Source: Petrotoga mobilis SJ95
Lineage (GTDB): Bacteria; Thermotogota; Thermotogae; Petrotogales; Petrotogaceae
Reading direction: 5' to 3'
Length of the DNA stretch: 64,000 bases
NCBI RefSeq assembly: GCF_000018605.1
Contig: NC_010003.1
Coordinates: forward strand, 1,526,501-1,590,500
A model generated the notes under the pieces. That model was not told the DNA's origin. It searched no databases and saw only the letters and a program-made list of their open reading frames with translations. Positions 1-64,000 of this stretch are shown piece after piece; positions within the stretch are counted from its first letter, which is position 1; each line of letters begins with the position of its first letter. The translations under genes were made by a program, and so were the position numbers.

Positions 1-303
1 TTTAAAGAAGATGATACTAGACTTCTTTTCTTCGTATTGATATATACTATTTTCTATTTCAATTCTAGGTTTGAATTGGGATTTCTTGCAATAATTTTTT
101 TTGTTATCTTTCTTCTCATCAACTTTTTCTTACATCAGTTGGAAATGACTTTAATTAAAGCATTGATATACGTGGGTGTTTTGTCGCTTTATATGAGTGT
201 CATTACTTCTTCTCTTTATCCTTTTTTATGGGATATGATTATCGTCTTTGTATTATATTTTATGAACATGAGGCTGGTTTTCAATGAAAGAAAAAAGAGC
301 TAA
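1..303 (+). CDS. MreD-like membrane protein, C-terminal part
   Basis: The reading frame is open to the left edge of the window, so only the last 100 or so residues are present. They form at least three hydrophobic, probably membrane-spanning segments and end in a short basic tail (ERKKS). The gene overlaps the start of the PBP2 gene by 20 nt, so the two are co-translated. In many bacteria mreD, a small integral membrane protein of the elongation machinery, sits directly before mrdA. The MreD assignment rests on this context and on hydrophobicity, not on a diagnostic motif. Confidence 0.55.
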   Translation, partial: FKEDDTRLLFFVLIYTIFYFNSRFELGFLAIIFFVIFLLINFFLHQLEMTLIKALIYVGVLSLYMSVITSSLYPFLWDMIIVFVLYFMNMRLVFNERKKS

Positions 304-1993
304 AATACTGTTTTCTTTATTTTTTTTGGGTATTGCTTTACTTTTTGCGAGATCATTTCAATTACAGATTTTAAACTGGGATAAATATTCAATGGAAGTT
401 CAAGAGTTATCAACAAGAATTGTAAAAGATTCTCCTAAAAGAGGAAATATATACGATAGAAATGGAAATTTGTTAGCATGGAACCAAAGGATATATAATT
501 TAACGAATTTAGGAGGAACGCTCAGTGAAGAAACAGAGGCCGAATTGTATCAAGTTCTAAAAGATGTAGTGGATAATCCGTATGCTATAATAGATAAATT
601 AAATTTTCAAAAAAGAGTGAATTTAGAAATAAATTCGGTAACAGCTCAAAAGATAGCCAGTATTGACAGAAATCTACAAGTTGAAGAAAGATATATAAGA
701 AAATATGCCCACGAATCTTTGTACCACGTCTTAGGCTATGTCGACAATGAAGGTACTCCAAGGTCAGGATTGGAATTAGTGTTTGATGAAGAATTACAGG
801 GGCAGACAGGGTACAAAATGGTCAATATTGCAACAAACGAATCAGTTTCTCCTATAATAATTAATGCCCATTCTATTAATGGAAACAATATTTATTTGAC
901 ATTAGATTTAGATTTACAAATTAAAGCGTACAATTATTTAAAAGAAAACAACTACAATGGTTCGGTGATAATCTCCGAACCAAAAACGGGAGAAATTTTA
1001 GTCTTTGTTAGTCATCCTTCGGTAGATCCTAATTTGTTTGCCCAAGGAATGAGTAATTTAGAGTTTCAAAGAATTTTGAATGACAATAATTTGCCATTGT
1101 TAAATAGAGCTGCATCCGCATTGTATCCGCCTGGATCTATTATAAAACCGTTTGTTGCATATGCTGCACTTGAGGGGGGTATATCTCCACAAGCAACCAT
1201 AAATTCAACCGGAAGATACGATTTAAAGAACTCTCAAGGTAACGTTATCGCATCTTATTACGATTGGTATACTTTAGGACATGGTGAAACCGATTTGGTA
1301 AAATCCTTGAGAGCATCGGTTAACTCTTATTACTATTGGCTTGGGGAAAATTTGGGAATAGATTATTTAAAAAGTGTTGCAGATAGATTTGATATTACTT
1401 CTAAAACAGGTATAGAAATACCAAATGAAAAAAATGGGATTTTTCCAGACCCTGAATGGAAGTATGAGAAATTTGATACTATATGGTATCCAGGAGAAAC
1501 ATTATTAACGTATATAGGTCAAGGATACATCACAATGACGCCACTTCAAATTCTAAGAATATATAACATCCTTGCTACAAAAGGTGAATATTATCAGTTT
1601 AGCTTATTTGAAAGAGAAGAAGATGTTTTTGGAAATATAATAAATAAAAATGAACCTTTACTTAGAGATTCATATGAAATGAACGAAGAATACCTGAAAT
1701 ATGTTTACCAAGGTATGATAGAAGTGACTTCATTCAGTGGGCCACCTGGTGAAGAAGGTACTGCTTATCAGTCGTTTATGGATTTCCCAATAACGGTAGC
1801 CGGAAAGACAGGTACCGCAGAAGTAGGAGGTGGAAAACCTGCTCACTCGTGGTTCGCCGGATTTTTACCAGCAAATGATCCACAGTACTCGATTGTGGTT
1901 GTAATAGAAAATGGAGGGATGGGGTCCACCGGTGCAGCACCTATTGCTAGAGAGATACTCGATGATCTACTTGAAAAATATCATATTCAATAA
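284..1993 (+). CDS. mrdA: penicillin-binding protein 2 (peptidoglycan transpeptidase)
   Basis: Class B penicillin-binding protein that cross-links peptidoglycan during cell elongation. A short cytoplasmic tail precedes one membrane anchor (about residues 7-24), then a PBP dimerisation domain, then the transpeptidase domain. The catalytic triad motifs are visible: SxxK as SIIK with nucleophile Ser285, SxN as SVN at 345-347, and KTGT from Lys508. The length (569 aa) is near that of the family. The ATG at 284 lies inside the upstream MreD-like gene, which implies an operon. A GC-rich dispersed repeat begins just after the stop codon. Confidence 0.93.
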   Translation: MKEKRAKILFSLFFLGIALLFARSFQLQILNWDKYSMEVQELSTRIVKDSPKRGNIYDRNGNLLAWNQRIYNLTNLGGTLSEETEAELYQVLKDVVDNPYAIIDKLNFQKRVNLEINSVTAQKIASIDRNLQVEERYIRKYAHESLYHVLGYVDNEGTPRSGLELVFDEELQGQTGYKMVNIATNESVSPIIINAHSINGNNIYLTLDLDLQIKAYNYLKENNYNGSVIISEPKTGEILVFVSHPSVDPNLFAQGMSNLEFQRILNDNNLPLLNRAASALYPPGSIIKPFVAYAALEGGISPQATINSTGRYDLKNSQGNVIASYYDWYTLGHGETDLVKSLRASVNSYYYWLGENLGIDYLKSVADRFDITSKTGIEIPNEKNGIFPDPEWKYEKFDTIWYPGETLLTYIGQGYITMTPLQILRIYNILATKGEYYQFSLFEREEDVFGNIINKNEPLLRDSYEMNEEYLKYVYQGMIEVTSFSGPPGEEGTAYQSFMDFPITVAGKTGTAEVGGGKPAHSWFAGFLPANDPQYSIVVVIENGGMGSTGAAPIAREILDDLLEKYHIQ

Positions 1994-2000
1994 AAAAGGG

Positions 2001-2130
2001 TGGGGAGCGGGGGAAGGGCGCTATAGATATTAGATAGTTTTATAAAGAAAATTCTGTTTTTAAAAAAGGGTCACAGGGGGGGAGCTCTCCCCTTACTGGG
2101 CTAGAACCGCAGGTCCTTTTAATAAATCAA
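2001..2130 (+). repeat. GC-rich dispersed intergenic repeat, copy A
   Basis: Between mrdA and the next gene lies a G-rich block (2001-2028) reading GGTGGGGAGCGGGGGAAGGG followed by CGCTATA. A second block with GGGTCACAGG and a GGGGA...TCCCC hairpin, plus the string ACCGCAGGTCC, lies at 2068-2118. The same words recur near 15769, 27495, 38890, 39050-39135 and 53953-54356. The block points toward the downstream gene. No coding function is seen. Confidence 0.75.
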
Positions 2131-2145
2131 AAGGAGATGAATTTC

Positions 2146-3387
2146 ATGAAGAAAATGTATGTATTTTTTATGCTCATCGTTTTTTTAAGTATGACGGTTT
2201 TGTCTGAAAATTATACCTTTATCTTTAAAGATGTTCAACTGTTCTATACAGTTTCTAACGAAACCTCATTCTTTGTTCCCGAGGGTTTTGATGTGCTTTG
2301 GATCAGTGGAGTGGATTCTTGGGAACTCAAAAAGGTGTATCAACATTTTCCTTTTAAGATAGCTTCTTTGGAAGATTACACTCAAAAATCTATTGAAGCC
2401 ATAGATGAAGATGTTTACAAGATTGTTGGAACAAATGAAATTCTATTTTATAACCCTCAATTAAATCATTGGTGCGTTACCGATGAAAAGAATAAAGATA
2501 AGATCCAACCCACTACTCAAATTCTATTGAAAAACCCTAAAAGTGCTGTAATTGCTTTAAGAGGAGAAGGTTCGTGGGAAGTTATCTATGAAATGAAAAG
2601 TGATGGAACTTTCAACAAAAACGTTCAATTCAACGGCGTTCCTGTTGGGCAAAACAACCTATACTTAGTCAACGAATATCTTAACTTGTCTTCTCGTGAT
2701 TACATAGAGAGTACAAAGTTATTGAGTAGCACACGTATAGTAAATGAAGATGATTTTGGAATGGTTGCACAAGAAGCAATTCTAAGTCAAACTTATACAA
2801 TGAATTTGGGAAAAATTAATTTTCAAAATACTTTAATGAATGTTAGGATATCCCAAAACGATATATTGTCCTACGAAGACAGAAACGTGATTAATTTTTC
2901 TTTGTACTCCAATATACCAAATTATACAAAAACCCAGATAATAAGACACATAGAAAATGCAAAATACAATGGTTTAGGGATAGAGTTACCTTCTGGAGAA
3001 GTCTGGATACACGAAGAATTCGATAATGAAAGTTTTCCAATAAAGTTAGCATACATAGAAGACACACCTGTAGGTGACTCGCTCAAGATAAACTTAGGTG
3101 AGAGTTGGAATGTACAATATAAGATAGAAAAATTGTCGGATGTTGAAGTTAAATCGGCAAACTCCCGAATAGTAGACTTTTTGATAACAGTTAAGAATTT
3201 CAGCGATGATCGACAAATCGTTAACTTGAGTATGTTTGAACCCAATATCGAAATAGAAGAAATGCACGTAGAAGGAAATTATCAAAATTTAAAAAACAAC
3301 TCAGAAAAAGGTAAAATTGATATTGTCTTCGATATAATAGATGAGGTAAAAATAAGGATGACAATTAAAACTGTACTTAAAGAATAA
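2146..3387 (+). CDS. exported protein of unknown function
   Basis: I do not recognise this 413-residue protein. The N-terminus has two lysines and a hydrophobic stretch ending near VLS-EN, a typical Sec signal peptide, so it is probably periplasmic or attached to the outer sheath. The rest is rich in beta-strand-like alternation and Asn/Ile/Val, with no cysteine cluster or catalytic motif that I can name. The ATG at 2146 is preferred over 2137 because AGGAG at 2132-2136 is 9 nt from the former but abuts the latter. It stands alone between a dispersed repeat and a convergent gene whose 3' end it overlaps by about 11 nt. Confidence 0.8.
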   Translation: MKKMYVFFMLIVFLSMTVLSENYTFIFKDVQLFYTVSNETSFFVPEGFDVLWISGVDSWELKKVYQHFPFKIASLEDYTQKSIEAIDEDVYKIVGTNEILFYNPQLNHWCVTDEKNKDKIQPTTQILLKNPKSAVIALRGEGSWEVIYEMKSDGTFNKNVQFNGVPVGQNNLYLVNEYLNLSSRDYIESTKLLSSTRIVNEDDFGMVAQEAILSQTYTMNLGKINFQNTLMNVRISQNDILSYEDRNVINFSLYSNIPNYTKTQIIRHIENAKYNGLGIELPSGEVWIHEEFDNESFPIKLAYIEDTPVGDSLKINLGESWNVQYKIEKLSDVEVKSANSRIVDFLITVKNFSDDRQIVNLSMFEPNIEIEEMHVEGNYQNLKNNSEKGKIDIVFDIIDEVKIRMTIKTVLKE

Positions 3388-3823
3388 AACTCTTAATAAT
3401 TTCAAAAAAATAGTCGATATTATCTACGAGGTAAAGATTTGATTTTACAGTTAAGTCACTGGCACCAAACCCTTTAATAAATTGAAATCTCTCGGCGAAT
3501 TCCTTTGAGATATCTTCTTCAAGGCGTTTATCTGAAGGGAGCATCGCGACAAATATTATTTTGTTTTCATTGTTTTCTAAAATGCCGTCTATATGCCAGT
3601 GTTTTTGATATGCCTTCTCCTTGAAAGTCATATGTCTACCAACTCTTTGGTAAAGGTTTTTCATAGCAGAACCTATGTAGGCGTACAATCCTTTGTTGAT
3701 CTTTATCTCTTTGTGATGTAAGTTTACTGTAAAGTCTTTTTTTATATCAATCAGTAAAATGTAAGATCCTTTATTCGTCTTTATCCCTCCCAAGAGAAAG
3801 GTGATTTTTATGATTGACTCCAT
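3377..3823 (-). CDS. GIY-YIG-like nuclease (DUF123 family)
   Basis: The core resembles the DUF123/GIY-YIG family: KGSYILLIDI near the start, then GLYAYIGSAMKNLYQRVGRH and a conserved histidine region KHWHIDGIL. Family members are short GIY-YIG-fold proteins found alone or fused to endonuclease III; their substrate is not established. Homologs normally begin directly before the KGxYxLLI strand. Here a strong Shine-Dalgarno GGAGGG (3785-3790) lies 6 nt before ACG at 3778, which reads into NKGSYILLID. The ATG at 3823 has no such site and would make the gene overlap its divergent neighbour. The true start may therefore be ACG at 3778, giving 133 aa. Confidence 0.75.
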   Translation of the reverse strand: MESIIKITFLLGGIKTNKGSYILLIDIKKDFTVNLHHKEIKINKGLYAYIGSAMKNLYQRVGRHMTFKEKAYQKHWHIDGILENNENKIIFVAMLPSDKRLEEDISKEFAERFQFIKGFGASDLTVKSNLYLVDNIDYFFEIIKSFIL

Positions 3824-4340
3824 CAAGCCAGAGCATTTTAACCCATACTTGGGCTACAAGTTAGACCCGGGCGAGCTTGGATTGGCTAACAGTTCCCCTG
3901 CTTCTTTGAGTATACTTAGGGTGGCAGCCCATGAGTTGGGGAATATAAACCAATTTAAATCTCAGGCTCTGAAAAAAGGTGGAATTGTTATATATACAGA
4001 CATCGACCTTAATCTTAAAAGAAGGGGAGGATTTTTAGCTGCCGTTGGAGGAAAATCTAAAGCTGTTATTCTGTATAGAAAAGAAACAGATAAAAGTTCT
4101 CCACAAGATCCCGTTTATGAATTGCAAAATACAGAGAAAAACACCAAGGAAACAAAAGATATAAAGCAAAAAATCGAAAAGGAAATTCAAAAGATAACGA
4201 ATGAATTAAGAACAGAAACGGATCCAGAAAAAATTAAAAAGTTACTCAGCACCCTTCAATCCTTAGAAATTTATAAAAGTAACAGCTCTTCTTTAGATTT
4301 GGAGTTTATTTTAGGATTAACTTTGGATCTAACGGTTTGA
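3810..4340 (+). CDS. protein of unknown function, weakly SprA-like
   Basis: A 176-residue protein without signal peptide or membrane segment. Residues about 35-90 contain RVAAHELGN, a glycine-lysine turn, and GGFLAAVGGKSKAVI. The order loosely recalls the SprA-related family (HE motif followed by an AVGGE-type strand), but the second histidine of an HExxH-type motif is missing, so I would not infer protease activity. Residues about 105-150 are Lys/Glu rich and probably a coiled coil. The ATG at 3810 follows AGAAAGGTG with good spacing. The gene is divergent from the GIY-YIG-like gene and converges on the alpha/beta hydrolase, overlapping its end by 12 nt. Confidence 0.65.
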   Translation: MIDSIKPEHFNPYLGYKLDPGELGLANSSPASLSILRVAAHELGNINQFKSQALKKGGIVIYTDIDLNLKRRGGFLAAVGGKSKAVILYRKETDKSSPQDPVYELQNTEKNTKETKDIKQKIEKEIQKITNELRTETDPEKIKKLLSTLQSLEIYKSNSSSLDLEFILGLTLDLTV

Positions 4341-5324
4341 TCCTAAAACTTCTTCTCTTTTGTTACTTCTCTCCCAAATCTCTTGGGGCTGGTCTTTTTC
4401 TATAAAATTAATTACCCAACGCCCCACGATTCTTTTGAATATATAACTTGATTTATGTCCTGCCAATAAACTTTTCACCTTTTTATTTGGTAATAAGTTT
4501 TGAAGTTCATTTGTGGCTTTATGTGGCATGATCTTATCGAAAAGAGCTTTTATAAAAAGAACAGGTTGATTAACGAACTTAGCATAACTCAAAGAGTCGT
4601 AATGATAACAAGTGATAGGTGTTTTTTGGAATATATCATCTATAGAATTGATATTATTTTTTACAAAGTTAGCCGCATCACTTCTAAATTTTTTACAAAA
4701 CTCTTCGGAATCGCAACCAAATGAATTTTTTTCTTTTGCGTATCTTTCCCTAACTTTTTCCGTATATGGTGAGTAAAAGTTTATCCATCTCCAATTCCCA
4801 CCAGTGATCATCAAGATACCTTTTTTAATCCTCTTATCGAGAGCTAAACTCATAGTACCAATGATTCCTCCAAAAGATACCCCCATTAAGTACAAATGAT
4901 TTTCCGAAAAATCATCGAAGGTTTCAAGTAAATCGATTGCTCTTCGAACATCTTTTACAGAATTATGAAAAAGTACTGTGCACTCATTTGGTTCAGGTGA
5001 ATAATAAGGGTCACCATCTTCTACATCGTTTGGTTTTCTACTCAGATGGTAAGGAAGGATCACAACACTCGTTCTGTAGCCAAATTTTTTGAAATACCTC
5101 CCGTACCATTCAAGATATGGAACGTTGTTGGGTCCAATACCATGTAGAAAGATTATGTCTCCTTTAACTTTTTGTTCAGGTTTAAACATATGAATTACCT
5201 GAGTTTCGTTTTCTTTGTAAATGGGATCAGTGTACACAGTGTGGAAAGTGTAAACAGAATAATCGTTTTCTTCTCTTACTTTGTAATTTATCGGAAGTTT
5301 AGGATATTCAAATATGTAGTCCGT
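4329..5324 (-). CDS. alpha/beta hydrolase
   Basis: Predicted serine hydrolase with the alpha/beta fold. The oxyanion-loop strand reads IIFLHGIGPNN, the nucleophile elbow is GVSFGG, and a late region LFIKALFDKIMPHKAT carries the likely acid, with histidine in LLAGHKSSY. The substrate is unknown; an esterase or dienelactone-hydrolase-like role is possible. The first canonical start is GTG at 5237, which has no ribosome binding site. The frame stays open upstream for 29 more codons of ordinary-looking sequence. An excellent GAGGTG (5332-5337) lies 7 nt from ACG at 5322-5324, one transition away from ATG. I therefore extend the gene to 5324; the conventional call would end at 5237. Confidence 0.75.
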   Translation of the reverse strand, partial: TDYIFEYPKLPINYKVREENDYSVYTFHTVYTDPIYKENETQVIHMFKPEQKVKGDIIFLHGIGPNNVPYLEWYGRYFKKFGYRTSVVILPYHLSRKPNDVEDGDPYYSPEPNECTVLFHNSVKDVRRAIDLLETFDDFSENHLYLMGVSFGGIIGTMSLALDKRIKKGILMITGGNWRWINFYSPYTEKVRERYAKEKNSFGCDSEEFCKKFRSDAANFVKNNINSIDDIFQKTPITCYHYDSLSYAKFVNQPVLFIKALFDKIMPHKATNELQNLLPNKKVKSLLAGHKSSYIFKRIVGRWVINFIEKDQPQEIWERSNKREEVLGSNR

Positions 5325-5475
5325 TGTTTATCACCTCGTATTTTATACATGTAATTGACATTTATGCATCTCTATTTTACAAAGTTATATTTACTTTTTC
5401 TTAAAATAAACATTATAAAATTCTGTTATTATAATAAAAAATACCTATATAGGGTATAGGAGGTTGAAAGATAAC

Positions 5476-5718
5476 ATGCAACATGTAAAAGTAAAGGTTT
5501 ATACAACTCCAAACTGTCCTTGGTGCAGAAAAGCCAAATCGTATTTTAGAGAGCTAGGAATAAAATTTAGTGAAGTAGATGTTTCAAGAGATCCAAAAGC
5601 AGCAGAAGAACTAGTTCGAAGGACTCATCAAATGGGGACTCCAGTAATTCAAATAGGGAGTCAGTATATAATAGGTTTTGATAAAAACAAAATCGATAGT
5701 ATGCTGGGGATAAACTAA
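5476..5718 (+). CDS. glutaredoxin-like thiol-disulfide protein
   Basis: Small redoxin of the NrdH/YruB-type glutaredoxin family, 80 residues. The CPWC active site sits at residues 14-17 after the first beta strand, and the cis-proline loop is GTPVIQIG, which supports a thioredoxin fold. It probably reduces protein disulfides or serves as electron donor for a reductase; the partner is not evident from the neighbours. The ATG at 5476 is preferred because GGAGGT ends at 5464. A TATAAT at 5430-5435 is a possible -10 box with a poor -35. The gene ends in a strong terminator shared with the convergent amylase. Confidence 0.85.
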   Translation: MQHVKVKVYTTPNCPWCRKAKSYFRELGIKFSEVDVSRDPKAAEELVRRTHQMGTPVIQIGSQYIIGFDKNKIDSMLGIN

Positions 5719-5735
5719 AAAAACAATTTCAATTA

Positions 5736-5777
5736 TAAAAACATAGGGTCTTTAAAATTAGACCCTATGTTTTTTTC
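5736..5777. terminator. bidirectional rho-independent terminator
   Basis: An 11-bp perfect stem (ACATAGGGTCT / AGACCCTATGT) has an 8-nt loop and is flanked by A-tracts on the left and T-tracts on the right. It can therefore terminate both the glutaredoxin transcript (plus) and the amylase transcript (minus). Confidence 0.9.
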
Positions 5778-8294
5778 TCATTCAATCTTTATCAAAACAT
5801 CGTCCATTATCTTCGGATCGGTTGGGTTACCTCCCCCAAACGACCAAGGTCCTCCATTTGGCGATAAGGGTCTCAAGACCCCTTCGATTCCATCGTAATC
5901 GTATGTTGTTATATAAATTGTCCATCCTGAAAGGTCGCTTGTGTCAAGTGTTGAAAGTGGAATCATAAAGGTTATTTTATTTTCTTGTTTATTAACCTGC
6001 GTAGTAGGGGCAGGAGTTATTGGATCACCATATTTATTAGCTGATGAGTTCTCTGAACTGAAAAGGCTAATACCCCAGCCAGTTGCGTAAACTTCGTAAT
6101 CCCAATCTAAGCTATTAGGCATAGTTGCATTTTGAAATGGTAATTCTACTGCTCCTTTTTTGTCAGGGTCGTCGAAGTATATTTGGAATGTCACATGATC
6201 GAATCCGTTGGCAGGGTTCCAGATATCAGTCACATTCTCCATAGTTACAACCATCCTAAGCATTGTTCCAATTTGTATCAATTCAACCTCTTTGATATCC
6301 ATCTGTTTGTTGAAAGTTGGGTCTTTTGGGTAAGAATAAGTTCCATTAGGTCCTTTATCGTCTCCCAGAGAGTCTTCAACTATTTTAAGAGTCACCATTG
6401 GAATTTCGAAATTAATATTATAACTTTCTGAATAATCAACTATTAATGGAGTTCTTCCGTAGGCTTTAACGAATATGTTGTGTTGCCCAGGTGTGAAATC
6501 CGAGATGTTTATTGGGATTTCCCAAGGTTCATTTTGTTTTTGTGTGAGATTGATTTTAGCATATTCCTTTTCCTCACGATCAACGATTACCTGAATAGAT
6601 TTTGCGTTTGATGCTGTTCCTTTTAATACGAAGTTTTCAGAGAAGGTTTGACCTTCTTCTAAATTTGTAATTTCTACAGATACGTCTTCTTCCTTGACAG
6701 GGTTAATTTCATTCGTTACCTCGAATATACCGATTGCCTTAGCGTTTAACAAGATATTCAAAGGCGAAGAGTATACGATTTCTTTGTTAATCATATTGTT
6801 TACTAAAATGGGTTTAAGAATGGTACCTTCATCAATCCCTAAATCAACATCTGTAGCATGTTTTTTATTGGAAGATGTATTCATCAAAATAATATAAGAT
6901 TTTGATTCATCTTTTACTTTATAAATGAAAGGTCCTGGACCTAATTCATCTGCGAAGAGAACTTCTACTTTTCCATATCTGAAGGTTGGTATATTTTTCC
7001 TTAATTCAGTTAATTCTTTGATGTACTGAAAGGTAGGTGTTGTTGTATCAAAGTGGTCAACTCCTCCAGAAGCAAATCCCTGTTCAAACATTGCTGCCCG
7101 TGTTTCAACAAAGTTTTGTTCGGTACCGTAATATATAGTTGGTATTCCTGGAATAGTGAATATAAAAGTTAAGGCCTGCTTGAGACTGTTTATATCAGAA
7201 CCTTTTAGGAATCTATCCATATCGTGATTATCAATAAAGGTTATCATTCTTGAAGGATCTTTGTACATAGTTTCTCTTTGATTTAATCGATACTCCAAGT
7301 AAGATGTTGGTTTTCCTTCTTTAAACACACGCTTGATATCCGTTTGAAGAGGAAAATCTAACATTGAATTAAATCCAATTTCCATATATTCATTTAAAGA
7401 TTTCTCCGCTACGTTCGTGAACGGTTGAGGTGTTATCCATGCCTCACCATAAGTTAAGAAATCATTTTTTTCAACTTTTTGCGCTATTTCATATATTCCA
7501 TTTTCTCCATTTAAAAATTCTTCCCAAAATTCATTTGGAACATATATAGCGGTATCTATCCTAAAACCATCTATATCCGCTTCTTCTATCCAAAAAGTGT
7601 AAGAATCTTTCAAAGCTTCAATCACTAAAGGATTCTCAGTGTTCAAATCATCTAACTGAGAAAATTCGGTATTATATTGGTTTGGATTTTTAATTTCAGA
7701 GGGCCAATGATAAACATTCAATTTTCTTTGTTCTGGATCGTTATAATCATTCATATTGAAAGGATACTGGTCGGGTTTGTTTGTTGGAACACTTTGATTG
7801 TTTAAAAAATATCGTCCGTTTTTGTAAATCAAAAAATTACCCGTATGATTCGCTACGATATCTTGAATTACATACATACCTCTTTTGTGAGCTTCTTCTA
7901 CAAATTTTTTGTAAAGTTCTACATCTCCAAAATGTTCTTCTACCTTTTTAAAATCTCTTGCCCAGTAACCGTGATAACCTCCATAATTCACACTTCCATC
8001 CCACCATTGGTTAGCGACAGGCGGTGTAACCCAGATTGCAGTTGCCCCTAATTCTTTTATATAATCTAACTGGTCGATCAAACCCTGGATGTCTCCACCA
8101 TTGTACTTTGAGTTTACTATTCCACTTTCTATTCCTGAATCTGTTAGTACATCGTTGGAAGTATCTCCATTTGCAAACCTGTCTATCATAACAAAATAGA
8201 TGATCTGATCTTCCCAATTTGGAGAAGGTGTTCCAGAAAAAACAAAGGAAGCTAAAAAAAGAAACAATGTTACTAAACCTAAGTATCTTTTCAT
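5778..8294 (-). CDS. secreted alpha-amylase-type GH13 glycosidase with C-terminal binding module
   Basis: Extracellular starch- or pullulan-degrading enzyme. Residues 1-20 are a signal peptide ending FVFSG. The GH13 (beta/alpha)8 domain follows: region I DIVANH near 145-150, nucleophile Asp247 in GFRIDTA, acid/base Glu284 in YGEAW, and IDNHD with His357/Asp358. After the beta-sandwich C domain come an Ig-like segment (about 530-625) and a last domain (about 630-838) that resembles the glucodextranase C-terminal sugar-binding module. Such modular enzymes are often amylases or amylopullulanases; the exact specificity cannot be read here. It has its own promoter and a LacI-type operator shared with malE. 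Confidence 0.9.
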   Translation of the reverse strand: MKRYLGLVTLFLFLASFVFSGTPSPNWEDQIIYFVMIDRFANGDTSNDVLTDSGIESGIVNSKYNGGDIQGLIDQLDYIKELGATAIWVTPPVANQWWDGSVNYGGYHGYWARDFKKVEEHFGDVELYKKFVEEAHKRGMYVIQDIVANHTGNFLIYKNGRYFLNNQSVPTNKPDQYPFNMNDYNDPEQRKLNVYHWPSEIKNPNQYNTEFSQLDDLNTENPLVIEALKDSYTFWIEEADIDGFRIDTAIYVPNEFWEEFLNGENGIYEIAQKVEKNDFLTYGEAWITPQPFTNVAEKSLNEYMEIGFNSMLDFPLQTDIKRVFKEGKPTSYLEYRLNQRETMYKDPSRMITFIDNHDMDRFLKGSDINSLKQALTFIFTIPGIPTIYYGTEQNFVETRAAMFEQGFASGGVDHFDTTTPTFQYIKELTELRKNIPTFRYGKVEVLFADELGPGPFIYKVKDESKSYIILMNTSSNKKHATDVDLGIDEGTILKPILVNNMINKEIVYSSPLNILLNAKAIGIFEVTNEINPVKEEDVSVEITNLEEGQTFSENFVLKGTASNAKSIQVIVDREEKEYAKINLTQKQNEPWEIPINISDFTPGQHNIFVKAYGRTPLIVDYSESYNINFEIPMVTLKIVEDSLGDDKGPNGTYSYPKDPTFNKQMDIKEVELIQIGTMLRMVVTMENVTDIWNPANGFDHVTFQIYFDDPDKKGAVELPFQNATMPNSLDWDYEVYATGWGISLFSSENSSANKYGDPITPAPTTQVNKQENKITFMIPLSTLDTSDLSGWTIYITTYDYDGIEGVLRPLSPNGGPWSFGGGNPTDPKIMDDVLIKIE

Positions 8295-8324
8295 TTCTCC
8301 ATCCTCCTTTTAACTTTTGTAATA

Positions 8325-8340
8325 ATGGAAACGTTTTACT
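8325..8340 (-). promoter_or_regulatory. LacI-family operator in the amylase leader
   Basis: The self-complementary core AAACGTTT (8329-8336) with a central CG is typical of LacI/GalR-family operators. The surrounding ATGGAAACGTTTTACT is shared almost base for base with the malE leader (23683-23699). It lies about 10 nt past the -10 box, where a bound repressor would block initiation. Confidence 0.75.
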
Positions 8341-8345
8341 AAAAA

Positions 8346-8374
8346 ATTATAACATAAATTTGAGCGACGTGCAA
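8346..8374 (-). promoter_or_regulatory. sigma-70-type promoter of the amylase gene
   Basis: The -35 box is TTGCAC (8369-8374), the spacer is 17 nt, and the -10 box is a perfect TATAAT (8346-8351). It reads leftward into the amylase gene. Confidence 0.8.
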
Positions 8375-8396
8375 ATCCAAGTAATACGCATAACAA

Positions 8397-8421
8397 AAAG
8401 GGATGCATTGTGCATCCCTTT
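8397..8421 (-). terminator. rho-independent terminator of hpf
   Basis: A near-perfect stem AAGGGATGCA / TGCATCCCTT with a 3-nt loop is followed on the minus strand by TTTTTG. It separates hpf from the amylase promoter. Confidence 0.8.
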
Positions 8422-8434
8422 AAGTGCTTAACGA

Positions 8435-9034
8435 TTATTCATTGAATTCTATGAGGCCTAAGTCTCCATCTTTTCTTTCATAAAGAACGCTTATGGCATC
8501 ATTGTCTGGATTTCTGAAAACGAAAAATGAATGGCCTAAAAGTTGCATTTGTAACATTGCTTCTTCAACGCTCATAAGAGTTAGATCAAAATTTTTTGTT
8601 CTCACAATCTTTGGAGCATCAGGTTTTTCTTCAATTTCTGATTCATTTTCTTCAGCTAAATCAAGATTTTTAATGTCAGGATTTTGAAGATTTTGTTCTA
8701 TTTCCATACGTGCCTTTTTATCTGTTCTACTTTGTTCTTGTAAACGATTCTTTAGTTTTCTGATTTTTCTTTCCAAAGAGTCTGTTACCTCATCAATAGC
8801 TTCATAAAGATCGTTACTTCTTTCTTCTACTTTTATGATTTTACTTAAAGGATTAATGTGGGTAGTTATTTCAACTTTGTATATGCCCCTCTCTTTTGTT
8901 ATTCTGACATCAGAAGGAGAGACAATATCAGGATGTTTTTTGAGCAAATGGTCTGGTTTACTCATTCTTTTTTCGATATAATTCTCTAAAGCTTCGGTAA
9001 GTTCTACTTCCTTTGTATAAACTTTATACTCCAT
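8435..9034 (-). CDS. hpf: ribosome hibernation-promoting factor, long form
   Basis: Long-form HPF (199 aa). The N-terminal RaiA/YfiA-type domain (about 1-100) binds the small ribosomal subunit in stationary phase. A charged linker follows, then the C-terminal dimerisation domain with the signature FDLTLMSVEEAMLQMQLLGH and a final YERKDGDLGLIE strand. The long form joins two 70S ribosomes into inactive 100S dimers by itself. The ATG at 9034 follows GGAGGTGATTTAG. It lies downstream of priA with an 80-nt AT-rich gap and ends in its own terminator. Confidence 0.95.
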   Translation of the reverse strand: MEYKVYTKEVELTEALENYIEKRMSKPDHLLKKHPDIVSPSDVRITKERGIYKVEITTHINPLSKIIKVEERSNDLYEAIDEVTDSLERKIRKLKNRLQEQSRTDKKARMEIEQNLQNPDIKNLDLAEENESEIEEKPDAPKIVRTKNFDLTLMSVEEAMLQMQLLGHSFFVFRNPDNDAISVLYERKDGDLGLIEFNE

Positions 9035-9118
9035 CTAAATCACCTCCAGATTTGAATAGTTGCTATACTTATATCTATATTTTTGCATTAAATATGAATA
9101 TTGTTTTCAGAGTAATAT

Positions 9119-11413
9119 TTATACTAACGTAGTGGGGGGATTAACATAAATTTTGATGTCTCTAAAATGTTTTTTAAGCGTTGAGTATAAAAAGTCATGA
9201 TTTTTCTGTTTACTTTTTATAATGATTTGATACCTGTAATTCCCTCTTAATTTGGAAATGATTGGCACAACGGGTCCCAATATTTCAATATCAACTTGAT
9301 TTTCAATTTTACTCAACTCTTCGACGATTTCATTTGCTTTAGCCTTTGCTTTGTCAGCGGAAGGGTTGTTCACTAAAATCATAAATAATGTGACGAACGG
9401 AGGATATCCGTATATTTTCCTTTGTTCAAGATCATTCTCTGCAATTAGGTCAAAATTATGATCAATTAAAGATTTATAAATATGATTCTCTGGTTGAAAA
9501 CTCTGAATGATAACTTTGCCTTTCTCTTTCCTGCCAGATCTTCCTGCAACCTGCATCAGCAAAGAGGCTGTGCTTTCTTGAGCGTTGTAGTCAGGAAAGT
9601 TGAAATATCTGTCAGCGTCAAGAATGACTACTAAATCTAAATCTTGAATATCCAAACCTTTAGTGATCATCTTAGTTCCAACAACGATCTTTTTCCCTGG
9701 TTCTTTCATGAAATTAAAAGTGTTTCGTAAATCTTTGAATGTTTTTATAACCGTCCTATCAACCCTTACTAGAGGTTGTGAAGGGAACAATTTAGCCAAT
9801 TCAGCCATAACCCGTTCCGTACCGAAACCTCTTGTTTGAAGTTTAAAGCCTCCACACTTTGGACAAAAATTTGGTAATTCACTTTCCTTTCCACAGTAAT
9901 GGCATCTTAATTTTCTTTCATTTTTATGAAAGGTTAATGAAACATCACACTCATCACATTTGAATATATATCCGCAGTCGCTGCAAATTACATAATTGGC
10001 ATATCCTCTTGTTGGCGTGAAAACAATTACTTTTTTGTTTTTTTTCAAAGAAATTTCTATATTTTCTACTACCTTTTTGCTGAATATCCAGTTATATTTT
10101 TCATCTTTTTTCATATCAACTATTTGGACTTCAGGCATTTCGGTAAAGTACCTTGTATGTATTTTTTCAAGATAAAAAAAGTTCGCTTTTGCCTTGTACA
10201 GATCAATCACCCGTGGTGTTGCTGATGAAAGTATCAGTTGAATGTCTTCTAAATCTTTTCTAAAACAAGCCGTATCTATCGCATCGTAACTAACGTTTTC
10301 TATCTGATAGTAAGATTGATCATGTTCTTCATCGATTATAATCATTTTTAAATCTTTCATGGGTATGAAAATGGCGCTTCTTGTTCCTATGACTAAGTCC
10401 AATTCACCATTCACGGCTTTGTACCAAGTTTGTACTCTTTCGCTACTTGTAAGTCCGGAATGGTAAAACGCTGCATTGTAGTTAGCAAATCGTTTTTTTA
10501 ACCTGATCATTAGCTCCGAGGTTAAAGAGATTTCTGGCACTAAAAGAAGGACTTTCCCGCCATTTTCCAAGATAGGCCTTGCAACTTCAAAAAATACTTC
10601 TGTTTTACCGCTCCCCGTAACCCCATACAATAAATGTGGTTTATCAGAATTTGCTTTTATTGCTTCAACTGCTTGCCTCTGTTCATCATTTAAAGAAATT
10701 TCTGTATTTTCTTCGTAAATTGGGAAACCTTCAGATAATTCAATTATACCTTTTTTCCATAAAGTGTTCAAAACGGTGGAACCTTTTTTCAAAATACCTT
10801 GTGAGTACAGATCGCTTTCTAAGGTTTCACCGTTTATGGATAGATAATTTATTACCTCTCTGGCAGATTTTGACACATTGAACTTCCACATCTCTTTTAA
10901 GTCCATTTTTAGGCTAACAAACTTATCTATTTTCTTTGTAATTTCTTTTCTGTATAGTTCTATCTCAATTAAATTTGAATCTAAATATTCTCTTAACTGC
11001 TTGTTGGCTTTTGAAGCATTATCAAAAGATTTTAAAAATTGCTTGTAAAAAATAGGCTTTTGAATAGGAGAAAAAGAACTTTTTGGTGTAATTCTCAGTT
11101 TATAAATATCCGAAGAAAGAGGAGGAAAAAACAATCTTGCAACCTCCCCAATAGGAGCCATAAATTTTGAGCTTACCTTTTCCATAAGTTTGATGTGCTT
11201 TTCATTTAAAAAACTCTTATTATCCAATGGAAATGCGATTTCTTTTATTTTGTCGAATTCTGTAGTTTCAGACTCTTTGTAAACTAAACCAGGAAGGAAC
11301 TTACCTCTTAAATCAATGATAACTCTTTGACCTATCTCTAATTTTTTATCGCTTTTATAGGTAAACCCATTAAAAACCATTTGTCCTATGGGGATTACTT
11401 CATAATAATACAT
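9119..11413 (-). CDS. priA: primosomal replication restart helicase PriA
   Basis: DEAH-type superfamily 2 helicase that reloads the replisome at stalled forks. An N-terminal 3'-DNA-binding region (about 1-105) precedes the helicase core: Walker A GVTGSGKTE with Lys270, Walker B/DEAH-type DEEH at 361-364. Between the helicase lobes lies the PriA zinc insertion with paired CxxC motifs (CSDCGYIFKCDEC, CHYCG, CPKCG; about 475-515). The length (764 aa) is normal. The ATG follows GGAGGATTTAG. It begins 15 nt before the end of the second GH13 gene, so the two may be co-transcribed. Confidence 0.95.
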   Translation of the reverse strand: MYYYEVIPIGQMVFNGFTYKSDKKLEIGQRVIIDLRGKFLPGLVYKESETTEFDKIKEIAFPLDNKSFLNEKHIKLMEKVSSKFMAPIGEVARLFFPPLSSDIYKLRITPKSSFSPIQKPIFYKQFLKSFDNASKANKQLREYLDSNLIEIELYRKEITKKIDKFVSLKMDLKEMWKFNVSKSAREVINYLSINGETLESDLYSQGILKKGSTVLNTLWKKGIIELSEGFPIYEENTEISLNDEQRQAVEAIKANSDKPHLLYGVTGSGKTEVFFEVARPILENGGKVLLLVPEISLTSELMIRLKKRFANYNAAFYHSGLTSSERVQTWYKAVNGELDLVIGTRSAIFIPMKDLKMIIIDEEHDQSYYQIENVSYDAIDTACFRKDLEDIQLILSSATPRVIDLYKAKANFFYLEKIHTRYFTEMPEVQIVDMKKDEKYNWIFSKKVVENIEISLKKNKKVIVFTPTRGYANYVICSDCGYIFKCDECDVSLTFHKNERKLRCHYCGKESELPNFCPKCGGFKLQTRGFGTERVMAELAKLFPSQPLVRVDRTVIKTFKDLRNTFNFMKEPGKKIVVGTKMITKGLDIQDLDLVVILDADRYFNFPDYNAQESTASLLMQVAGRSGRKEKGKVIIQSFQPENHIYKSLIDHNFDLIAENDLEQRKIYGYPPFVTLFMILVNNPSADKAKAKANEIVEELSKIENQVDIEILGPVVPIISKLRGNYRYQIIIKSKQKNHDFLYSTLKKHFRDIKIYVNPPTTLV

Positions 11414-11428
11414 CTAAATCCTCCAATT

Positions 11429-13420
11429 TCACTCGCTAACAAGTACAAGAAAACTTTTACCTGGCATTTTTTCTATGGTATTAAAGCTTTCTCCAGTTAA
11501 GATATCTCTGTAACTTCCGTTCAAATCGTACTCAATTTCAATTTGTGAATCTTTAGAATTTAGTGCAATTATGACATTCTCTGATTGATAGCGTCTTTCA
11601 TAAATTAGAACACTTTCATCTGCATACAGTACTGTATAATCACCTTTTCTCAAGGCATCACTTTCTTTTCTTAATTCCGCCAACTGAGAGTACAAGTCTA
11701 AAATTTCCATATTCCACTTACTATCATCCCAGTAAAATGGAACTCTGCAAAATGGATCTGTGGTCCCCGTCATGCCTATCTCATCACCATAATATATTAG
11801 AGGTGACCCTATAAACGTCATTTGAAGTACGACAGCTAATTTCATTCGTTGTGTATCTTCACCGAGAGCAGTTAGAATTCTTTCAGTATCGTGTGAACCC
11901 AAAAGGTTCCATAACCCATGCAACACTTGTGGTGGATATTTGTCTATATATGCGTTAGTGGTATTAACAAAGTTAATAGCCCTTCCACCTTTGGCATATG
12001 CGATAGCCGCATCTCTGAAGATGTAATTCATTACAGAGTCGAAACTTGGATCTTCAAAATAAGAAGTGGCATCTCTCCAAAATTCTCCGACAACTAGGGC
12101 TTCTTGGTTTATGTTTTTAATGTTTTCGTAAAGAGCTGACCAATAAGTTTCAGGGAGTTGATCAACCGCATCCATTCTCCAACCATCTATACCAAAACTC
12201 ATCCATTTACCAATTACCTGATTTATGTATGCCTTCACCTCAGGATTTTCATTGTTTAATTGCGGGAGATCAGCGTACCCATGCCAACCTTCGTAACTTT
12301 CTGTAGATTTTTTGATGGGGAATGATTTAATATAGTACCAGTCCAAATAATCAGATTCTTCTTGTTTGAGAAAGTTTTCTTTCATCGCGAAGAATTCTGT
12401 TCCTGTATGATTAAATACGCCATCTAAGATTACTTTGATATCTGACTCATGTAACGCTTCTAGCATATTAGAAAAGACTTCTTCGTCTCCAAAAGAATCA
12501 TCAATTTTTAAATAATTTGTTGTATCGTATTTATGGGGAGTCTGAGCTTCAAAAATGGGGTTGAAGTAGATGGCTTCCACACCAATGTATTCTAAATGAT
12601 CAATTGAGTCAATGACCCCTTGCAGATCTCCACCATAAAAACCAAAAGAAAGAGAATTTCTATTATGTGGACCGTTCCAACTGTAGGTTCCTTGTGGATC
12701 ATTGGAAGTATCACCATTTCTGAATCTATCAGGAAATATTTGATAATAGATCCTTCCTTTAGACCATTCTGGTATATCAAAATATGAAATTATAGGATGA
12801 TTAAAGTCGAATTCAAAAAACTCTTCTGTTCCGTTGAAACCGTATATTATTTCTTCGCTGTCGTAGATCAAAAATCTATACTTTAAAACTTCAGCTTCGG
12901 TAAATACGTGGAACCTATAAATGACGGTGTTGCTTGATTCTATTACAGATTTTTGTATGGAGGATGCGTTGGCTTGTAGTTCAACGTCTTCAACATCATT
13001 TTTTTCGAATTCTATTGAAAGATATATTTCGCCCTTTTGAACCGGATTTATATATCTTCTTTCGTTATCGAAATAAACCTTTTTAATTGAGCCGTCTCCA
13101 ACTTTTGGCAAGACAAACGATTCCTGAACGGTGCGTACATTGAAGATTTCACCGTTATAGGTTTCTATATCCTCGTTTGAAAAATCTATCGTTCTTTTTC
13201 CATCTACGATGAATTTATACAGGTATTTGCCAGGTTCTAAATCAACGTTATAACGCCACAGTCCCGTGAAGCTTTTGTCCATAGGAATAGGTTGAAAGTT
13301 GTTAAAACTGGCAACTAAATAAACAGAAGTTGCTTCTTTTGAGTATAAAAACGTAGTGCTAACAGAAAAAGAAACAACAGCAAAAGTAAGTATCATGACA
13401 ACGAATAATGCTTTCTTCAT
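11429..13420 (-). CDS. secreted GH13 glycosidase (neopullulanase/cyclomaltodextrinase-like)
   Basis: Predicted exported enzyme acting on alpha-glucans. A signal peptide (about 1-20) precedes an N-terminal glycogen-binding-like fold (residues 22-100: VYLVASFNNFQP ... YLYKFIVDG), a linker domain and the GH13 catalytic barrel. Catalytic residues are nucleophile Asp417 in GWRMDA, acid/base Glu446 in VVGEFW, and His510-Asp511 in LLGSHDTER. The opening YYQIFPDRFRNGD is typical of the neopullulanase/cyclomaltodextrinase group. It follows mrp by 62 nt on the same strand. Unlike the amylase, no AAACGTTT operator is seen before it. Confidence 0.88.
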   Translation of the reverse strand: MKKALFVVMILTFAVVSFSVSTTFLYSKEATSVYLVASFNNFQPIPMDKSFTGLWRYNVDLEPGKYLYKFIVDGKRTIDFSNEDIETYNGEIFNVRTVQESFVLPKVGDGSIKKVYFDNERRYINPVQKGEIYLSIEFEKNDVEDVELQANASSIQKSVIESSNTVIYRFHVFTEAEVLKYRFLIYDSEEIIYGFNGTEEFFEFDFNHPIISYFDIPEWSKGRIYYQIFPDRFRNGDTSNDPQGTYSWNGPHNRNSLSFGFYGGDLQGVIDSIDHLEYIGVEAIYFNPIFEAQTPHKYDTTNYLKIDDSFGDEEVFSNMLEALHESDIKVILDGVFNHTGTEFFAMKENFLKQEESDYLDWYYIKSFPIKKSTESYEGWHGYADLPQLNNENPEVKAYINQVIGKWMSFGIDGWRMDAVDQLPETYWSALYENIKNINQEALVVGEFWRDATSYFEDPSFDSVMNYIFRDAAIAYAKGGRAINFVNTTNAYIDKYPPQVLHGLWNLLGSHDTERILTALGEDTQRMKLAVVLQMTFIGSPLIYYGDEIGMTGTTDPFCRVPFYWDDSKWNMEILDLYSQLAELRKESDALRKGDYTVLYADESVLIYERRYQSENVIIALNSKDSQIEIEYDLNGSYRDILTGESFNTIEKMPGKSFLVLVSE

Positions 13421-13482
13421 GAAAGTAACCCCCCTATCAATGAAAAAAGTTAACAGATTCGAGATAGCGATCTTCTACCTTA

Positions 13483-14292
13483 TTAACTAATTGTTTCTAC
13501 TTTTTCTATTACCCTTTTTGCCAAGTTAACGTAGACATTTGTTACTTCTGGAGTTCCGAAATAAGCAACGGGTTTACCTGCATCCATGTTTTCCCTGACA
13601 GTTGAATCCAAAGGAATTTGTGCAAGTAATTCTAAATTGTATTTTTCTGCTAAAGATTTTCCGCCGTTTTCACCAAAAATGTAATGTTTAGTTTTACAAT
13701 TTGGGCAGATAAAATAAGACATATTTTCAACTATACCGATAATTTGCTTATCCATTTTTTTCACAAAATTAATAGCCCTTTCTACGTCGTCTTGGGAAAC
13801 GACAGAAGGTGAAGTAACGATCAAAGAACCCTTTATCTTTTCCACGTTTTGGAAAACTGTTAAAGGTTCATCTCCCGTACCTGGAGGTGCATCGATAATT
13901 AGATAGTCTAATTTACCCCAAGCAACATCACCAATAAATTGCATTATAGCACCTGTTTTTAAAGGACCTCTCCAGATAATAGCCTCATTGTCGCTATCTA
14001 AAAATTGGGAAATAGAAATAACTTTTATTCCGTGTACTTCAGGGGGTAGTATTTCTCCTCCAACAGCAGAAACTTTGGCTTCTCTCCCCCCCAACATTCT
14101 TACTACATCAGGACCATGTAAATCAATATCCAAAAGCCCTACTTTTCGACCCTCTAGAGCCAGAGCAACCGCTAAATTCACCGCAACAGTGGTTTTTCCA
14201 ACTCCTCCTTTACCGCTCATAACCATAATAACGTTATCAATATTTTCGAGTTTTTTAGAAGCCTTATCTTTCCTTTCCTTTAGGTCAGCCAT
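13483..14292 (-). CDS. mrp: Mrp/NBP35-family iron-sulfur carrier ATPase
   Basis: P-loop ATPase that assembles and delivers Fe-S clusters. The deviant Walker A motif GKGGVGKTT lies at residues 27-35, the LDIDLHGPD switch region at about 54-62, and the IIDAPPGTGDEP motif at about 132-143. The cluster-binding CxxC is at 196-199 (CPNC). The 269-residue length matches the family without an added MIP18-like domain. The gene starts 10 nt after the peptidase-like gene and has AGGAGGAG before its ATG. Confidence 0.93.
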   Translation of the reverse strand: MADLKERKDKASKKLENIDNVIMVMSGKGGVGKTTVAVNLAVALALEGRKVGLLDIDLHGPDVVRMLGGREAKVSAVGGEILPPEVHGIKVISISQFLDSDNEAIIWRGPLKTGAIMQFIGDVAWGKLDYLIIDAPPGTGDEPLTVFQNVEKIKGSLIVTSPSVVSQDDVERAINFVKKMDKQIIGIVENMSYFICPNCKTKHYIFGENGGKSLAEKYNLELLAQIPLDSTVRENMDAGKPVAYFGTPEVTNVYVNLAKRVIEKVETIS

Positions 14293-14302
14293 TTTACTCC
14301 TC

Positions 14303-15304
14303 CTATCGATTATTGTAGATAAAACATAATTTTTCTATAACTTCGTCATCAAAAGCTTTTTTACTATTTTCCATCTCAAAGGCTGTGTTAAATTTTGAAA
14401 TAAACTTCAATGGATTCCCCACACAATCTCTTAATTCATCTAACCCCAAATACTCTTCGATTGTACGAGCCATCTTATAACCTAGTGGATGAACAATTTG
14501 GTTTTGCATAAGGAATTCATAAATATTAACGTGGTTATTATTCTCCACTAACTTTATTTTTAAAATGTTGTTTAGTTGATTGATATACTTATTTGAATTT
14601 ATCAAAATATCCATAAGTAATCCCTTTTCCATCCATCCAAACTTTTCATAAATATATTTTAGACTTTCGAAGTTACACATATCTGCAATACCTTCATTTT
14701 CTAATGTAAAAAGGGAGAGTGTAACATCATTATACCCATTTTGAGGTTGCTTATAAATGTTGATATAATCTTTTAAGTAATGGTGCATCTCATGAGCGAG
14801 TAAATCGTTTAGTTGAACTTCAGATAACTGGTTTGCAAATCCAATGTCTATCAGAACTTGATTCCCTTCAACGGCAGCGTTATTCATAAATATATAGTAG
14901 TTGAACTTAATTTCGATGTCACAATTTATTGGGGGTAAATACTTTAGAGCCTTTCTAATGAATTCTTTCTTCTCAACAATTCTCTCGATTTTTTCCGTAT
15001 AACTGTATAATTTATTTATATTCTTAATGGCCCATATTACAGGTTCTATTATATTTTTTTTGATAATATCAGAGCCTGCATATTGTTTATCTTCCAGACT
15101 AAGCTTGTAAGCATCATAAAATATTTCTTCCCATTGTGTTTTCTTAGCTAAGCCTATATTTTTGCCAAATAAGCTTATAAGTTTTTCATATGATTTAGTG
15201 CTCAAAAGCCGCTCTATATCAGTTTCATTAATATGTGGATAAGTTATGAAAACCTCTATAAAGTCCTTTATACCATCGATATTGTGATTAATAGATATAT
15301 TCAT
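14303..15304 (-). CDS. putative zinc-dependent peptidase (DUF5700-like)
   Basis: A 333-residue protein of uncertain function with a gluzincin-like signature: HExxH as HEMHH at 171-175, and a downstream ENEGIAD (Glu204) that could give the third zinc ligand. This arrangement matches families described as putative zinc peptidases (DUF5700). No signal peptide is present, so it is probably cytoplasmic. A GATGAGGTT ribosome binding site precedes ATG 15304. It lies between the OsmC gene and mrp, all on the minus strand and tightly spaced. Confidence 0.7.
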   Translation of the reverse strand: MNISINHNIDGIKDFIEVFITYPHINETDIERLLSTKSYEKLISLFGKNIGLAKKTQWEEIFYDAYKLSLEDKQYAGSDIIKKNIIEPVIWAIKNINKLYSYTEKIERIVEKKEFIRKALKYLPPINCDIEIKFNYYIFMNNAAVEGNQVLIDIGFANQLSEVQLNDLLAHEMHHYLKDYINIYKQPQNGYNDVTLSLFTLENEGIADMCNFESLKYIYEKFGWMEKGLLMDILINSNKYINQLNNILKIKLVENNNHVNIYEFLMQNQIVHPLGYKMARTIEEYLGLDELRDCVGNPLKFISKFNTAFEMENSKKAFDDEVIEKLCFIYNNR

Positions 15305-15328
15305 TTTAACCTCATCTTTAAAAAATGA

Positions 15329-15745
15329 CTACTCAATAATCTTCACTTCGTAGGTCATCTCTGTAGAACCTCTAAATGTGGCGGTTGCTCCACAATATTT
15401 CTCTTGTGAAAGTTGAGCAGCTCTTTGTAATCTATCCATGGGTAGATCTTTTCCCTTGAATTCGTAAATTATATGAATCTTCGTGTATTTTTTGGGATGC
15501 TCCTCACTTCTTTCTGCTAATATTCTCAAGTTCAAGGCATCGTACTTTACTTTCATTTTGTCCAAAATCGTTACTACATCTATTCCCGTACATCCGCCTA
15601 AACCAGCGATTAAGTACTCCATGGGCCTTGCAGCCGAGTCATAACCAAGGTTCTCTGGATCTGCGTCTACATGAATATCATGACCAGAAGGTGTTTTCAT
15701 GTAAAAGTGACTACCGTGTGTGTTTTGCAATAAAAATTCTGTCAT
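15329..15745 (-). CDS. OsmC/Ohr-family peroxiredoxin-like protein
   Basis: OsmC-family protein of 138 residues. The two reactive cysteines are in the expected contexts: Cys52 in GLGGCTGID and Cys118 in EKYCGATATF. Family members reduce organic hydroperoxides, though this YhfA-like subgroup is less well defined. The start is placed at ATG 15745 because GGAGGT lies 7 nt upstream. A longer frame to 15796 would run through a dispersed repeat and has no ribosome binding site. Confidence 0.9.
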   Translation of the reverse strand: MTEFLLQNTHGSHFYMKTPSGHDIHVDADPENLGYDSAARPMEYLIAGLGGCTGIDVVTILDKMKVKYDALNLRILAERSEEHPKKYTKIHIIYEFKGKDLPMDRLQRAAQLSQEKYCGATATFRGSTEMTYEVKIIE

Positions 15746-15768
15746 CGTAAAAACCTCCATTATAGTTT

Positions 15769-15797
15769 TATAGCTCCCCTTCGTCCCGCTGCCCACC
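15769..15797 (-). repeat. GC-rich dispersed repeat box in the OsmC leader
   Basis: Read on the minus strand: GGTGGGCAGCGGGACGAAGG then GGAGCTATA. It matches the G-rich block of the intergenic repeats at 2001, 27495, 38893 and 54331. It lies between the likely promoter and the OsmC ribosome binding site, so it would be transcribed as leader RNA. Confidence 0.7.
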
Positions 15798-15829
15798 TAA
15801 ATACTAAATTTAAATCTTTCTTGTATCAA

Positions 15830-15838
15830 ATTATATCA
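15830..15838 (-). promoter_or_regulatory. extended -10 promoter of the OsmC gene
   Basis: TGATATAAT on the minus strand is a perfect -10 box with the TGn extension. No convincing -35 box is seen, which is acceptable for extended -10 promoters. Confidence 0.55.
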
Positions 15839-15967
15839 TGAAAAAGTGATTAATAAGTTGAAATTAAGTTTCTATAGGTTTTAATTTTGAGATGTAATGT
15901 CTTAAAATTTTTAGATTTTTTCAGCTACCTATTTATTTTAGCTAATTTGATAGTAAAGCATATTGAC

Positions 15968-15996
15968 TTGACGAAAGAATATAAATATAGTATAAT
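15968..15996 (+). promoter_or_regulatory. promoter of the tRNA operon
   Basis: The -35 box is TTGACG (15968-15973), the spacer is 17 nt, and the -10 box is TATAAT (15991-15996). The first tRNA base is at 16010, so the 5' leader is only a few nucleotides. Confidence 0.85.
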
Positions 15997-16009
15997 TTAT
16001 CTTGACAAT

Positions 16010-16086
16010 GCAGGTGTAGCTTCAGTCGGTAGAGCGCCGCCTTGGTAAGGCGGAGGTCATGGGTTCGAGCCCCATCACCTGCTCCA
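16010..16086 (+). tRNA. tRNA-Thr (GGT)
   Basis: The acceptor stem GCAGGTG pairs with CACCTGC, followed by discriminator T and an encoded CCA. The anticodon loop TTGGTAA gives anticodon GGT, which reads ACC/ACU threonine codons. The T-loop GGTTCGAGCC is canonical. It is the first gene of a two-tRNA unit. Confidence 0.95.
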
Positions 16087-16096
16087 GAAAATCAGT

Positions 16097-16171
16097 GCGG
16101 ATATAGCTCAGCGGTAGAGCACTTGCTTGCCAAGCAAGGGGTCGTGGGTTCGAATCCCATTATCCGCTCCA
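16097..16171 (+). tRNA. tRNA-Gly (GCC)
   Basis: The acceptor stem GCGGATA pairs with TATCCGC, and CCA is encoded. The anticodon loop TTGCCAA gives GCC, reading GGC/GGU glycine codons. It is 10 nt downstream of tRNA-Thr and is followed immediately by a terminator. Confidence 0.95.
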
Positions 16172-16195
16172 AAACCCGGGTTAAACCCGGGTTTT
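16171..16195 (+). terminator. rho-independent terminator after the tRNA genes
   Basis: The perfect inverted repeat AAAACCCGGGTT / AACCCGGGTTTT starts at the last A of the tRNA-Gly CCA end and is followed by a short T-run. Confidence 0.85.
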
Positions 16196-16219
16196 ACTAT
16201 CTGAAAGGAGAAAGTTAAA

Positions 16220-17881
16220 ATGAGTTTTCAACTGACAGATGTTGAATCCGGACACGTATACTATGCAGATGAAAACACCAAATTCATTGATATAGCTAAA
16301 AAATTCGAGAAATCTTCTGGAAAAATGGTTTTATACGTAAAATTCAACAACGACATTAAGGAATTGTTCAGCAAAGTTCCTAAAAGTGGAAGTATACAAT
16401 TTTGCGACATTACAACACCCGATGGAGTGCGTATTTATAGGCGAGGGCTTTTCTTTGTTTTGTATATTGCCCTAAAAGAAATCAATCCAGAAGATAAGTT
16501 CTATGTAAATAACACTCTCAACGATGCCATGTATTGCGAATTTAAATCTGGAGAACCTTCGGAAGATTATTTATTGCTACTAGAAAACAAGATGAGAGAA
16601 ATCATTGAAAAAGACATAGTATTTGAAAAGAAAACCATTGATAAATTCGATGCTATAAAAATGTTTACGGATATAGGAGAAGAAGATAAAGCCTTACTTT
16701 TCAAATACCGAAAGAAAAGTACCGTTAATATATATTATGCTGATAAATATTTTAACTATTTTTACGGATATCTTCCTTATTCAACTGGATATGTCAATAA
16801 GTTCAAATTGAAAAAGGTAGAAAAGGGTTTCGTTATAATTCACCCCACAAATAGTTTTCACAACTTTGTTCCAGATTATAGTTATTCACCAAAATTATTT
16901 GCAACTTTCGAAGAATACAAAAACTGGTTGGACATTATGGAAATAACAACTGTAGGAGAATTAAACTCCATAATCTCTCAAGGTGCCGAAAAAGTAAGAG
17001 ATATAATTAGAGTAGCAGAAGTTTTACACGAAAAAAAATATGCACAGATAGCTGATGAAATAGTGAATAGAAAAAGTGTAAGACTGATAACGATAGCTGG
17101 ACCTTCTTCTTCAGGGAAAACTACAAGTGCCAAAAGAATTGCTTTACATCTTAAAGTGCATGGATTAAGGCCTATTTCAATATCGTTGGATGACTTTTTC
17201 TTGGAAAGAGAGAAGACCCCGCGGGATGAAAATGGTAATTACGACTTTGAAAGCATAAATGCGTTAGATTTAGAATTGTTTAATGACACAATGGTTGATC
17301 TGATAAACGGGAAAGAAGTTACCCTCCCAAAATTCGACTTCAAAACTGGTAAAAGATTTTGGCGAGATGAACCCTTGAAAATAAAAGAAAATCAACCTAT
17401 TATTATAGAAGGAATACATGGTTTGAACGAGCTTTTAACCGCTTCTATTTCAAAAGACCAAAAATTCAAAATCTATGTGAGTTCTTTAACTCAAATGAAC
17501 TTAGACAGTATGGATAGAATTCCTACAACGGATACTAGACTTATAAGAAGGTTAGTGAGGGATTATTACTTTAGAGGTTATTCCGCCGAAGATACATTAA
17601 AAATTTGGCCTTCGGTTGTGAAAGGCGAACATAAAAACATATTTCCTTTTCAGGACGAAGCAGACATTATGTTCAATTCTCACCTAGTTTACGAGCTGTC
17701 TGTTTTGAAATTATTTGCAGAACCTTTATTGCTAAGCATTGATAACTTTCATCCTGAATATACAGAAGCTAAAAGGTTACTGAGATTTTTGGATTACTTT
17801 CTTCCAATCACAGAACTCGAAGAAATACCCAAAACTTCAATAATAAGAGAATTCATAGGCAAAAGTGCTTTTAGATATTGA
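16220..17881 (+). CDS. uridine kinase-like nucleoside kinase with TGS/ThrRS-like N-terminus
   Basis: A 553-residue protein with two parts. Residues 1 to about 270 resemble the N-terminal (TGS and editing-like) region of threonyl-tRNA synthetase, including HPTNSFHNFVPDYSYSP. Residues about 285-553 are a phosphoribulokinase/uridine-kinase P-loop domain with Walker A GPSSSGKTT (Lys300) and the ISLDDFFLERE motif. Thermotoga and Clostridia encode the same architecture, annotated as uridine kinase-related; the true substrate is not settled. The ATG follows AAAGGAG. It lies 24 nt past the tRNA terminator and may be expressed by readthrough. Confidence 0.88.
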   Translation: MSFQLTDVESGHVYYADENTKFIDIAKKFEKSSGKMVLYVKFNNDIKELFSKVPKSGSIQFCDITTPDGVRIYRRGLFFVLYIALKEINPEDKFYVNNTLNDAMYCEFKSGEPSEDYLLLLENKMREIIEKDIVFEKKTIDKFDAIKMFTDIGEEDKALLFKYRKKSTVNIYYADKYFNYFYGYLPYSTGYVNKFKLKKVEKGFVIIHPTNSFHNFVPDYSYSPKLFATFEEYKNWLDIMEITTVGELNSIISQGAEKVRDIIRVAEVLHEKKYAQIADEIVNRKSVRLITIAGPSSSGKTTSAKRIALHLKVHGLRPISISLDDFFLEREKTPRDENGNYDFESINALDLELFNDTMVDLINGKEVTLPKFDFKTGKRFWRDEPLKIKENQPIIIEGIHGLNELLTASISKDQKFKIYVSSLTQMNLDSMDRIPTTDTRLIRRLVRDYYFRGYSAEDTLKIWPSVVKGEHKNIFPFQDEADIMFNSHLVYELSVLKLFAEPLLLSIDNFHPEYTEAKRLLRFLDYFLPITELEEIPKTSIIREFIGKSAFRY

Positions 17882-17920
17882 TTTAAAAAAGGTGGGCGGG
17901 CAGCCCCAGTAATTTGTTAA

Positions 17921-17957
17921 AAAAAAGGAGACATGTGATTTGCATGTCTCCTTTTTT
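17921..17957. terminator. bidirectional rho-independent terminator
   Basis: A 15-bp perfect stem (AAAAAAGGAGACATG / CATGTCTCCTTTTTT) with a 7-nt loop lies between convergent genes and serves both the kinase (plus) and malG (minus). A G-rich stretch at 17891-17908 (GGTGGGCGGGCAGCCCC) resembles part of the dispersed repeat family. Confidence 0.9.
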
Positions 17958-17965
17958 GATAATGA

Positions 17966-20578
17966 TTAACCTTTTACAGAGCCTTGAGTTAATCCTCCGA
18001 TTATCCATCTTTGGAGAGACAAAAATAGAATTATCATTGGGATAGCACCCAATAGTGAGGCTGCGGTGAACAATCCCCACTCTGTTTCGTAAGGTCCCGA
18101 GGAGAAAGTTTGCAATCCAACAGCATAGGTATAATTTGATTCGCTTTGTAATATTATCCTTGCCATAACAAACTCGTTGAATATGTTCATGAAGGTAAGT
18201 ATCATAACAACAGCAATTATGGGTAGAGATAGAGGCAATACGATCCTCCAAAAGGTTTGGAACCTCGTAGCACCGTCAATCATTGCAGATTCTTCCAAAG
18301 AGTCCGGGATAGTGTCATAGTAACCTTTGAACAGCCACATGTTGTAAGCAATTCCTCCCATGTAGGCAAAGATCAATCCATCTAAAGAATCCAAACCAAA
18401 TACCCCAAAGTTATCACCCATAAATTTCAATATGCCATAAATTGCTATCATAAACATTACGGCTGGGAACATCTGAATAATCATCAAGAAAAATAACCCC
18501 TGCTTTCTTCCCACAAACCTCATCCTTGAAAAAGGGTAGGCTGCAATGGAGGTTATTAAAACAGTTAATACTGATGTTATACCAGCTACCATTATGGAAT
18601 TTAGTAGCCATCTAGTAAACGGTTTTCTTATTTTTGCTGACCAATCTTGCTGCAATAAATAAAGATTTTTATCAATATTCCTAAGTTTGGACTTTAATTC
18701 GGAGTAATCAGTGTAATTTGCAAGATCACTAACTATCCTTGAGGCACGAGCTATATCAGCCGAAGCTTTTCCGTATTGTGTGTTATAAAGTGTTTGAATC
18801 TCAGAAAGTGGTTCAATAATAGTAACGTTACCGCCTTGATTCAAAGTAAGATATTCGTTGAGGTTTGTTTTGAATATATTAATATTTTCTTCCATTTGAT
18901 TTTGGATAGCAGTTAAATTTTCTCTTCCCTGGTCGAATCTTTGTTTTGACTCTAACAAATTTTTATACCAATTCATTAGTATATATCTGTTTCGATCAGG
19001 GGAAAAATACGGATAATATTTTGAACTTATGAAAGATGCATAATTAGTTGACTCAAAGTTGTTAGTTATTTCTTGATTGGAGCTTTCCATATAAACTAAC
19101 AAAAAAGGAATGTTTTGTGTTTTTTCTAAGTTACTTAAAATTTCGTCATTTTCTTGTTTGATCAGGCTAAGCGCGGTTTGAATTTCGTTCTTTTGTTCTC
19201 TTAAATTATTTAGTTGAGCACTGTATTGGGCTAATTGACGAGTATTTGAACTGTATTGTGATGTTAGTGGAAGTAATTCGTTAATGCTTCCAGAAAGTTT
19301 TAAAGTTGAACTTTTTGCCGCTTGATAACCTGGCAAAATTGTTTTCGAATCTTTTATGGCGTATATTTTTGTGAAGTTTTCGTTTAAAAATTGATAGACT
19401 TCATTGAAAAGTTCAAGTGTTTCAACAAAACCGTTTTCGATGAATATGTCTATAGAATTCAAATTCTCGTAAGCAGGAGGAATGATCTGAGAAAATTTTT
19501 GAACGTTATCGTAAAAAGATTTATCTTCACCAAATAATGGTGACTTTCCTTCTACATTCGATAAGTCTTGTCCCTCAAGTATGTTGTAAGAAGCATGCAA
19601 TCGCTCTTTTTCGACTATGAATATATCAAAAAGTGCGGATAAACTGTTGAATATATCACTGTTTTGTCTTTCCAAAAGCACTTGTTGTGAAGTGATTTGT
19701 GATATTTGTGAATTTATATTGTTTAAATCTGCTTCTAATTGAGATATTTGAGTTACAGACTGACCGTATAATTCATTAGCCTGTTTTTGAATATCTTCTT
19801 GTATCCGTTCTATTTCTGTTTCAATTTTCTCCCATCTTTCTGCCAAAGATAAAATGTTGTTTCCGAATATTTCAGCTTCGGGTTCTTCTTTTATCCATCT
19901 CCTATAAGTTCTTACCCTCCAAGTAGATGTTTTCAGCGGGATTTGCAGTATTGTATTCATCGTTTCTATATAGTATTCACTATCTTTATTTAAAGAGCTA
20001 TTTTCAAAGCTGGTCATTATTTCTTTTCTTTGAGTAAAATAATCACTTATCAATGTTTGCAATGGCATGATATCAACGTTTATACCCATACTTTCGGAGA
20101 GATTAAGTATTGCAGTTAACTCTTCTTCGAAGGTTTGATAATCTTCAATTCTTATTTTGTTTATATCTTTGTAAAACGGGTCTTTATACTGTGTTTCGTA
20201 AAGTGTAAATATATCATCATACGAGCTTTCTAAATCTTCGAAGTTATTTTGAGTTTCGGTAAAGTATTCTTCCAAACTGGTTATAAATTTCATTGATTCT
20301 TTTTGTGCTTCTGTTAAAGATATCCCGCTGTATTCCCCAATGTACGAGCTAAGAGAGTTCAGTTCGTTTATTATTTCAGGTACATTTGGAGTTTGAAGGA
20401 TTAAATCTTTATAATTATTCATAGTTAATCTGTTCGAAAACAATTTTGGTGAAAATGCGGCATTATCTCTTCTTATCGATGTAGAGATTAACCATACAAG
20501 AGGAAAGAGTATTACAACAACACAGATGATCAATATTATATGCCTTAAAGTGTAATTTTTCTTTTCGATCACAGCCAT
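17966..20578 (-). CDS. malG: maltose/maltodextrin ABC transporter permease with large inserted domain
   Basis: Inner-membrane permease of the maltodextrin ABC importer. Residues about 12-32 are the first membrane helix. The usual five further helices and the permease EAA loop (SLEESAMIDGA, about 760-770) lie in the last 217 residues. A normal MalG has about 280 residues; this one has 870. The difference is an insert of about 600 residues (roughly 42-650) after the first helix. It is rich in Gln, Glu, Asn, Ser and Leu with long coiled-coil character. By topology it should project outside the membrane. Long MalG forms are known in Thermotoga; I know no function for the insert. It starts on the stop codon of malF. 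Confidence 0.9.
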   Translation of the reverse strand: MAVIEKKNYTLRHIILIICVVVILFPLVWLISTSIRRDNAAFSPKLFSNRLTMNNYKDLILQTPNVPEIINELNSLSSYIGEYSGISLTEAQKESMKFITSLEEYFTETQNNFEDLESSYDDIFTLYETQYKDPFYKDINKIRIEDYQTFEEELTAILNLSESMGINVDIMPLQTLISDYFTQRKEIMTSFENSSLNKDSEYYIETMNTILQIPLKTSTWRVRTYRRWIKEEPEAEIFGNNILSLAERWEKIETEIERIQEDIQKQANELYGQSVTQISQLEADLNNINSQISQITSQQVLLERQNSDIFNSLSALFDIFIVEKERLHASYNILEGQDLSNVEGKSPLFGEDKSFYDNVQKFSQIIPPAYENLNSIDIFIENGFVETLELFNEVYQFLNENFTKIYAIKDSKTILPGYQAAKSSTLKLSGSINELLPLTSQYSSNTRQLAQYSAQLNNLREQKNEIQTALSLIKQENDEILSNLEKTQNIPFLLVYMESSNQEITNNFESTNYASFISSKYYPYFSPDRNRYILMNWYKNLLESKQRFDQGRENLTAIQNQMEENINIFKTNLNEYLTLNQGGNVTIIEPLSEIQTLYNTQYGKASADIARASRIVSDLANYTDYSELKSKLRNIDKNLYLLQQDWSAKIRKPFTRWLLNSIMVAGITSVLTVLITSIAAYPFSRMRFVGRKQGLFFLMIIQMFPAVMFMIAIYGILKFMGDNFGVFGLDSLDGLIFAYMGGIAYNMWLFKGYYDTIPDSLEESAMIDGATRFQTFWRIVLPLSLPIIAVVMILTFMNIFNEFVMARIILQSESNYTYAVGLQTFSSGPYETEWGLFTAASLLGAIPMIILFLSLQRWIIGGLTQGSVKG

Positions 20579-22332
20579 TATCTACTCACCTCTTCGAACG
20601 AGCCTGAGAATCTAAAGTTAAAGTAGGTAAACACAGCAATTATTGCAAATATGATCATCGAAATAGCGGAAGCAAATCCAAAGTCCTGGCCTAGTGATCC
20701 TTCAAAGGCTAATTTATATACATATGATATCAAAATGTCTGTTGAACCTGCCGGTGTGTTCGTACCTGCCATTGCGGGTCCCCCACTTGTAAGTAGATAT
20801 ATTAATGTAAAATTGTTAAAATTGAATGCAAAACTCATAACGAGTAATGGCGCAACTGCGACCATCAAAAGTGGTAACGTTATCTGTCTAAACTGTTTCC
20901 ATCTGTTTGCACCATCTATGACGGCTGCTTCGTATAGTTCGCCTGGAATACTTTGTAAAGAACCGAGGGTTATAGTCATCATGTAAGGAAATCCGAGCCA
21001 AGTATTAGTTATCAATATTGCCACTTTTGCCCAAAATGGATCATTCAGCCATTTTATAGGGTTTAACCCTAAGTTCCCAAGTATGAATTTGTTGATTATC
21101 CCGTATGTTTCGTTGAAGAATCCATTTCTCCAAACCAAAACAGAAATAAAAGCAGGTATCGCCCACGGTATTATTAGTAAAGTTCGGTACACTACTTTCC
21201 CTTTGAGATTTACATCGTTTAGGACTAGCGCAAAAATGAGGCCAACTACAAAAGTAAAAAGAACACTTAAAGCTGCATAGGCAAAATTCCAACTAAGAAT
21301 TTTAAAGAATGGTCCGGAGATTCTAGGATCACTTATTATTTTTGCAAAGTTTTCTCCACCTATATAGTCTTTATAACCTATTAATCTGTACAATTCTCCA
21401 TTCTCATTGTAATCCCAAAAGGCAGAGTCCCTTTCAACTAATTCTTTGTTGGTAAGAGTGTTCATTACAACTGTTTTGTAGATCTCTCTTTCTCCGTCGA
21501 CTATAACCTTAACCGATGTATCGTAAACCCTGTAGACTTCAGAGAATTTTCGGAATATCGTGGAACTTGAGAGGCGGAAGTTTTGATCTTGAAACACCAA
21601 ATTTAAAGACTTTAAATAATTCTGTCTCAATACAGAGTTGTAAAACGCTGAATTTGTAGAGGTAAGAGGATCAACGGGCGAATAAAAATACGTGTATCTG
21701 ACTTCTCCATCTTTTTCAATGGCTATTATTGAATCGCTACCATTGGTTCCTAAACTTTCCGTGGGGCGCATTATTTTGTAAGTGGCATTGTTTACAGTTA
21801 TTTGGTCTCTTTCAATAGGAAACAATTCTGATTCTGCATATATTAGATTACTTCTAGAATCGTACTCTAAAATTACTGGTTTTTCTGATAAATACATATT
21901 TTTTTCGTCGTATAAAAGTAATAAAAAATCTTCAGTTGGTTTGTATTCTTCATCGTATCTGACGAATACTTTGAAATCATAAGTTTTTGGATTTTCTGGC
22001 TCAAAGTAATACACCGGATCTGTAAGAAGAGTATCTATAGCGTTAGTTCTAGTGAATAAATGTCCCGTTCCATAATTAGTGAATGAGGTATCAATCGTGT
22101 AATAAATGGGATATATGGTTAAAATGAAGAGAAAAAACAAAGCAGGCAACGTATATCGATACGGATAAGCTTTTTTGGAAAAAATCGCCCAATCCATAAA
22201 AACGAGAAAAATACTTATTACTATGCCTAATCCATAGTTGGCAAATATGAATAAAAGAAGTATCGCCCATACAAGGAGTGCATTCATCACTCCAATGAAT
22301 ATCCATATTAAAAAAGTAGTGAACTTATTCAA
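20578..22332 (-). CDS. malF: maltose/maltodextrin ABC transporter permease MalF
   Basis: Permease subunit of 584 residues. Three N-terminal hydrophobic segments (about 5-90) are followed by an extended periplasmic loop (about 95-340, comparable with the MalF P2 loop). The permease core follows, with the EAA signature ELYEAAVIDGANRWKQF and LLTSGGPAMAGTN. P2 contacts the binding protein in characterised systems. The start is TTG at 22332, 6 nt after GGGAGGGG. It is translationally coupled to malG. No ATPase (malK) gene is in the window; it must be supplied elsewhere or by a shared MsmX-type ATPase. Confidence 0.92.
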   Translation of the reverse strand: MNKFTTFLIWIFIGVMNALLVWAILLLFIFANYGLGIVISIFLVFMDWAIFSKKAYPYRYTLPALFFLFILTIYPIYYTIDTSFTNYGTGHLFTRTNAIDTLLTDPVYYFEPENPKTYDFKVFVRYDEEYKPTEDFLLLLYDEKNMYLSEKPVILEYDSRSNLIYAESELFPIERDQITVNNATYKIMRPTESLGTNGSDSIIAIEKDGEVRYTYFYSPVDPLTSTNSAFYNSVLRQNYLKSLNLVFQDQNFRLSSSTIFRKFSEVYRVYDTSVKVIVDGEREIYKTVVMNTLTNKELVERDSAFWDYNENGELYRLIGYKDYIGGENFAKIISDPRISGPFFKILSWNFAYAALSVLFTFVVGLIFALVLNDVNLKGKVVYRTLLIIPWAIPAFISVLVWRNGFFNETYGIINKFILGNLGLNPIKWLNDPFWAKVAILITNTWLGFPYMMTITLGSLQSIPGELYEAAVIDGANRWKQFRQITLPLLMVAVAPLLVMSFAFNFNNFTLIYLLTSGGPAMAGTNTPAGSTDILISYVYKLAFEGSLGQDFGFASAISMIIFAIIAVFTYFNFRFSGSFEEVSR

Positions 22333-22367
22333 GAGCTGCCCCTCCCAAAAATTTTAGCTTTAAAAAA

Positions 22368-22392
22368 AAGGAGAGGGAGTTACCCTCCCCTT
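22368..22392 (-). terminator. partial terminator between malE and malF
   Basis: The minus-strand stem AAGGGGAGGG / CCCTCTCCTT (one mismatch, 5-nt loop) is followed by eight T residues. It probably reduces readthrough, so that the binding protein is made in excess over the permeases. Confidence 0.75.
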
Positions 22393-22448
22393 CTTGTCGG
22401 TTAATCTTGTTATCTTTTAATCTTAGAAGATCAATCAAAGGTTATAAA

Positions 22449-23651
22449 TTACAAAGCTGCTTTTATCTTTGATACGGCATCGTTAAGAGCATCTTCCGGT
22501 GTTTGTGTTCCGTTTATAATGTTGTTTAGAGCATCACTCATAGGTTGCCATACAGATTGCATTGCTGGTATATTAGGCATTGGTTCTCCACCTGATGCGC
22601 TTTCTGTGAATGCTGCAACCATTTCTGCTGGAACTGGACCACCTTGTTCGTCTACTATTTGGGCTACATCCAATCTTGAAGGACCTCTCGGATCAGCGAT
22701 ATAGAATTGATATATTCCTTCAGCTGTTGCTAAGTAATTGATCACAAATTCCATAGCAAACGCCTTGTTTTGTGATCTAGAATTGATCATCAATCCTTGT
22801 GAACCCACAAAAGGTCTCATTTGTTTACCTGGTTCAACTTCTATGCTTGTTAATGGCACTACTCCAAAGTCTATACCCGCATCTATATATCTTTTTACGG
22901 ACCATGGACCATTTATCATCATGGCAATTAACCCGTCTGTAAACATGGAATCCATAATAGTGTAACCCATACCTTGAGGCATTATACCTTCGTCGAAGAA
23001 ACTCTTCAAACGATATCCGGCTTTTATAGCTCCTTCATTGTTCAATCCTATATCAGATATATCGTAACCAGTCCTAGAATCATAATCAAAGACATAAGCA
23101 CCATATCCGCTAAAGAAACCATAAGTTTGATAAAAATCGTTAGGAACAACAGCGAATCCAACCGTTTCATCTGTTGTTAATTCTTTTGCCAAAGCCATTA
23201 ATTCGTTTATATTTGTTGGAACTTCATCATCACTCACATAATCCCTGTTGTATAATAATCCAACTGCTTCAATGGCGTAAGGCAATCCATAGAGCCTACC
23301 TTCATATGTGAATGCTTGAATTCCTGATGGAGCAAACTTGTTAAGTTCGATAGCAGATTGTGGAATAGGTTCAAGCAGGCCATTTAATGCTAATTCTCCA
23401 ACCCAATCATTAGCTCCTACTATTATATCAGGACCTTCCCCCGCCTGTGCTGAAGTTAGAAATTTTGACTTGATATCACCGAAATTAACCATTTGAACTT
23501 CGACGTTGATACCAGTATCTCTGGTAAACTGCTGGCCGATTCTTCTCATAAAGTCAACTTGCAATTCAGAAGACCACACGGTTAAAGTTTGTGAAAAAAG
23601 TGAAAGTGCTCCTACTAACATTACCAAAGTTAAAATTAAGCCTTTTTTCAT
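22449..23651 (-). CDS. malE: maltose/maltodextrin-binding protein
   Basis: Periplasmic solute-binding protein (400 aa). The signal peptide covers about residues 1-19. The mature protein shows the family-1 binding-protein pattern: VWSSELQVDFMRRIGQQFTRDTG, GEGPDIIVGANDWVGELALNG, and a C-terminal PMPNIPAMQSVWQPMSDALNNIINGTQTP-type tail with conserved tryptophan. It captures maltose and maltodextrins released by the secreted GH13 enzymes. It is the first gene of malEFG, with a strong promoter, a LacI-type operator and a phased TAAYY array upstream. Confidence 0.93.
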   Translation of the reverse strand: MKKGLILTLVMLVGALSLFSQTLTVWSSELQVDFMRRIGQQFTRDTGINVEVQMVNFGDIKSKFLTSAQAGEGPDIIVGANDWVGELALNGLLEPIPQSAIELNKFAPSGIQAFTYEGRLYGLPYAIEAVGLLYNRDYVSDDEVPTNINELMALAKELTTDETVGFAVVPNDFYQTYGFFSGYGAYVFDYDSRTGYDISDIGLNNEGAIKAGYRLKSFFDEGIMPQGMGYTIMDSMFTDGLIAMMINGPWSVKRYIDAGIDFGVVPLTSIEVEPGKQMRPFVGSQGLMINSRSQNKAFAMEFVINYLATAEGIYQFYIADPRGPSRLDVAQIVDEQGGPVPAEMVAAFTESASGGEPMPNIPAMQSVWQPMSDALNNIINGTQTPEDALNDAVSKIKAAL

Positions 23652-23682
23652 CTTAATACCCCCTTTTGAGTGTTTTTTCCTT

Positions 23683-23699
23683 ATGGAAACGTTTTTACT
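23683..23699 (-). promoter_or_regulatory. LacI-family operator in the malE leader
   Basis: The palindromic core AAACGTTT (23687-23694) lies within ATGGAAACGTTTTTACT. This context is nearly identical to the amylase operator at 8325-8340 and sits about 12 nt past the -10 box. It supports joint repression of malEFG and the amylase by one LacI-family regulator, not encoded here. Confidence 0.75.
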
Positions 23700-23705
23700 A
23701 AACTA

Positions 23706-23733
23706 ATTATAACAAAAAAGGATACAATTTCAA
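23706..23733 (-). promoter_or_regulatory. malE promoter
   Basis: The -35 box is TTGAAA (23728-23733), the spacer is 16 nt, and the -10 box is TATAAT (23706-23711) on the minus strand, directly upstream of the LacI-type operator. Confidence 0.8.
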
Positions 23734-23738
23734 ATCGG

Positions 23739-23793
23739 GATTATTGGCGATTAAATCCGGTTAAAGGTGATTATCAAGAATTATTTCCGATTA
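23739..23793 (-). promoter_or_regulatory. phased TAAYY array upstream of malE
   Basis: On the minus strand TAA occurs at six successive 10-nt steps (plus-strand TTA at 23741, 23751, 23761, 23771, 23781, 23791). The pentamers, far to near, are TAATC, TAATT, TAATC, TAACC, TAATC, TAATC. The nearest TAA ends exactly 30 nt before the first base of the -10 box. It may be a helically phased site for an activator or for the polymerase alpha subunit. A matching array precedes the aminotransferase operon. Confidence 0.65.
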
Positions 23794-23833
23794 AGAGCAA
23801 AAATCTCAGTTTTTCGATATTTTTCTCAAAAAT

Positions 23834-25231
23834 TTAAACAGGATAAATTGCTGTATCTTCATTCTGAAAGCTTTCTGCCAGGTTTAGGTCAATGTTAAGT
23901 GAACGAACGTAATTATTTTTCAAGAATTTTTTACCAACTTCTTTGAATAAAACGTAGGTCAATAAATCTTCATCATTCTGAGCCAATATGCCTATTTCCT
24001 TTTTCGCTTTTTCTAGCTCAGGTTCTAAATCATCTGCTGGTCTATAGTCTATGGGTTTCTCATTGACTAATGCTAATTTGTATAATTCTTCGTCTACTGG
24101 GGCAGGTGGTTTTCCATAGAGGCCTTTCAAGTAATTTTTTACTTCGTTAGTTATCATTGAATATCTTTTACCAGTTAATACGTTTAAAACAGCTTGAACT
24201 CCTACGATCTGACTAGTGGGGGTTACCAAAGGGGGATATCCTAAATCTTTTCGAACCTTAGGTACTTCTTGTAGAACATCGCTTAATTTATCTTCAGCCT
24301 TTTGTGACTTTAGTTGAGAAACTAAATTAGAAAGCATACCTCCAGGGATTTGAGCATTTAATATTCTGGCATCTATTGATTCCATCTTGACATCGTACTC
24401 ACTGTATTTCGACCTTACCTTCCAAAAATATTCAACCAATTTCATTATTGTTTTTGTATCTAGATCTAAGTCGTAGGTGTAGACAAAAGGTTCGACCGCT
24501 GGTTCTGAGGTACCGTTAGCAAAAGGGCTCAACGCTAAATCCAGAATGTCTGCTCCAGCTTCTACTCCAGCGAAATAAGCCATAGAAGCAAGACCAGTGG
24601 TTGCGTGAGAATGAATATCAACAAGGATGTTGAATTTCTTCTTGATTTCTTTTACCAAATCATAGGCATCTTTTGGTTTTAACAATCCCGCCATATCTTT
24701 TATAACAATTGAATCGACGCCTCTTTCCACTAATTCTTTTGTATAATTTAAATAGTACTGCAGATTGTGAACGGGACTAACGGTATAACATATAGCTCCT
24801 TGAACATGAATATTTCTTTTTTTTGCAACCTCTATAGACTTTTCCAAGTTACGAATATCGTTTAAAGCATCGAAAACCCTTATGATATCCATGCTGTAGT
24901 CAGCTACTTTGTTAACGAATAATTCTACCACGTCATCGGCATAATTTCTGTATCCAACTAAATTTTGCCCTCTTAGAAGCATTTGGATTTTGGTATTTTT
25001 TAATTTCGCTCTTATGGTTTTTAGCCTTTGCCATGGATCTTCGTTGAGGTATCTTATGCATGAATCGTAAGTAGCCCCACCCCATACTTCCATAGAATAA
25101 TAGCCAACTTGATCGAAGTCTGTCAATTGACCTTCAAAATCATCCATTTTTAATCTCGTTGCTATTAAAGATTGTTGCCCGTCTCTTAAAGTTGTATCAA
25201 CTATATATGGTTTTTTATTCATCTTATTCAA
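23834..25231 (-). CDS. carboxyltransferase subunit (oxaloacetate decarboxylase alpha / pyruvate carboxylase B type)
   Basis: Biotin-dependent carboxyltransferase of the HMGL-like TIM-barrel family. The metal/catalytic motif DTTLRDGQQS (about 12-21), the lysine-bearing SIVIKDMAGLLKP and the metal histidines in DIHSHATTG are all present. The 465 residues end after the PYC_OADA barrel extension, so no biotin-carrier domain with a lysine AMKM motif is fused. That part must be a separate protein. It would carboxylate pyruvate or decarboxylate oxaloacetate with a partner. The start overlaps the QueT-type gene by 4 nt; ATG 25231 or 25222 are both possible. Confidence 0.88.
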   Translation of the reverse strand: MNKMNKKPYIVDTTLRDGQQSLIATRLKMDDFEGQLTDFDQVGYYSMEVWGGATYDSCIRYLNEDPWQRLKTIRAKLKNTKIQMLLRGQNLVGYRNYADDVVELFVNKVADYSMDIIRVFDALNDIRNLEKSIEVAKKRNIHVQGAICYTVSPVHNLQYYLNYTKELVERGVDSIVIKDMAGLLKPKDAYDLVKEIKKKFNILVDIHSHATTGLASMAYFAGVEAGADILDLALSPFANGTSEPAVEPFVYTYDLDLDTKTIMKLVEYFWKVRSKYSEYDVKMESIDARILNAQIPGGMLSNLVSQLKSQKAEDKLSDVLQEVPKVRKDLGYPPLVTPTSQIVGVQAVLNVLTGKRYSMITNEVKNYLKGLYGKPPAPVDEELYKLALVNEKPIDYRPADDLEPELEKAKKEIGILAQNDEDLLTYVLFKEVGKKFLKNNYVRSLNIDLNLAESFQNEDTAIYPV

Positions 25232-25686
25232 CTCCTTTTGTAAAAATTTCTTTTAAAAATCTTTAAAATTGGAAGCCCTATAATATACGTTGCAACAGCT
25301 TCTCCGACTCCTATCCAAAGTACAGAAAAGAAATACGGTACTCCATACAATGGGGCGACATAAGCAGACACCCCAAAGGCGTTAATTAATATGGGAGGAA
25401 GAGGAGCTAAATACTCATTTGGCATCTTCCAAGTTATAATTCCTGCTATCAAGGTCAATAAACTTCCAAACCAGATATCCCAAGCACCCAAACCACCTAT
25501 TATATTTGCTAACAGTGCACCTACGTAGATTCCTGGAATAAATGCAGGATCAAGATAAGTCAGAACCACAAAAGCCTCAGCAATTCTAACCTGTATAGGG
25601 CCGAAACTGATAGGTTGAAATATAATACAAAGAACAACATATAATGCCGCTATTAAAGAGGCTCTAACGATCCTTATTGAACTCAT
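25228..25686 (-). CDS. QueT-family ECF transporter S component
   Basis: A small membrane protein (152 aa) with about five hydrophobic helices. It matches the QueT/DUF988 family: RASLIAALYVVL, FGPIQVRIAEAFVVL, and an aromatic-rich helix ending in WIGVGEAVATYIIG. These are substrate-specific subunits of ECF importers, predicted to take up queuosine precursors. No preQ1 riboswitch-like leader is evident upstream. The ATG at 25686 follows GGAGGAGAT. It overlaps the carboxyltransferase gene by 4 nt, though no functional link is clear. Confidence 0.82.
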   Translation of the reverse strand: MSSIRIVRASLIAALYVVLCIIFQPISFGPIQVRIAEAFVVLTYLDPAFIPGIYVGALLANIIGGLGAWDIWFGSLLTLIAGIITWKMPNEYLAPLPPILINAFGVSAYVAPLYGVPYFFSVLWIGVGEAVATYIIGLPILKIFKRNFYKRS

Positions 25687-25704
25687 ATCTCCTCCAAAAT
25701 GAAA

Positions 25705-25736
25705 AATCTGGTAAAGTATTTCAACTCTACCAGATT
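25705..25736 (-). terminator. rho-independent terminator of the PpiC-like gene
   Basis: The 9-bp stem AATCTGGTA / TACCAGATT is followed on the minus strand by TTTTTC. It lies between the PpiC-like gene and queT. Confidence 0.8.
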
Positions 25737-25754
25737 ATTTTTAAATTAAAGTTT

Positions 25755-27431
25755 TTATTGATTTAAAAGTAGATCTATATTCTCGAGTATTTGCTGCCTT
25801 TGATTAGATCTTTCTTCATCAAGGCTTTCTGTATTTAATGAATCTAAGGTACCTTTTATTGTTTCCAAATCTTGTCTTACAGATTCAATGTCACCTGTTG
25901 AATTATAATACTCTAAAATGTAGGAGTAAACAGTTGCATAATAGTCAAAAGCTACATTAGGATCGTCAGGTTTTACTTGATATAATCTTCCTATAATCTC
26001 TATGGAATCTGGATTCACTTCTCTTAATGCCACGAGAGAATTTTCCAAGGCTACATTCATTTGTTCTACATCGTTTGTTAATTCATTGTATTTGCTCTGA
26101 ATTTCTGGCTCTGTGAAGACTCCATAGGTACCTTGTAAATATGCAATTTCCCTTAAAGCAAATTCTTTTTGGGAGGCTTCGTTACGGAGATCTGTCGACT
26201 CGGCGGTGTCTTTGATTTGGGTATAATATTCAATTTGATTATTTATTTCATCGTTGCTATATCCTAGAAATTCTGGATAGGATTGAGCTATATTCAAATA
26301 GCTTTCAAAATCATTTTTTTGAGAAATTTTCATAGGAAGTAGATTTTCCACAGTGAAAATATAAGAGACATACCATTCTTCAGGTAACTCATTATCGTTT
26401 AATATAGCTTCACGGTACTTCTTTTCAACATTTGCTAAGTCTTCAAAAGATTGCGCATAATAAATATCGTATGCTATATCCAAGGGTTCGTATGAAATTA
26501 CAAAATCGTAGTTAGATATGTATGGCCCGTACCAATTGTTGATCTGATAATCCACATAACTAGCAGTCAATTGACTTTTTATATCTTCGTCTGCTAATAA
26601 CTCATCCGCTGTTTCATATATCTTTTTGTCTTCAACTCTCACTATTTCATATCCCAACGGAGAACTTAATGGACCGATTATTTCTCCAGGAGTTGAAGAG
26701 AGTGAAGCTTCAAATATATTTTCAGAAATATCTCCACGTTTTACCCATCCAACCAATCCACCAACTGATGCTGTTTGAGCGTCTACAGAGTTTTTTGAAG
26801 CTGCGTCAGTGAAAGAGATATTATTTTGCAATATCTCAGATTTAAGGTTATTGGCTGTACTTTCATCTACTGTTACAATTCTACTGATTTTAACTGTATC
26901 AAATTCGTTTTTGAAATTTTCTAGGTTATCCGAAACATAGGTTGATAGTTCTACTTCTGAGAAATTGGAAAAATAATTTCTTAATTCGTTAATTACCTCA
27001 TTTCTATACACTAGGCTGCTAACGAAACCACGAAAATATTCTTCTTTTTCAAAAAACATTAAGAAAATTTGCTTTGTGCTTTCATTTCCCATGTATTGAC
27101 TGTACATCTGATCTGTTTCTTGGGAAATTTTCGTTGCATCCAACGTTATCCCATTATCGTTTAAAAACTTTTCCATGGCTTTGTATTCCATTAAAACATC
27201 AGTTATACTTATTAGATCTAATGGTTTGTTAAAATACTGATCGTATTGGGGGTTTTGACTCAACATATTCAATAATGTATTGTGATACTCCCCCATCAAT
27301 TGATCCAATTCCAAAAAATAAGATTCGTGAATTTGTTCCCCATCCTGTGAAGTTAAATATGCCACTGATTCTGAGAATATTGATACAGAGAGAATTACTA
27401 GAATACCAAATACTACTAAAAGTTTTTTCAT
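25755..27431 (-). CDS. exported PpiC/SurA-type peptidyl-prolyl isomerase
   Basis: A predicted periplasmic folding factor (558 aa). The start is set at ATG 27431, preceded by GAGGAGGTC, which gives MKKLLVVFGILVILSVSIFS, a clear signal peptide. A SurA-N-like helical region follows, then a parvulin rotamase domain (about 178-280) containing SVGGLVGWVKRGD, PGEIIGPLSSPLGYEIVRVED. The C-terminal half (about 300-558) is helical, possibly TPR-like, and rich in Asn, Gln and Glu. It has its own terminator. A longer frame to 27527 only translates a dispersed repeat. Confidence 0.82.
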   Translation of the reverse strand: MKKLLVVFGILVILSVSIFSESVAYLTSQDGEQIHESYFLELDQLMGEYHNTLLNMLSQNPQYDQYFNKPLDLISITDVLMEYKAMEKFLNDNGITLDATKISQETDQMYSQYMGNESTKQIFLMFFEKEEYFRGFVSSLVYRNEVINELRNYFSNFSEVELSTYVSDNLENFKNEFDTVKISRIVTVDESTANNLKSEILQNNISFTDAASKNSVDAQTASVGGLVGWVKRGDISENIFEASLSSTPGEIIGPLSSPLGYEIVRVEDKKIYETADELLADEDIKSQLTASYVDYQINNWYGPYISNYDFVISYEPLDIAYDIYYAQSFEDLANVEKKYREAILNDNELPEEWYVSYIFTVENLLPMKISQKNDFESYLNIAQSYPEFLGYSNDEINNQIEYYTQIKDTAESTDLRNEASQKEFALREIAYLQGTYGVFTEPEIQSKYNELTNDVEQMNVALENSLVALREVNPDSIEIIGRLYQVKPDDPNVAFDYYATVYSYILEYYNSTGDIESVRQDLETIKGTLDSLNTESLDEERSNQRQQILENIDLLLNQ

Positions 27432-27494
27432 CTTGGACCTCCTCTGATTTGATAATTTTATACGATATACTGACTTCAAAAACTCTAAAACCTG

Positions 27495-27562
27495 TTTTAG
27501 CGCCCCTTCGCCCCGCAGCCCGCCCATAAGGAAAAGGATTTTTTTGCCCTTCCACCGATCCC
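27495..27562 (-). repeat. GC-rich dispersed repeat in the PpiC leader
   Basis: On the minus strand GGGCGGGCTGCGGGGCGAAG then GGGCGCTAAAA. This matches the block found before AHCY, rplY and osmC. A second GC-rich part with GGTGGGGATCGGTGGAAGGG lies just upstream. The remaining gap to the divergent gene at 27739 holds that gene's promoter and AT-rich sequence. Confidence 0.7.
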
Positions 27563-27642
27563 CACCAATAAGGAAAGGAATAGCAATACTTTCATGATAA
27601 CTGTTAATAATTAAAAGAAGCTTAAAAATTATGCTAGAAAAT

Positions 27643-27671
27643 TTGGCTGATTCTTTTATATGTGGTATAAT
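27643..27671 (+). promoter_or_regulatory. promoter of the 27739 gene
   Basis: The -35 box is TTGGCT (27643-27648), the spacer is 17 nt, and the -10 box is a TGn-extended TATAAT (27666-27671). Confidence 0.7.
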
Positions 27672-27738
27672 AGAATGAAAATTATATAACTTTCTAGTTA
27701 AGAGTAGATTAACCTACCTAAAGGAGGGAGGGATTGTA

Positions 27739-28074
27739 TTGATTCCATTAAAAGAGAAACTGATAATGAAAACTTTATACCACAAATTCAATGATCAACT
27801 GCCTCAATTAGAAACTGAAATTAGCTACAAAAGAGGAAACAAACATCTATTTTTTGTCTTATACGCTCTAAAATCTACTAGTGAAAAGTTATTATCTCAC
27901 GATCTAATAAAAAATGGAAATGAGCTTATTTTTACACTTGAGGCTGGAAAAGAAAAACATAACGTGAAATTAGAGACAAAAGAAAGTTATAAATCTTATT
28001 ATTTCGTATCTATAAACGACAATTTGAATATCGATGAATTTGTTCAAATAGAGCCTAAATTAATCAATGAATGA
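27739..28074 (+). CDS. small protein of unknown function
   Basis: A 111-residue, lysine- and glutamate-rich protein without membrane segments or recognisable motifs. The start is TTG at 27739, about 10 nt past AAGGAGGG, and a good promoter lies upstream, so it is very likely expressed. Alternating hydrophobic residues (ELIFTLEAGKEKHNVKLETK) suggest a small beta-rich fold. It converges on the GNAT gene and overlaps its 3' end by 11 nt. I cannot name a family. Confidence 0.75.
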   Translation: MIPLKEKLIMKTLYHKFNDQLPQLETEISYKRGNKHLFFVLYALKSTSEKLLSHDLIKNGNELIFTLEAGKEKHNVKLETKESYKSYYFVSINDNLNIDEFVQIEPKLINE

Positions 28075-28909
28075 TTCTTTCCATTTCTATTTGTTTTATA
28101 AATATAGAATAATTATTGTCAATTAAAGCTTTGTACAACGGATCATCTTCTGGAACTGAGACTAAAACAATTCTATCTTTTATTTCAAAAAGTTTAGATG
28201 AGATATCTTCAATTATTGCGTCGAAGGTGTAACCCTCTTCAACAGGGGAGGCATCGACTATGTAACAATTATCTTTGTTGAATCCCCACACAACATAGCC
28301 GCATTTCTTATTGTTGTCGGAGATGATTTCATAGTTGTATCTGTTTTCACTAAGTTTTATGGTTATAGGTTCTCTTTGCCAATTTGGTTTTCTCTTAAAT
28401 CTAAATTTTGCTTCTATTGCCATTTCATGGATTACATCTGAAGTAGTTTGTTCGTATTTGAAATGAGCATTTGATGAGTTATCTTTTTCTTTAAAAAAAG
28501 AAGCCAGCTCCCTTGTTGCCCTAAAACCATGCTTATTATAAAATCTTATAGACCTTAAATCACTTTGGGCAACTTCTAAGATTATTTTCTTTATCTCTTT
28601 CCATTTTAATGTTTCAATTGTTCGAAAGATGATTTCAGAAGCCAACCCTTTTCCTCTAAATTCTTCTTTTACTCCAAATGAGTCGATTCTTCCAACATCT
28701 TTTCGTATGGATATAATACTAAAACCTACAGGTATGCCGTCAGAAAGAGCTATAAAAGAATCTTCTATGGAAATAGAGTTTTCTTTCACATCTTTTTCAA
28801 AACTTTCCAAATTCCAATTCACTGGAAAAACATAGTCTTTAAATACTTCATTTACGAGCTCGATAACAACGCTCGTTGAAACATTTTTTAGTGATTCGTA
28901 AGTAATCAT
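28064..28909 (-). CDS. GNAT-family N-acetyltransferase
   Basis: An acetyl-CoA-dependent acetyltransferase of 281 residues. The coenzyme A-binding motif A is RGKGLASEIIFRTIE at about 80-95, preceded by VGRIDSFGVKEEF, and followed by a motif-B region SDLRSIRFYNKHGF. The C-terminal half (about 150-281) looks like a degenerate second GNAT-like domain. The acceptor is unknown. ATG 28909 is chosen because GGAGGGGGG directly precedes it; the frame further upstream has no better start. Confidence 0.85.
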   Translation of the reverse strand: MITYESLKNVSTSVVIELVNEVFKDYVFPVNWNLESFEKDVKENSISIEDSFIALSDGIPVGFSIISIRKDVGRIDSFGVKEEFRGKGLASEIIFRTIETLKWKEIKKIILEVAQSDLRSIRFYNKHGFRATRELASFFKEKDNSSNAHFKYEQTTSDVIHEMAIEAKFRFKRKPNWQREPITIKLSENRYNYEIISDNNKKCGYVVWGFNKDNCYIVDASPVEEGYTFDAIIEDISSKLFEIKDRIVLVSVPEDDPLYKALIDNNYSIFIKQIEMERIIH

Positions 28910-29011
28910 CGTTCCCCCCTCCTTCCTTTTCACAGATCAAACCATACTATCCAATTTTACGAAATCTCTACTATGTACAATTCTAACATAAAAAAAGAAA
29001 AATATGAAAAA

Positions 29012-29033
29012 AAGCCACCCTGTAAGGTGGCTT
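29012..29033 (-). terminator. rho-independent terminator of pgk-tpi
   Basis: The stem AAGCCACC / GGTGGCTT begins at the pgk-tpi stop codon and is followed on the minus strand by a run of T residues. Confidence 0.85.
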
Positions 29034-30999
29034 ATTCGATGATTGATTTCATAATATTGGCAAGCTCTACAAATTCTTGTGTTAATGAGGCACCTCCAAC
29101 TAAACCGCCGTCTATATCTGGTTTACCAAAAAGGCCCAAATAATTGTTTGGTTTTATGCTTCCACCATAAAGTATTGTAGTTTTTTTAGCGAATTCTTCA
29201 TTGAAGATATCTTTCAAAAGGTCTCTGATAAACTTATGAACTTCTTGAGCTTGGTTGGGTGTTGCTACTTTGCCTGTTCCGATTGCCCATACGGGTTCGT
29301 AGGCGATTATGATCTTTTTTGATTCTTCTTCTGTTAAACCATAAAGAGCTTCTTTAATCTGTCTTTCTACAACGTTGAACGTTAAACCCTTTTCACGCTC
29401 TTCCAGCTGTTCACCTACACACAGTATGGGTTTTAAACCTGATGCTAATACCTTTTTGAGCTTCTTGTTTATGAGTTCATCGCTTTCTTGAAAGATGTGC
29501 CTTCTCTCGGAATGACCAAGAATTACATATTCTACTCCTATATCTTTCAACATATTAACTGAGATCTCGCCTGTGTAAGCACCTTTATCCTCGTAATAAA
29601 CATTTTGGGCACCTACTTTTATACTAGAAGTACTTGTGATATCCCTTACCTTTTCAAGAGCTGTGAAAGGCGGGCAAACAATAACTTCAAACTTATCTTG
29701 AGTTTTTATCTGTCCTATTAGTTTTGAGACAAATTCAGCTGCTTCCGCGTTTGTCTTGTTCATCTTCCAATTTCCAGCAAGAATGAATATTCTTTCATTC
29801 AGATTTTTTTTTTCGGATATTGAAGAGATACCTGGCAATTCTATACCTTCTAAAAACTCTAAAGAGGCTCCTCCACCAGTTGAAACGTGTGAAAATTCGC
29901 TAGCCAAACCGAATTTTTCTGCCGCAGCCGCAGAATCTCCTCCACCTATAATACTTATGCAACCTTTTTTAGTTACTTCTGCAATTGCCTTTGCTACTTC
30001 TTCGGTACCAAAAGCAAAATCATCTATTTCAAAAACTCCCATAGGACCGTTCCAAACGATCGTTTTGGAATCAGAAATTTTCTCTTTAAATAAAGATACG
30101 GTTTCAAGTCCTATATCTAAGCCCATCCAACCTTCGGGAATTCCATCATCTATTTTTACGGTTTTCTTTTCAACACCTGCTTCTATTTTTTGAGCGATAA
30201 CGGCATCAATAGGTAAAACAATCTCAACGCCTTTTGCTTTAGCATTTTCTAGAATTTCTTTTGCAACATCGAGTTTATCTTCCTCTACTAATGAAGAACC
30301 AACCTTTTTATCTAAAGCTTTTAAAAAAGTAAACATCATTGCTCCGCCGATTAAAATCTTATCGGCTTTATTTAACAAATTATTTATTACCCCTATTTTG
30401 TCGGATACTTTAGCACCACCCAGGATTACTACATACGGTTTTTCAGGGTTTTCAACGGCCTTTTGTAAAAATTCGATCTCTTTTTCCATCAAAAATCCTG
30501 CAACACTTGGTATATAGTCCGCGATTCCAACATTTGAAGCGTGTGCTCTATGAGCCGTTCCAAAAGCATCATTAACATGAAGATCAGCTAAAGAAGCCCA
30601 ATATTTTGCCAGTTCAGGATCGTTTTTTGTTTCACCTTTTTCAAATCTTGTATTTTCAAGAACTAATACTTCACCTTCTTTTAACTCTGAAACAGCTTCT
30701 TCAACTTTTGGTCCTCTGGTTTCATCTACAAAATAAACTTTATTATTTAATAGCTCACCTAATCTATCGGCTACGGGTTTTAGAGAAAATTGAGGGTCCT
30801 TTTCACCTTTGGGACGGCCTAAGTGAGATAGTAATATTACTTTTGCTCCTTTGTCTAAGGCGTATTGAATTGTGTCAAGAGCGGCTACGATTCTTGTTTC
30901 ATCGGTTATTTTTCCATCTTTTATAGGAACGTTGAAATCAACTCTCATTATGACTTTTTTGCCTTTAAGATCTACGTCTTTTATAGTTAATTTTTCCAT
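29032..30999 (-). CDS. pgk-tpiA: bifunctional phosphoglycerate kinase / triosephosphate isomerase
   Basis: A fusion of two glycolytic enzymes (655 aa), a hallmark of Thermotogota. Residues 1 to about 395 are [25 protein letters not shown] and the nucleotide loop GGGDSAA. Residues about 402-655 are [12 protein letters not shown] (catalytic Lys), VILGHSERR (His) and [12 protein letters not shown] (Glu). The start is ATG 30999, with GGGGGTG upstream; the longer frame runs into the gap terminator. The junction is encoded by an uninterrupted run of ten A residues (29804-29813 on the plus strand as T10). There a shift to either other frame meets a stop at once. Thermotoga makes both free PGK and the fusion. 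Confidence 0.97.
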
Positions 31000-31036
31000 A
31001 TTGACACCCCCTATATTCACATTTCTTTTAAAGAAA

Positions 31037-31058
31037 AAGGGGATTAAATCCCCTCTTT
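31037..31058 (-). terminator. intercistronic terminator between gap and pgk-tpi
   Basis: The perfect stem GGGGATT / AATCCCC with a 1-nt centre (in practice a 3-5 nt loop) is followed on the minus strand by TTTTTC. It should lower pgk-tpi expression relative to gap. Confidence 0.75.
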
Positions 31059-31068
31059 TTGATTGCAA

Positions 31069-32073
<1,005 letters not shown>

Positions 32074-32171
32074 TTATAAAACACCTCCTGTTAAATTGTT
32101 TGTTATTTTTTTCTCTTACTTTTATTGTACACATGAAATTATGCATTTTTGAAAAGAAAAAGTTAATTTTT

Positions 32172-32558
32172 TTAAGCCCCAAAGTTAGGCAGAGTTCCTA
32201 AGAATTTTTGTGAAATCTCGTTAGTTTTTTCCTCTTTAAGTTTGCTAGCCTTTTCTATCGCTTCATTTGAAGCAGCTATTATAAGATCTTTTAAGGTGTC
32301 TATATCTTCATCTTCAACTTCTTCAGATATAACTATATCTTTTATTCTCATATCGCATGTTGCCACAACCTTTACTACACCCCCGCCTGCGGTGGCTTCT
32401 ACTTCAACGTTGGATAACTCTTCATCCAGCTTATCTAGTTCTTCTTGCATTTCAACTTGTGCCCTTTGCGCTTCTTGAAGCATTTTGTTCATATCGGTTT
32501 TGCTGCCGGTCTTTTTAGAAAGAGATCTTCCACCTAAACTTTTCATTTTTTTGGCCAT
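32172..32558 (-). CDS. YbaB/EbfC-family nucleoid-associated protein
   Basis: A 128-residue DNA-binding protein. The core reads MNKMLQEAQRAQVEMQEELDKLDEELSNVEVEATAGGGVVKV, the standard YbaB/EbfC helix-plus-strand signature. It forms dimers that bind DNA and is often encoded with recombination genes, here instead next to a VWA protein. The N-terminal extension of about 20 basic residues (KKMKSLGGRSLSKKTGSK) is longer than usual and could add DNA contacts. GGAGGAAT precedes ATG 32558. Confidence 0.92.
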   Translation of the reverse strand: MAKKMKSLGGRSLSKKTGSKTDMNKMLQEAQRAQVEMQEELDKLDEELSNVEVEATAGGGVVKVVATCDMRIKDIVISEEVEDEDIDTLKDLIIAASNEAIEKASKLKEEKTNEISQKFLGTLPNFGA

Positions 32559-32576
32559 AAATATTCCTCCTAACGG

Positions 32577-33761
32577 TTAGCTGATAATTGCAATACTGTT
32601 CTTTCCATAATATTCTATCACATTATTTATAAAATCGGGGTTGTGTTTTTTTGACAAGATAAAGAGGATCCTCCTTTGTACATTTGGTACTTCAACCCAA
32701 CCGTCTGTGAATATGATTATGCCTTCTGGTCTTAAATTTTCCTCAACGTAATCAACTGCGGGTTGCATGTCAGTTGACCCTTTACCTTTTAAAACTAGTT
32801 CCTTCCAGCTCCCTTTGTGATAGGTCATAATATTTTGGATATGACTGTCTGCTTGAATTAGGGTTACTTTTCCACCGAGAGATTTTGCAATATTTTCTAT
32901 TTCACTGAAAAAAGCATTGTATTCTTCTTCTATAATTGAACCACTTGTATCGATGATTATTGCAATATTTGGTCCCATTTTTGATCTCCAACCTGGTTGA
33001 TCCTCATATCTTCTATTTGGTCTCATTAGGGTCCTATATTTTTCAACGATAATAGAACTACCAAAAAATCTTCTTAACATTGTTTCCCAGTTAAAGAAAG
33101 GTTTTGTTACCATAAGAGAAACTGCTAATTCTATACCATCGGGAAGATTGTCTTTGCTTTTGTCGTAAGCTTTTGTAACAAACTCACTTACGATATCAAA
33201 AGCCATTTCTTCTGGAATATCTGATGAAAAGTCGTGTGAGTCAAGATTGTTCTCTCTTTTTTCTAATATCTCTTCTATATCGATCATCTTGTTTTTTTCC
33301 AACAAATCCATTGCGTATCTATAGTATTCTTCTGCCGTTTTATTTAAGAGGTTCATGGGAGCGGTAACAAAAAAGAATTCGTTGTCTGGGGCATGTCCTT
33401 CGGCTACCATTACATCTAAAGGTTCTGCAAATACATCTAATTCTCTGATATACTGGTTTACCGCTGCGTCCATTGCTAAATCCCAAATACCTCTTTCCCT
33501 TTTGTTTTTAGGTTTTATGAATATATGTCCAAAAATTATATGGTAAATTTCGTGTTTTAAAATTCCTTTGGTTAATATTAAACCAATATTTTTTAAACGG
33601 TTTGGATTATACAACAATCTAAATTTCCCTTGAGCTGTTATTGAAACCTTTATAGTTCTTACTGAAGTGGTTGGCATTGAATCAAAATTCATCCTCAAGT
33701 AAGAAAAAAATAAGCTTTCTTTTTCCAGTTCAATCCAAGCCTTTTGAAGTATATCATCCAT
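32577..33761 (-). CDS. VWA-like domain protein (DUF2201 type)
   Basis: A 394-residue protein with a putative metallopeptidase-like N-terminal region (HEIYH at 70-74, followed by GHIF) and a C-terminal von Willebrand A-like domain with the MIDAS-type DTSGSI. This is the DUF2201/VWA-like pattern. Such proteins are usually paired with a MoxR-type AAA+ ATPase, as here: the ATPase gene ends 1 nt upstream. By analogy the pair may remodel or load metal into another protein, but the client is unknown. Confidence 0.85.
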   Translation of the reverse strand: MDDILQKAWIELEKESLFFSYLRMNFDSMPTTSVRTIKVSITAQGKFRLLYNPNRLKNIGLILTKGILKHEIYHIIFGHIFIKPKNKRERGIWDLAMDAAVNQYIRELDVFAEPLDVMVAEGHAPDNEFFFVTAPMNLLNKTAEEYYRYAMDLLEKNKMIDIEEILEKRENNLDSHDFSSDIPEEMAFDIVSEFVTKAYDKSKDNLPDGIELAVSLMVTKPFFNWETMLRRFFGSSIIVEKYRTLMRPNRRYEDQPGWRSKMGPNIAIIIDTSGSIIEEEYNAFFSEIENIAKSLGGKVTLIQADSHIQNIMTYHKGSWKELVLKGKGSTDMQPAVDYVEENLRPEGIIIFTDGWVEVPNVQRRILFILSKKHNPDFINNVIEYYGKNSIAIIS

Positions 33762-33762
33762 T

Positions 33763-34845
33763 CTAAATTCCTTCCATCCAAGTGGAATCTCCTAGTTTAA
33801 TGGCAATTTCTTCCAAAAGTTTGTCGTAAAAGGCTTTTTTTAATCCTTTATTTTTTTCTACCATTTCGTTTAGAAATCTTAATACGGAGAACATAGCATC
33901 CTTAGGTATGACCTCACTTATGATCTTTACATTTTCTGCGATTGTTTTTTGATCGCCATCAGATAATAATTGTTCCATTTCTTCTTCATTTAATGATTCA
34001 AAATAATTATTTATTCTCAAAATAAGACTTACTTTTTCTTCATTGGTCAATTTCTCGATTCTTTCAAGATTTTTGCCCTCGATTAGTAAATCTTTTGGGT
34101 TTGGTAGTTCAACTTTATTTTCCAAATGAGATAAAAACGATCTAGCTGCTTCGGATCCAACTATTGAGGCAGCAATGACGTAACCATATTTTTTCATATC
34201 ATCTTCAGATAAATTAGATAAAACGTTGGATAATTTATACCAACTTCTGGGACTGGGTCTTAAATTGAGTCTCATCGATACAATATTATCGGAAGAAAGA
34301 TATTCAGGATATTCTTTGATAAAAGAAATAACTTCACCTTTTACTTGCTCTTGATTAGACCAGTTTACCCAATCGTCAACATCAGGAGACAATTCTAAAT
34401 GAAAAAATCTCGACATGAAGGCAGGATCGGTTATCAAATCTACTTGATCGTACTCTTCATCGGGAGGATTGGCGGCTCCCATGATCCATGCTCCAGCGGG
34501 TAATATGTGATTATGTATTCTTCTGTCTATTAATAATTGCATGATAGCATTTCTTATCGATCTGTGTGCCCTGTTTATTTCATCGATCATTATTATTACT
34601 TCATCTTTATTAGGCCACCAGTCAGGTTTTAAAAAGACCGTTTTTTCTGCGTCCCTAGAAGGGAGTCCAATTAGATCTCCGGGTTCCATCTGAGAGATGA
34701 TCAATATGATCAATTCTCTTCCAGTCTCTTGAGCTATTTCTTTAGCTATATCCGTTTTACCGACACCAAAATGCCCCCATAAGAGAGGTATTTCTCCAGA
34801 AGCCATTATTTTTTTTGATAGGTATTTTACCGTTGATGGTTTCAA
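33763..34845 (-). CDS. MoxR-type AAA+ ATPase
   Basis: A AAA+ ATPase (360 aa). Walker A is WGHFGVGKTD with Lys30. Walker B/sensor segments are VIIMIDEINRA and WIMGAANPPDEEYDQ, followed by arginine-containing SRFFHLEL. It matches the MoxR group whose members act with VWA-domain partners, and the partner gene follows directly. The start is TTG 34845, with AAAGGAGAA upstream. Confidence 0.88.
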   Translation of the reverse strand: MKPSTVKYLSKKIMASGEIPLLWGHFGVGKTDIAKEIAQETGRELIILIISQMEPGDLIGLPSRDAEKTVFLKPDWWPNKDEVIIMIDEINRAHRSIRNAIMQLLIDRRIHNHILPAGAWIMGAANPPDEEYDQVDLITDPAFMSRFFHLELSPDVDDWVNWSNQEQVKGEVISFIKEYPEYLSSDNIVSMRLNLRPSPRSWYKLSNVLSNLSEDDMKKYGYVIAASIVGSEAARSFLSHLENKVELPNPKDLLIEGKNLERIEKLTNEEKVSLILRINNYFESLNEEEMEQLLSDGDQKTIAENVKIISEVIPKDAMFSVLRFLNEMVEKNKGLKKAFYDKLLEEIAIKLGDSTWMEGI

Positions 34846-34881
34846 TTGTTGTATTCTCCTTTCGTTGATAATGATTTAGAT

Positions 34882-36117
34882 TTAGGGCTTTTCTTTTTGA
34901 GGTATTGAGTATGATGAATCAGTTTTTATAATTAATGGATAAACTTGATTATTTGAATCTTTTACCTGCCCCGTACCTAAAATTTCCCCTGCAAGTAATA
35001 TTTCAAAAGAATAGATTATTTCTTGATCGTTAGTGCCGTAGATTTTTTGTTCAATTAGTACACCGTTAGGATTTATGATTCTTAAAAACAGATCATAATC
35101 CGGCCAATTGTCAACACATACTCCCAACATATAAATCTGATTGTTATAAACTTTTACTTCTTCAACACGAGAAAGTGATTTTATAGATAAAGTTTCAAAG
35201 TATTCAACTTCAATAGTGTCTTTTTGTTCAAGGTCTTTCGATATCTTCATTATAAAGCCTTTCCACTCTTGTTCGTTGAGTGTAGTAATGTATCCCCCTA
35301 TATATATGTTTCCTTCATTATCTTGGGTTATACTATTTGGATTTTCGTGAAAAGTTGTATAACCATATTCATCTGAAAATATTAATATTCCCTCTCTACT
35401 ATATTCTAATATTAATAAGTCGTTTTGTTTTTCTGGATTAGAATTAGACGTACCTGAGGCTATGATTCTGTTATTATCAATTACTAAATCAACGATTTTT
35501 TCTTCTCTATCCCTTCCATACATGTTTTCCCAAATTTTCTTTCCGGTAAGGTTTATTTCAGAGATGTACGCTTGACTGTTACCATTTGCTATTACCCATC
35601 CTCCAACGATGTAACTCCCAGAGGTATTCTTTATTGAGTTTAATGCTCCTTGAAAATTGATGACAAGAGACCAGTTCATTTCCCCCATATCAGATATATT
35701 TAAAATGTAAGGTTTCCCATTTTTTTGTCCCACTAGAGTGAAGGTATTATTGAAAAAAACAAAATCATTTATACTTACCTGACCGCTTTCTATGAACATT
35801 TCTTTTCTTATATTGCCTTCTTCGTCTATGAAATACAAATAGTACTGGTTCCCCTTAATAGCCAGTGAAACATATTCATTGTTGTTTGTTTGAATTGTTT
35901 TAGTTAGATACGTCCCATTTTCATCAATCTTTTTGAAAAAAGATTGACTGTTGGTTGAGTTGACTTCTTGCGTATTTGAAAGATACTGTATTAAAGGCTC
36001 CTTTTGGCTATCATAAGTGCTACTCAGAAAATCAACAGTATCATTGGTTTTTGAATTAGAGAGATATATTCCAGAAACGAAAAAAAAGATAGAAAGAGTA
36101 ATTATCGCAAAAAACAA
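34882..36117 (-). CDS. membrane-anchored beta-propeller-like protein
   Basis: An extracytoplasmic protein of about 411 residues with no assigned function. One hydrophobic N-terminal segment (FFAIITLSIFFFVSGIYL) is a membrane anchor or signal. The rest is built of repeated strands such as NTFTLVGQKNGKPYILNIS, YIVGGWVIANGNSQAYISEI and NIYIGGYITT, a pattern like PQQ/WD-type or SBBP-type propellers. The first canonical start, TTG 36117, has no ribosome binding site. The frame is open to ATT at 36130-36132, which is 7 nt from GGTG and gives ILKKILFFAII, a more typical signal start. Confidence 0.72.
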   Translation of the reverse strand: MFFAIITLSIFFFVSGIYLSNSKTNDTVDFLSSTYDSQKEPLIQYLSNTQEVNSTNSQSFFKKIDENGTYLTKTIQTNNNEYVSLAIKGNQYYLYFIDEEGNIRKEMFIESGQVSINDFVFFNNTFTLVGQKNGKPYILNISDMGEMNWSLVINFQGALNSIKNTSGSYIVGGWVIANGNSQAYISEINLTGKKIWENMYGRDREEKIVDLVIDNNRIIASGTSNSNPEKQNDLLILEYSREGILIFSDEYGYTTFHENPNSITQDNEGNIYIGGYITTLNEQEWKGFIMKISKDLEQKDTIEVEYFETLSIKSLSRVEEVKVYNNQIYMLGVCVDNWPDYDLFLRIINPNGVLIEQKIYGTNDQEIIYSFEILLAGEILGTGQVKDSNNQVYPLIIKTDSSYSIPQKEKP

Positions 36118-36160
36118 TATTTTCTTTAAAATGATATTTCACCGCTTTCATGCTAATAAG

Positions 36161-36883
36161 TTATTTTTTGTATTTAATATTGTAAGAATTGGGATTTAGC
36201 CAGTTAAAAGAAACTTCTAATTTTACGTTTAACTGTTTTTCCAGTTCTTCAGTCAAAGCTGGGGTTAAATATCCCGAAAGGTTGTGAAATGCGTTGATTT
36301 CAATTACTTTTATTTTTTCTTTTTTTATTTCCTTTGCGGAGGACAATAATTCTTTTATCAATCTTCCATGCACAAGAGAAGGGGCTATGATTTTTCCCGT
36401 TCCATGACACAATGGGCATTGTGAATACACATTGGTATCCAGAGGTTGTGTGGTTCTTTTCCTAATAATTTCTAACAACCCCATGTTTGTGAATCCCAAT
36501 ATGGTAACCTTTGATTTATCTTTTTTTGATTCTTCTTTTAGAATATTGATAATCGTTTTTTTGTGTGAAGAGTCCTTCATATCAATAAAATCAACTACGA
36601 TCATACCGCCAATATTCCTTAATTTCAATTGCCTAGCTATTTCTTTGGCTGCTTCCATATTTGTAATAAAAGAAGTTTCTTCAATATTCTTCCCCTCTAA
36701 ATTTCCAGCAGAATCTACATCGATGGCTGTTAAAGCTTCCGTTCTATCTACCGTAATTGTTCCTCCACCAGATAATTCTATCTTCTTTGTAAAGATCTCT
36801 TCCATTTGATGGTATATATTGTGGATCTGAAAAACATCTCCTCTTACAAACTCAACTTTGGGTTTTAGTTCGAAACCTTTCAA
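36161..36883 (-). CDS. rng: ribonuclease E/G, catalytic C-terminal part (frameshifted from upstream ORF)
   Basis: Carries the catalytic half of an RNase E/G-family endoribonuclease: the DNase I-like domain with metal ligands in ALTAIDVDSAG and VVDFIDM, then the zinc-link motif CPLCHGTG. The upstream ORF (36880-37575) holds the S1 and RNase H-like parts. The two overlap by 4 nt (TTGA). The last codons of the first ORF run over an A7 stretch (T7 at 36886-36892), and a -1 shift there joins the frames seamlessly. The product would be about 470 aa, normal for RNase G. The TTG at 36883 could alternatively give a separate C-terminal polypeptide. Confidence 0.88.
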   Translation of the reverse strand: MKGFELKPKVEFVRGDVFQIHNIYHQMEEIFTKKIELSGGGTITVDRTEALTAIDVDSAGNLEGKNIEETSFITNMEAAKEIARQLKLRNIGGMIVVDFIDMKDSSHKKTIINILKEESKKDKSKVTILGFTNMGLLEIIRKRTTQPLDTNVYSQCPLCHGTGKIIAPSLVHGRLIKELLSSAKEIKKEKIKVIEINAFHNLSGYLTPALTEELEKQLNVKLEVSFNWLNPNSYNIKYKK

Positions 36884-37575
36884 ACTTTTTTTAGTTTTCT
36901 AAAAATTTGTCTGTCATCTGTGATTATTTTTTTTGTTTTAGAATCCAATCTTTCCCTTAATATATACTCAAGAAAATCACTTTCTTCGTATAAAACTCCA
37001 GGATTTTTTTGAGAATGAAATCTTTGTAAAATACTGTTATACATTTTGCGCATTTCGCTTAATTCTACTTCTACTTCTTTTTCATCGATTCCTTCAGAAT
37101 TAGTTCTAAATATTATAGATTCGTTATCAATTAGAATTTTTTTTGCAACTTGCCTCAATCTTATTCTTTCTTTTTCTTGGAGAATTTTTCTAGATATCCC
37201 AATACTTTCATTAGAATTTGGAATGTATACTAAATATTTCCCAGGCAAACTTATTTGCATAGAAAGTTGAGGGCCTTTTCTCGTTCCACCGTCTTTCCTT
37301 ACCTGAACTAGAATCTTATCTCCAACTTTATATTGATTGGGATCATCAAGAACGTCTCTGTATCTGAGAAAACCGTTCTTTCCTAATCCAATATTAACAA
37401 AAAAAGCCTCCAAACTCGGAACCCTATTTTCAATTATACCCAGAAAGATTTTCCCAATATTTCTATCGGTTTCAAAATCCTCGAAAAAAATTTCACTTAA
37501 TTTATCTTCTTCCAATATTGCTATTCTGATCTCTTCTAGAGCTTTACTAACTAGCATTGTCTTTTCTTCGTCCAT
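36880..37575 (-). CDS. rng: ribonuclease E/G, N-terminal part with S1 domain
   Basis: The N-terminal 231 residues of an RNase E/G homolog, including the S1 RNA-binding domain (GKIFLGIIENRVPSLEAFFVNIGLGKNGFL; QYKVGDKILVQV) and the RNase H-like part. It lacks the catalytic aspartates, which lie in the next frame. It stops at TGA right after A AAA AAA G, the classical -1 slippery heptamer in the correct phase. An imperfect hairpin (36867-36886) begins at the slippery site. Options are programmed or transcriptional frameshifting, two separate chains, a recent mutation, or a homopolymer sequencing error. Confidence 0.88.
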   Translation of the reverse strand: MDEEKTMLVSKALEEIRIAILEEDKLSEIFFEDFETDRNIGKIFLGIIENRVPSLEAFFVNIGLGKNGFLRYRDVLDDPNQYKVGDKILVQVRKDGGTRKGPQLSMQISLPGKYLVYIPNSNESIGISRKILQEKERIRLRQVAKKILIDNESIIFRTNSEGIDEKEVEVELSEMRKMYNSILQRFHSQKNPGVLYEESDFLEYILRERLDSKTKKIITDDRQIFRKLKKV

Positions 37576-37603
37576 TACTTAATTTCCTTCCTCCAACTTT
37601 GTT

Positions 37604-38179
37604 CTAAATTATCTTTTTGTTAAATTTATTCATCGCTTCGTTTATTCTTCCTTCTAAAATCAAGTCTATTGTAATAGTAACATAGTCAAGTGCTTTGTCC
37701 AATATGATCCATTCTTCTTGTGTAAAAGGGGTTAAAACGTAGTTTGCTAAATTTCCAGATCCATGTTCGTATCCATTGTTTATACCTATTCTTATCCTGG
37801 GAAAATCGGTACTTTTTAAAATGGCTATTATTGATTTTAATCCGTTGTGTCCCCCATCAGAACCGTTTTTTCTTATACGAATTTCCCCCAAGTTCAACCA
37901 AATATCATCGTAAATTATTACTAAACTTTCCTCTATTTTACCAAATTTTTTAAAAACATATGGTAACACTTCTCCACTTGCATTCATATAAGTTAACGGT
38001 TTAATGAAAATATCGTTTTCTATAGAAAAGCCTTCAAAGTTCTTACCGGATATTTTTTTAATATTCGATATATTTTTTTTGTTTTCTTCATATTTATCTA
38101 AAGCTAAAAAACCCACGTTATGTTTTGTAAAAACATAACGCGGGCCAGGATTTCCTAAACCTATTACCAAATTTCTCAC
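37604..38179 (-). CDS. pth: peptidyl-tRNA hydrolase
   Basis: Releases tRNA from prematurely dropped peptidyl-tRNA. The 191-residue protein has the full bacterial Pth pattern: GLGNPGPRY near the start, catalytic His20 in KHNVGF, the substrate asparagine in KPLTYMNASG, and DDIWLNLGEIRIRKNGSDGGHNGLKSI. The start is GTG 38179, after GAAGGAAGA. It lies 3 nt downstream of the L25 gene, a common arrangement that suggests co-translation. Confidence 0.96.
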   Translation of the reverse strand: MRNLVIGLGNPGPRYVFTKHNVGFLALDKYEENKKNISNIKKISGKNFEGFSIENDIFIKPLTYMNASGEVLPYVFKKFGKIEESLVIIYDDIWLNLGEIRIRKNGSDGGHNGLKSIIAILKSTDFPRIRIGINNGYEHGSGNLANYVLTPFTQEEWIILDKALDYVTITIDLILEGRINEAMNKFNKKII

Positions 38180-38182
38180 TTT

Positions 38183-38842
38183 TTATTCTTCCTTCATGTC
38201 TTGAGTTGATTTTTCTTGTATTACTTCAGGTTCGGTTATTTCTTCTTCTTGCGTCTCTTCAGTCACTTCTGCTGACTTCGGTTCAATTACACTAATGACA
38301 AGCTCTTCGTCTTCAAGAAGTGATTCTGCACTTTTTGGAAGAAGACTTTTAATATCTGAAACGGATAAAGATTCACCTAGTTTTAACGCAGAGATATCCA
38401 CTTTTATTGAATCAACGATATCTGAGGGGAGAATAGCTACAGGTATTTCATGAACGTAGGTATTTAAATAACCCCCTTGTGTAACTCCAATGGGTTCACC
38501 TTCAAATTCTAAAGGTATCCTCAAATTCATTTTTCTTCCTTCTTCTGGAACATAAAAATCTACATGAATTGGCTGGTCAGATACTTTATGCCTTTGAACA
38601 GACTTTACGAAGCAAGTGAATTTTTCTTCGCTATCTTCTCCCTTTACATTGAGTTCAATCAAAGTAGTCTCAGAAACTTTTTCTAACATACTTTCCAGTT
38701 CTTTATATGGAATATTTATATGTTTGTTTTCCTTTAAAGCTGGCCCGTATACTTCTGCTGGAATTAATTTTTCATTTCTGAATTTCTTTGCCTTGACCTT
38801 TGAATCTCTTCTATTAACATTCATTTTGAAAACTGTTGCCAT
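38183..38842 (-). CDS. rplY: 50S ribosomal protein L25/CTC
   Basis: The long (CTC/TL5) form of L25 that binds 5S rRNA, 219 residues. The N-terminal L25 domain (about 1-95) has RKFRNEKLIPAEVYG and HVDFY. The C-terminal beta domain (about 100-190) contains IPLEFEGEPIGVTQGGYLN and SVSDI. The acidic tail after residue 190 is rich in Glu and Thr. It is followed by pth. The gene is preceded by a dispersed repeat whose G-rich block points at it. Confidence 0.95.
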   Translation of the reverse strand: MATVFKMNVNRRDSKVKAKKFRNEKLIPAEVYGPALKENKHINIPYKELESMLEKVSETTLIELNVKGEDSEEKFTCFVKSVQRHKVSDQPIHVDFYVPEEGRKMNLRIPLEFEGEPIGVTQGGYLNTYVHEIPVAILPSDIVDSIKVDISALKLGESLSVSDIKSLLPKSAESLLEDEELVISVIEPKSAEVTEETQEEEITEPEVIQEKSTQDMKEE

Positions 38843-38889
38843 ACAATAACCTCCTAACCATTTGTCTTTATTAATATCTCCAAAAACGT

Positions 38890-39136
38890 TATATATAGCG
38901 CCCCTTCGCCAAACGTTAAGGGGTAAACCCCTTAAGATCCCCGTACATCATTTGCGTGGTACATCGTGGTACATCGTTTGCGTAGCAAACGAGATTTTGG
39001 GAAACATTTCTAAAACACTGCAAAACAAATCATTTTGCATAAATCAGCAAAAGGGCTTCGCCCTGTGACCCTTTTAAGATCAAAATCTTACTTATAAAAA
39101 CTTGGTTTAAAACCCTTTCACCCCGCTCCCCAACCG
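38890..39136 (-). repeat. composite dispersed repeat, copy C (rplY-prs gap)
   Basis: The whole gap of about 300 nt consists of repeat modules and has no gene. From right to left on the minus strand: GGTTGGGGAGCGGGGTGAAA; then AAAAGGGTCACAGGGCGAAG; then a module shared with copies D and E (38974-39052, containing GCAAACGAGATTTTGGGAAA and a TTTTGC...GCAAAA hairpin); a TTAAGGGG/CCCCTTAA hairpin (38917-38935); and the GGCGAAGGGGCGCTATATAT block (38891-38910) before rplY. The short word GTGGTACATCGT is itself duplicated at 38956-38979. Confidence 0.8.
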
Positions 39137-39140
39137 TTAA

Positions 39141-40091
39141 TTATCTGAAAAGTATACTAACAGATAAATTTTTTCTTATTCTGACAATTGCTTCTCCCAA
39201 AAGTTCAGAGGATTTAAGTTCCACAAATTTGTCAGGCAATTCTTTATGATATATTGTATCTGTAACAATTATTTTATCAATACTTGAATTTTGCAATTTT
39301 TCAACAGCATTGAGTGAGAATATACCATGTGTGGCTGCAGCAATAATCTTTTTTGCACCTTTATTATGTAGAGTTTCAGCAGCAGCTACAAGGGATCCAC
39401 CGGTATCTATTATATCATCGAATATTATACAATTGGATCCTTCTACTTCTCCTATTACGTTGATTACTTCTGCAACGTTATCTTTCGGCCTCCTTTTGTC
39501 TAGAATGGCTAGAGAACAACCTAGTTTTTGGGCAAACTTTCTAGCTCTTTTTACCCCACCAACATCTGGGGAAACTACCACGGTTTCGTTTTGTGTCAAT
39601 TTCATTTCTTCTAAAAAATATCTTGAGAAAATAGGAAAGCTCCAAAGGTTATCAACTGGTATATCAAAGAACCCTTGGATTTGCTCGGCATGAAGATCTA
39701 TTGTCACTACCCTTGTCGCTCCCGCAGTTGTAATTAAGTTAGCGACAAGCTTTGCAGTGATTGGATCCCTACCCCTTGCTTTTCTATCTTGACGAGCATA
39801 CCCAAAGTATGGAATTATAGCAGATATAGATGCAGCTGAAGCCCTTCTTAAGGCATCTATCATTATCAATAACTCCATGATATTATTATTGACGGGAGGA
39901 GCTATGGATTGAATTATGTATACGTCGAATCCTCTGACTGTTTCGTTAATTTTTACGTTTACTTCACCATCTGCAAAAGTTGATACTTCACAGTCCCCCA
40001 ATCTTGTACCCATGTATTCTACGATTTTTTTTGCCAAAGGAGGGTTAGAATTTCCTGCAAATAACTTGAATTGATTCTCGTTAGTTGGCAT
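39141..40091 (-). CDS. prs: ribose-phosphate pyrophosphokinase
   Basis: Makes PRPP from ribose 5-phosphate and ATP for nucleotide, His and Trp synthesis. The 316-residue protein shows class I PRS signatures: FADGEVNVKINETVRG, YFGYARQDRKARGRDPITAKLVANL with metal/ATP ligands, DLHAEQIQGFFDIPVDNL, and the PRPP loop CIIFDDIIDTGGSL. ATG 40091 lies 2 nt after the glmU stop, and the prs ribosome binding site (GAAGGGAG) is within the end of glmU. The glmU-prs order is widespread. Confidence 0.97.
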   Translation of the reverse strand: MPTNENQFKLFAGNSNPPLAKKIVEYMGTRLGDCEVSTFADGEVNVKINETVRGFDVYIIQSIAPPVNNNIMELLIMIDALRRASAASISAIIPYFGYARQDRKARGRDPITAKLVANLITTAGATRVVTIDLHAEQIQGFFDIPVDNLWSFPIFSRYFLEEMKLTQNETVVVSPDVGGVKRARKFAQKLGCSLAILDKRRPKDNVAEVINVIGEVEGSNCIIFDDIIDTGGSLVAAAETLHNKGAKKIIAAATHGIFSLNAVEKLQNSSIDKIIVTDTIYHKELPDKFVELKSSELLGEAIVRIRKNLSVSILFR

Positions 40092-40093
40092 CT

Positions 40094-41449
40094 TTATACT
40101 CCCTTCTCAACATTTTCTGAATTCCTTTTTAACACCCAATTTTCTTTGTTTATTTGATGTGATCTTGCTAAAGCTAAAGCATTATCTGGTACATCTTTTG
40201 TTATTACAGAACCCGCTCCAATAAGAGAATTTTTACCAACATTAACAGGTGCAACTAAAGAGGTGTTACTTCCAATGAAGGCTCCATCATCTATAAAGGT
40301 CTTGTTCTTTTTCTTACCATCATAGTTACATGTTATAGTTCCTGCACCAACGTTTACATCTTTTCCAACATAAGTGTCGCCCAAATAAGTTAAATGTTGT
40401 GCTTTGCTGTTGCAGGATATCTTCGTTTTCTTAGTTTCAACAAAATTGCCTATTTTAACGTTTTCTTGTAATTCTGTTCCTTCTCTCAGCCTTGAAAAAG
40501 GACCTATTGAAACATTTTTTTGTATTCTACTTAATTCGCATTCTGATCGAATTATTCTCACCTTATCTTCTATGATACAATCTTTGATCCTCGTTAGTGG
40601 ACCTATTTCACAATCTTCGCCAATGGTCGTTTTTCCATATATAAATGTTTGAGGATAAATTATTGTATCAGGGCCAATACTTACATCGGCGGAGATGTAT
40701 GTGGAATCTGGATCCTGTATTGTAACTCCATTTAACATGTGTTTCTTTAAAATTTCTTTTCTTATCTTTTTTTCAGCCTCTGCTAACTGTATCCTATCGT
40801 TTATGCCCATAACTTCTATTTCATTTTCTAAATCTACCACACCAACTTTTTCCATATGCTCAAAAACATCGGTCAAATAATATTCTCCTTGGGCATTTTG
40901 TGGGGTGATATGGTGTAAGGCTTTTTTTAATTGTTCTCCTTTGTAAACAGCAATACCTGTATAAACTTCTTTTATTTGCTTTTCAGAAGGATTAGCATCC
41001 TTCTCTTCTACTATTTTAACAAATTTATCTTCGTTTTTTATTATGCGTCCATAACCAGTTGGATCCTCTAGTCTTACTGATAGAATAGTCGAACTGTTAT
41101 CATCTTTTAGATGTTTTTCAACGAGAGTATTCAGGGTATGGTAAGAAATAAAAGGCACGTCGCCGTAAAGTATCAAGATATCGTTATCATCGAGAAATTG
41201 TTCAGCACAGAGAACAGCGTGACCCGTTCCCAATCTTTCTTTTTGCTCAAAAATTTTAACATTTTCAGCCAACAATTCTTTTACTAGATCTTTACCATTT
41301 CCTAGGACTATCCCGATTTCGTCGGTTATCTCTTTTGCAACATCGATAACCCAATTTATCATTGGTTTATCGAGAATTTTATGTGCAACTTTTGGGATCT
41401 TTGATTTCATTCGTTTTCCTTGCCCAGCGGCAAGTATTAATACTTTTAT
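40094..41449 (-). CDS. glmU: bifunctional GlmU (N-acetylglucosamine-1-phosphate uridyltransferase / acetyltransferase)
   Basis: Makes UDP-GlcNAc. The N-terminal uridyltransferase domain has the G-loop LAAGQGKRMKSKIPKV, YGDVPF and GYGRI. The C-terminal left-handed beta-helix acetyltransferase has hexapeptide repeats and NYDGKKKNKT, HLTYLGD. The first ATG (41410) would remove half of the essential G-loop. The conserved residues upstream, KVLILAAGQGKR, are encoded in frame. Homologs start with Met exactly where this gene has ATA (41447-41449), 5-8 nt behind AGGAGGAGGT. No ATG, GTG or TTG occurs in that frame before the G-loop. I therefore start at ATA, which gives 451 aa. Confidence 0.95.
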   Translation of the reverse strand: MKVLILAAGQGKRMKSKIPKVAHKILDKPMINWVIDVAKEITDEIGIVLGNGKDLVKELLAENVKIFEQKERLGTGHAVLCAEQFLDDNDILILYGDVPFISYHTLNTLVEKHLKDDNSSTILSVRLEDPTGYGRIIKNEDKFVKIVEEKDANPSEKQIKEVYTGIAVYKGEQLKKALHHITPQNAQGEYYLTDVFEHMEKVGVVDLENEIEVMGINDRIQLAEAEKKIRKEILKKHMLNGVTIQDPDSTYISADVSIGPDTIIYPQTFIYGKTTIGEDCEIGPLTRIKDCIIEDKVRIIRSECELSRIQKNVSIGPFSRLREGTELQENVKIGNFVETKKTKISCNSKAQHLTYLGDTYVGKDVNVGAGTITCNYDGKKKNKTFIDDGAFIGSNTSLVAPVNVGKNSLIGAGSVITKDVPDNALALARSHQINKENWVLKRNSENVEKGV

Positions 41450-41469
41450 ATCTACCTCCTCCTTTCATA

Positions 41470-41790
41470 ATTGGACATTGAGGGGTACCCCCCCTCAAAC
41501 TCCCCAAAAACAAAAATCTCTTTTTTAAAAGATCTTTTTTGCACAGCTCTGGAAACAAAAGCTTCTTTGCATAAATCAGCAAAAAATCATTTAAAAACAT
41601 TGTTTGCGTGGTACATCGTTTGCTACGCAAACGAGATTTTGGAAAACATTTCTAAAGCATTGCAAAACAAAACATTTTGCACAGATCAGCAAAAGGCGTT
41701 TTGCATAAGGCTGCAAAATGCTTCGCAAATGAGAATTAGGATATTACTTCAAAAGCACCATGAAAAAACTTTTTGCACAAGGCAGCAAAA
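41470..41790. repeat. composite dispersed repeat, copy D (glmU-ruvA gap)
   Basis: A gene-free gap of about 330 nt made of repeats: a GGGG/CCCC hairpin (41481-41498), several hairpins of the form TTTTGC-N8-GCAAAA (for example 41675-41694), a GTTTGC/GCAAAC palindrome (41618-41632), and the 80-nt module shared with copies C (38974-39052) and E (62245-62320). Frames read through it are not proteins. Confidence 0.8.
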
Positions 41791-41795
41791 AATAC

Positions 41796-42368
41796 CTACA
41801 GCCTTGTAAGACATTCTTTAATGATCTCTTCTGTTTTCAGATCTTCTAAATCAAGTTGACCTATGACTTTCATAATTTCATATCTTTGAAATCCGAGTGT
41901 TTCTAAGGCCTCTATAGCTTCTTTTAGATTATTATTTCCATACGATTGAGTATCTGCCCCAGTTGAATAGGCACTGAAAGAGTTGGAAAGTTCAGATATT
42001 AGTCTTTCTGCTGTTTTCTTACCTATGCCAGGTAAGCTTGAAAGAAGAGCAGTGTCCTGTGAGTTTATCATCTGTATAAATTCTTCTGCATCCGTTTTTC
42101 TAAGGATTTTTGATGCAATTCTTGGTCCAATTTTTGAAACTTTCTTTAAACTTTCAAAAACATCTCTTTCTATTTTATCTTTAAAAATATAAAGTGATGT
42201 GTTCCATTCGCTTATTTCTAGGGAAGCGAAGAATTCGTATTGATCACCTTTTTTAAAGTATCTTATAACGTTCAACGAAGGATAAGCTTCCAAAGTTAAA
42301 ACTCCAATTTTGATTAGAACTTTTTCGTCCTCAAAATCTTCAATTGTTGCGTTAATTTTTCTTATCAT
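41796..42368 (-). CDS. ruvA: Holliday junction branch migration protein RuvA
   Basis: Binds four-way junctions and recruits the RuvB motor. The 190-residue protein has an N-terminal OB-like domain (1-62). Tandem helix-hairpin-helix motifs follow, VSKIGPRIASKIL and LSSLPGIGKKTAERLISEL. The C-terminal domain III (about 140-190, ETLGFQRYEIMKVI) contacts RuvB. ruvB and ruvC are not in the window. It lies 24 nt downstream of folC on the same strand. Confidence 0.94.
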   Translation of the reverse strand: MIRKINATIEDFEDEKVLIKIGVLTLEAYPSLNVIRYFKKGDQYEFFASLEISEWNTSLYIFKDKIERDVFESLKKVSKIGPRIASKILRKTDAEEFIQMINSQDTALLSSLPGIGKKTAERLISELSNSFSAYSTGADTQSYGNNNLKEAIEALETLGFQRYEIMKVIGQLDLEDLKTEEIIKECLTRL

Positions 42369-42392
42369 ATTATATACCTCAATAAAAGATAT

Positions 42393-43709
42393 CTACAATG
42401 CCACTAGATTAGTGGACATTAATTCTTTCATTTTTCCAAGTAGATACAAAGAACCCGTGACAAAATAAATATCGCTTTTTTCTGATAAAAGTTTATTGAA
42501 GCCTTCTGAAGGGTCTTTTATAAACTCAACATTTTTAGTATGCTTTTTAAATTCTTCATATATTAATTCAGGATGTCTTCCCCTTTCAGAAGGAACCGAT
42601 GTTACAATAATTTTATCAAATACCGAAGCAAAAATTTGAGACATTTTTTCGTAGTCTTTATCGTCCAATATCCCAATCAGGGCAATTTTTTTCTGAGTAG
42701 GAAAGTAAAGATTGACACTTTTTTCTAATTGCTGGGCAGCGGCAAGATTGTGTGCACCGTCGAAAACCATCTTTTTACCGTTTATTTCTGTGTACTCAAA
42801 TCTGCCTTCCCAATAAAAGTTTGCCATGGCTTCTCGGACTTTTTCGATAGACAAAGTTTTCCCGAATTTTTGCATGAACGCCTCTGTTGCTGCCAAAGAT
42901 GTAGTAACATTTTCAATTTGAAACGTCCCGTTTGCACCAAAAATCAGATCTTTAATTTCATAATTGAGTCCATGATAATCTAACATATTATTGTTAATAA
43001 AATATCTATGGTTGATAGAATAAAAATCTTTCCCATGTTCATAAATTTTTTCTGCATTGACTTCTTTAGCTTTATTTAGGATCACCTTTTTTGGGCTTTC
43101 GTCGATATTTCCCAATATCAAAAAATTGTTTTTCTTTATAATACCGGCTTTCTCGTAAGCTATCGCTTCAAGAGTATCACCTAAGGTTTTGATATGGTCT
43201 TTAGATATAGAGGTTATGACTGAAACGTCGGAATTAATAATATTAGTAGCATCCAATCTTCCACCTAACCCAACTTCAAAAACGCCTACATCAACTTTTT
43301 GCTTTTCAAAATACTTAAAAGCCATAGCTGTTGTGATTTCAAAGAATGACGGGGCATATTCTTCACCTTTCAGATCCATTGTTTTTATTTCTTCTTCAAT
43401 CTCATTGTATATCTCAACAAATTCTTTTTCAGAAATGTTTTCTCCGTTTACTTTTATCCTCTCAGTTATTGAAACCAAATGTGGGGATATATAGGTCCCA
43501 ACTTTCATTCCGTTAAATCTTAAAATTCGTGAAATCGCAGTGGTAACACTTCCTTTTCCATTGGTACCTGTGATGTGTATACTTTTGAACGTATTCTGTG
43601 GACTTCCAATGCGTTTACTTAATTCATCTATCCTTTCTAGACCCAACTTTACCTTGAAATTAGCTGCTCCTCTTTGATAAAGATAATCAACTAAATTGGC
43701 TAATTCCAT
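42393..43709 (-). CDS. folC: folylpolyglutamate synthase / dihydrofolate synthase
   Basis: An ATP-dependent Mur-ligase-like enzyme that adds glutamate to folates (438 aa). The P-loop GTNGKGSVT is at about 47-55. The substrate and ATP motifs ISPHLVSITERIKVNG, EVGLGGRLDATN and the C-terminal MVFDGAHNLAAAQQLE are all present. It starts one nucleotide after the valS stop codon, so translation is coupled. The valS-folC pair is common in bacteria. Confidence 0.95.
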   Translation of the reverse strand: MELANLVDYLYQRGAANFKVKLGLERIDELSKRIGSPQNTFKSIHITGTNGKGSVTTAISRILRFNGMKVGTYISPHLVSITERIKVNGENISEKEFVEIYNEIEEEIKTMDLKGEEYAPSFFEITTAMAFKYFEKQKVDVGVFEVGLGGRLDATNIINSDVSVITSISKDHIKTLGDTLEAIAYEKAGIIKKNNFLILGNIDESPKKVILNKAKEVNAEKIYEHGKDFYSINHRYFINNNMLDYHGLNYEIKDLIFGANGTFQIENVTTSLAATEAFMQKFGKTLSIEKVREAMANFYWEGRFEYTEINGKKMVFDGAHNLAAAQQLEKSVNLYFPTQKKIALIGILDDKDYEKMSQIFASVFDKIIVTSVPSERGRHPELIYEEFKKHTKNVEFIKDPSEGFNKLLSEKSDIYFVTGSLYLLGKMKELMSTNLVAL

Positions 43710-46334
43710 TTAACTAATCTCCTTTAAGAGCGCTTGTAATTTTTGATATTTTTTCTCACTTTCTATCAAATCTTCTTTAGTTTTTTCTACTACATCTGGA
43801 TCTGCCTTTTCAACAAAATTTTTATTCGATAATTTCTTATTATATAATTCTATATCTTTTGATAACTTTTCCAATTTTTTTGTTAATCTCTGTTTTTCTG
43901 TATCAATATCTATGTAATCACCTAAAGGTATGTAAACTTCTACACTTTCATCTACATAGGCAGTGGCGGATTTAGCCGGTTTCACTTCAGTTTGAGTTAT
44001 ATTGATCAAAAAAGCCAAATGTTCAATTAAATTTTTGTTTTTTTCTATAAAATCGTCGTTTTTTGCTACAATTTTGTATTTCACGTCAACCTCTTGAGTT
44101 TGGGGTATATCCATTTCAGCTTTAACGTTCCTTATACCACTTACTAACTCCATAACCTTTGAAAATACCTTTTCTGCTTCAGGATAAATATTACTCTCGT
44201 TATACTCTGGCCATTTGGCGCTTATCAGTAACTCAGAATCTTTTTCAATAGGCAGTTTTTGCCATAGTTCTTCTGATATATAAGGCATAAAAGGATGTAA
44301 TAAACGTAATGAAGAATCAAAAACCTGCAAGATAACGTTTTGTACTACCAATTTATCTTTACCAATCGAATTTAACCTATTTTTTGAGGCTTCTATATAC
44401 CAATCACATAATTCGTTCCAGAAAAAATCGTACAGTTTTCTTGCAGCTTGATCATAGTTATAAACTTCTAAATCTTTGCTAATTTCTAATATTGTAGAAT
44501 TCAATCTAGTTAAAATCCATTTGTCTTCAATTTTTAAATCTTCGTCCTTAAGTACGGTTTTTTCATAGTCTTCCATATTTAAAAGTACAAATCTAGCAGC
44601 GTTCCATATTTTATTTGCAAACTTTCTGTAAGCATCAAAGGACCCAACATCTAATTTAATATCTCTTCCTTGAGCAGCTAAGACTGATAAAGTAAATCTA
44701 ACAGGATCCGTTCCGTATTCGTTAATTACTTCGAGGGGATCTACACCGTTACCTAACGATTTAGACATCTTTCTTCCATATTTGTCTCTTACCAATTGAT
44801 GCAAGTAAACATCATGAAAGGGCTTCTCACCCATGAATTTTTCTCCCATCATTATCATTCTTGCAACCCAAAAAAAGATTATATCAAATCCAGTTACTAA
44901 CAAATCTGTTGGATAATATTTTTTCAGATCTTCCGTTTCTTCAGGCCACCCTAGTGTAGAAAAGGGCCAAAGAGCAGAAGAAAACCAGGTATCTAGTACA
45001 TCCTCATCTTGTTTTAAATCCGTGGATCCGCATTTTTCACACTTTTTAACGTCTTCCACGGATACGTTGACATGTCCACAATTTTGGCAATACCAAACGG
45101 GGATTCTATGACCCCACCATAGTTGTCTTGATATACACCAATCCCTTATTTCATACATCCAGTTGAGATACACTTTCTTCCATCTTTCAGGGTAAAATTT
45201 TATTTCATCATTTTCAACCACTTGTATAGCTTTTTCTGCTAAGGGTTTCATTTTAACAAACCATTGATCTAAAAGGAGAGGTTCTATAACGGTATCACAT
45301 CTGTAACAATGACCTACAGAATGAGTATAATCTTCCTCTTTTTCTAATAATCCCTCTTTCTTCAAGTCCTCGACTATTCTTTCTCTGGCTATATACCTGT
45401 CTAATCCTGCGTACTTTCCACCATTTTCGTTTATCCTTGCATTTTCATCTATAATTTGTATTCTTTCCAAGTCATGCCTTAAACCAATTTGGTAATCATT
45501 TGGATCATGGGCGGGGGTAACCTTGACGACACCTGTACCAAAGTTTGTATCTACGTAAGGATCGGCTATAATTTTCAATTTCCTACCAACAATTGGTAAA
45601 ATAGCCGTTTCACCGATTAAATTTTTATACCTTTCATCTGAAGGATTAACAGCCAGTGCTGTATCTCCTAACATAGTTTCAGGTCTGGTAGTTGCGACAG
45701 TTACATAGTTTTGAGTATTTTCCAAAGGATATTTTATATACCAAAGCTTGCCTTTTTCTTCACTGTGCTCAACTTCGTCGTCTGCAAGAACGGTTCCGCA
45801 GGAAGGACACCAATTTACTATATACTTTCCTTTGTATATTAAACCTTCGTTGTACAGAGACACAAAAACCTTTCTTACTGCTTGGTTGAGCCCTTCATCT
45901 AAAGTGAACCTTTCTCTACTCCAATCGACAGAGGCTGCCAATGCTTTTATCTGTTCACGTATGTGATTACGATATTTGTTTGCCCAATCCCAAGTAATTT
46001 TTAAAAATTCTTCTCTAGTATAATCTTCTCTTCTTTTACCTTCTTCTTTTAAAAGATATTTTTCAACAACATGTTGTGTGGCTATACCCGCATGATCTTC
46101 TCCGGGTATCCAAACTGTTTCTTTACCTTTCATTCTATTATATCTCACGGAGATATCTTGAAGAACGATATTCAAAGCATGACCAATGTGTATTCTTCCT
46201 GTAATATTTGGAGGAGGAATGACTATACTAAACTTACCATTCCCTGGCTTTGGTTCAAAGGAATGGTTTTCTTCCCAAAGCTTATACCATTTATTTTCAA
46301 GTTCGTGCGGCATATATCTTTTTCCAATATCCAT
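43710..46334 (-). CDS. valS: valyl-tRNA synthetase
   Basis: Class I aminoacyl-tRNA synthetase of 874 residues. The HIGH motif is GRIHIGHALN (about 43-52) and the KMSKS motif is GRKMSKSLGNG. The CP1 editing domain includes TTRPETMLGDTA. A zinc-type cysteine set occurs in NWCPSCG and CQNCGH...CEKCGS. The C-terminal coiled-coil arm (about 810-874) clamps the tRNA. ATG 46334 follows AGGAGGTTGCC. No T-box leader is seen in the 70-nt gap upstream. Confidence 0.97.
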   Translation of the reverse strand: MDIGKRYMPHELENKWYKLWEENHSFEPKPGNGKFSIVIPPPNITGRIHIGHALNIVLQDISVRYNRMKGKETVWIPGEDHAGIATQHVVEKYLLKEEGKRREDYTREEFLKITWDWANKYRNHIREQIKALAASVDWSRERFTLDEGLNQAVRKVFVSLYNEGLIYKGKYIVNWCPSCGTVLADDEVEHSEEKGKLWYIKYPLENTQNYVTVATTRPETMLGDTALAVNPSDERYKNLIGETAILPIVGRKLKIIADPYVDTNFGTGVVKVTPAHDPNDYQIGLRHDLERIQIIDENARINENGGKYAGLDRYIARERIVEDLKKEGLLEKEEDYTHSVGHCYRCDTVIEPLLLDQWFVKMKPLAEKAIQVVENDEIKFYPERWKKVYLNWMYEIRDWCISRQLWWGHRIPVWYCQNCGHVNVSVEDVKKCEKCGSTDLKQDEDVLDTWFSSALWPFSTLGWPEETEDLKKYYPTDLLVTGFDIIFFWVARMIMMGEKFMGEKPFHDVYLHQLVRDKYGRKMSKSLGNGVDPLEVINEYGTDPVRFTLSVLAAQGRDIKLDVGSFDAYRKFANKIWNAARFVLLNMEDYEKTVLKDEDLKIEDKWILTRLNSTILEISKDLEVYNYDQAARKLYDFFWNELCDWYIEASKNRLNSIGKDKLVVQNVILQVFDSSLRLLHPFMPYISEELWQKLPIEKDSELLISAKWPEYNESNIYPEAEKVFSKVMELVSGIRNVKAEMDIPQTQEVDVKYKIVAKNDDFIEKNKNLIEHLAFLINITQTEVKPAKSATAYVDESVEVYIPLGDYIDIDTEKQRLTKKLEKLSKDIELYNKKLSNKNFVEKADPDVVEKTKEDLIESEKKYQKLQALLKEIS

Positions 46335-46404
46335 TAAGGCAACCTCCTAAATTTTTGATGAAATAGTAACTCCCCCCATTTAAGGAAAAGACCGAAGGTT
46401 CATT

Positions 46405-47847
46405 TTATTCTTTATTTTTATTTGGAACTACTTGACTTTTTTCCTCTTCTGGAACTTCTTGAATCACTTGACTCTTTTCTTCCTTTTCTAAATCAGCTGA
46501 AAGGGGAAGTTCATTTTTTTTGACTTTCTTACCATTCCTTCGGAAAAAATCAAAGGGAAAATTGATTTCTCTTCTTTTAAACAATGCTGCCTCGGGAGAG
46601 AATATACCTTTATATCTAATGGGCTTTTCCATTGCCTCAACTTCAGTTAATAGAATAACAGAAACAATCCTTAATATGAACCCTATAATAAAAATCAATT
46701 GAATCCCATGATAAGGGTCCCCCATAAAATTGATTTCTATATTTTCGAGATGATTTGCCAAGAAACCCCCACTCAACGAGCCGAAAATAGCGGCAATACC
46801 GGCAACGAAAGAGTTGGCTGCGATATAATTTTCGGATGGTTCTTTGGATATTTCTAAGAGTAAGTTGAAAATGGCTAAATTTATCGCCGACCAAGCGAAC
46901 GCCGCAAATATTGCATTTAATAATAAAATACTCCTATAATTACTTTCATTCATTAAAAAGTACATCATTGGGCTAAAAGTTGACAACAAAATTCCCAAGC
47001 TTAGAACGTTTTTGCTGCCAAACCTGTCTGCCACTATACCATAAAACAAATACAAAAAAACAGAGATAACGCTTGTTATTATTCCCATATTCCCAAGGAA
47101 TTGATAATTTATATTCAAAATCGCGACTTCATAATAGGCAAAATAAGGCCTTACAAATTCTATGGCAAAACTCCAAACAAACATAAATAAGAGAAAATTT
47201 TTAAAGTTTCTATCTTTAAAGGGAGTAAAAATGTTTAAGTTAACGGTGTGATTCTTTTCGCTTTCTTCAGGAAACTCATGTTTCACTAACAAAAAAGCTG
47301 AAAGAACAGAGAAAATTGCCATAAAACTTGTAACCAGCAACAACCCTGTTTTAAAATTTGGAAATTCTAAAAATATTGAATAAAGATACAACATAATTAT
47401 ACCAGTTATGGAAGCGAATATATTACGAAGTCCGAAATATTTACCTCTTTGTTCAAAAGGAACTACGCTTCTAATTAAAACCGTCCAAGTGTTGCCCACG
47501 AATGTTCCAAAAAAAGAAAATAAAAGAATAATAATTAACATAATATACTCAGATCTCACATCAAAAAATATGAAAATGGGCAATAAAACGAATAAAGTCC
47601 TCGATATAAAGGCGTTTATTACAAGGCTTTTCTTCTTAGAACCAATGAATTGGTTGATTCGTGAAGAGAAAATCTGAAACATCTGTGCTATAATAGGAAA
47701 AGAGGTCATAATTGATATAAAAAGAGGAGATGCGTTAAAGTATAGAGCAATAGATGTAAAAATAAACCCTTGTGTACCTATAAAGAACGCATTGTATGAA
47801 CCAGCCTCTAAAATTGAGAGAAACCTTGTTTTTGCATATTTTGTCAT
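46405..47847 (-). CDS. major facilitator superfamily transporter
   Basis: A 480-residue integral membrane protein with about 12 hydrophobic segments in two halves. The first half has the loop SRINQFIGSKKKSLV and the second has GIVADRFGSKNVL, a typical MFS loop 8-9 (DRxGxKxx) motif. The substrate is unknown. The C-terminal tail (about 440-480) is cytoplasmic and highly charged, with two near-repeats of EEEKSQV, unusual for the family. It is divergent from the AMMECR1 gene. Confidence 0.85.
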   Translation of the reverse strand: MTKYAKTRFLSILEAGSYNAFFIGTQGFIFTSIALYFNASPLFISIMTSFPIIAQMFQIFSSRINQFIGSKKKSLVINAFISRTLFVLLPIFIFFDVRSEYIMLIIILLFSFFGTFVGNTWTVLIRSVVPFEQRGKYFGLRNIFASITGIIMLYLYSIFLEFPNFKTGLLLVTSFMAIFSVLSAFLLVKHEFPEESEKNHTVNLNIFTPFKDRNFKNFLLFMFVWSFAIEFVRPYFAYYEVAILNINYQFLGNMGIITSVISVFLYLFYGIVADRFGSKNVLSLGILLSTFSPMMYFLMNESNYRSILLLNAIFAAFAWSAINLAIFNLLLEISKEPSENYIAANSFVAGIAAIFGSLSGGFLANHLENIEINFMGDPYHGIQLIFIIGFILRIVSVILLTEVEAMEKPIRYKGIFSPEAALFKRREINFPFDFFRRNGKKVKKNELPLSADLEKEEKSQVIQEVPEEEKSQVVPNKNKE

Positions 47848-48007
47848 ATTTATTTTTCTCCTTGCTACTCTATAATTATTTTTTTAATGTGTTCGCTTGA
47901 AAATATATTATAATGCACCAATGAAAAATAAAGTTTACTTTATAATTTAATAAATGTTATGAATAAAATTTGCCTTGAATGTTTTGAAATTTAAAGAGGT
48001 GATAATA

Positions 48008-48529
48008 TTGAATGAACATCATCCTTATGTGATTTGGGCAAGAGAAGTGATAGAAGCATATGTAAAAGAAAAGAGAAAAATAGATTTTAATGAAACTCTT
48101 CCAAAAGATTTATTTAACAAAAAAAGAGGTTGCTTTGTGAGCCTTCACAAAAGCTCTGGAGAATTGAGAGGTTGTATTGGTACCATTATGCCCGTTTACG
48201 ATAATTTAATCATGGAAATAAGAGAAAATGCGATCTCTGCTGCCACAAGTGATCCGCGGTTCCCTCCTCTTTCGCCAAAAGAATTAGACGATCTAGTTAT
48301 TTCTGTTGATGTTCTATCCGATTTAGAAAAAGTTAACGATATTCTTGAGCTAGATCCCAAAATCTTCGGAATAGTTGTTAAAAGTGGTTACAAAAGAGGT
48401 GTTCTTCTACCTGACCTAGAAGGAGTTGATACCGTAGAAGAACAATTGAGAATAGTAAAATTAAAAGCGGGAATTTATAAAAATGAACCAATAGAAATAT
48501 ATAAATTCACTGTGGAAAGGTTCTTTTAA
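48008..48529 (+). CDS. AMMECR1-domain protein (AmmeMemoRadiSam system protein A)
   Basis: A 173-residue AMMECR1 protein. The conserved core GCFVSLHKSSGELRGCIGTI is at about 40-60 and ATSDPRFPPLSPKEL at about 80-95. The start is TTG 48008, 6 nt after AGAGGTG; an upstream TTG at 47975 lacks a binding site. It is followed by the matching radical SAM enzyme. In many prokaryotes a Memo-domain protein completes the set, but none is seen here. The biochemical role is unknown. Confidence 0.9.
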   Translation: MNEHHPYVIWAREVIEAYVKEKRKIDFNETLPKDLFNKKRGCFVSLHKSSGELRGCIGTIMPVYDNLIMEIRENAISAATSDPRFPPLSPKELDDLVISVDVLSDLEKVNDILELDPKIFGIVVKSGYKRGVLLPDLEGVDTVEEQLRIVKLKAGIYKNEPIEIYKFTVERFF

Positions 48530-48548
48530 AATTATCGAGGTGAAGTAA

Positions 48549-49547
48549 ATGAAAATTAATTCCTTGTTTTATGAGGAATTTAAAGATGATATTTTGAAAT
48601 GTACCTTATGTCCTCACCAATGTATATTATATCCTGGCAAAACAGGGATATGTAGGGTTAGGCAAAATGTAAAAGGTGAGATGTATTCATTGAATTATGG
48701 GGACGTTACCAGTATGGCTCTTGATCCGATGGAGAAAAAACCACTTTTTCATTTTCATCCGGGTGAAAAAATCCTTTCTCTGGGGACCTGGGGCTGTAAT
48801 TTAAAATGCCCTTTTTGTCAAAATTACGAAATTGCACATATGAAACCTGAATATCAAAAGAAAATATATCCCAGCGCTATTCCATCTTTGATTGATAATT
48901 ATGGCGTTCGGGGTGTTGCGTATACATATTCGGAACCGATAGTTTGGTATGAATTCGTTTTAGATTCATCAAGGCAGGTGAAGTACGCTAATCCTGACAA
49001 CTACAATGTTTTAGTAACAAACGGATTCATAAATGAAAAACCCTTGAGACTTATGCTACAATATATAGACGCGATGAATATAGACCTAAAAGTATACAAT
49101 GATAAGAATTATATGAAACTATTAAAAGGGGGATTAGAACCTGTTAAAAACACGATAAAAATAGCCTATGAAGAAGGAATTCACATTGAAGTAACTACAT
49201 TGGTAGTTCCCAAAGTAAACGATAATTTAGATGAATTAGAAGAAGAGTTTTCATGGTTGGCAAACATTTCTAAAGATATTCCTCTTCATTTATCTAGATA
49301 TTTTCCTGCATATAAATATAACGAATCACCGACAGATATCAACTTTTTAGAAAGAACCTATGAGCTTGCAAAAAAATATCTCAATTTTGTATATCTTGGA
49401 AACATTTTGTCTTCAACATACGAAAATACTTATTGTCCAGATTGTGGAACACTCCTTATTCAAAGAAAAGGATACGACATAAAAATTGAAAATCTGAATG
49501 AAAACGGAGAGTGTAAAAATTGCGGCAGAAAAATATGCATAGTTTAA
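48549..49547 (+). CDS. AmmeMemoRadiSam system radical SAM enzyme
   Basis: A radical SAM enzyme (332 aa) related to pyruvate-formate-lyase-activating enzymes. The [4Fe-4S]-SAM motif is GCNLKCPFCQN (CxxxCxxC, about residues 80-90). The N-terminal CTLCPHQC...GICRVRQ and a C-terminal CPDCG...CKNCG may bind a second cluster or zinc. The substrate is not established. It lies 19 nt after the AMMECR1 gene and overlaps apbE by 28 nt, so the genes form an operon. Confidence 0.93.
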   Translation: MKINSLFYEEFKDDILKCTLCPHQCILYPGKTGICRVRQNVKGEMYSLNYGDVTSMALDPMEKKPLFHFHPGEKILSLGTWGCNLKCPFCQNYEIAHMKPEYQKKIYPSAIPSLIDNYGVRGVAYTYSEPIVWYEFVLDSSRQVKYANPDNYNVLVTNGFINEKPLRLMLQYIDAMNIDLKVYNDKNYMKLLKGGLEPVKNTIKIAYEEGIHIEVTTLVVPKVNDNLDELEEEFSWLANISKDIPLHLSRYFPAYKYNESPTDINFLERTYELAKKYLNFVYLGNILSSTYENTYCPDCGTLLIQRKGYDIKIENLNENGECKNCGRKICIV

Positions 49548-50557
49548 GAGTATATCTTTATATAGCTGCACTTGGTGTAGGAGTACTTTTGTTATCTTTG
49601 TTGTTATTTTCTAAGCCGACCCCAGTTTACGAAGAAAAAGAGTTCCCAGTACTTGGCACTATTGTAAGGGTAAAAGTAGCAGGGGATAAAGTATCTTCAA
49701 ATGTTTTGTTGAATACAGCAGAACAAGAGTTGTACAGATTACACAACAAATTTAGTCCCAACGTCGAAGGTAGTATAATCCAAAAATTAAATACTGACAG
49801 AAAGGTTGAAGTCGACGAAGAGGGATTATTTTTATTTCAAGCTACCTACAATTATGCAGTAATAACAGGTGGGGCTTTCGACCCTACAGTGAGACCTTTA
49901 CTTAAATTGTGGGGATTTGATGACATAAATTCTCCAAAAAAAGTTCCAATCCAAGAAGAAATCAATAGAACATTAGAAAACGTTGATTATAGATTCATAA
50001 AAATTGATGAAGAAAAGAGAGAAATTTCTTTACTAAAAGATGGTGTCGAAGTAGACTTAGGAGGAATAGCTAAAGGATATGCAATTGATTTAGTTATACA
50101 AAAAATTAAGGAAATAGATCCTGGAGCTACAGGTTTTGTCGATGCGGGGGGAGATATTGGAATAATAGGTCCAAAGTTTGGAGAACTTGCCTGGGTTATA
50201 GGGATAAGGGATCCTTTTTCACAAGATGCCTTAAAATCGATAGATACAATTTATTTAACAAGCGGTGCTGTTGCCACATCTGGAGATTACGAAAGATTTT
50301 TTATCGAAGACGGTAAAAAATATCATCATATATTAGATCCAGAAGATGGTTATCCTGCAGGAAACGCATCCAGTGTAACTGTTATAGCAGAAAAAGCGAT
50401 GATAGCGGACGTCTTTTCTACGGCTCTTTTCGTTTTAGGATACGATAACCCTGCCTTAGATTATTTCACAGATTTTGGCATTCAAGCTTTGATTATATCT
50501 CCAACAGGGGAAAGTACTGAGACAAGTGGTTTTGACTATTTTCGGGAGAAAATGTGA
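49520..50557 (+). CDS. apbE: FAD:protein FMN transferase (ApbE)
   Basis: Transfers FMN from FAD onto threonine of target proteins such as Rnf/Nqr subunits. It has an N-terminal membrane anchor (about residues 10-30). ApbE motifs follow: TGGAFDPTVRPLLKLWGF, VDLGGIAKGYAID, FVDAGGDIG, and HHILDPEDGYPA, with the Mg-binding VTVIAEKAMIADVFSTALFVLG. TTG 49520 is used because GGAG lies 10 nt upstream and it gives a basic N-terminus; ATG 49535 is the alternative. The flavin-accepting target is not in the window. Confidence 0.92.
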   Translation: MRQKNMHSLRVYLYIAALGVGVLLLSLLLFSKPTPVYEEKEFPVLGTIVRVKVAGDKVSSNVLLNTAEQELYRLHNKFSPNVEGSIIQKLNTDRKVEVDEEGLFLFQATYNYAVITGGAFDPTVRPLLKLWGFDDINSPKKVPIQEEINRTLENVDYRFIKIDEEKREISLLKDGVEVDLGGIAKGYAIDLVIQKIKEIDPGATGFVDAGGDIGIIGPKFGELAWVIGIRDPFSQDALKSIDTIYLTSGAVATSGDYERFFIEDGKKYHHILDPEDGYPAGNASSVTVIAEKAMIADVFSTALFVLGYDNPALDYFTDFGIQALIISPTGESTETSGFDYFREKM

Positions 50558-50563
50558 GAGTTT

Positions 50564-50938
50564 ATGAAATTCACTAAGAAAAATGATCTGTACCTACTTT
50601 TAGTTGTAATATTGTTAGTTTTAGTAATGATTTTTATGAACGCTTTTCCTAAAAAGGGCATAAACGGTGCAGAAGTTTACTTAAAAGGGGAGCAAATTTT
50701 ACAAATAACAAAAGAAGGAACTTACAGCATAACAAATGATGAAGGTGAGTTATTGATGAATGTAGAATACATAGATCAAAGAATTAGAGTTACCGATTCA
50801 TCATGTCCCTTGAAAGTCTGTGAAAATACAGGATGGGTAGAAAATCCTAATCAACCCATTATTTGTATTCCAAATGAAATAGTTGTAAAACCATTAGGTA
50901 ACGCAGATGACACGGGGATTGACATCTATACATGGTAA
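50564..50938 (+). CDS. NusG domain II-containing protein
   Basis: A 124-residue protein with an N-terminal membrane anchor (about 9-27). The extracytoplasmic NusG-II-like domain contains RVTDSSCPLKVCENTGWVENPNQPIICIPNEIVV. The paired cysteines in CPLKVC and a later cysteine in IICIPN are typical of this family. Such proteins are regularly encoded with a Gx transporter and ApbE, as here. Their function is unknown, though a redox or flavinylation link is possible. It overlaps the next gene by 7 nt. Confidence 0.88.
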   Translation: MKFTKKNDLYLLLVVILLVLVMIFMNAFPKKGINGAEVYLKGEQILQITKEGTYSITNDEGELLMNVEYIDQRIRVTDSSCPLKVCENTGWVENPNQPIICIPNEIVVKPLGNADDTGIDIYTW

Positions 50939-51453
50939 AAAGAACAAAAACAATATCATATATATCTATTTTAACCGCATTAGCTTCCGCAATTTACTAT
51001 GTTGAATCCTTTTTACCCATGCCTGTTTCAGTGCCTGGTGCGAGATGGGGGTTTTCTAACTTCCCTTTGTTGTTGTCTGTAGTGAGTGGAATTAGCATTA
51101 CTAATACCTTGTACATAGCTTTGTTAAAAACTTTGCTTGGTTCAATACTAAGTGGAAGGTTTTTATCTCCCGTATTTTGGATGGGATTGGGAGGATCACT
51201 CGCCAGTGCTTTATTTATGTCCTTATCCTTCAAAATTACCAACAAATTTGGTATTTTAGGAATTAGTGAAATTGGAGCCTTTTTCAGCAACACTGTACAA
51301 TTAATAATCGCCAGTCTTTTTATTGTTAAATCACCTAATATTTTTTGGTATTACCCTTACATGCTTTTTTTCGGTATAATAACGGCATTCATAAACGGAG
51401 CAATTGTGAGTTATATTTTAAGGAGTGTGAACCTTGATAGATTCAAAAGTTGA
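50932..51453 (+). CDS. Gx transporter family membrane protein
   Basis: A 173-residue integral membrane protein with about five helices. The N-terminus (ISILTALASAIYYVESFLPMPVSVPGARWGFSN) matches the Gx transporter / 'heptaprenyl diphosphate synthase component I' family, which has an ECF-S-like fold. The old enzyme name is probably misleading; uptake of a small substrate is more likely. It is translationally coupled to the NusG-II gene upstream and to maf downstream (20-nt overlap). Confidence 0.85.
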   Translation: MVKRTKTISYISILTALASAIYYVESFLPMPVSVPGARWGFSNFPLLLSVVSGISITNTLYIALLKTLLGSILSGRFLSPVFWMGLGGSLASALFMSLSFKITNKFGILGISEIGAFFSNTVQLIIASLFIVKSPNIFWYYPYMLFFGIITAFINGAIVSYILRSVNLDRFKS

Positions 51454-52006
51454 ATTGGTTTTAGGATCCTCATCCCCACGAAGACAAGAACTTTTAAAAT
51501 TAATAACAAAAAATTTTACGATCAGAACAGCTAATACTGATGAAACTTATAACTCTACGACACCTTCTGAAATTGTACAAGAAATTTCATATAAAAAAAG
51601 TAAAAATATAGAAATTTCACCTCGAGAGCTTCTCATAACGGCTGATACTATAGTAACTTTGGATGGAAAAATATTTGGAAAGCCTCACAATTACGATGAA
51701 GCTTTCGAAATGCTTCAAACATTATCGAATAAAACTCATTGTGTTTACACAGGAGTAACTTTAAGATCAATGGAAAAATTCTCTTCCTTTTATGAAGTTT
51801 CGAAAGTAACTTTTTACAAATTGGATGAAGAAGTGATAGATTTTTATATAAAAAATAACAACGTATATGACAAAGCGGGAGCCTATGCTATTCAAGATTT
51901 TGCCGCTGTTTTTGTCAAAAAAATTGAAGGTGATTACTACAACATAATGGGTCTACCTATTGCAAAATTATACTGGCAATTGAGACATATGTTAGCAACC
52001 TCATAA
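51434..52006 (+). CDS. maf: Maf-family nucleotide pyrophosphatase
   Basis: A 190-residue house-cleaning pyrophosphatase that hydrolyses non-canonical or excess nucleoside triphosphates (dTTP/UTP-type in this family). The motifs are LGSSSPRRQELLKLI at the N-terminus, ITADTIVTLDGKIFGKP in the middle, and DKAGAYAIQ...GDYYNIMGLPIAKL near the end. The start is TTG 51434 with AGGAGTGTG upstream, inside the Gx transporter gene. It is followed by radC, a frequent neighbour of maf. Confidence 0.94.
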   Translation: MIDSKVELVLGSSSPRRQELLKLITKNFTIRTANTDETYNSTTPSEIVQEISYKKSKNIEISPRELLITADTIVTLDGKIFGKPHNYDEAFEMLQTLSNKTHCVYTGVTLRSMEKFSSFYEVSKVTFYKLDEEVIDFYIKNNNVYDKAGAYAIQDFAAVFVKKIEGDYYNIMGLPIAKLYWQLRHMLATS

Positions 52007-52058
52007 AAACATTTCAAATATTCCAAAATTCCTATCAAAAGCCGAAAAGGAGAGAGTA

Positions 52059-52727
52059 ATGGAAGATCAACTAAAACCAAGAGAGAAACTAGAAAAATAT
52101 GGGCCCCAATCTCTCACAGACCAGGAACTTATAGCCATCATTTTAAGACATGGAGTTAGAAATTATAACGTATTTGATGTTTCCGAACAAATATTAAAAA
52201 AGTATAAAACATTGAGTGAATTGGTCGATATATCACTTGAAGAAATATCAAAAGAAAAAGGAGTAGGAAAAGTTGGAGCAATAAATCTAAAAGCTGCGTT
52301 AGAAATAGGCAAAAGATATCACCTTCAAAAATTGCGTCAAAAGTATCAAAAGGTAACCTCTCCAGAAGAAGCATACCATGTTTGTGAGGACATGATATAT
52401 CTCAGCACAGAAACTGTAAGAGCTATTTTTTTAGATTCTAAACTCCACATCATTACTATCAAAGATATTTCCAACGGAACGGTAAATATGTCAATTGCTC
52501 ACCCGCGAGATATTTTTAGAGAAGCTATAATGTATAATGCAGTATCTTTTATTTTAGTACATAATCACCCATCAGGGGATCCCACACCGAGCATGCACGA
52601 TAGGGACATTACCAAAAAAATTATGGATTCTGGTGAGATCTTAGGTATCAACATGAACGATCATATAATTATTGGAAAGGATTCTTATTTCAGTTTTACT
52701 TTGGATAGGAGTGAAAAAATTGACTAA
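52059..52727 (+). CDS. radC: RadC/JAB-domain DNA repair-type protein
   Basis: A 222-residue RadC-family protein. The N-terminal helix-hairpin-helix-like region (KYGPQSLTDQELIAIIL; GVGKVGAINLKAALEIGKR) is followed by a JAB1/MPN+ metalloprotease-like domain with HNHPSGDPTPSMHD. Despite its name, a direct repair role is unproven. ATG 52059 follows AAAGGAGAGA. Its last 8 nt overlap the next gene. Confidence 0.93.
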   Translation: MEDQLKPREKLEKYGPQSLTDQELIAIILRHGVRNYNVFDVSEQILKKYKTLSELVDISLEEISKEKGVGKVGAINLKAALEIGKRYHLQKLRQKYQKVTSPEEAYHVCEDMIYLSTETVRAIFLDSKLHIITIKDISNGTVNMSIAHPRDIFREAIMYNAVSFILVHNHPSGDPTPSMHDRDITKKIMDSGEILGINMNDHIIIGKDSYFSFTLDRSEKID

Positions 52728-53946
52728 TGAAAATAATAATGCAGAAGATAAATTGCGAAATTTATACAAAATAAAAGAAGAAATCGAAAAAGAATTAGAA
52801 AAAAAAGGCATAAGAAAACCTGACACACAGCAAAAAAAGAAAACAACTAAAACCATATATGAGGCTGATTACGAAATAGAAAAATTAAGTGTCTCAATAA
52901 ACAATATAAATAATTGGTTAGATTTGATAATTTACGATATAGATCTATCGAACGAGAAATTGTCGAATTTTTTTGAAATCAGGTTAAGTCACAAATCTCT
53001 TCAAGAATATTCAAATCAATTTGGCATGATGCACCTATTCAGAAACGATTTTCAAAAGGCCGAAAAATTTTTTGAAAGAAAAAGTGACTTAGACTCTAAG
53101 ATAAACATGGGTTTTTTGAAAATCATACGTGATGACGAGGACTCAAATAAATATTTTACTGAACTAATCAATACACACCCAAAAAATGGTTTAGTATATT
53201 TAACTCTCAGTCTATTATTTCTAAAAAGAAAAGATTTTTTTAACGCCTACAAAATGATCAAAGTGGCTAATTCCCTATTAGATTATTCTTTTATAAACAT
53301 GGGACTGAGCACTTATGAGAAAGATTTTCAAAAATCTTTATCCTTTTTATCAAAAGCTTACCTTGAAGGGAAAGCAAAAAAGGTTGTAAATCTGATTAAC
53401 TATTACGTAAGTCTATTTATTTCCGATTCCGAAAAAGCTTTCTCCACCTTTGCTCTATTGAAAGAAGATAAAACTCCATGTGTAAACTGTATCAAAACCT
53501 TATCGAGCTCTGAAAAAGTAGAACCTCCGAGTTATTGCCCATTTTATGAAAGAATACTATTTCATACTGGTAATCCTAAACCTTACAAAGCCGAAGACTC
53601 TGAACTTTACGAAATATTATTCTACAAATACTACCAAGAAAAAGATATACAGCAATTCAATTCGTATGCTAAAAAAATTGAACAGTTTTTCAACAATGTT
53701 CCACTAATATTTTTATCATCAACAGAAACCACTTCTAAAAAAGTAATAGGAGATCTATTTACACAATACAAAACAGGAGTCAAAGTCAATTTAAAAGGGC
53801 CTAACTATTATGACAACCTAAACAAAGCGATAATAGATCTTAAAACTAAGTACCAAAAGAACTTTACATTCTTTTTAGATTTACCTTTTTATGAAGCATT
53901 GAGATTATTATTTGGATGGAGGATCTGCCAATATCTATACAAGTAA
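52720..53946 (+). CDS. TPR-like protein of unknown function
   Basis: A 408-residue soluble protein. The N-terminal 60 residues are a charged coiled coil (LRNLYKIKEEIEKELEKKG). Residues about 100-290 look like degenerate tetratricopeptide helices (MMHLFRNDFQKAEKFFERK; LTLSLLFLKRKDFFNAYKMIK). A cysteine group (CVNC...YC, near 270) could bind metal. The start is TTG 52720, with AGGAGTG 6-7 nt upstream, overlapping radC. I recognise no catalytic motif. The stop codon lies right before a large dispersed repeat, so the native C-terminus may have been altered. Confidence 0.75.
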   Translation: MTNENNNAEDKLRNLYKIKEEIEKELEKKGIRKPDTQQKKKTTKTIYEADYEIEKLSVSINNINNWLDLIIYDIDLSNEKLSNFFEIRLSHKSLQEYSNQFGMMHLFRNDFQKAEKFFERKSDLDSKINMGFLKIIRDDEDSNKYFTELINTHPKNGLVYLTLSLLFLKRKDFFNAYKMIKVANSLLDYSFINMGLSTYEKDFQKSLSFLSKAYLEGKAKKVVNLINYYVSLFISDSEKAFSTFALLKEDKTPCVNCIKTLSSSEKVEPPSYCPFYERILFHTGNPKPYKAEDSELYEILFYKYYQEKDIQQFNSYAKKIEQFFNNVPLIFLSSTETTSKKVIGDLFTQYKTGVKVNLKGPNYYDNLNKAIIDLKTKYQKNFTFFLDLPFYEALRLLFGWRICQYLYK

Positions 53947-53952
53947 CGGCAT

Positions 53953-54356
53953 GGCGAAGCCCTCCCCCCCAGAGTCTAAGGGACCGCAGGTCCCTTCCAT
54001 AGAAGGGTAGGGAGCGGGGCGAAGAGGTTAAAATAAAGAATAAGCGCACTTTACATAAAAAATTTAAAAATCATTTTCAAAAATTAAGAATTTGATTTTA
54101 AAAGGGTCACAGGGCGAAGCCCTCCTTCCACCAGAGTCTAAGGGACCACAGGTCCCTTCCATAGAAGGGTGGGGAGCGGGGCGAAGAGGTTAAAATAAAG
54201 AATAAGCGCACTTTACATAAAAAATTTAAAAATCATTTTCAAAAATTAAGAATTTGATTTTAAAAGGGTCACAGGGCGAAGCCCTCCCCCCCCAGAGTCT
54301 GAGAGGGACCGCAGGTCCCTTCCATAGAAGGGTGGGGAGCGGGGAATGGGCGCTAT
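53953..54356 (+). repeat. tandem copies of the GC-rich dispersed repeat (copy B)
   Basis: The 457-nt gap before the AHCY gene holds about 2.4 tandem copies of a 160-162-nt unit (starts at 53953, 54113 and 54275). Each unit begins GGCGAAGCCCTCC and contains the hairpins AAGGGACC-GCA-GGTCCCTT and CCCTTC-CATA-GAAGGG, then GGTGGGGAGCGGGG. Units one and two continue into an AT-rich arm (GAAGAGGTTAAAATAAAGAA and onward) ending in AAAAGGGTCACAGG. The last unit instead ends GGGCGCTATA. The units are nearly identical outside a variable C-run. No gene is present. Confidence 0.9.
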
Positions 54357-54403
54357 ATACAATGTTTTAGAGTATAATTTTTAAAAATAAGGGGAGGACT
54401 ACT

Positions 54404-55630
54404 ATGACTTCACTAGCAGAAAGCGGCAAAAAGAAAATAGAATGGGTAAAAAAGCACATGAAAGTTTTAAACTATTTAAAAGATCTATACCAAACAGAAA
54501 AACCCTTTGAAGGGGTAAATGTAGCTGTAAGCATCCATTTAGAGGCGAAAACAGCCTATTTAGGAATAGTATTACACGAATTAGGTGCCAACGTTGCTAT
54601 AACAGGGAGTAACCCCTTATCCACACAAGAAGATGTCGTAGAAGCTCTGAAAGAATATGGACTCAATGTACATGCAGAAAGAACTTTAGATGAATCAGTC
54701 TACTGGAAAAATATCGATAAAATATTAGAAACTAATCCTAACATAATTTTAGACGACGGAGCAGATTTGGGAATAACCTTGATAGAGAAACACCCTGAAA
54801 AAGTAAGCAATCTCTGGGGAATCTGTGAAGAAACCACCACAGGTGTAAAAAGATACAAATCCCTCTTCAAAGAAAATAAATTACCTGTACCTGTGATTTT
54901 AATAAACGACTCTTACATGAAATATTTGTTCGACAACAGATACGGTACAGGCCAATCAACGTGGGACGGGATTATGAGATCAACTAACCTTTCTGTTTCT
55001 GGTAAAATAGTAGTTGTAGCAGGGTACGGTTGGTGTGGTAAAGGTGTTGCCATGAGAGCAAAGGGATTAGGCGCCAACGTTATAATAACCGAAGTTGATC
55101 CAATAAAAGCTAACGAAGCGATAATGGATGGATTTAGAGTTATGAAAATGGATGAAGCAGTAAAATACGGGGATTTTTTTGTAACGGTAACAGGTGACAT
55201 CGATGTAATAACGAAGAGGCACTTTTTAGAAATGAAAGAAGGTGCGATTCTTTCCAATGCCGGACATTTTGACGTTGAAGTAAAGGTAAAAGATTTGGAA
55301 GAAGTTGCGGTAGACAAAATCAACGTAAGAAACGGAGTAGAAGAATACAAATTACCAAACGGGAAAAGCGTATTTTTATTAGGACAAGGAAGACTGGTTA
55401 ATCTTGTTAACGGCGATGGTCATCCCGCAGAAATAATGGATCTCTCCTTTAGTTTACAGTTAGAGGGTGCAAAATATATAAAAGAAAACCACCAAAATAT
55501 GAAAGTAAATCTTTCCCCAGTACCTTATGAAATAGACGAAAAAATAGCACAAATTAACCTAAAAACATTAGGAATTGAGATAGACACCCTATCTGAAGAG
55601 CAAAAAGATTATTTGAATAGTTGGAAATAA
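54404..55630 (+). CDS. ahcY: adenosylhomocysteinase
   Basis: Splits S-adenosylhomocysteine to adenosine and homocysteine, which relieves product inhibition of methylation. The 408-residue protein has IHLEAKTAYL near the start, an acidic substrate region ILDDGADL, the ETTTGV and NDSYMKYLFDNRYGTGQS motifs, and the NAD-binding GYGWCGKGVAMRAKGLGANV. The C-terminal HPAEIMDLSF is conserved. It is slightly short, as in prokaryotic and Thermotoga forms. A TATAAT at 54373-54378 may be its -10 box, just past the repeat. GGGGAGG precedes the ATG. Confidence 0.95.
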   Translation: MTSLAESGKKKIEWVKKHMKVLNYLKDLYQTEKPFEGVNVAVSIHLEAKTAYLGIVLHELGANVAITGSNPLSTQEDVVEALKEYGLNVHAERTLDESVYWKNIDKILETNPNIILDDGADLGITLIEKHPEKVSNLWGICEETTTGVKRYKSLFKENKLPVPVILINDSYMKYLFDNRYGTGQSTWDGIMRSTNLSVSGKIVVVAGYGWCGKGVAMRAKGLGANVIITEVDPIKANEAIMDGFRVMKMDEAVKYGDFFVTVTGDIDVITKRHFLEMKEGAILSNAGHFDVEVKVKDLEEVAVDKINVRNGVEEYKLPNGKSVFLLGQGRLVNLVNGDGHPAEIMDLSFSLQLEGAKYIKENHQNMKVNLSPVPYEIDEKIAQINLKTLGIEIDTLSEEQKDYLNSWK

Positions 55631-55633
55631 TAT

Positions 55634-55660
55634 AAAAGGGGCACCAGTAGGCGCCCCTTT
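55634..55660. terminator. bidirectional terminator between ahcY and glyA
   Basis: The minus-strand stem AAAGGGGCGCC / GGTGCCCCTTT (one G-U pair, 4-nt loop) is followed by T-rich sequence. On the plus strand the same stem has one mismatch. It abuts the glyA stop codon. Confidence 0.8.
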
Positions 55661-56931
55661 CACTCAATCAAATCTGCATACATTGGAAAACGTTGACAGA
55701 GAGAAACAACATCTTTTTTAATTTCTTGTGCTAAATCTTTATCTATATTCCCTTCTTCATCAAGAACATTGTTTGCAACTTTTGCTATCATTGAAGCGAT
55801 TTCTTTCATTTCTTCTTCTTTCATACCACGTGTGGTAACCGCAGGGGTACCAATCCTTATTCCACTAGTCACAAAAGGCGACAACGTTTCTTTGGGAACA
55901 GTATTCTTATTAACTGTAATATCGCATTGCCCTAAAGCCTTTTCCAAGGCTTTCCCTGTTATATTAAGCTCAGATAGATCCACCAAGAACAAATGCGTAT
56001 CCGTTCCACCTGAGACGATTCTCAAATTTTTACTAGCAAGTTCATTGCTTAAAGCTTTAGAATTTCTAACAACTTGTTTCTGATATTCTTTGAACTCTCC
56101 ACTCATAGCTTCTTTAAAAGCAACAGCCTTTGCCGCTATTATATGTTCTAAGGGACCGCCTTGTATCCCTGGAAAAATAATTTTATTGATTGATTTGTAA
56201 ATATCACTATCGTTTGTGAGAATAATCCCACCTCTTGGCCCTCTTAAAGTTTTATGCGTTGTCGAAGTAACGACATGCGCGTACTCAACTGGGTTTGGAT
56301 GAATACCAGCGGCAACTAATCCTGCAAAATGGGCCATATCAACCATTAAATACGCACCAACTTCATCGGCTATCTCTCTAAATCTTTTAAAATCTATTAT
56401 CCTAGAGTATGCACTCCCACCTGCCACAATAACTTTAGGTTTTGCATCCTTCGCTATTCTTTCAACCTCATCATAATTGATTGTTTCCGTTTCTTCATCG
56501 ACACCATAAGAAACAACATTGAACAACATACCTGAGAAATTTACTGGAGCGCCATGGGTTAGATGGCCACCATGGCTCAACGACATTCCCATTAATGTAT
56601 CCCCAGGTTTCATAAGCGCTAGATAAGCGCCCATATTCGCTTGGGACCCTGAATGGGGTTGAACGTTCGCAAACTTTGCATTGAAAAGTTCTTTTGCTCT
56701 ATCCCGAGCAAGCGTCTCAACCTCGTCTATATATTCACATCCTCCATAATATCTTCTTTTTGGGTAACCTTCGGCATATTTATTCGTAAAAATACTTCCT
56801 GCGGCTTCCATAACAGATTTTGACGCATAATTCTCTGATGCAATCAATTCTAAACCATACTCTTGCCTTTTAAGCTCTTTTTGAAGAATCTCGTAAACTT
56901 CGTTATCAGAACTCTTTAAATCTTCCCACAC
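55660..56931 (-). CDS. glyA: serine hydroxymethyltransferase
   Basis: A PLP enzyme interconverting serine and glycine with tetrahydrofolate. The 423-residue protein has [41 protein letters not shown] and the PLP-lysine motif [16 protein letters not shown] 56931 is taken as start because AGAGGTG lies 6 nt upstream; the in-frame GTG/TTG at 56940/56937 overlap that binding site. It converges with ahcY, another one-carbon/methyl-cycle gene. No glycine riboswitch is evident. Confidence 0.96.
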
Positions 56932-57060
56932 TGTCAACACCTCTTTTTTAAAATTATAAGATTGCTCATTAAAAAATCATGTTTTTAATATTTTAACACA
57001 CTATTTAATTTTCGAAATTAATTAAGATCAGCTATCATATATCAATGTTAAAATTTTATT

Positions 57061-57090
57061 ATGAAATATATTTCATGAAATTTTTTTCAT
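57061..57090. promoter_or_regulatory. overlapping ATGAAA/TTTCAT dyads, possible operator
   Basis: ATGAAATATATTTCAT (57061-57076) is a perfect 16-nt palindrome. It overlaps a second palindrome TTTCATGAAA (57071-57080), and another TTTCAT lies at 57085-57090. The clustered half-sites look like an operator upstream of the aminotransferase promoter, but the regulator is unknown and AT-rich chance palindromes are possible. Confidence 0.4.
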
Positions 57091-57098
57091 ATGCCCAA

Positions 57099-57143
57099 TA
57101 AATGCTTCTAATCGTCAATAAACGTCTGTAATCGTCTGTAACT
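57099..57143 (+). promoter_or_regulatory. phased TAAYY array upstream of the aminotransferase operon
   Basis: TAA recurs at exact 10-nt steps (57099, 57109, 57119, 57129, 57139). The pentamers are TAAAT, TAATC, TAAAC, TAATC and TAACT. The last TAA ends 30 nt before the first base of the -10 box, as in the malE array, and both arrays have the same orientation relative to their gene. An additional degenerate unit (TGACT, 57149) overlaps the -35 box. Confidence 0.6.
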
Positions 57144-57147
57144 GACT

Positions 57148-57176
57148 TTGACTTATCTCGATTATTTGATTATAAT
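57148..57176 (+). promoter_or_regulatory. promoter of the aminotransferase-butyrate kinase operon
   Basis: The -35 box is TTGACT (57148-57153), the spacer is 17 nt, and the -10 box is a perfect TATAAT (57171-57176), 38 nt before the ATG. Confidence 0.85.
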
Positions 57177-57213
57177 TGAGTTGTAGGATAAATAATGAAA
57201 AGGGGGGCAAATT

Positions 57214-58455
57214 ATGAACTACGAAAAAAAGTTTTCAAAAGTTGCAAAAACGGCGAAAGCAAGCATTATAAGGGAATTATTGAAGGTAGCTTCTGAGCCT
57301 GAAACGATATCGTTTGGTGGGGGTGTACCTGATCCAGAGACTTTTCCTCGAGAAGAATTAGGAGAAATTGCGGCAAAAATTGTTAAAGAAGAATACAAAA
57401 TAACACTACAGTATGGTCCTACCGAGGGAGATAACGAATTAAAAAACGCTTATATAAATCTACTAAAAAAACACGAAGGAATAGAAGGGGTATCTCCGGA
57501 GAATATGTTGATAACTGTTGGTTCCCAGCAAGCCCTACAATTGATAGGTCTAGCACTGCTCGATGAAGATTCTTACTGTGCTGTAGGAAAACCAGTTTAT
57601 TTGGGTGCAGTCAGCGCTTTTAGACAAATGTTTCCTAAATTTATGGAAATACCTTTAGAAGATGATGGAATGAATGTTGATATCCTTGAAGAAAAATTAG
57701 AAGAGTTAGTAACTAAGGGAGAAATAGATAAGTTTAAATTCGTTTACGTGGTGCCTACATTTCAAAATCCTGCTGGGGTAACTATGTCGTTAGAAAAAAG
57801 AAAGAAATTAATTAACTTAGCACATAAATATGATTTTTTAATTCTCGAGGATGATCCTTATGGTTCGTTGAGATTTGAGGGAGAACCAATTCCGTCAATT
57901 TACTCTCTTGATCCAGAAAGAACGGTCTTATTAAACACATTTTCTAAAATTTTGTGTCCAGGTCTGAGAATTGGGATAATTGTTGCATCAAAAGACTTAT
58001 TAAGAAAGCTAACAATACTTAAACAAGGTGTAGATCTATGTACACCATCTTTGACCCAGAGACTAGCCGCTAGATACCTCCAAGCTCACGATAGGATCGA
58101 ACAGTTAAAACCCACATTAGAACTTTATAAATCAAAAAAAGATACGATGTTGAAGGCGTTAGAAGAGGAATTCGGTGATATGCAAGGGGTAAGTTGGACT
58201 CGCCCGGAGGGTGGGCTCTTCATATGGTTAACTTTTCCAGAATGGGTAGATACTATGGAAATGTTTGAAGAAGCAAAGAAGAACAAAGTATTGTACGTTC
58301 CGGGAGAGGCATTTTATGTAAACGAGGTGGAAAAAAATCACATGCGATTATCTTTCTGCCTTCCTTCACACGAAGAAATAAAAGAGGGTATAAGAAGATT
58401 GAGAAAAGTTGCAGAAAATTATGTAAATGCGAATTCTATCCGTAGCAAATCCTAA
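57214..58455 (+). CDS. PLP-dependent aminotransferase (class I/II)
   Basis: A fold-type I aminotransferase of 413 residues in the group of 2-aminoadipate/MocR-like and aromatic/branched-chain aminotransferases: EPETISFGGGVPDPETFP, LQYGPTEGDNELKNAY, VPTFQNPAGVTMSLEKRKKL, the acidic LEDDPYGSLRF, and the PLP lysine in NTFSKILCPGLRIG. It probably removes the amino group from an amino acid to give a 2-oxoacid. It heads an operon whose other enzymes convert acyl-CoA to acid and ATP, so a fermentative role fits. AAGGGGGG precedes the ATG. Confidence 0.9.
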   Translation: MNYEKKFSKVAKTAKASIIRELLKVASEPETISFGGGVPDPETFPREELGEIAAKIVKEEYKITLQYGPTEGDNELKNAYINLLKKHEGIEGVSPENMLITVGSQQALQLIGLALLDEDSYCAVGKPVYLGAVSAFRQMFPKFMEIPLEDDGMNVDILEEKLEELVTKGEIDKFKFVYVVPTFQNPAGVTMSLEKRKKLINLAHKYDFLILEDDPYGSLRFEGEPIPSIYSLDPERTVLLNTFSKILCPGLRIGIIVASKDLLRKLTILKQGVDLCTPSLTQRLAARYLQAHDRIEQLKPTLELYKSKKDTMLKALEEEFGDMQGVSWTRPEGGLFIWLTFPEWVDTMEMFEEAKKNKVLYVPGEAFYVNEVEKNHMRLSFCLPSHEEIKEGIRRLRKVAENYVNANSIRSKS

Positions 58456-58479
58456 AAAACTGATTATGGGAGGAGCTTT

Positions 58480-59564
58480 ATGTATAAAATATTGGTCATA
58501 AATCCAGGTGCAACGTCTACAAAGCTCTCACTTTTTGAGGATGAGAAAGAAGTAATCTCAGAAAGTATAGAGCATTCCGTTAGCGAGATAGAAAATTGTA
58601 AAACGATTATGGACCAACTTCCTTTTCGTAAAAAGTGCGTAGAAGATTTTCTAAAAAGATACAACATATCTATCAATGAATTAGATGCGATAGCTGCTAG
58701 AGGGGGGATACTTCCTCCTATGAAAAGTGGAACTTACCAGGTGAATGAGGATATGGTTAATTACCTAAAAACCAAAACAAGAGTTGAACACGCATCGAAC
58801 CTAGCTGCTGTAATAGCCTTTGAACTATCAAAGAATTCCTCGAAAGGCTTACCTGTTTTCATTACTGATCCTATTTCTGTTGATGAGTTTATCCCCGAGG
58901 CGAGAATTTCTGGAATACCACAACTTGAAAGACACAGTTTATTCCACGCTTTGAACATGAAAATAGTTGCAAGATTCGCTGCTAAAGAATTGAATAAAGA
59001 ATATGAAAAATGCAATTTTGTCATAGCTCACTTGGGCGGTGGAATCTCTGTTGGTGCGCAGAGAAAAGGCCTTATGATCGACGTTAACAACGCAACAGAT
59101 GAAGGACCTTTTAGCTCACAAAGAACGGGAGAATTACCAATGGGGGACCTTGCAAAATGGATTTTTAAAAATATGCATTCATACTCCAAAAATGATGTCA
59201 AATCAACATTTGTAGGAAAAGGAGGTTTGTTTGCATATTTAAAAACAGCAAGTTTAAAAGATGCTTTAAAACTTGCCGAAAAAGATGAATATGCAAAATT
59301 AATTGTAGAAGCCATGGCTTATCAAGTCTCAAAGGAAATAGGTGGGATGGCAGCAATTCTGGGTGGAGATCTCGATGCAATTATCTTAACTGGTGGAATG
59401 GCTCACAGTGACTACTTTGTTGAATTGATCAAAAGAAGGATCGATAAGTTAGGGGTGGTAATGGTTTACCCTGGAGCTTACGAGATGGAAGGACTCGCCT
59501 TAGGAGCCTTGAGAGCACTCGAACAGTTGGAAGATACAAAGATATGGGAGGGTGAAAATATTTT

Positions 59565-59568
<4 letters not shown>
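58480..59568 (+). CDS. buk: butyrate kinase (first copy)
   Basis: An ASKHA-family acyl kinase (362 aa) that turns butyryl- or branched acyl-phosphate plus ADP into acid and ATP. Motifs are INPGATSTKLSLFEDE at the N-terminus, AHLGGGISVGA with DVNNATDEGPFSSQRTG, and LTGGMAHSD in the second lobe. It overlaps the ptb gene by 4 nt (ATGA). A second homolog lies after ptb. The true chain-length preference (butyrate, isobutyrate or isovalerate) cannot be seen. Confidence 0.93.
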
Positions 59569-61555
<1,987 letters not shown>

Positions 61556-61572
61556 TAAGGAGCTCTAAATAC

Positions 61573-62253
61573 ATGTTGAAAAATTTATTAAAAGATTATC
61601 AAGTTCATATTTTTGTTGGGATGTTTGGTTCTGGAAAAACGGAAGTTTCTATGAACGTAGCCTTGGAATTAAAAAAAGAGAACAAGAATGTAGCAATTGC
61701 GGATTTGGATATAATAAGCCCGTATTTTCGGGTAAGAGATAAAATTGAAGAATTGAATCGAAAAGATATTAAGGTAATCGCTCCCCCAGAAAAATACATG
61801 CATGCAGACGTTCCCATTGTACCTGGTGAGATAGGAGGATACATAACAAACCAAGATTATAAAACGGTAATAGACGTCGGGGGAAACGAAGATGGTGTAA
61901 AAGTTTTAGGATCTTTAAAAAATTATATAGATAATGCAAAATGTGCTCTGTATTTTGTAATCAACACGAGAAGACCTTTTATGGATACTAAGGAATATAT
62001 AATAAAAAATTTGCAATCTCTAGAAAATAGTTCACGATTAAAAATAAATTATTTAGTTGTAAATTCAAACATTCAAAATGAAACAACTAAAGAAATCATA
62101 GAAGAAGGAGAAAACATAATAGGAGAAGTATCCAACATAACAAATATTCCCATCAAATTTACAGTAGTAACTAGAGATTTAGAGGATAAGATAAACACTA
62201 AGTTTGAAAAATTTGTGATTCAAAGATTTTTTGGGAACTATGGTTTTTGCTGA
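61573..62253 (+). CDS. P-loop NTPase of unknown function
   Basis: A 226-residue protein of the SIMIBI-type P-loop class. Walker A is GMFGSGKTE (residues about 16-24), followed by VAIADLDIISPYFRVRD, which resembles the MinD/CooC-type second aspartate strand, and a TVIDVGGNEDG Walker B. No cysteine cluster suggests metal carriage. Its position between acyl kinases and a 2-oxoacid:ferredoxin oxidoreductase suggests an accessory role in that pathway. The last residues (YGFC-stop) are encoded by a dispersed repeat, so the C-terminus may have been reshaped by it. Confidence 0.8.
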   Translation: MLKNLLKDYQVHIFVGMFGSGKTEVSMNVALELKKENKNVAIADLDIISPYFRVRDKIEELNRKDIKVIAPPEKYMHADVPIVPGEIGGYITNQDYKTVIDVGGNEDGVKVLGSLKNYIDNAKCALYFVINTRRPFMDTKEYIIKNLQSLENSSRLKINYLVVNSNIQNETTKEIIEEGENIIGEVSNITNIPIKFTVVTRDLEDKINTKFEKFVIQRFFGNYGFC

Positions 62254-62460
62254 TCTGTGCAAAATAGTTTGTTTGCAATGCTTTAGAAATGTCTCCCAAA
62301 ATCTCGTTTGCTACGCTTTTGCAGCTCTGTGCAAAAAGTTTTTTTGGGATAAATTTAAATTTGGGGGTTCTTAAGGGGGTATCCCCTTTTGCAGCTCTGT
62401 GCAAAAAGTTTTTTTGGGATAAATTTAAATTTGGGGGTTCTTAAGGGGGTACCCCCCTTA
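62245..62460. repeat. composite dispersed repeat, copy E with 70-nt tandem duplication
   Basis: On the minus strand 62245-62320 matches the module of copies C and D (TTTTGC...GCAAAA hairpin and the GCATTGCAAAC / GAGATTTTGGGA strings). It is followed by two near-identical 70-nt units (62317-62386 and 62387-62456), each starting TTTTGCAGCTCTGTGCAAAA and ending in a hairpin, TTAAGGGGGTA(T/C)CCCC. These hairpins could act as terminators before the oxidoreductase genes. Confidence 0.85.
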
Positions 62461-62488
62461 ATGCCAATAAATGATTGGAGGGAAAACG

Positions 62489-62722
62489 ATGAAAGAGACA
62501 AAGTTTGCAATTGATATCGATAAAGAAAGGTGCAAAGGGTGCGGTCTCTGTATTCAAGCTTGTCCCAAAGATGTCCTTGAATTTTCTAAAGGGTACAACA
62601 ACAAAGGGTATCATCCAGCACAAGTTAAAAACATCGAAAATTGTATAGGATGCGGTTTTTGCTATCAAATGTGTCCCGATGTATGTATAACTGTAAAAGT
62701 ACTAGAAAAGGCAAGGAGTTGA
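62489..62722 (+). CDS. 2-oxoacid:ferredoxin oxidoreductase, delta (4Fe-4S) subunit
   Basis: A ferredoxin-like protein of 77 residues with two CxxCxxCxxxC motifs: CKGCGLCIQACP and CIGCGFCYQMCP. It is the electron-transfer subunit of a KOR/VOR-type oxidoreductase, encoded directly before the alpha subunit. ATG 62489 follows TGGAGGG. The two [4Fe-4S] clusters pass electrons from the thiamine-bearing beta subunit to free ferredoxin. Confidence 0.93.
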   Translation: MKETKFAIDIDKERCKGCGLCIQACPKDVLEFSKGYNNKGYHPAQVKNIENCIGCGFCYQMCPDVCITVKVLEKARS

Positions 62723-62727
62723 TTTTT

Positions 62728-63792
62728 ATGGAAAAAACCGAAAAAGTTATGGTTAAGGGTACAGAAGCAATAGGTGAAGCTGCAATAAGAGCAGGATGTA
62801 GATTATATTTTGGTTACCCAATTACTCCTCAAAGTGAATTAACAGAATACATGGCAAGAAGATTACCTGAAGTAAATGGGACTTTTTTACAAGCTGAAAG
62901 TGAAGTTGCCGTGGCAAATATGATATATGGAGCAGCTAGCACCGGAAAAAGGGTTATGACCTCCACTTCTTCTCCTGGATTCTCTTTAATGCAAGAAGGG
63001 GTTTCTTACATAGCAGGGGCTGAACTCCCATGCGTTTTTGTAAACGTGATGAGAGGAGGACCTGGCTTAGGAGATATTCAACCAGCGCAATCAGACTATT
63101 TTCAAGCCACAAAAGGGGGCGGACATGGCGATTATAAATTGATCGTATATGGTCCTGAATCCCTTCAAGAAGCTGTTGAATTGACCATTCGTGCTTTCGA
63201 TGTAGCCGATAAGTACAGAATCCCAGTGTTAGTGTTAACAGATGGATTACTTGGTCAAATGATGGAGCCAGTTTCATTTCCTAGCTTTAAAAATCTAAAC
63301 ACTTTACCCGATCATTCGGATTGGGCATTGACTGGAACAAAAATGCAGCGAGAAGTACACAGAGTTACATCTTTTGATTTGGACCCTGTGAAATTAGAAA
63401 AAATGAATATTCAAAGACATGAAAAATACAAAACAATAGTAAAAGAAGAAAAACTATTTGAAGAATACAAATTAAACGATGCGGAAATTGTGTTGGTTGC
63501 CTATGGGACGATGGGAAGAATAGTAAAATCAGTTGCAGATAGTGCCAGAGAAAAAGGCGTAAAAGCGGGGGTATTTCGCCCAATAAGTTTATGGCCCTTT
63601 CCATATGAAGAATTAGGAAGATACGCTGAAAACGCTAAATTGTTCTTCACAGTAGAAATGAGTTTTGGTCAGATGGTGGAAGATGTAAGACTGGCAGTCA
63701 ACGGAAAAAAGCCTGTAGAATTTTATGGAAGAACAGGCGGTATAATTCCAACCCCGGGAGAAGTATTGGCAAAATTAATGGAAATAATTTAA
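62728..63792 (+). CDS. 2-oxoacid:ferredoxin oxidoreductase, alpha subunit
   Basis: The alpha (pyrimidine-binding and transketolase C-like) subunit, 354 aa. The N-terminus MVKGTEAIGEAAIRAGCRLYFGYPITPQSE and the FLQAESEVAVANMIYGAA segment match VorB/KorA proteins. The later PFPYEEL and FFTVEMSFGQMVEDVRL belong to the C-terminal domain. ATG 62728 follows AAGGAG; the longer frame to 62641 reads through the ferredoxin gene. By context the substrate may be branched-chain or other amino-acid-derived 2-oxoacids, or 2-oxoglutarate. Confidence 0.92.
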   Translation: MEKTEKVMVKGTEAIGEAAIRAGCRLYFGYPITPQSELTEYMARRLPEVNGTFLQAESEVAVANMIYGAASTGKRVMTSTSSPGFSLMQEGVSYIAGAELPCVFVNVMRGGPGLGDIQPAQSDYFQATKGGGHGDYKLIVYGPESLQEAVELTIRAFDVADKYRIPVLVLTDGLLGQMMEPVSFPSFKNLNTLPDHSDWALTGTKMQREVHRVTSFDLDPVKLEKMNIQRHEKYKTIVKEEKLFEEYKLNDAEIVLVAYGTMGRIVKSVADSAREKGVKAGVFRPISLWPFPYEELGRYAENAKLFFTVEMSFGQMVEDVRLAVNGKKPVEFYGRTGGIIPTPGEVLAKLMEII

Positions 63793-63807
63793 AAGAAGGT
63801 GAAGTTA

Positions 63808-64000
63808 ATGGCCTATGCAGAAAGGTTTAAAGCACCAACATCATTAAGTGGAAAAGAGTTTACATATTGCCCAGGATGTTCTCACGGAATTGTTCATAGA
63901 TTGATCGCTGAAGTAATAGACGAACTTGACATACAAGGGAAAACTATAATGGTTGCACCTGTTGGATGTTCCGTATTTGCTTACGAATTTTTTGATGTAG
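63808..64000 (+). CDS. 2-oxoacid:ferredoxin oxidoreductase, beta subunit (5' part)
   Basis: The gene is cut by the right edge after 64 codons. The start [32 protein letters not shown] has the CPGCxHG motif of the thiamine-diphosphate-binding beta subunit of KOR/VOR enzymes. [10 protein letters not shown] continues the match. ATG 63808 follows AGAAGGTGA. It lies 15 nt after the alpha subunit; a gamma subunit gene probably follows outside the window. Confidence 0.92.

Follow-up and report, generated by a model that had tools for sequence, protein, structure and literature searches.

At Escherichia coli ompF and ompC, six OmpR subunits bind head-to-tail to 10-bp half-sites that extend from about -100 to -39, upstream of a sigma-70 promoter. 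UP elements – as far as they are known – are A-tract-like. ArcA, which exerts global control over carbon genes, recognises sites in which 10-bp direct-repeat elements, two to five in number, follow one another at about one turn, 11 bp centre to centre, in a flexible architecture (PMC3798270); the same paper cites multiple OmpR boxes that differ in affinity. BldC of Streptomyces multimerises asymmetrically, head-to-tail, along AT-rich direct repeats (AATTXXXX(C)) that vary in number and are spaced by one turn, and bends the DNA (PMC5859096). In Thermotoga maritima, AT content is raised about 75 bp upstream of the -10 hexamer, which the authors read as UP elements (PMC3636130).

The window analysed here – 64,000 nucleotides of the Petrotoga mobilis SJ95 genome – contains, at the promoter of a malE-like gene, an array of TAAYY pentamers that can be set beside each of these systems; no description of such a Petrotoga element was found in the literature searched. 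Like OmpR and ArcA sites, the array lies upstream of a promoter and repeats in the same direction at every helical turn, and it covers nearly the same stretch as the OmpR sites at ompF; however, its unit is not the OmpR motif, about 43 promoters are served and an A-tract cap is present. Unlike ArcA sites, arrays here always step by 10 nt and hold a fixed register to the -10 hexamer. The comparison with BldC is mixed, as AATY stands at phases 1-4 of the array unit but C is not conserved at phase 9. Like UP elements, the array places AT-rich minor-groove sites upstream of -35 on the face turned to polymerase, those at about -41 and -52 being in phase with the promoter, yet it is two to three times longer, its TAAT core and polarity are strict, and rRNA promoters go without it. 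Phased A-tract promoters likewise carry A-tracts in helical phase upstream, whereas the main units here are TAATY, interrupted by TpA. Finally, arrays end 32, 42 or 52 nt from the -10 hexamer, in which they are like class I activator sites.

The malE array and its surroundings

Read directly from the minus strand (23793-23739), the array comprises TAATC, TAATT, TAATC, TAACC, TAATC and TAATC, starting at 23793, 23783, 23773, 23763, 23753 and 23743, so the six pentamers at an exact 10-nt step, first noticed in a sequence-only reading, are confirmed. The distances given there need correction: between the array and the -35 hexamer there are 5 nt, not 7, and what had been put at 30 nt before the -10 hexamer is 27 nt counted from the end of the array, or 32 nt if both the last unit and the hexamer are measured from their first base. 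Directly downstream lies the core promoter, TTGAAA-N16-TATAAT (Table 1). All this fits into the 182 bp that separate a carboxylase-subunit-like gene (23834-25231) from the malE-like gene (22449-23651), which scores 272.8 bits against NF007011, slightly below the 291-bit cut-off. The array had been held distinct from a LacI-type operator, and it is: the operator lies on the far side of the -10 hexamer.

The pentamers had also been taken for the whole array, which overlooked A-tract units further upstream in the same 10-nt phase. The cap has a counterpart in other promoters of this genome, AAAAnTnAGA followed by WTTTW, and is included in the match at malE (23706-23813) of R1, a sequence model of the whole element; the two 10-mers above it are homologous to units at groES, AAAAACGAGA.

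Table 1. Array promoters of the window and associated features (promoter numbering sets the -10 hexamer as -12 to -7)
Feature	Position	Strand	Basis or remark
Six TAAYY units, 10-nt steps	23739-23793	-	-94 to -40
Upstream cap in phase with malE units, AAAACTGAGA TTTTTGCTCT	23794-23813	-	own-genome promoters and malE orthologues
Two more in-phase A/T-tract 10-mers, ATTTTTGAGA AAAATATCGA	23814-23833	-	promoter alignment; weaker evidence
-35 hexamer TTGAAA	23728-23733	-	TTG likewise placed in most aligned promoters
-10 hexamer TATAAT	23706-23711	-	32 nt past last-unit start
LacI-type operator AAAACGTTTCCAT	23683-23695	-	downstream of -10; conserved in malE leaders of both genera
malE-like sugar-binding protein gene, behind the array promoter	22449-23651	-	NF007011 MalE
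Second array, TAAATGCTTC TAATCGTCAA TAAACGTCTG TAATCGTCTG TAACT	57099-57143	+	R1 match
Second-array promoter, TTGACT (57148-57153) and TATAAT (57171-57176)	57148-57176	+	register 32
PLP-dependent aminotransferase gene behind second array	57214-58455	+	

At the second array, the R1 match (57071-57176) scores 52.7 bits, the promoter itself belonging to the R1 training set; R1 also matches 9411-9506, and this match, within a PriA-like gene, was taken as chance. The window also contains tandem repeats at 53953-54344 (period 162, 2.4 copies, GC-rich unit) and at 62316-62456 (period 70, 2 copies).

By chance, three in a row at 10 nt would be expected 0.03 times per window; from the frequency of TAAYY in the window, six in a row would be expected 1e-8 times. 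At periods of 6-15 other than 10, no TAAYY run exceeds three anywhere in the 64 kb, and 20,000 shuffles of the malE intergenic region, searched at periods 8-13, produced a single run of four and none longer.

Anatomy, register and conservation

An alignment of 27 promoters on the -10 hexamer displays the element in full: A-tract ten-mers (AAAAnTnAGA) at about -124, -114 and -104 are the 5'-most parts, followed by A/T units, TAATYGNYTN units down to -44, TTG at -35 to -33 and TATAAT. Where there are six units, as at malE, TAAT reaches up to -94, and in a wider promoter set the first turn upstream of TAAT is AAAA-, ATTT- or AATT-like. The bases between the pentamers, described earlier as unrelated, do drift, but across promoters the unit favours TAATYGNYTN. 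A-tracts, defined as at least four A/T without TpA, recur at the helical period in many promoters at -94 and beyond; between -74 and -44 most units contain TpA and do not qualify. The first four bases of the units from -74 to -54 are TAAT, TAAA or TATT with almost no exception, and Y comes next. The promoter-proximal turn is less conserved than the middle turns, part of which may reflect bias from promoter selection, and at groES of several genera the promoter-nearest turn lacks TAAT.

The units have a direction: 116 of 149 all-A/T units start with TA and 4 end with it, and the reversed unit, ATTA, does not occur among the 149. They also keep a register to the promoter. An unbiased search of six genomes of the genus, for three TAAY at 10 nt followed by a gap of 18-48 nt and TATAAT, returned 77 promoters – not independent of one another, as related promoters are counted in several genomes – 58 of which have the -10 hexamer at 2 modulo 10 (32, 42 or 52 nt) from the last unit. 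Taken genome by genome, the excess is significant in six of six (p from 5e-5 to 2e-11), and the P. mobilis genome alone gives 9 of 12 promoters (p=2e-7).

Across 100 orthologous promoter pairs, identity is 84-90% at unit phases 0-3 and 54-73% at phases 4-9, while in 29 distant pairs the TAAT of phases 0-3 is 87-97% identical against 33-61% at phases 4-9; the pairwise register was picked by TAAT matching, which favours phases 0-3, and a few non-array pairs are mis-anchored. A MAFFT alignment of malE leaders, which involves no such rule, gives a similar picture for G018, a genome of another genus, where nearly all TAAT steps are retained among rewritten spacers and the LacI-type operator AAAACGTTTCCAT is kept as well. 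As judged from these alignments, TAAT is under selection. The array is likewise conserved in the orthologous malE promoters of G030, G032, G033 and G034, and the conservation in relatives on which the sequence-only reading had staked its proposal is thus seen both within the genus and in another genus.

Distribution and target genes

The site is not peculiar to malE. In the genome, of 2.17 Mb, four TAAYY at 10 nt gave 17 hits where a reversed control gave 2; allowing as many as two mismatches in a TAATY form raised the figures to 92 and 32. Exact four-unit TAATY arrays number 12-21 per genome in six of six genomes of the genus and in one of the sister genus (control 0-2). R1 has 43 matches in the P. 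mobilis genome at E<0.03, 12 of which were used to build it. Most of the 45 array places inspected are intergenic and oriented toward the next gene, and the shuffles never passed four units: arrays are rare inside genes and in shuffled sequence. The earlier placement at the malE promoter stands, but the array is not specific to malE: about 43 unrelated promoters bear it, which rules out a malE-specific or maltose-regulator site, and the element extends through the genome and the family, which the sequence-only reading had missed.

When 103 Thermotogota genomes were scanned strictly for TAATY, arrays proved abundant only in two genera, a count too low for relatives with TATTY units, as groES revealed. 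Restriction to two genera was overturned by the groES promoters, which carry the element family-wide: in eight genera of the family, TA[A/T]TY series at 10 nt lie upstream of the -10 hexamer; the best register, in 13 genomes anchored on that hexamer, is 42 in 12 and 43 in one; and R1, with groES absent from its training, matches the element in 16 of 16 family loci, 14 of them at E<0.03. On two rRNA loci R1 found no element, and direct inspection of both rRNA promoters likewise revealed no array. Because groES carries it across the family, the element is old there and partly degenerate beyond the two genera. An exact-pattern scan of 85,000 genomes has unrelated AT-rich organisms among the matches listed.

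The genes behind the arrays – some named from their sequences and not by profile scan, and those of fetched loci being simple open reading frames – mostly serve catabolism, transport or nitrogen use. They include sugar- and peptide-binding proteins of ABC transporters, regulators of the LacI, GntR and ROK types, GH42, a GH13-like alpha-amylase, a GH4-like enzyme, fructose-bisphosphatase, glutamine synthetase (glnA), glutamate dehydrogenase, aminomethyltransferase (gcvT), an aromatic amino acid lyase and prephenate dehydratase, together with an H+-pyrophosphatase, a ferredoxin, groES and one small RNA. This set reads more like a global nutritional regulon than like the clientele of a generic strength element; groES and the H+-pyrophosphatase fit a catabolite regulon less well, and the targets have no single obvious signal in common.

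Several of these promoters also carry sites for local repressors. At the groES loci (L402-L416) the array is accompanied by a CIRCE-like HrcA operator (TTAGCACTC...), which lies beyond the -10 hexamer on its downstream side; a general array is therefore combined with a specific repressor, much as at malE with its LacI-type site. At the alpha-amylase promoter (L392, minus strand near G000:C1:1221568), LacI-type sites, GGAAATGTTTCCATT and GGAATCATTTCC, flank the -10 hexamer behind the array.

Two other loci deserve description. At L177:2800-3064, minus strand (G000:C1, about 191.9-192.2 kb), an array promoter has no open reading frame behind it and drives instead a putative small RNA some 100 nt long, whose sequence from TACAGAGCAC through the terminator AGGGCCTTATTAAGGCCCTTTTTTT is the same in five species. 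The RNA contains a C-rich segment, CCCTCCCTCCTGG, complementary to ribosome-binding sites, and against Rfam it gave only a sub-threshold match to ar15 (25.1 bits; threshold 40). At L202:989-2917, minus strand, the gene behind the array encodes a 642-aa membrane protein with no Pfam or NCBIfam match; two relatives have arrays like the one at this gene twice within about 5 kb.

Possible readers of the array

We read the malE array as one copy of a family-wide global activator site, bound head-to-tail by a winged-helix or BldC-like protein, and put the probability of this at about 0.5. The sequence-only reading had left a multimeric activator and docking of the polymerase alpha C-terminal domain (alpha-CTD) side by side; its helically phased site upstream of the malE promoter is well supported, the activator is now preferred, and alpha-CTD docking is kept as the weaker option. 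One asymmetric subunit, most plausibly with a winged helix-turn-helix of the OmpR/ArcA kind or BldC-like, would occupy each 10-bp unit (TAATY and some five bases of looser preference), and four to six subunits would assemble head-to-tail along a single face of the helix, from about -94 to -40, with the phased A-tracts above helping to bend the DNA or to cap the filament. Because the filament stops an integral number of turns before the -10 hexamer, its final subunit may contact RNA polymerase and so increase initiation, or an alpha-CTD that occupies the turn left over may do so, while the time of firing would be set by local repressors, of the LacI type at malE and HrcA/CIRCE at groES. Head-to-tail binding of an asymmetric subunit that touches polymerase from one face is consistent with the polarity and the 10-nt step, with a unit number that varies between arrays and with the whole-turn distance to the core promoter.

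As to the protein itself, at least four matches to OmpR-type regulators (4-8) are present in each genome of the family, which makes one of these regulators a candidate reader, and no more than that. A BldC homologue is not supported, since a search for small BldC-like MerR/HTH_17 proteins gave no consistent candidate across the genomes of the genus that carry arrays. Nor did the copy numbers of OmpR-type, HU and HTH_17 proteins across genomes show anything distinctive that would point to the reader: differences in OmpR-type or HU numbers gave no such pointer, and the argument itself lapsed with the family-wide presence of the element at groES.

The strongest rival, though we consider it unlikely, is an extended UP element, in which the units would dock alpha-CTDs and the two alpha-CTDs of a polymerase would use any two of the phased minor-groove sites, so that polymerase is recruited more strongly with no need for an extra protein. 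Units centred near -42, -52 and -62, with further turns beyond, are in phase with the core promoter; arrays pair with differing local repressors, a behaviour expected of a general strength element; a canonical alpha-CTD, with RxxNCLK and NFG(R/K)KS, is present; and the AT rise of T. maritima has been read in the same terms (PMC3636130). However, six to nine turns are occupied where a polymerase has two alpha-CTDs, the polarity is strict, as is the T-A start in place of an expected A-tract, the promoter-nearest turn is weaker than the middle ones and lacks TAAT at groES in several genera, and rRNA promoters, the classic users of UP elements, have no array. A lineage-specific change in the alpha-CTD was looked for and none was seen; a genus without strict arrays has the same contact residues.

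Less probable still is a DNA-shape element, in which phased A-tracts and TpA steps would ease the curving or wrapping of the upstream 100 bp on polymerase or on a nucleoid protein such as HU, with no sequence-specific reader. The phased A-tracts above the TAAT units, the AAAAACGAGA units at groES, the preference for A/T at phases 0-3, with G/C commoner at 5-8 – the pattern of bendable DNA – and the presence of HU, in one copy, are in its favour, and the A-tract units suggest a contribution of DNA shape that we have counted against the activator reading. Yet curvature alone would tolerate AAAA or TTTT, whereas the units from -74 to -54 are almost exclusively TAAT, TAAA or TATT and then Y, and orthologues have retained TAAT through the turnover of their spacers. 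Chance periodicity, for all that the intergenic DNA here is AT-rich (28% G+C), is refuted by the shuffles, which never exceed four units, by the reversed controls (only 0-2 per genome), by the register to the -10 hexamer and by conservation focused on TAAT.

Returning to the global activator site, a fuller version of it can be put forward tentatively, with distinctly less confidence than the reading itself: a hitherto undescribed dedicated protein may polymerise head-to-tail over up to nine turns at 10.0 bp per turn and act as a general activator of inducible operons, in combination with local repressors and with a conserved small RNA of its own, defining a family-wide class of promoters. An architecture of about 100 bp with strict 10-bp phase, present at about 40 promoters per genome and at groES family-wide, implies a global control system of the Petrotogaceae. 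The array also lends itself to a clean natural test of the number of phased subunits that polymerase can exploit, it is a bait with which the reader protein might be isolated, and it predicts targets and promoters that would be useful to the genetics of thermophiles.
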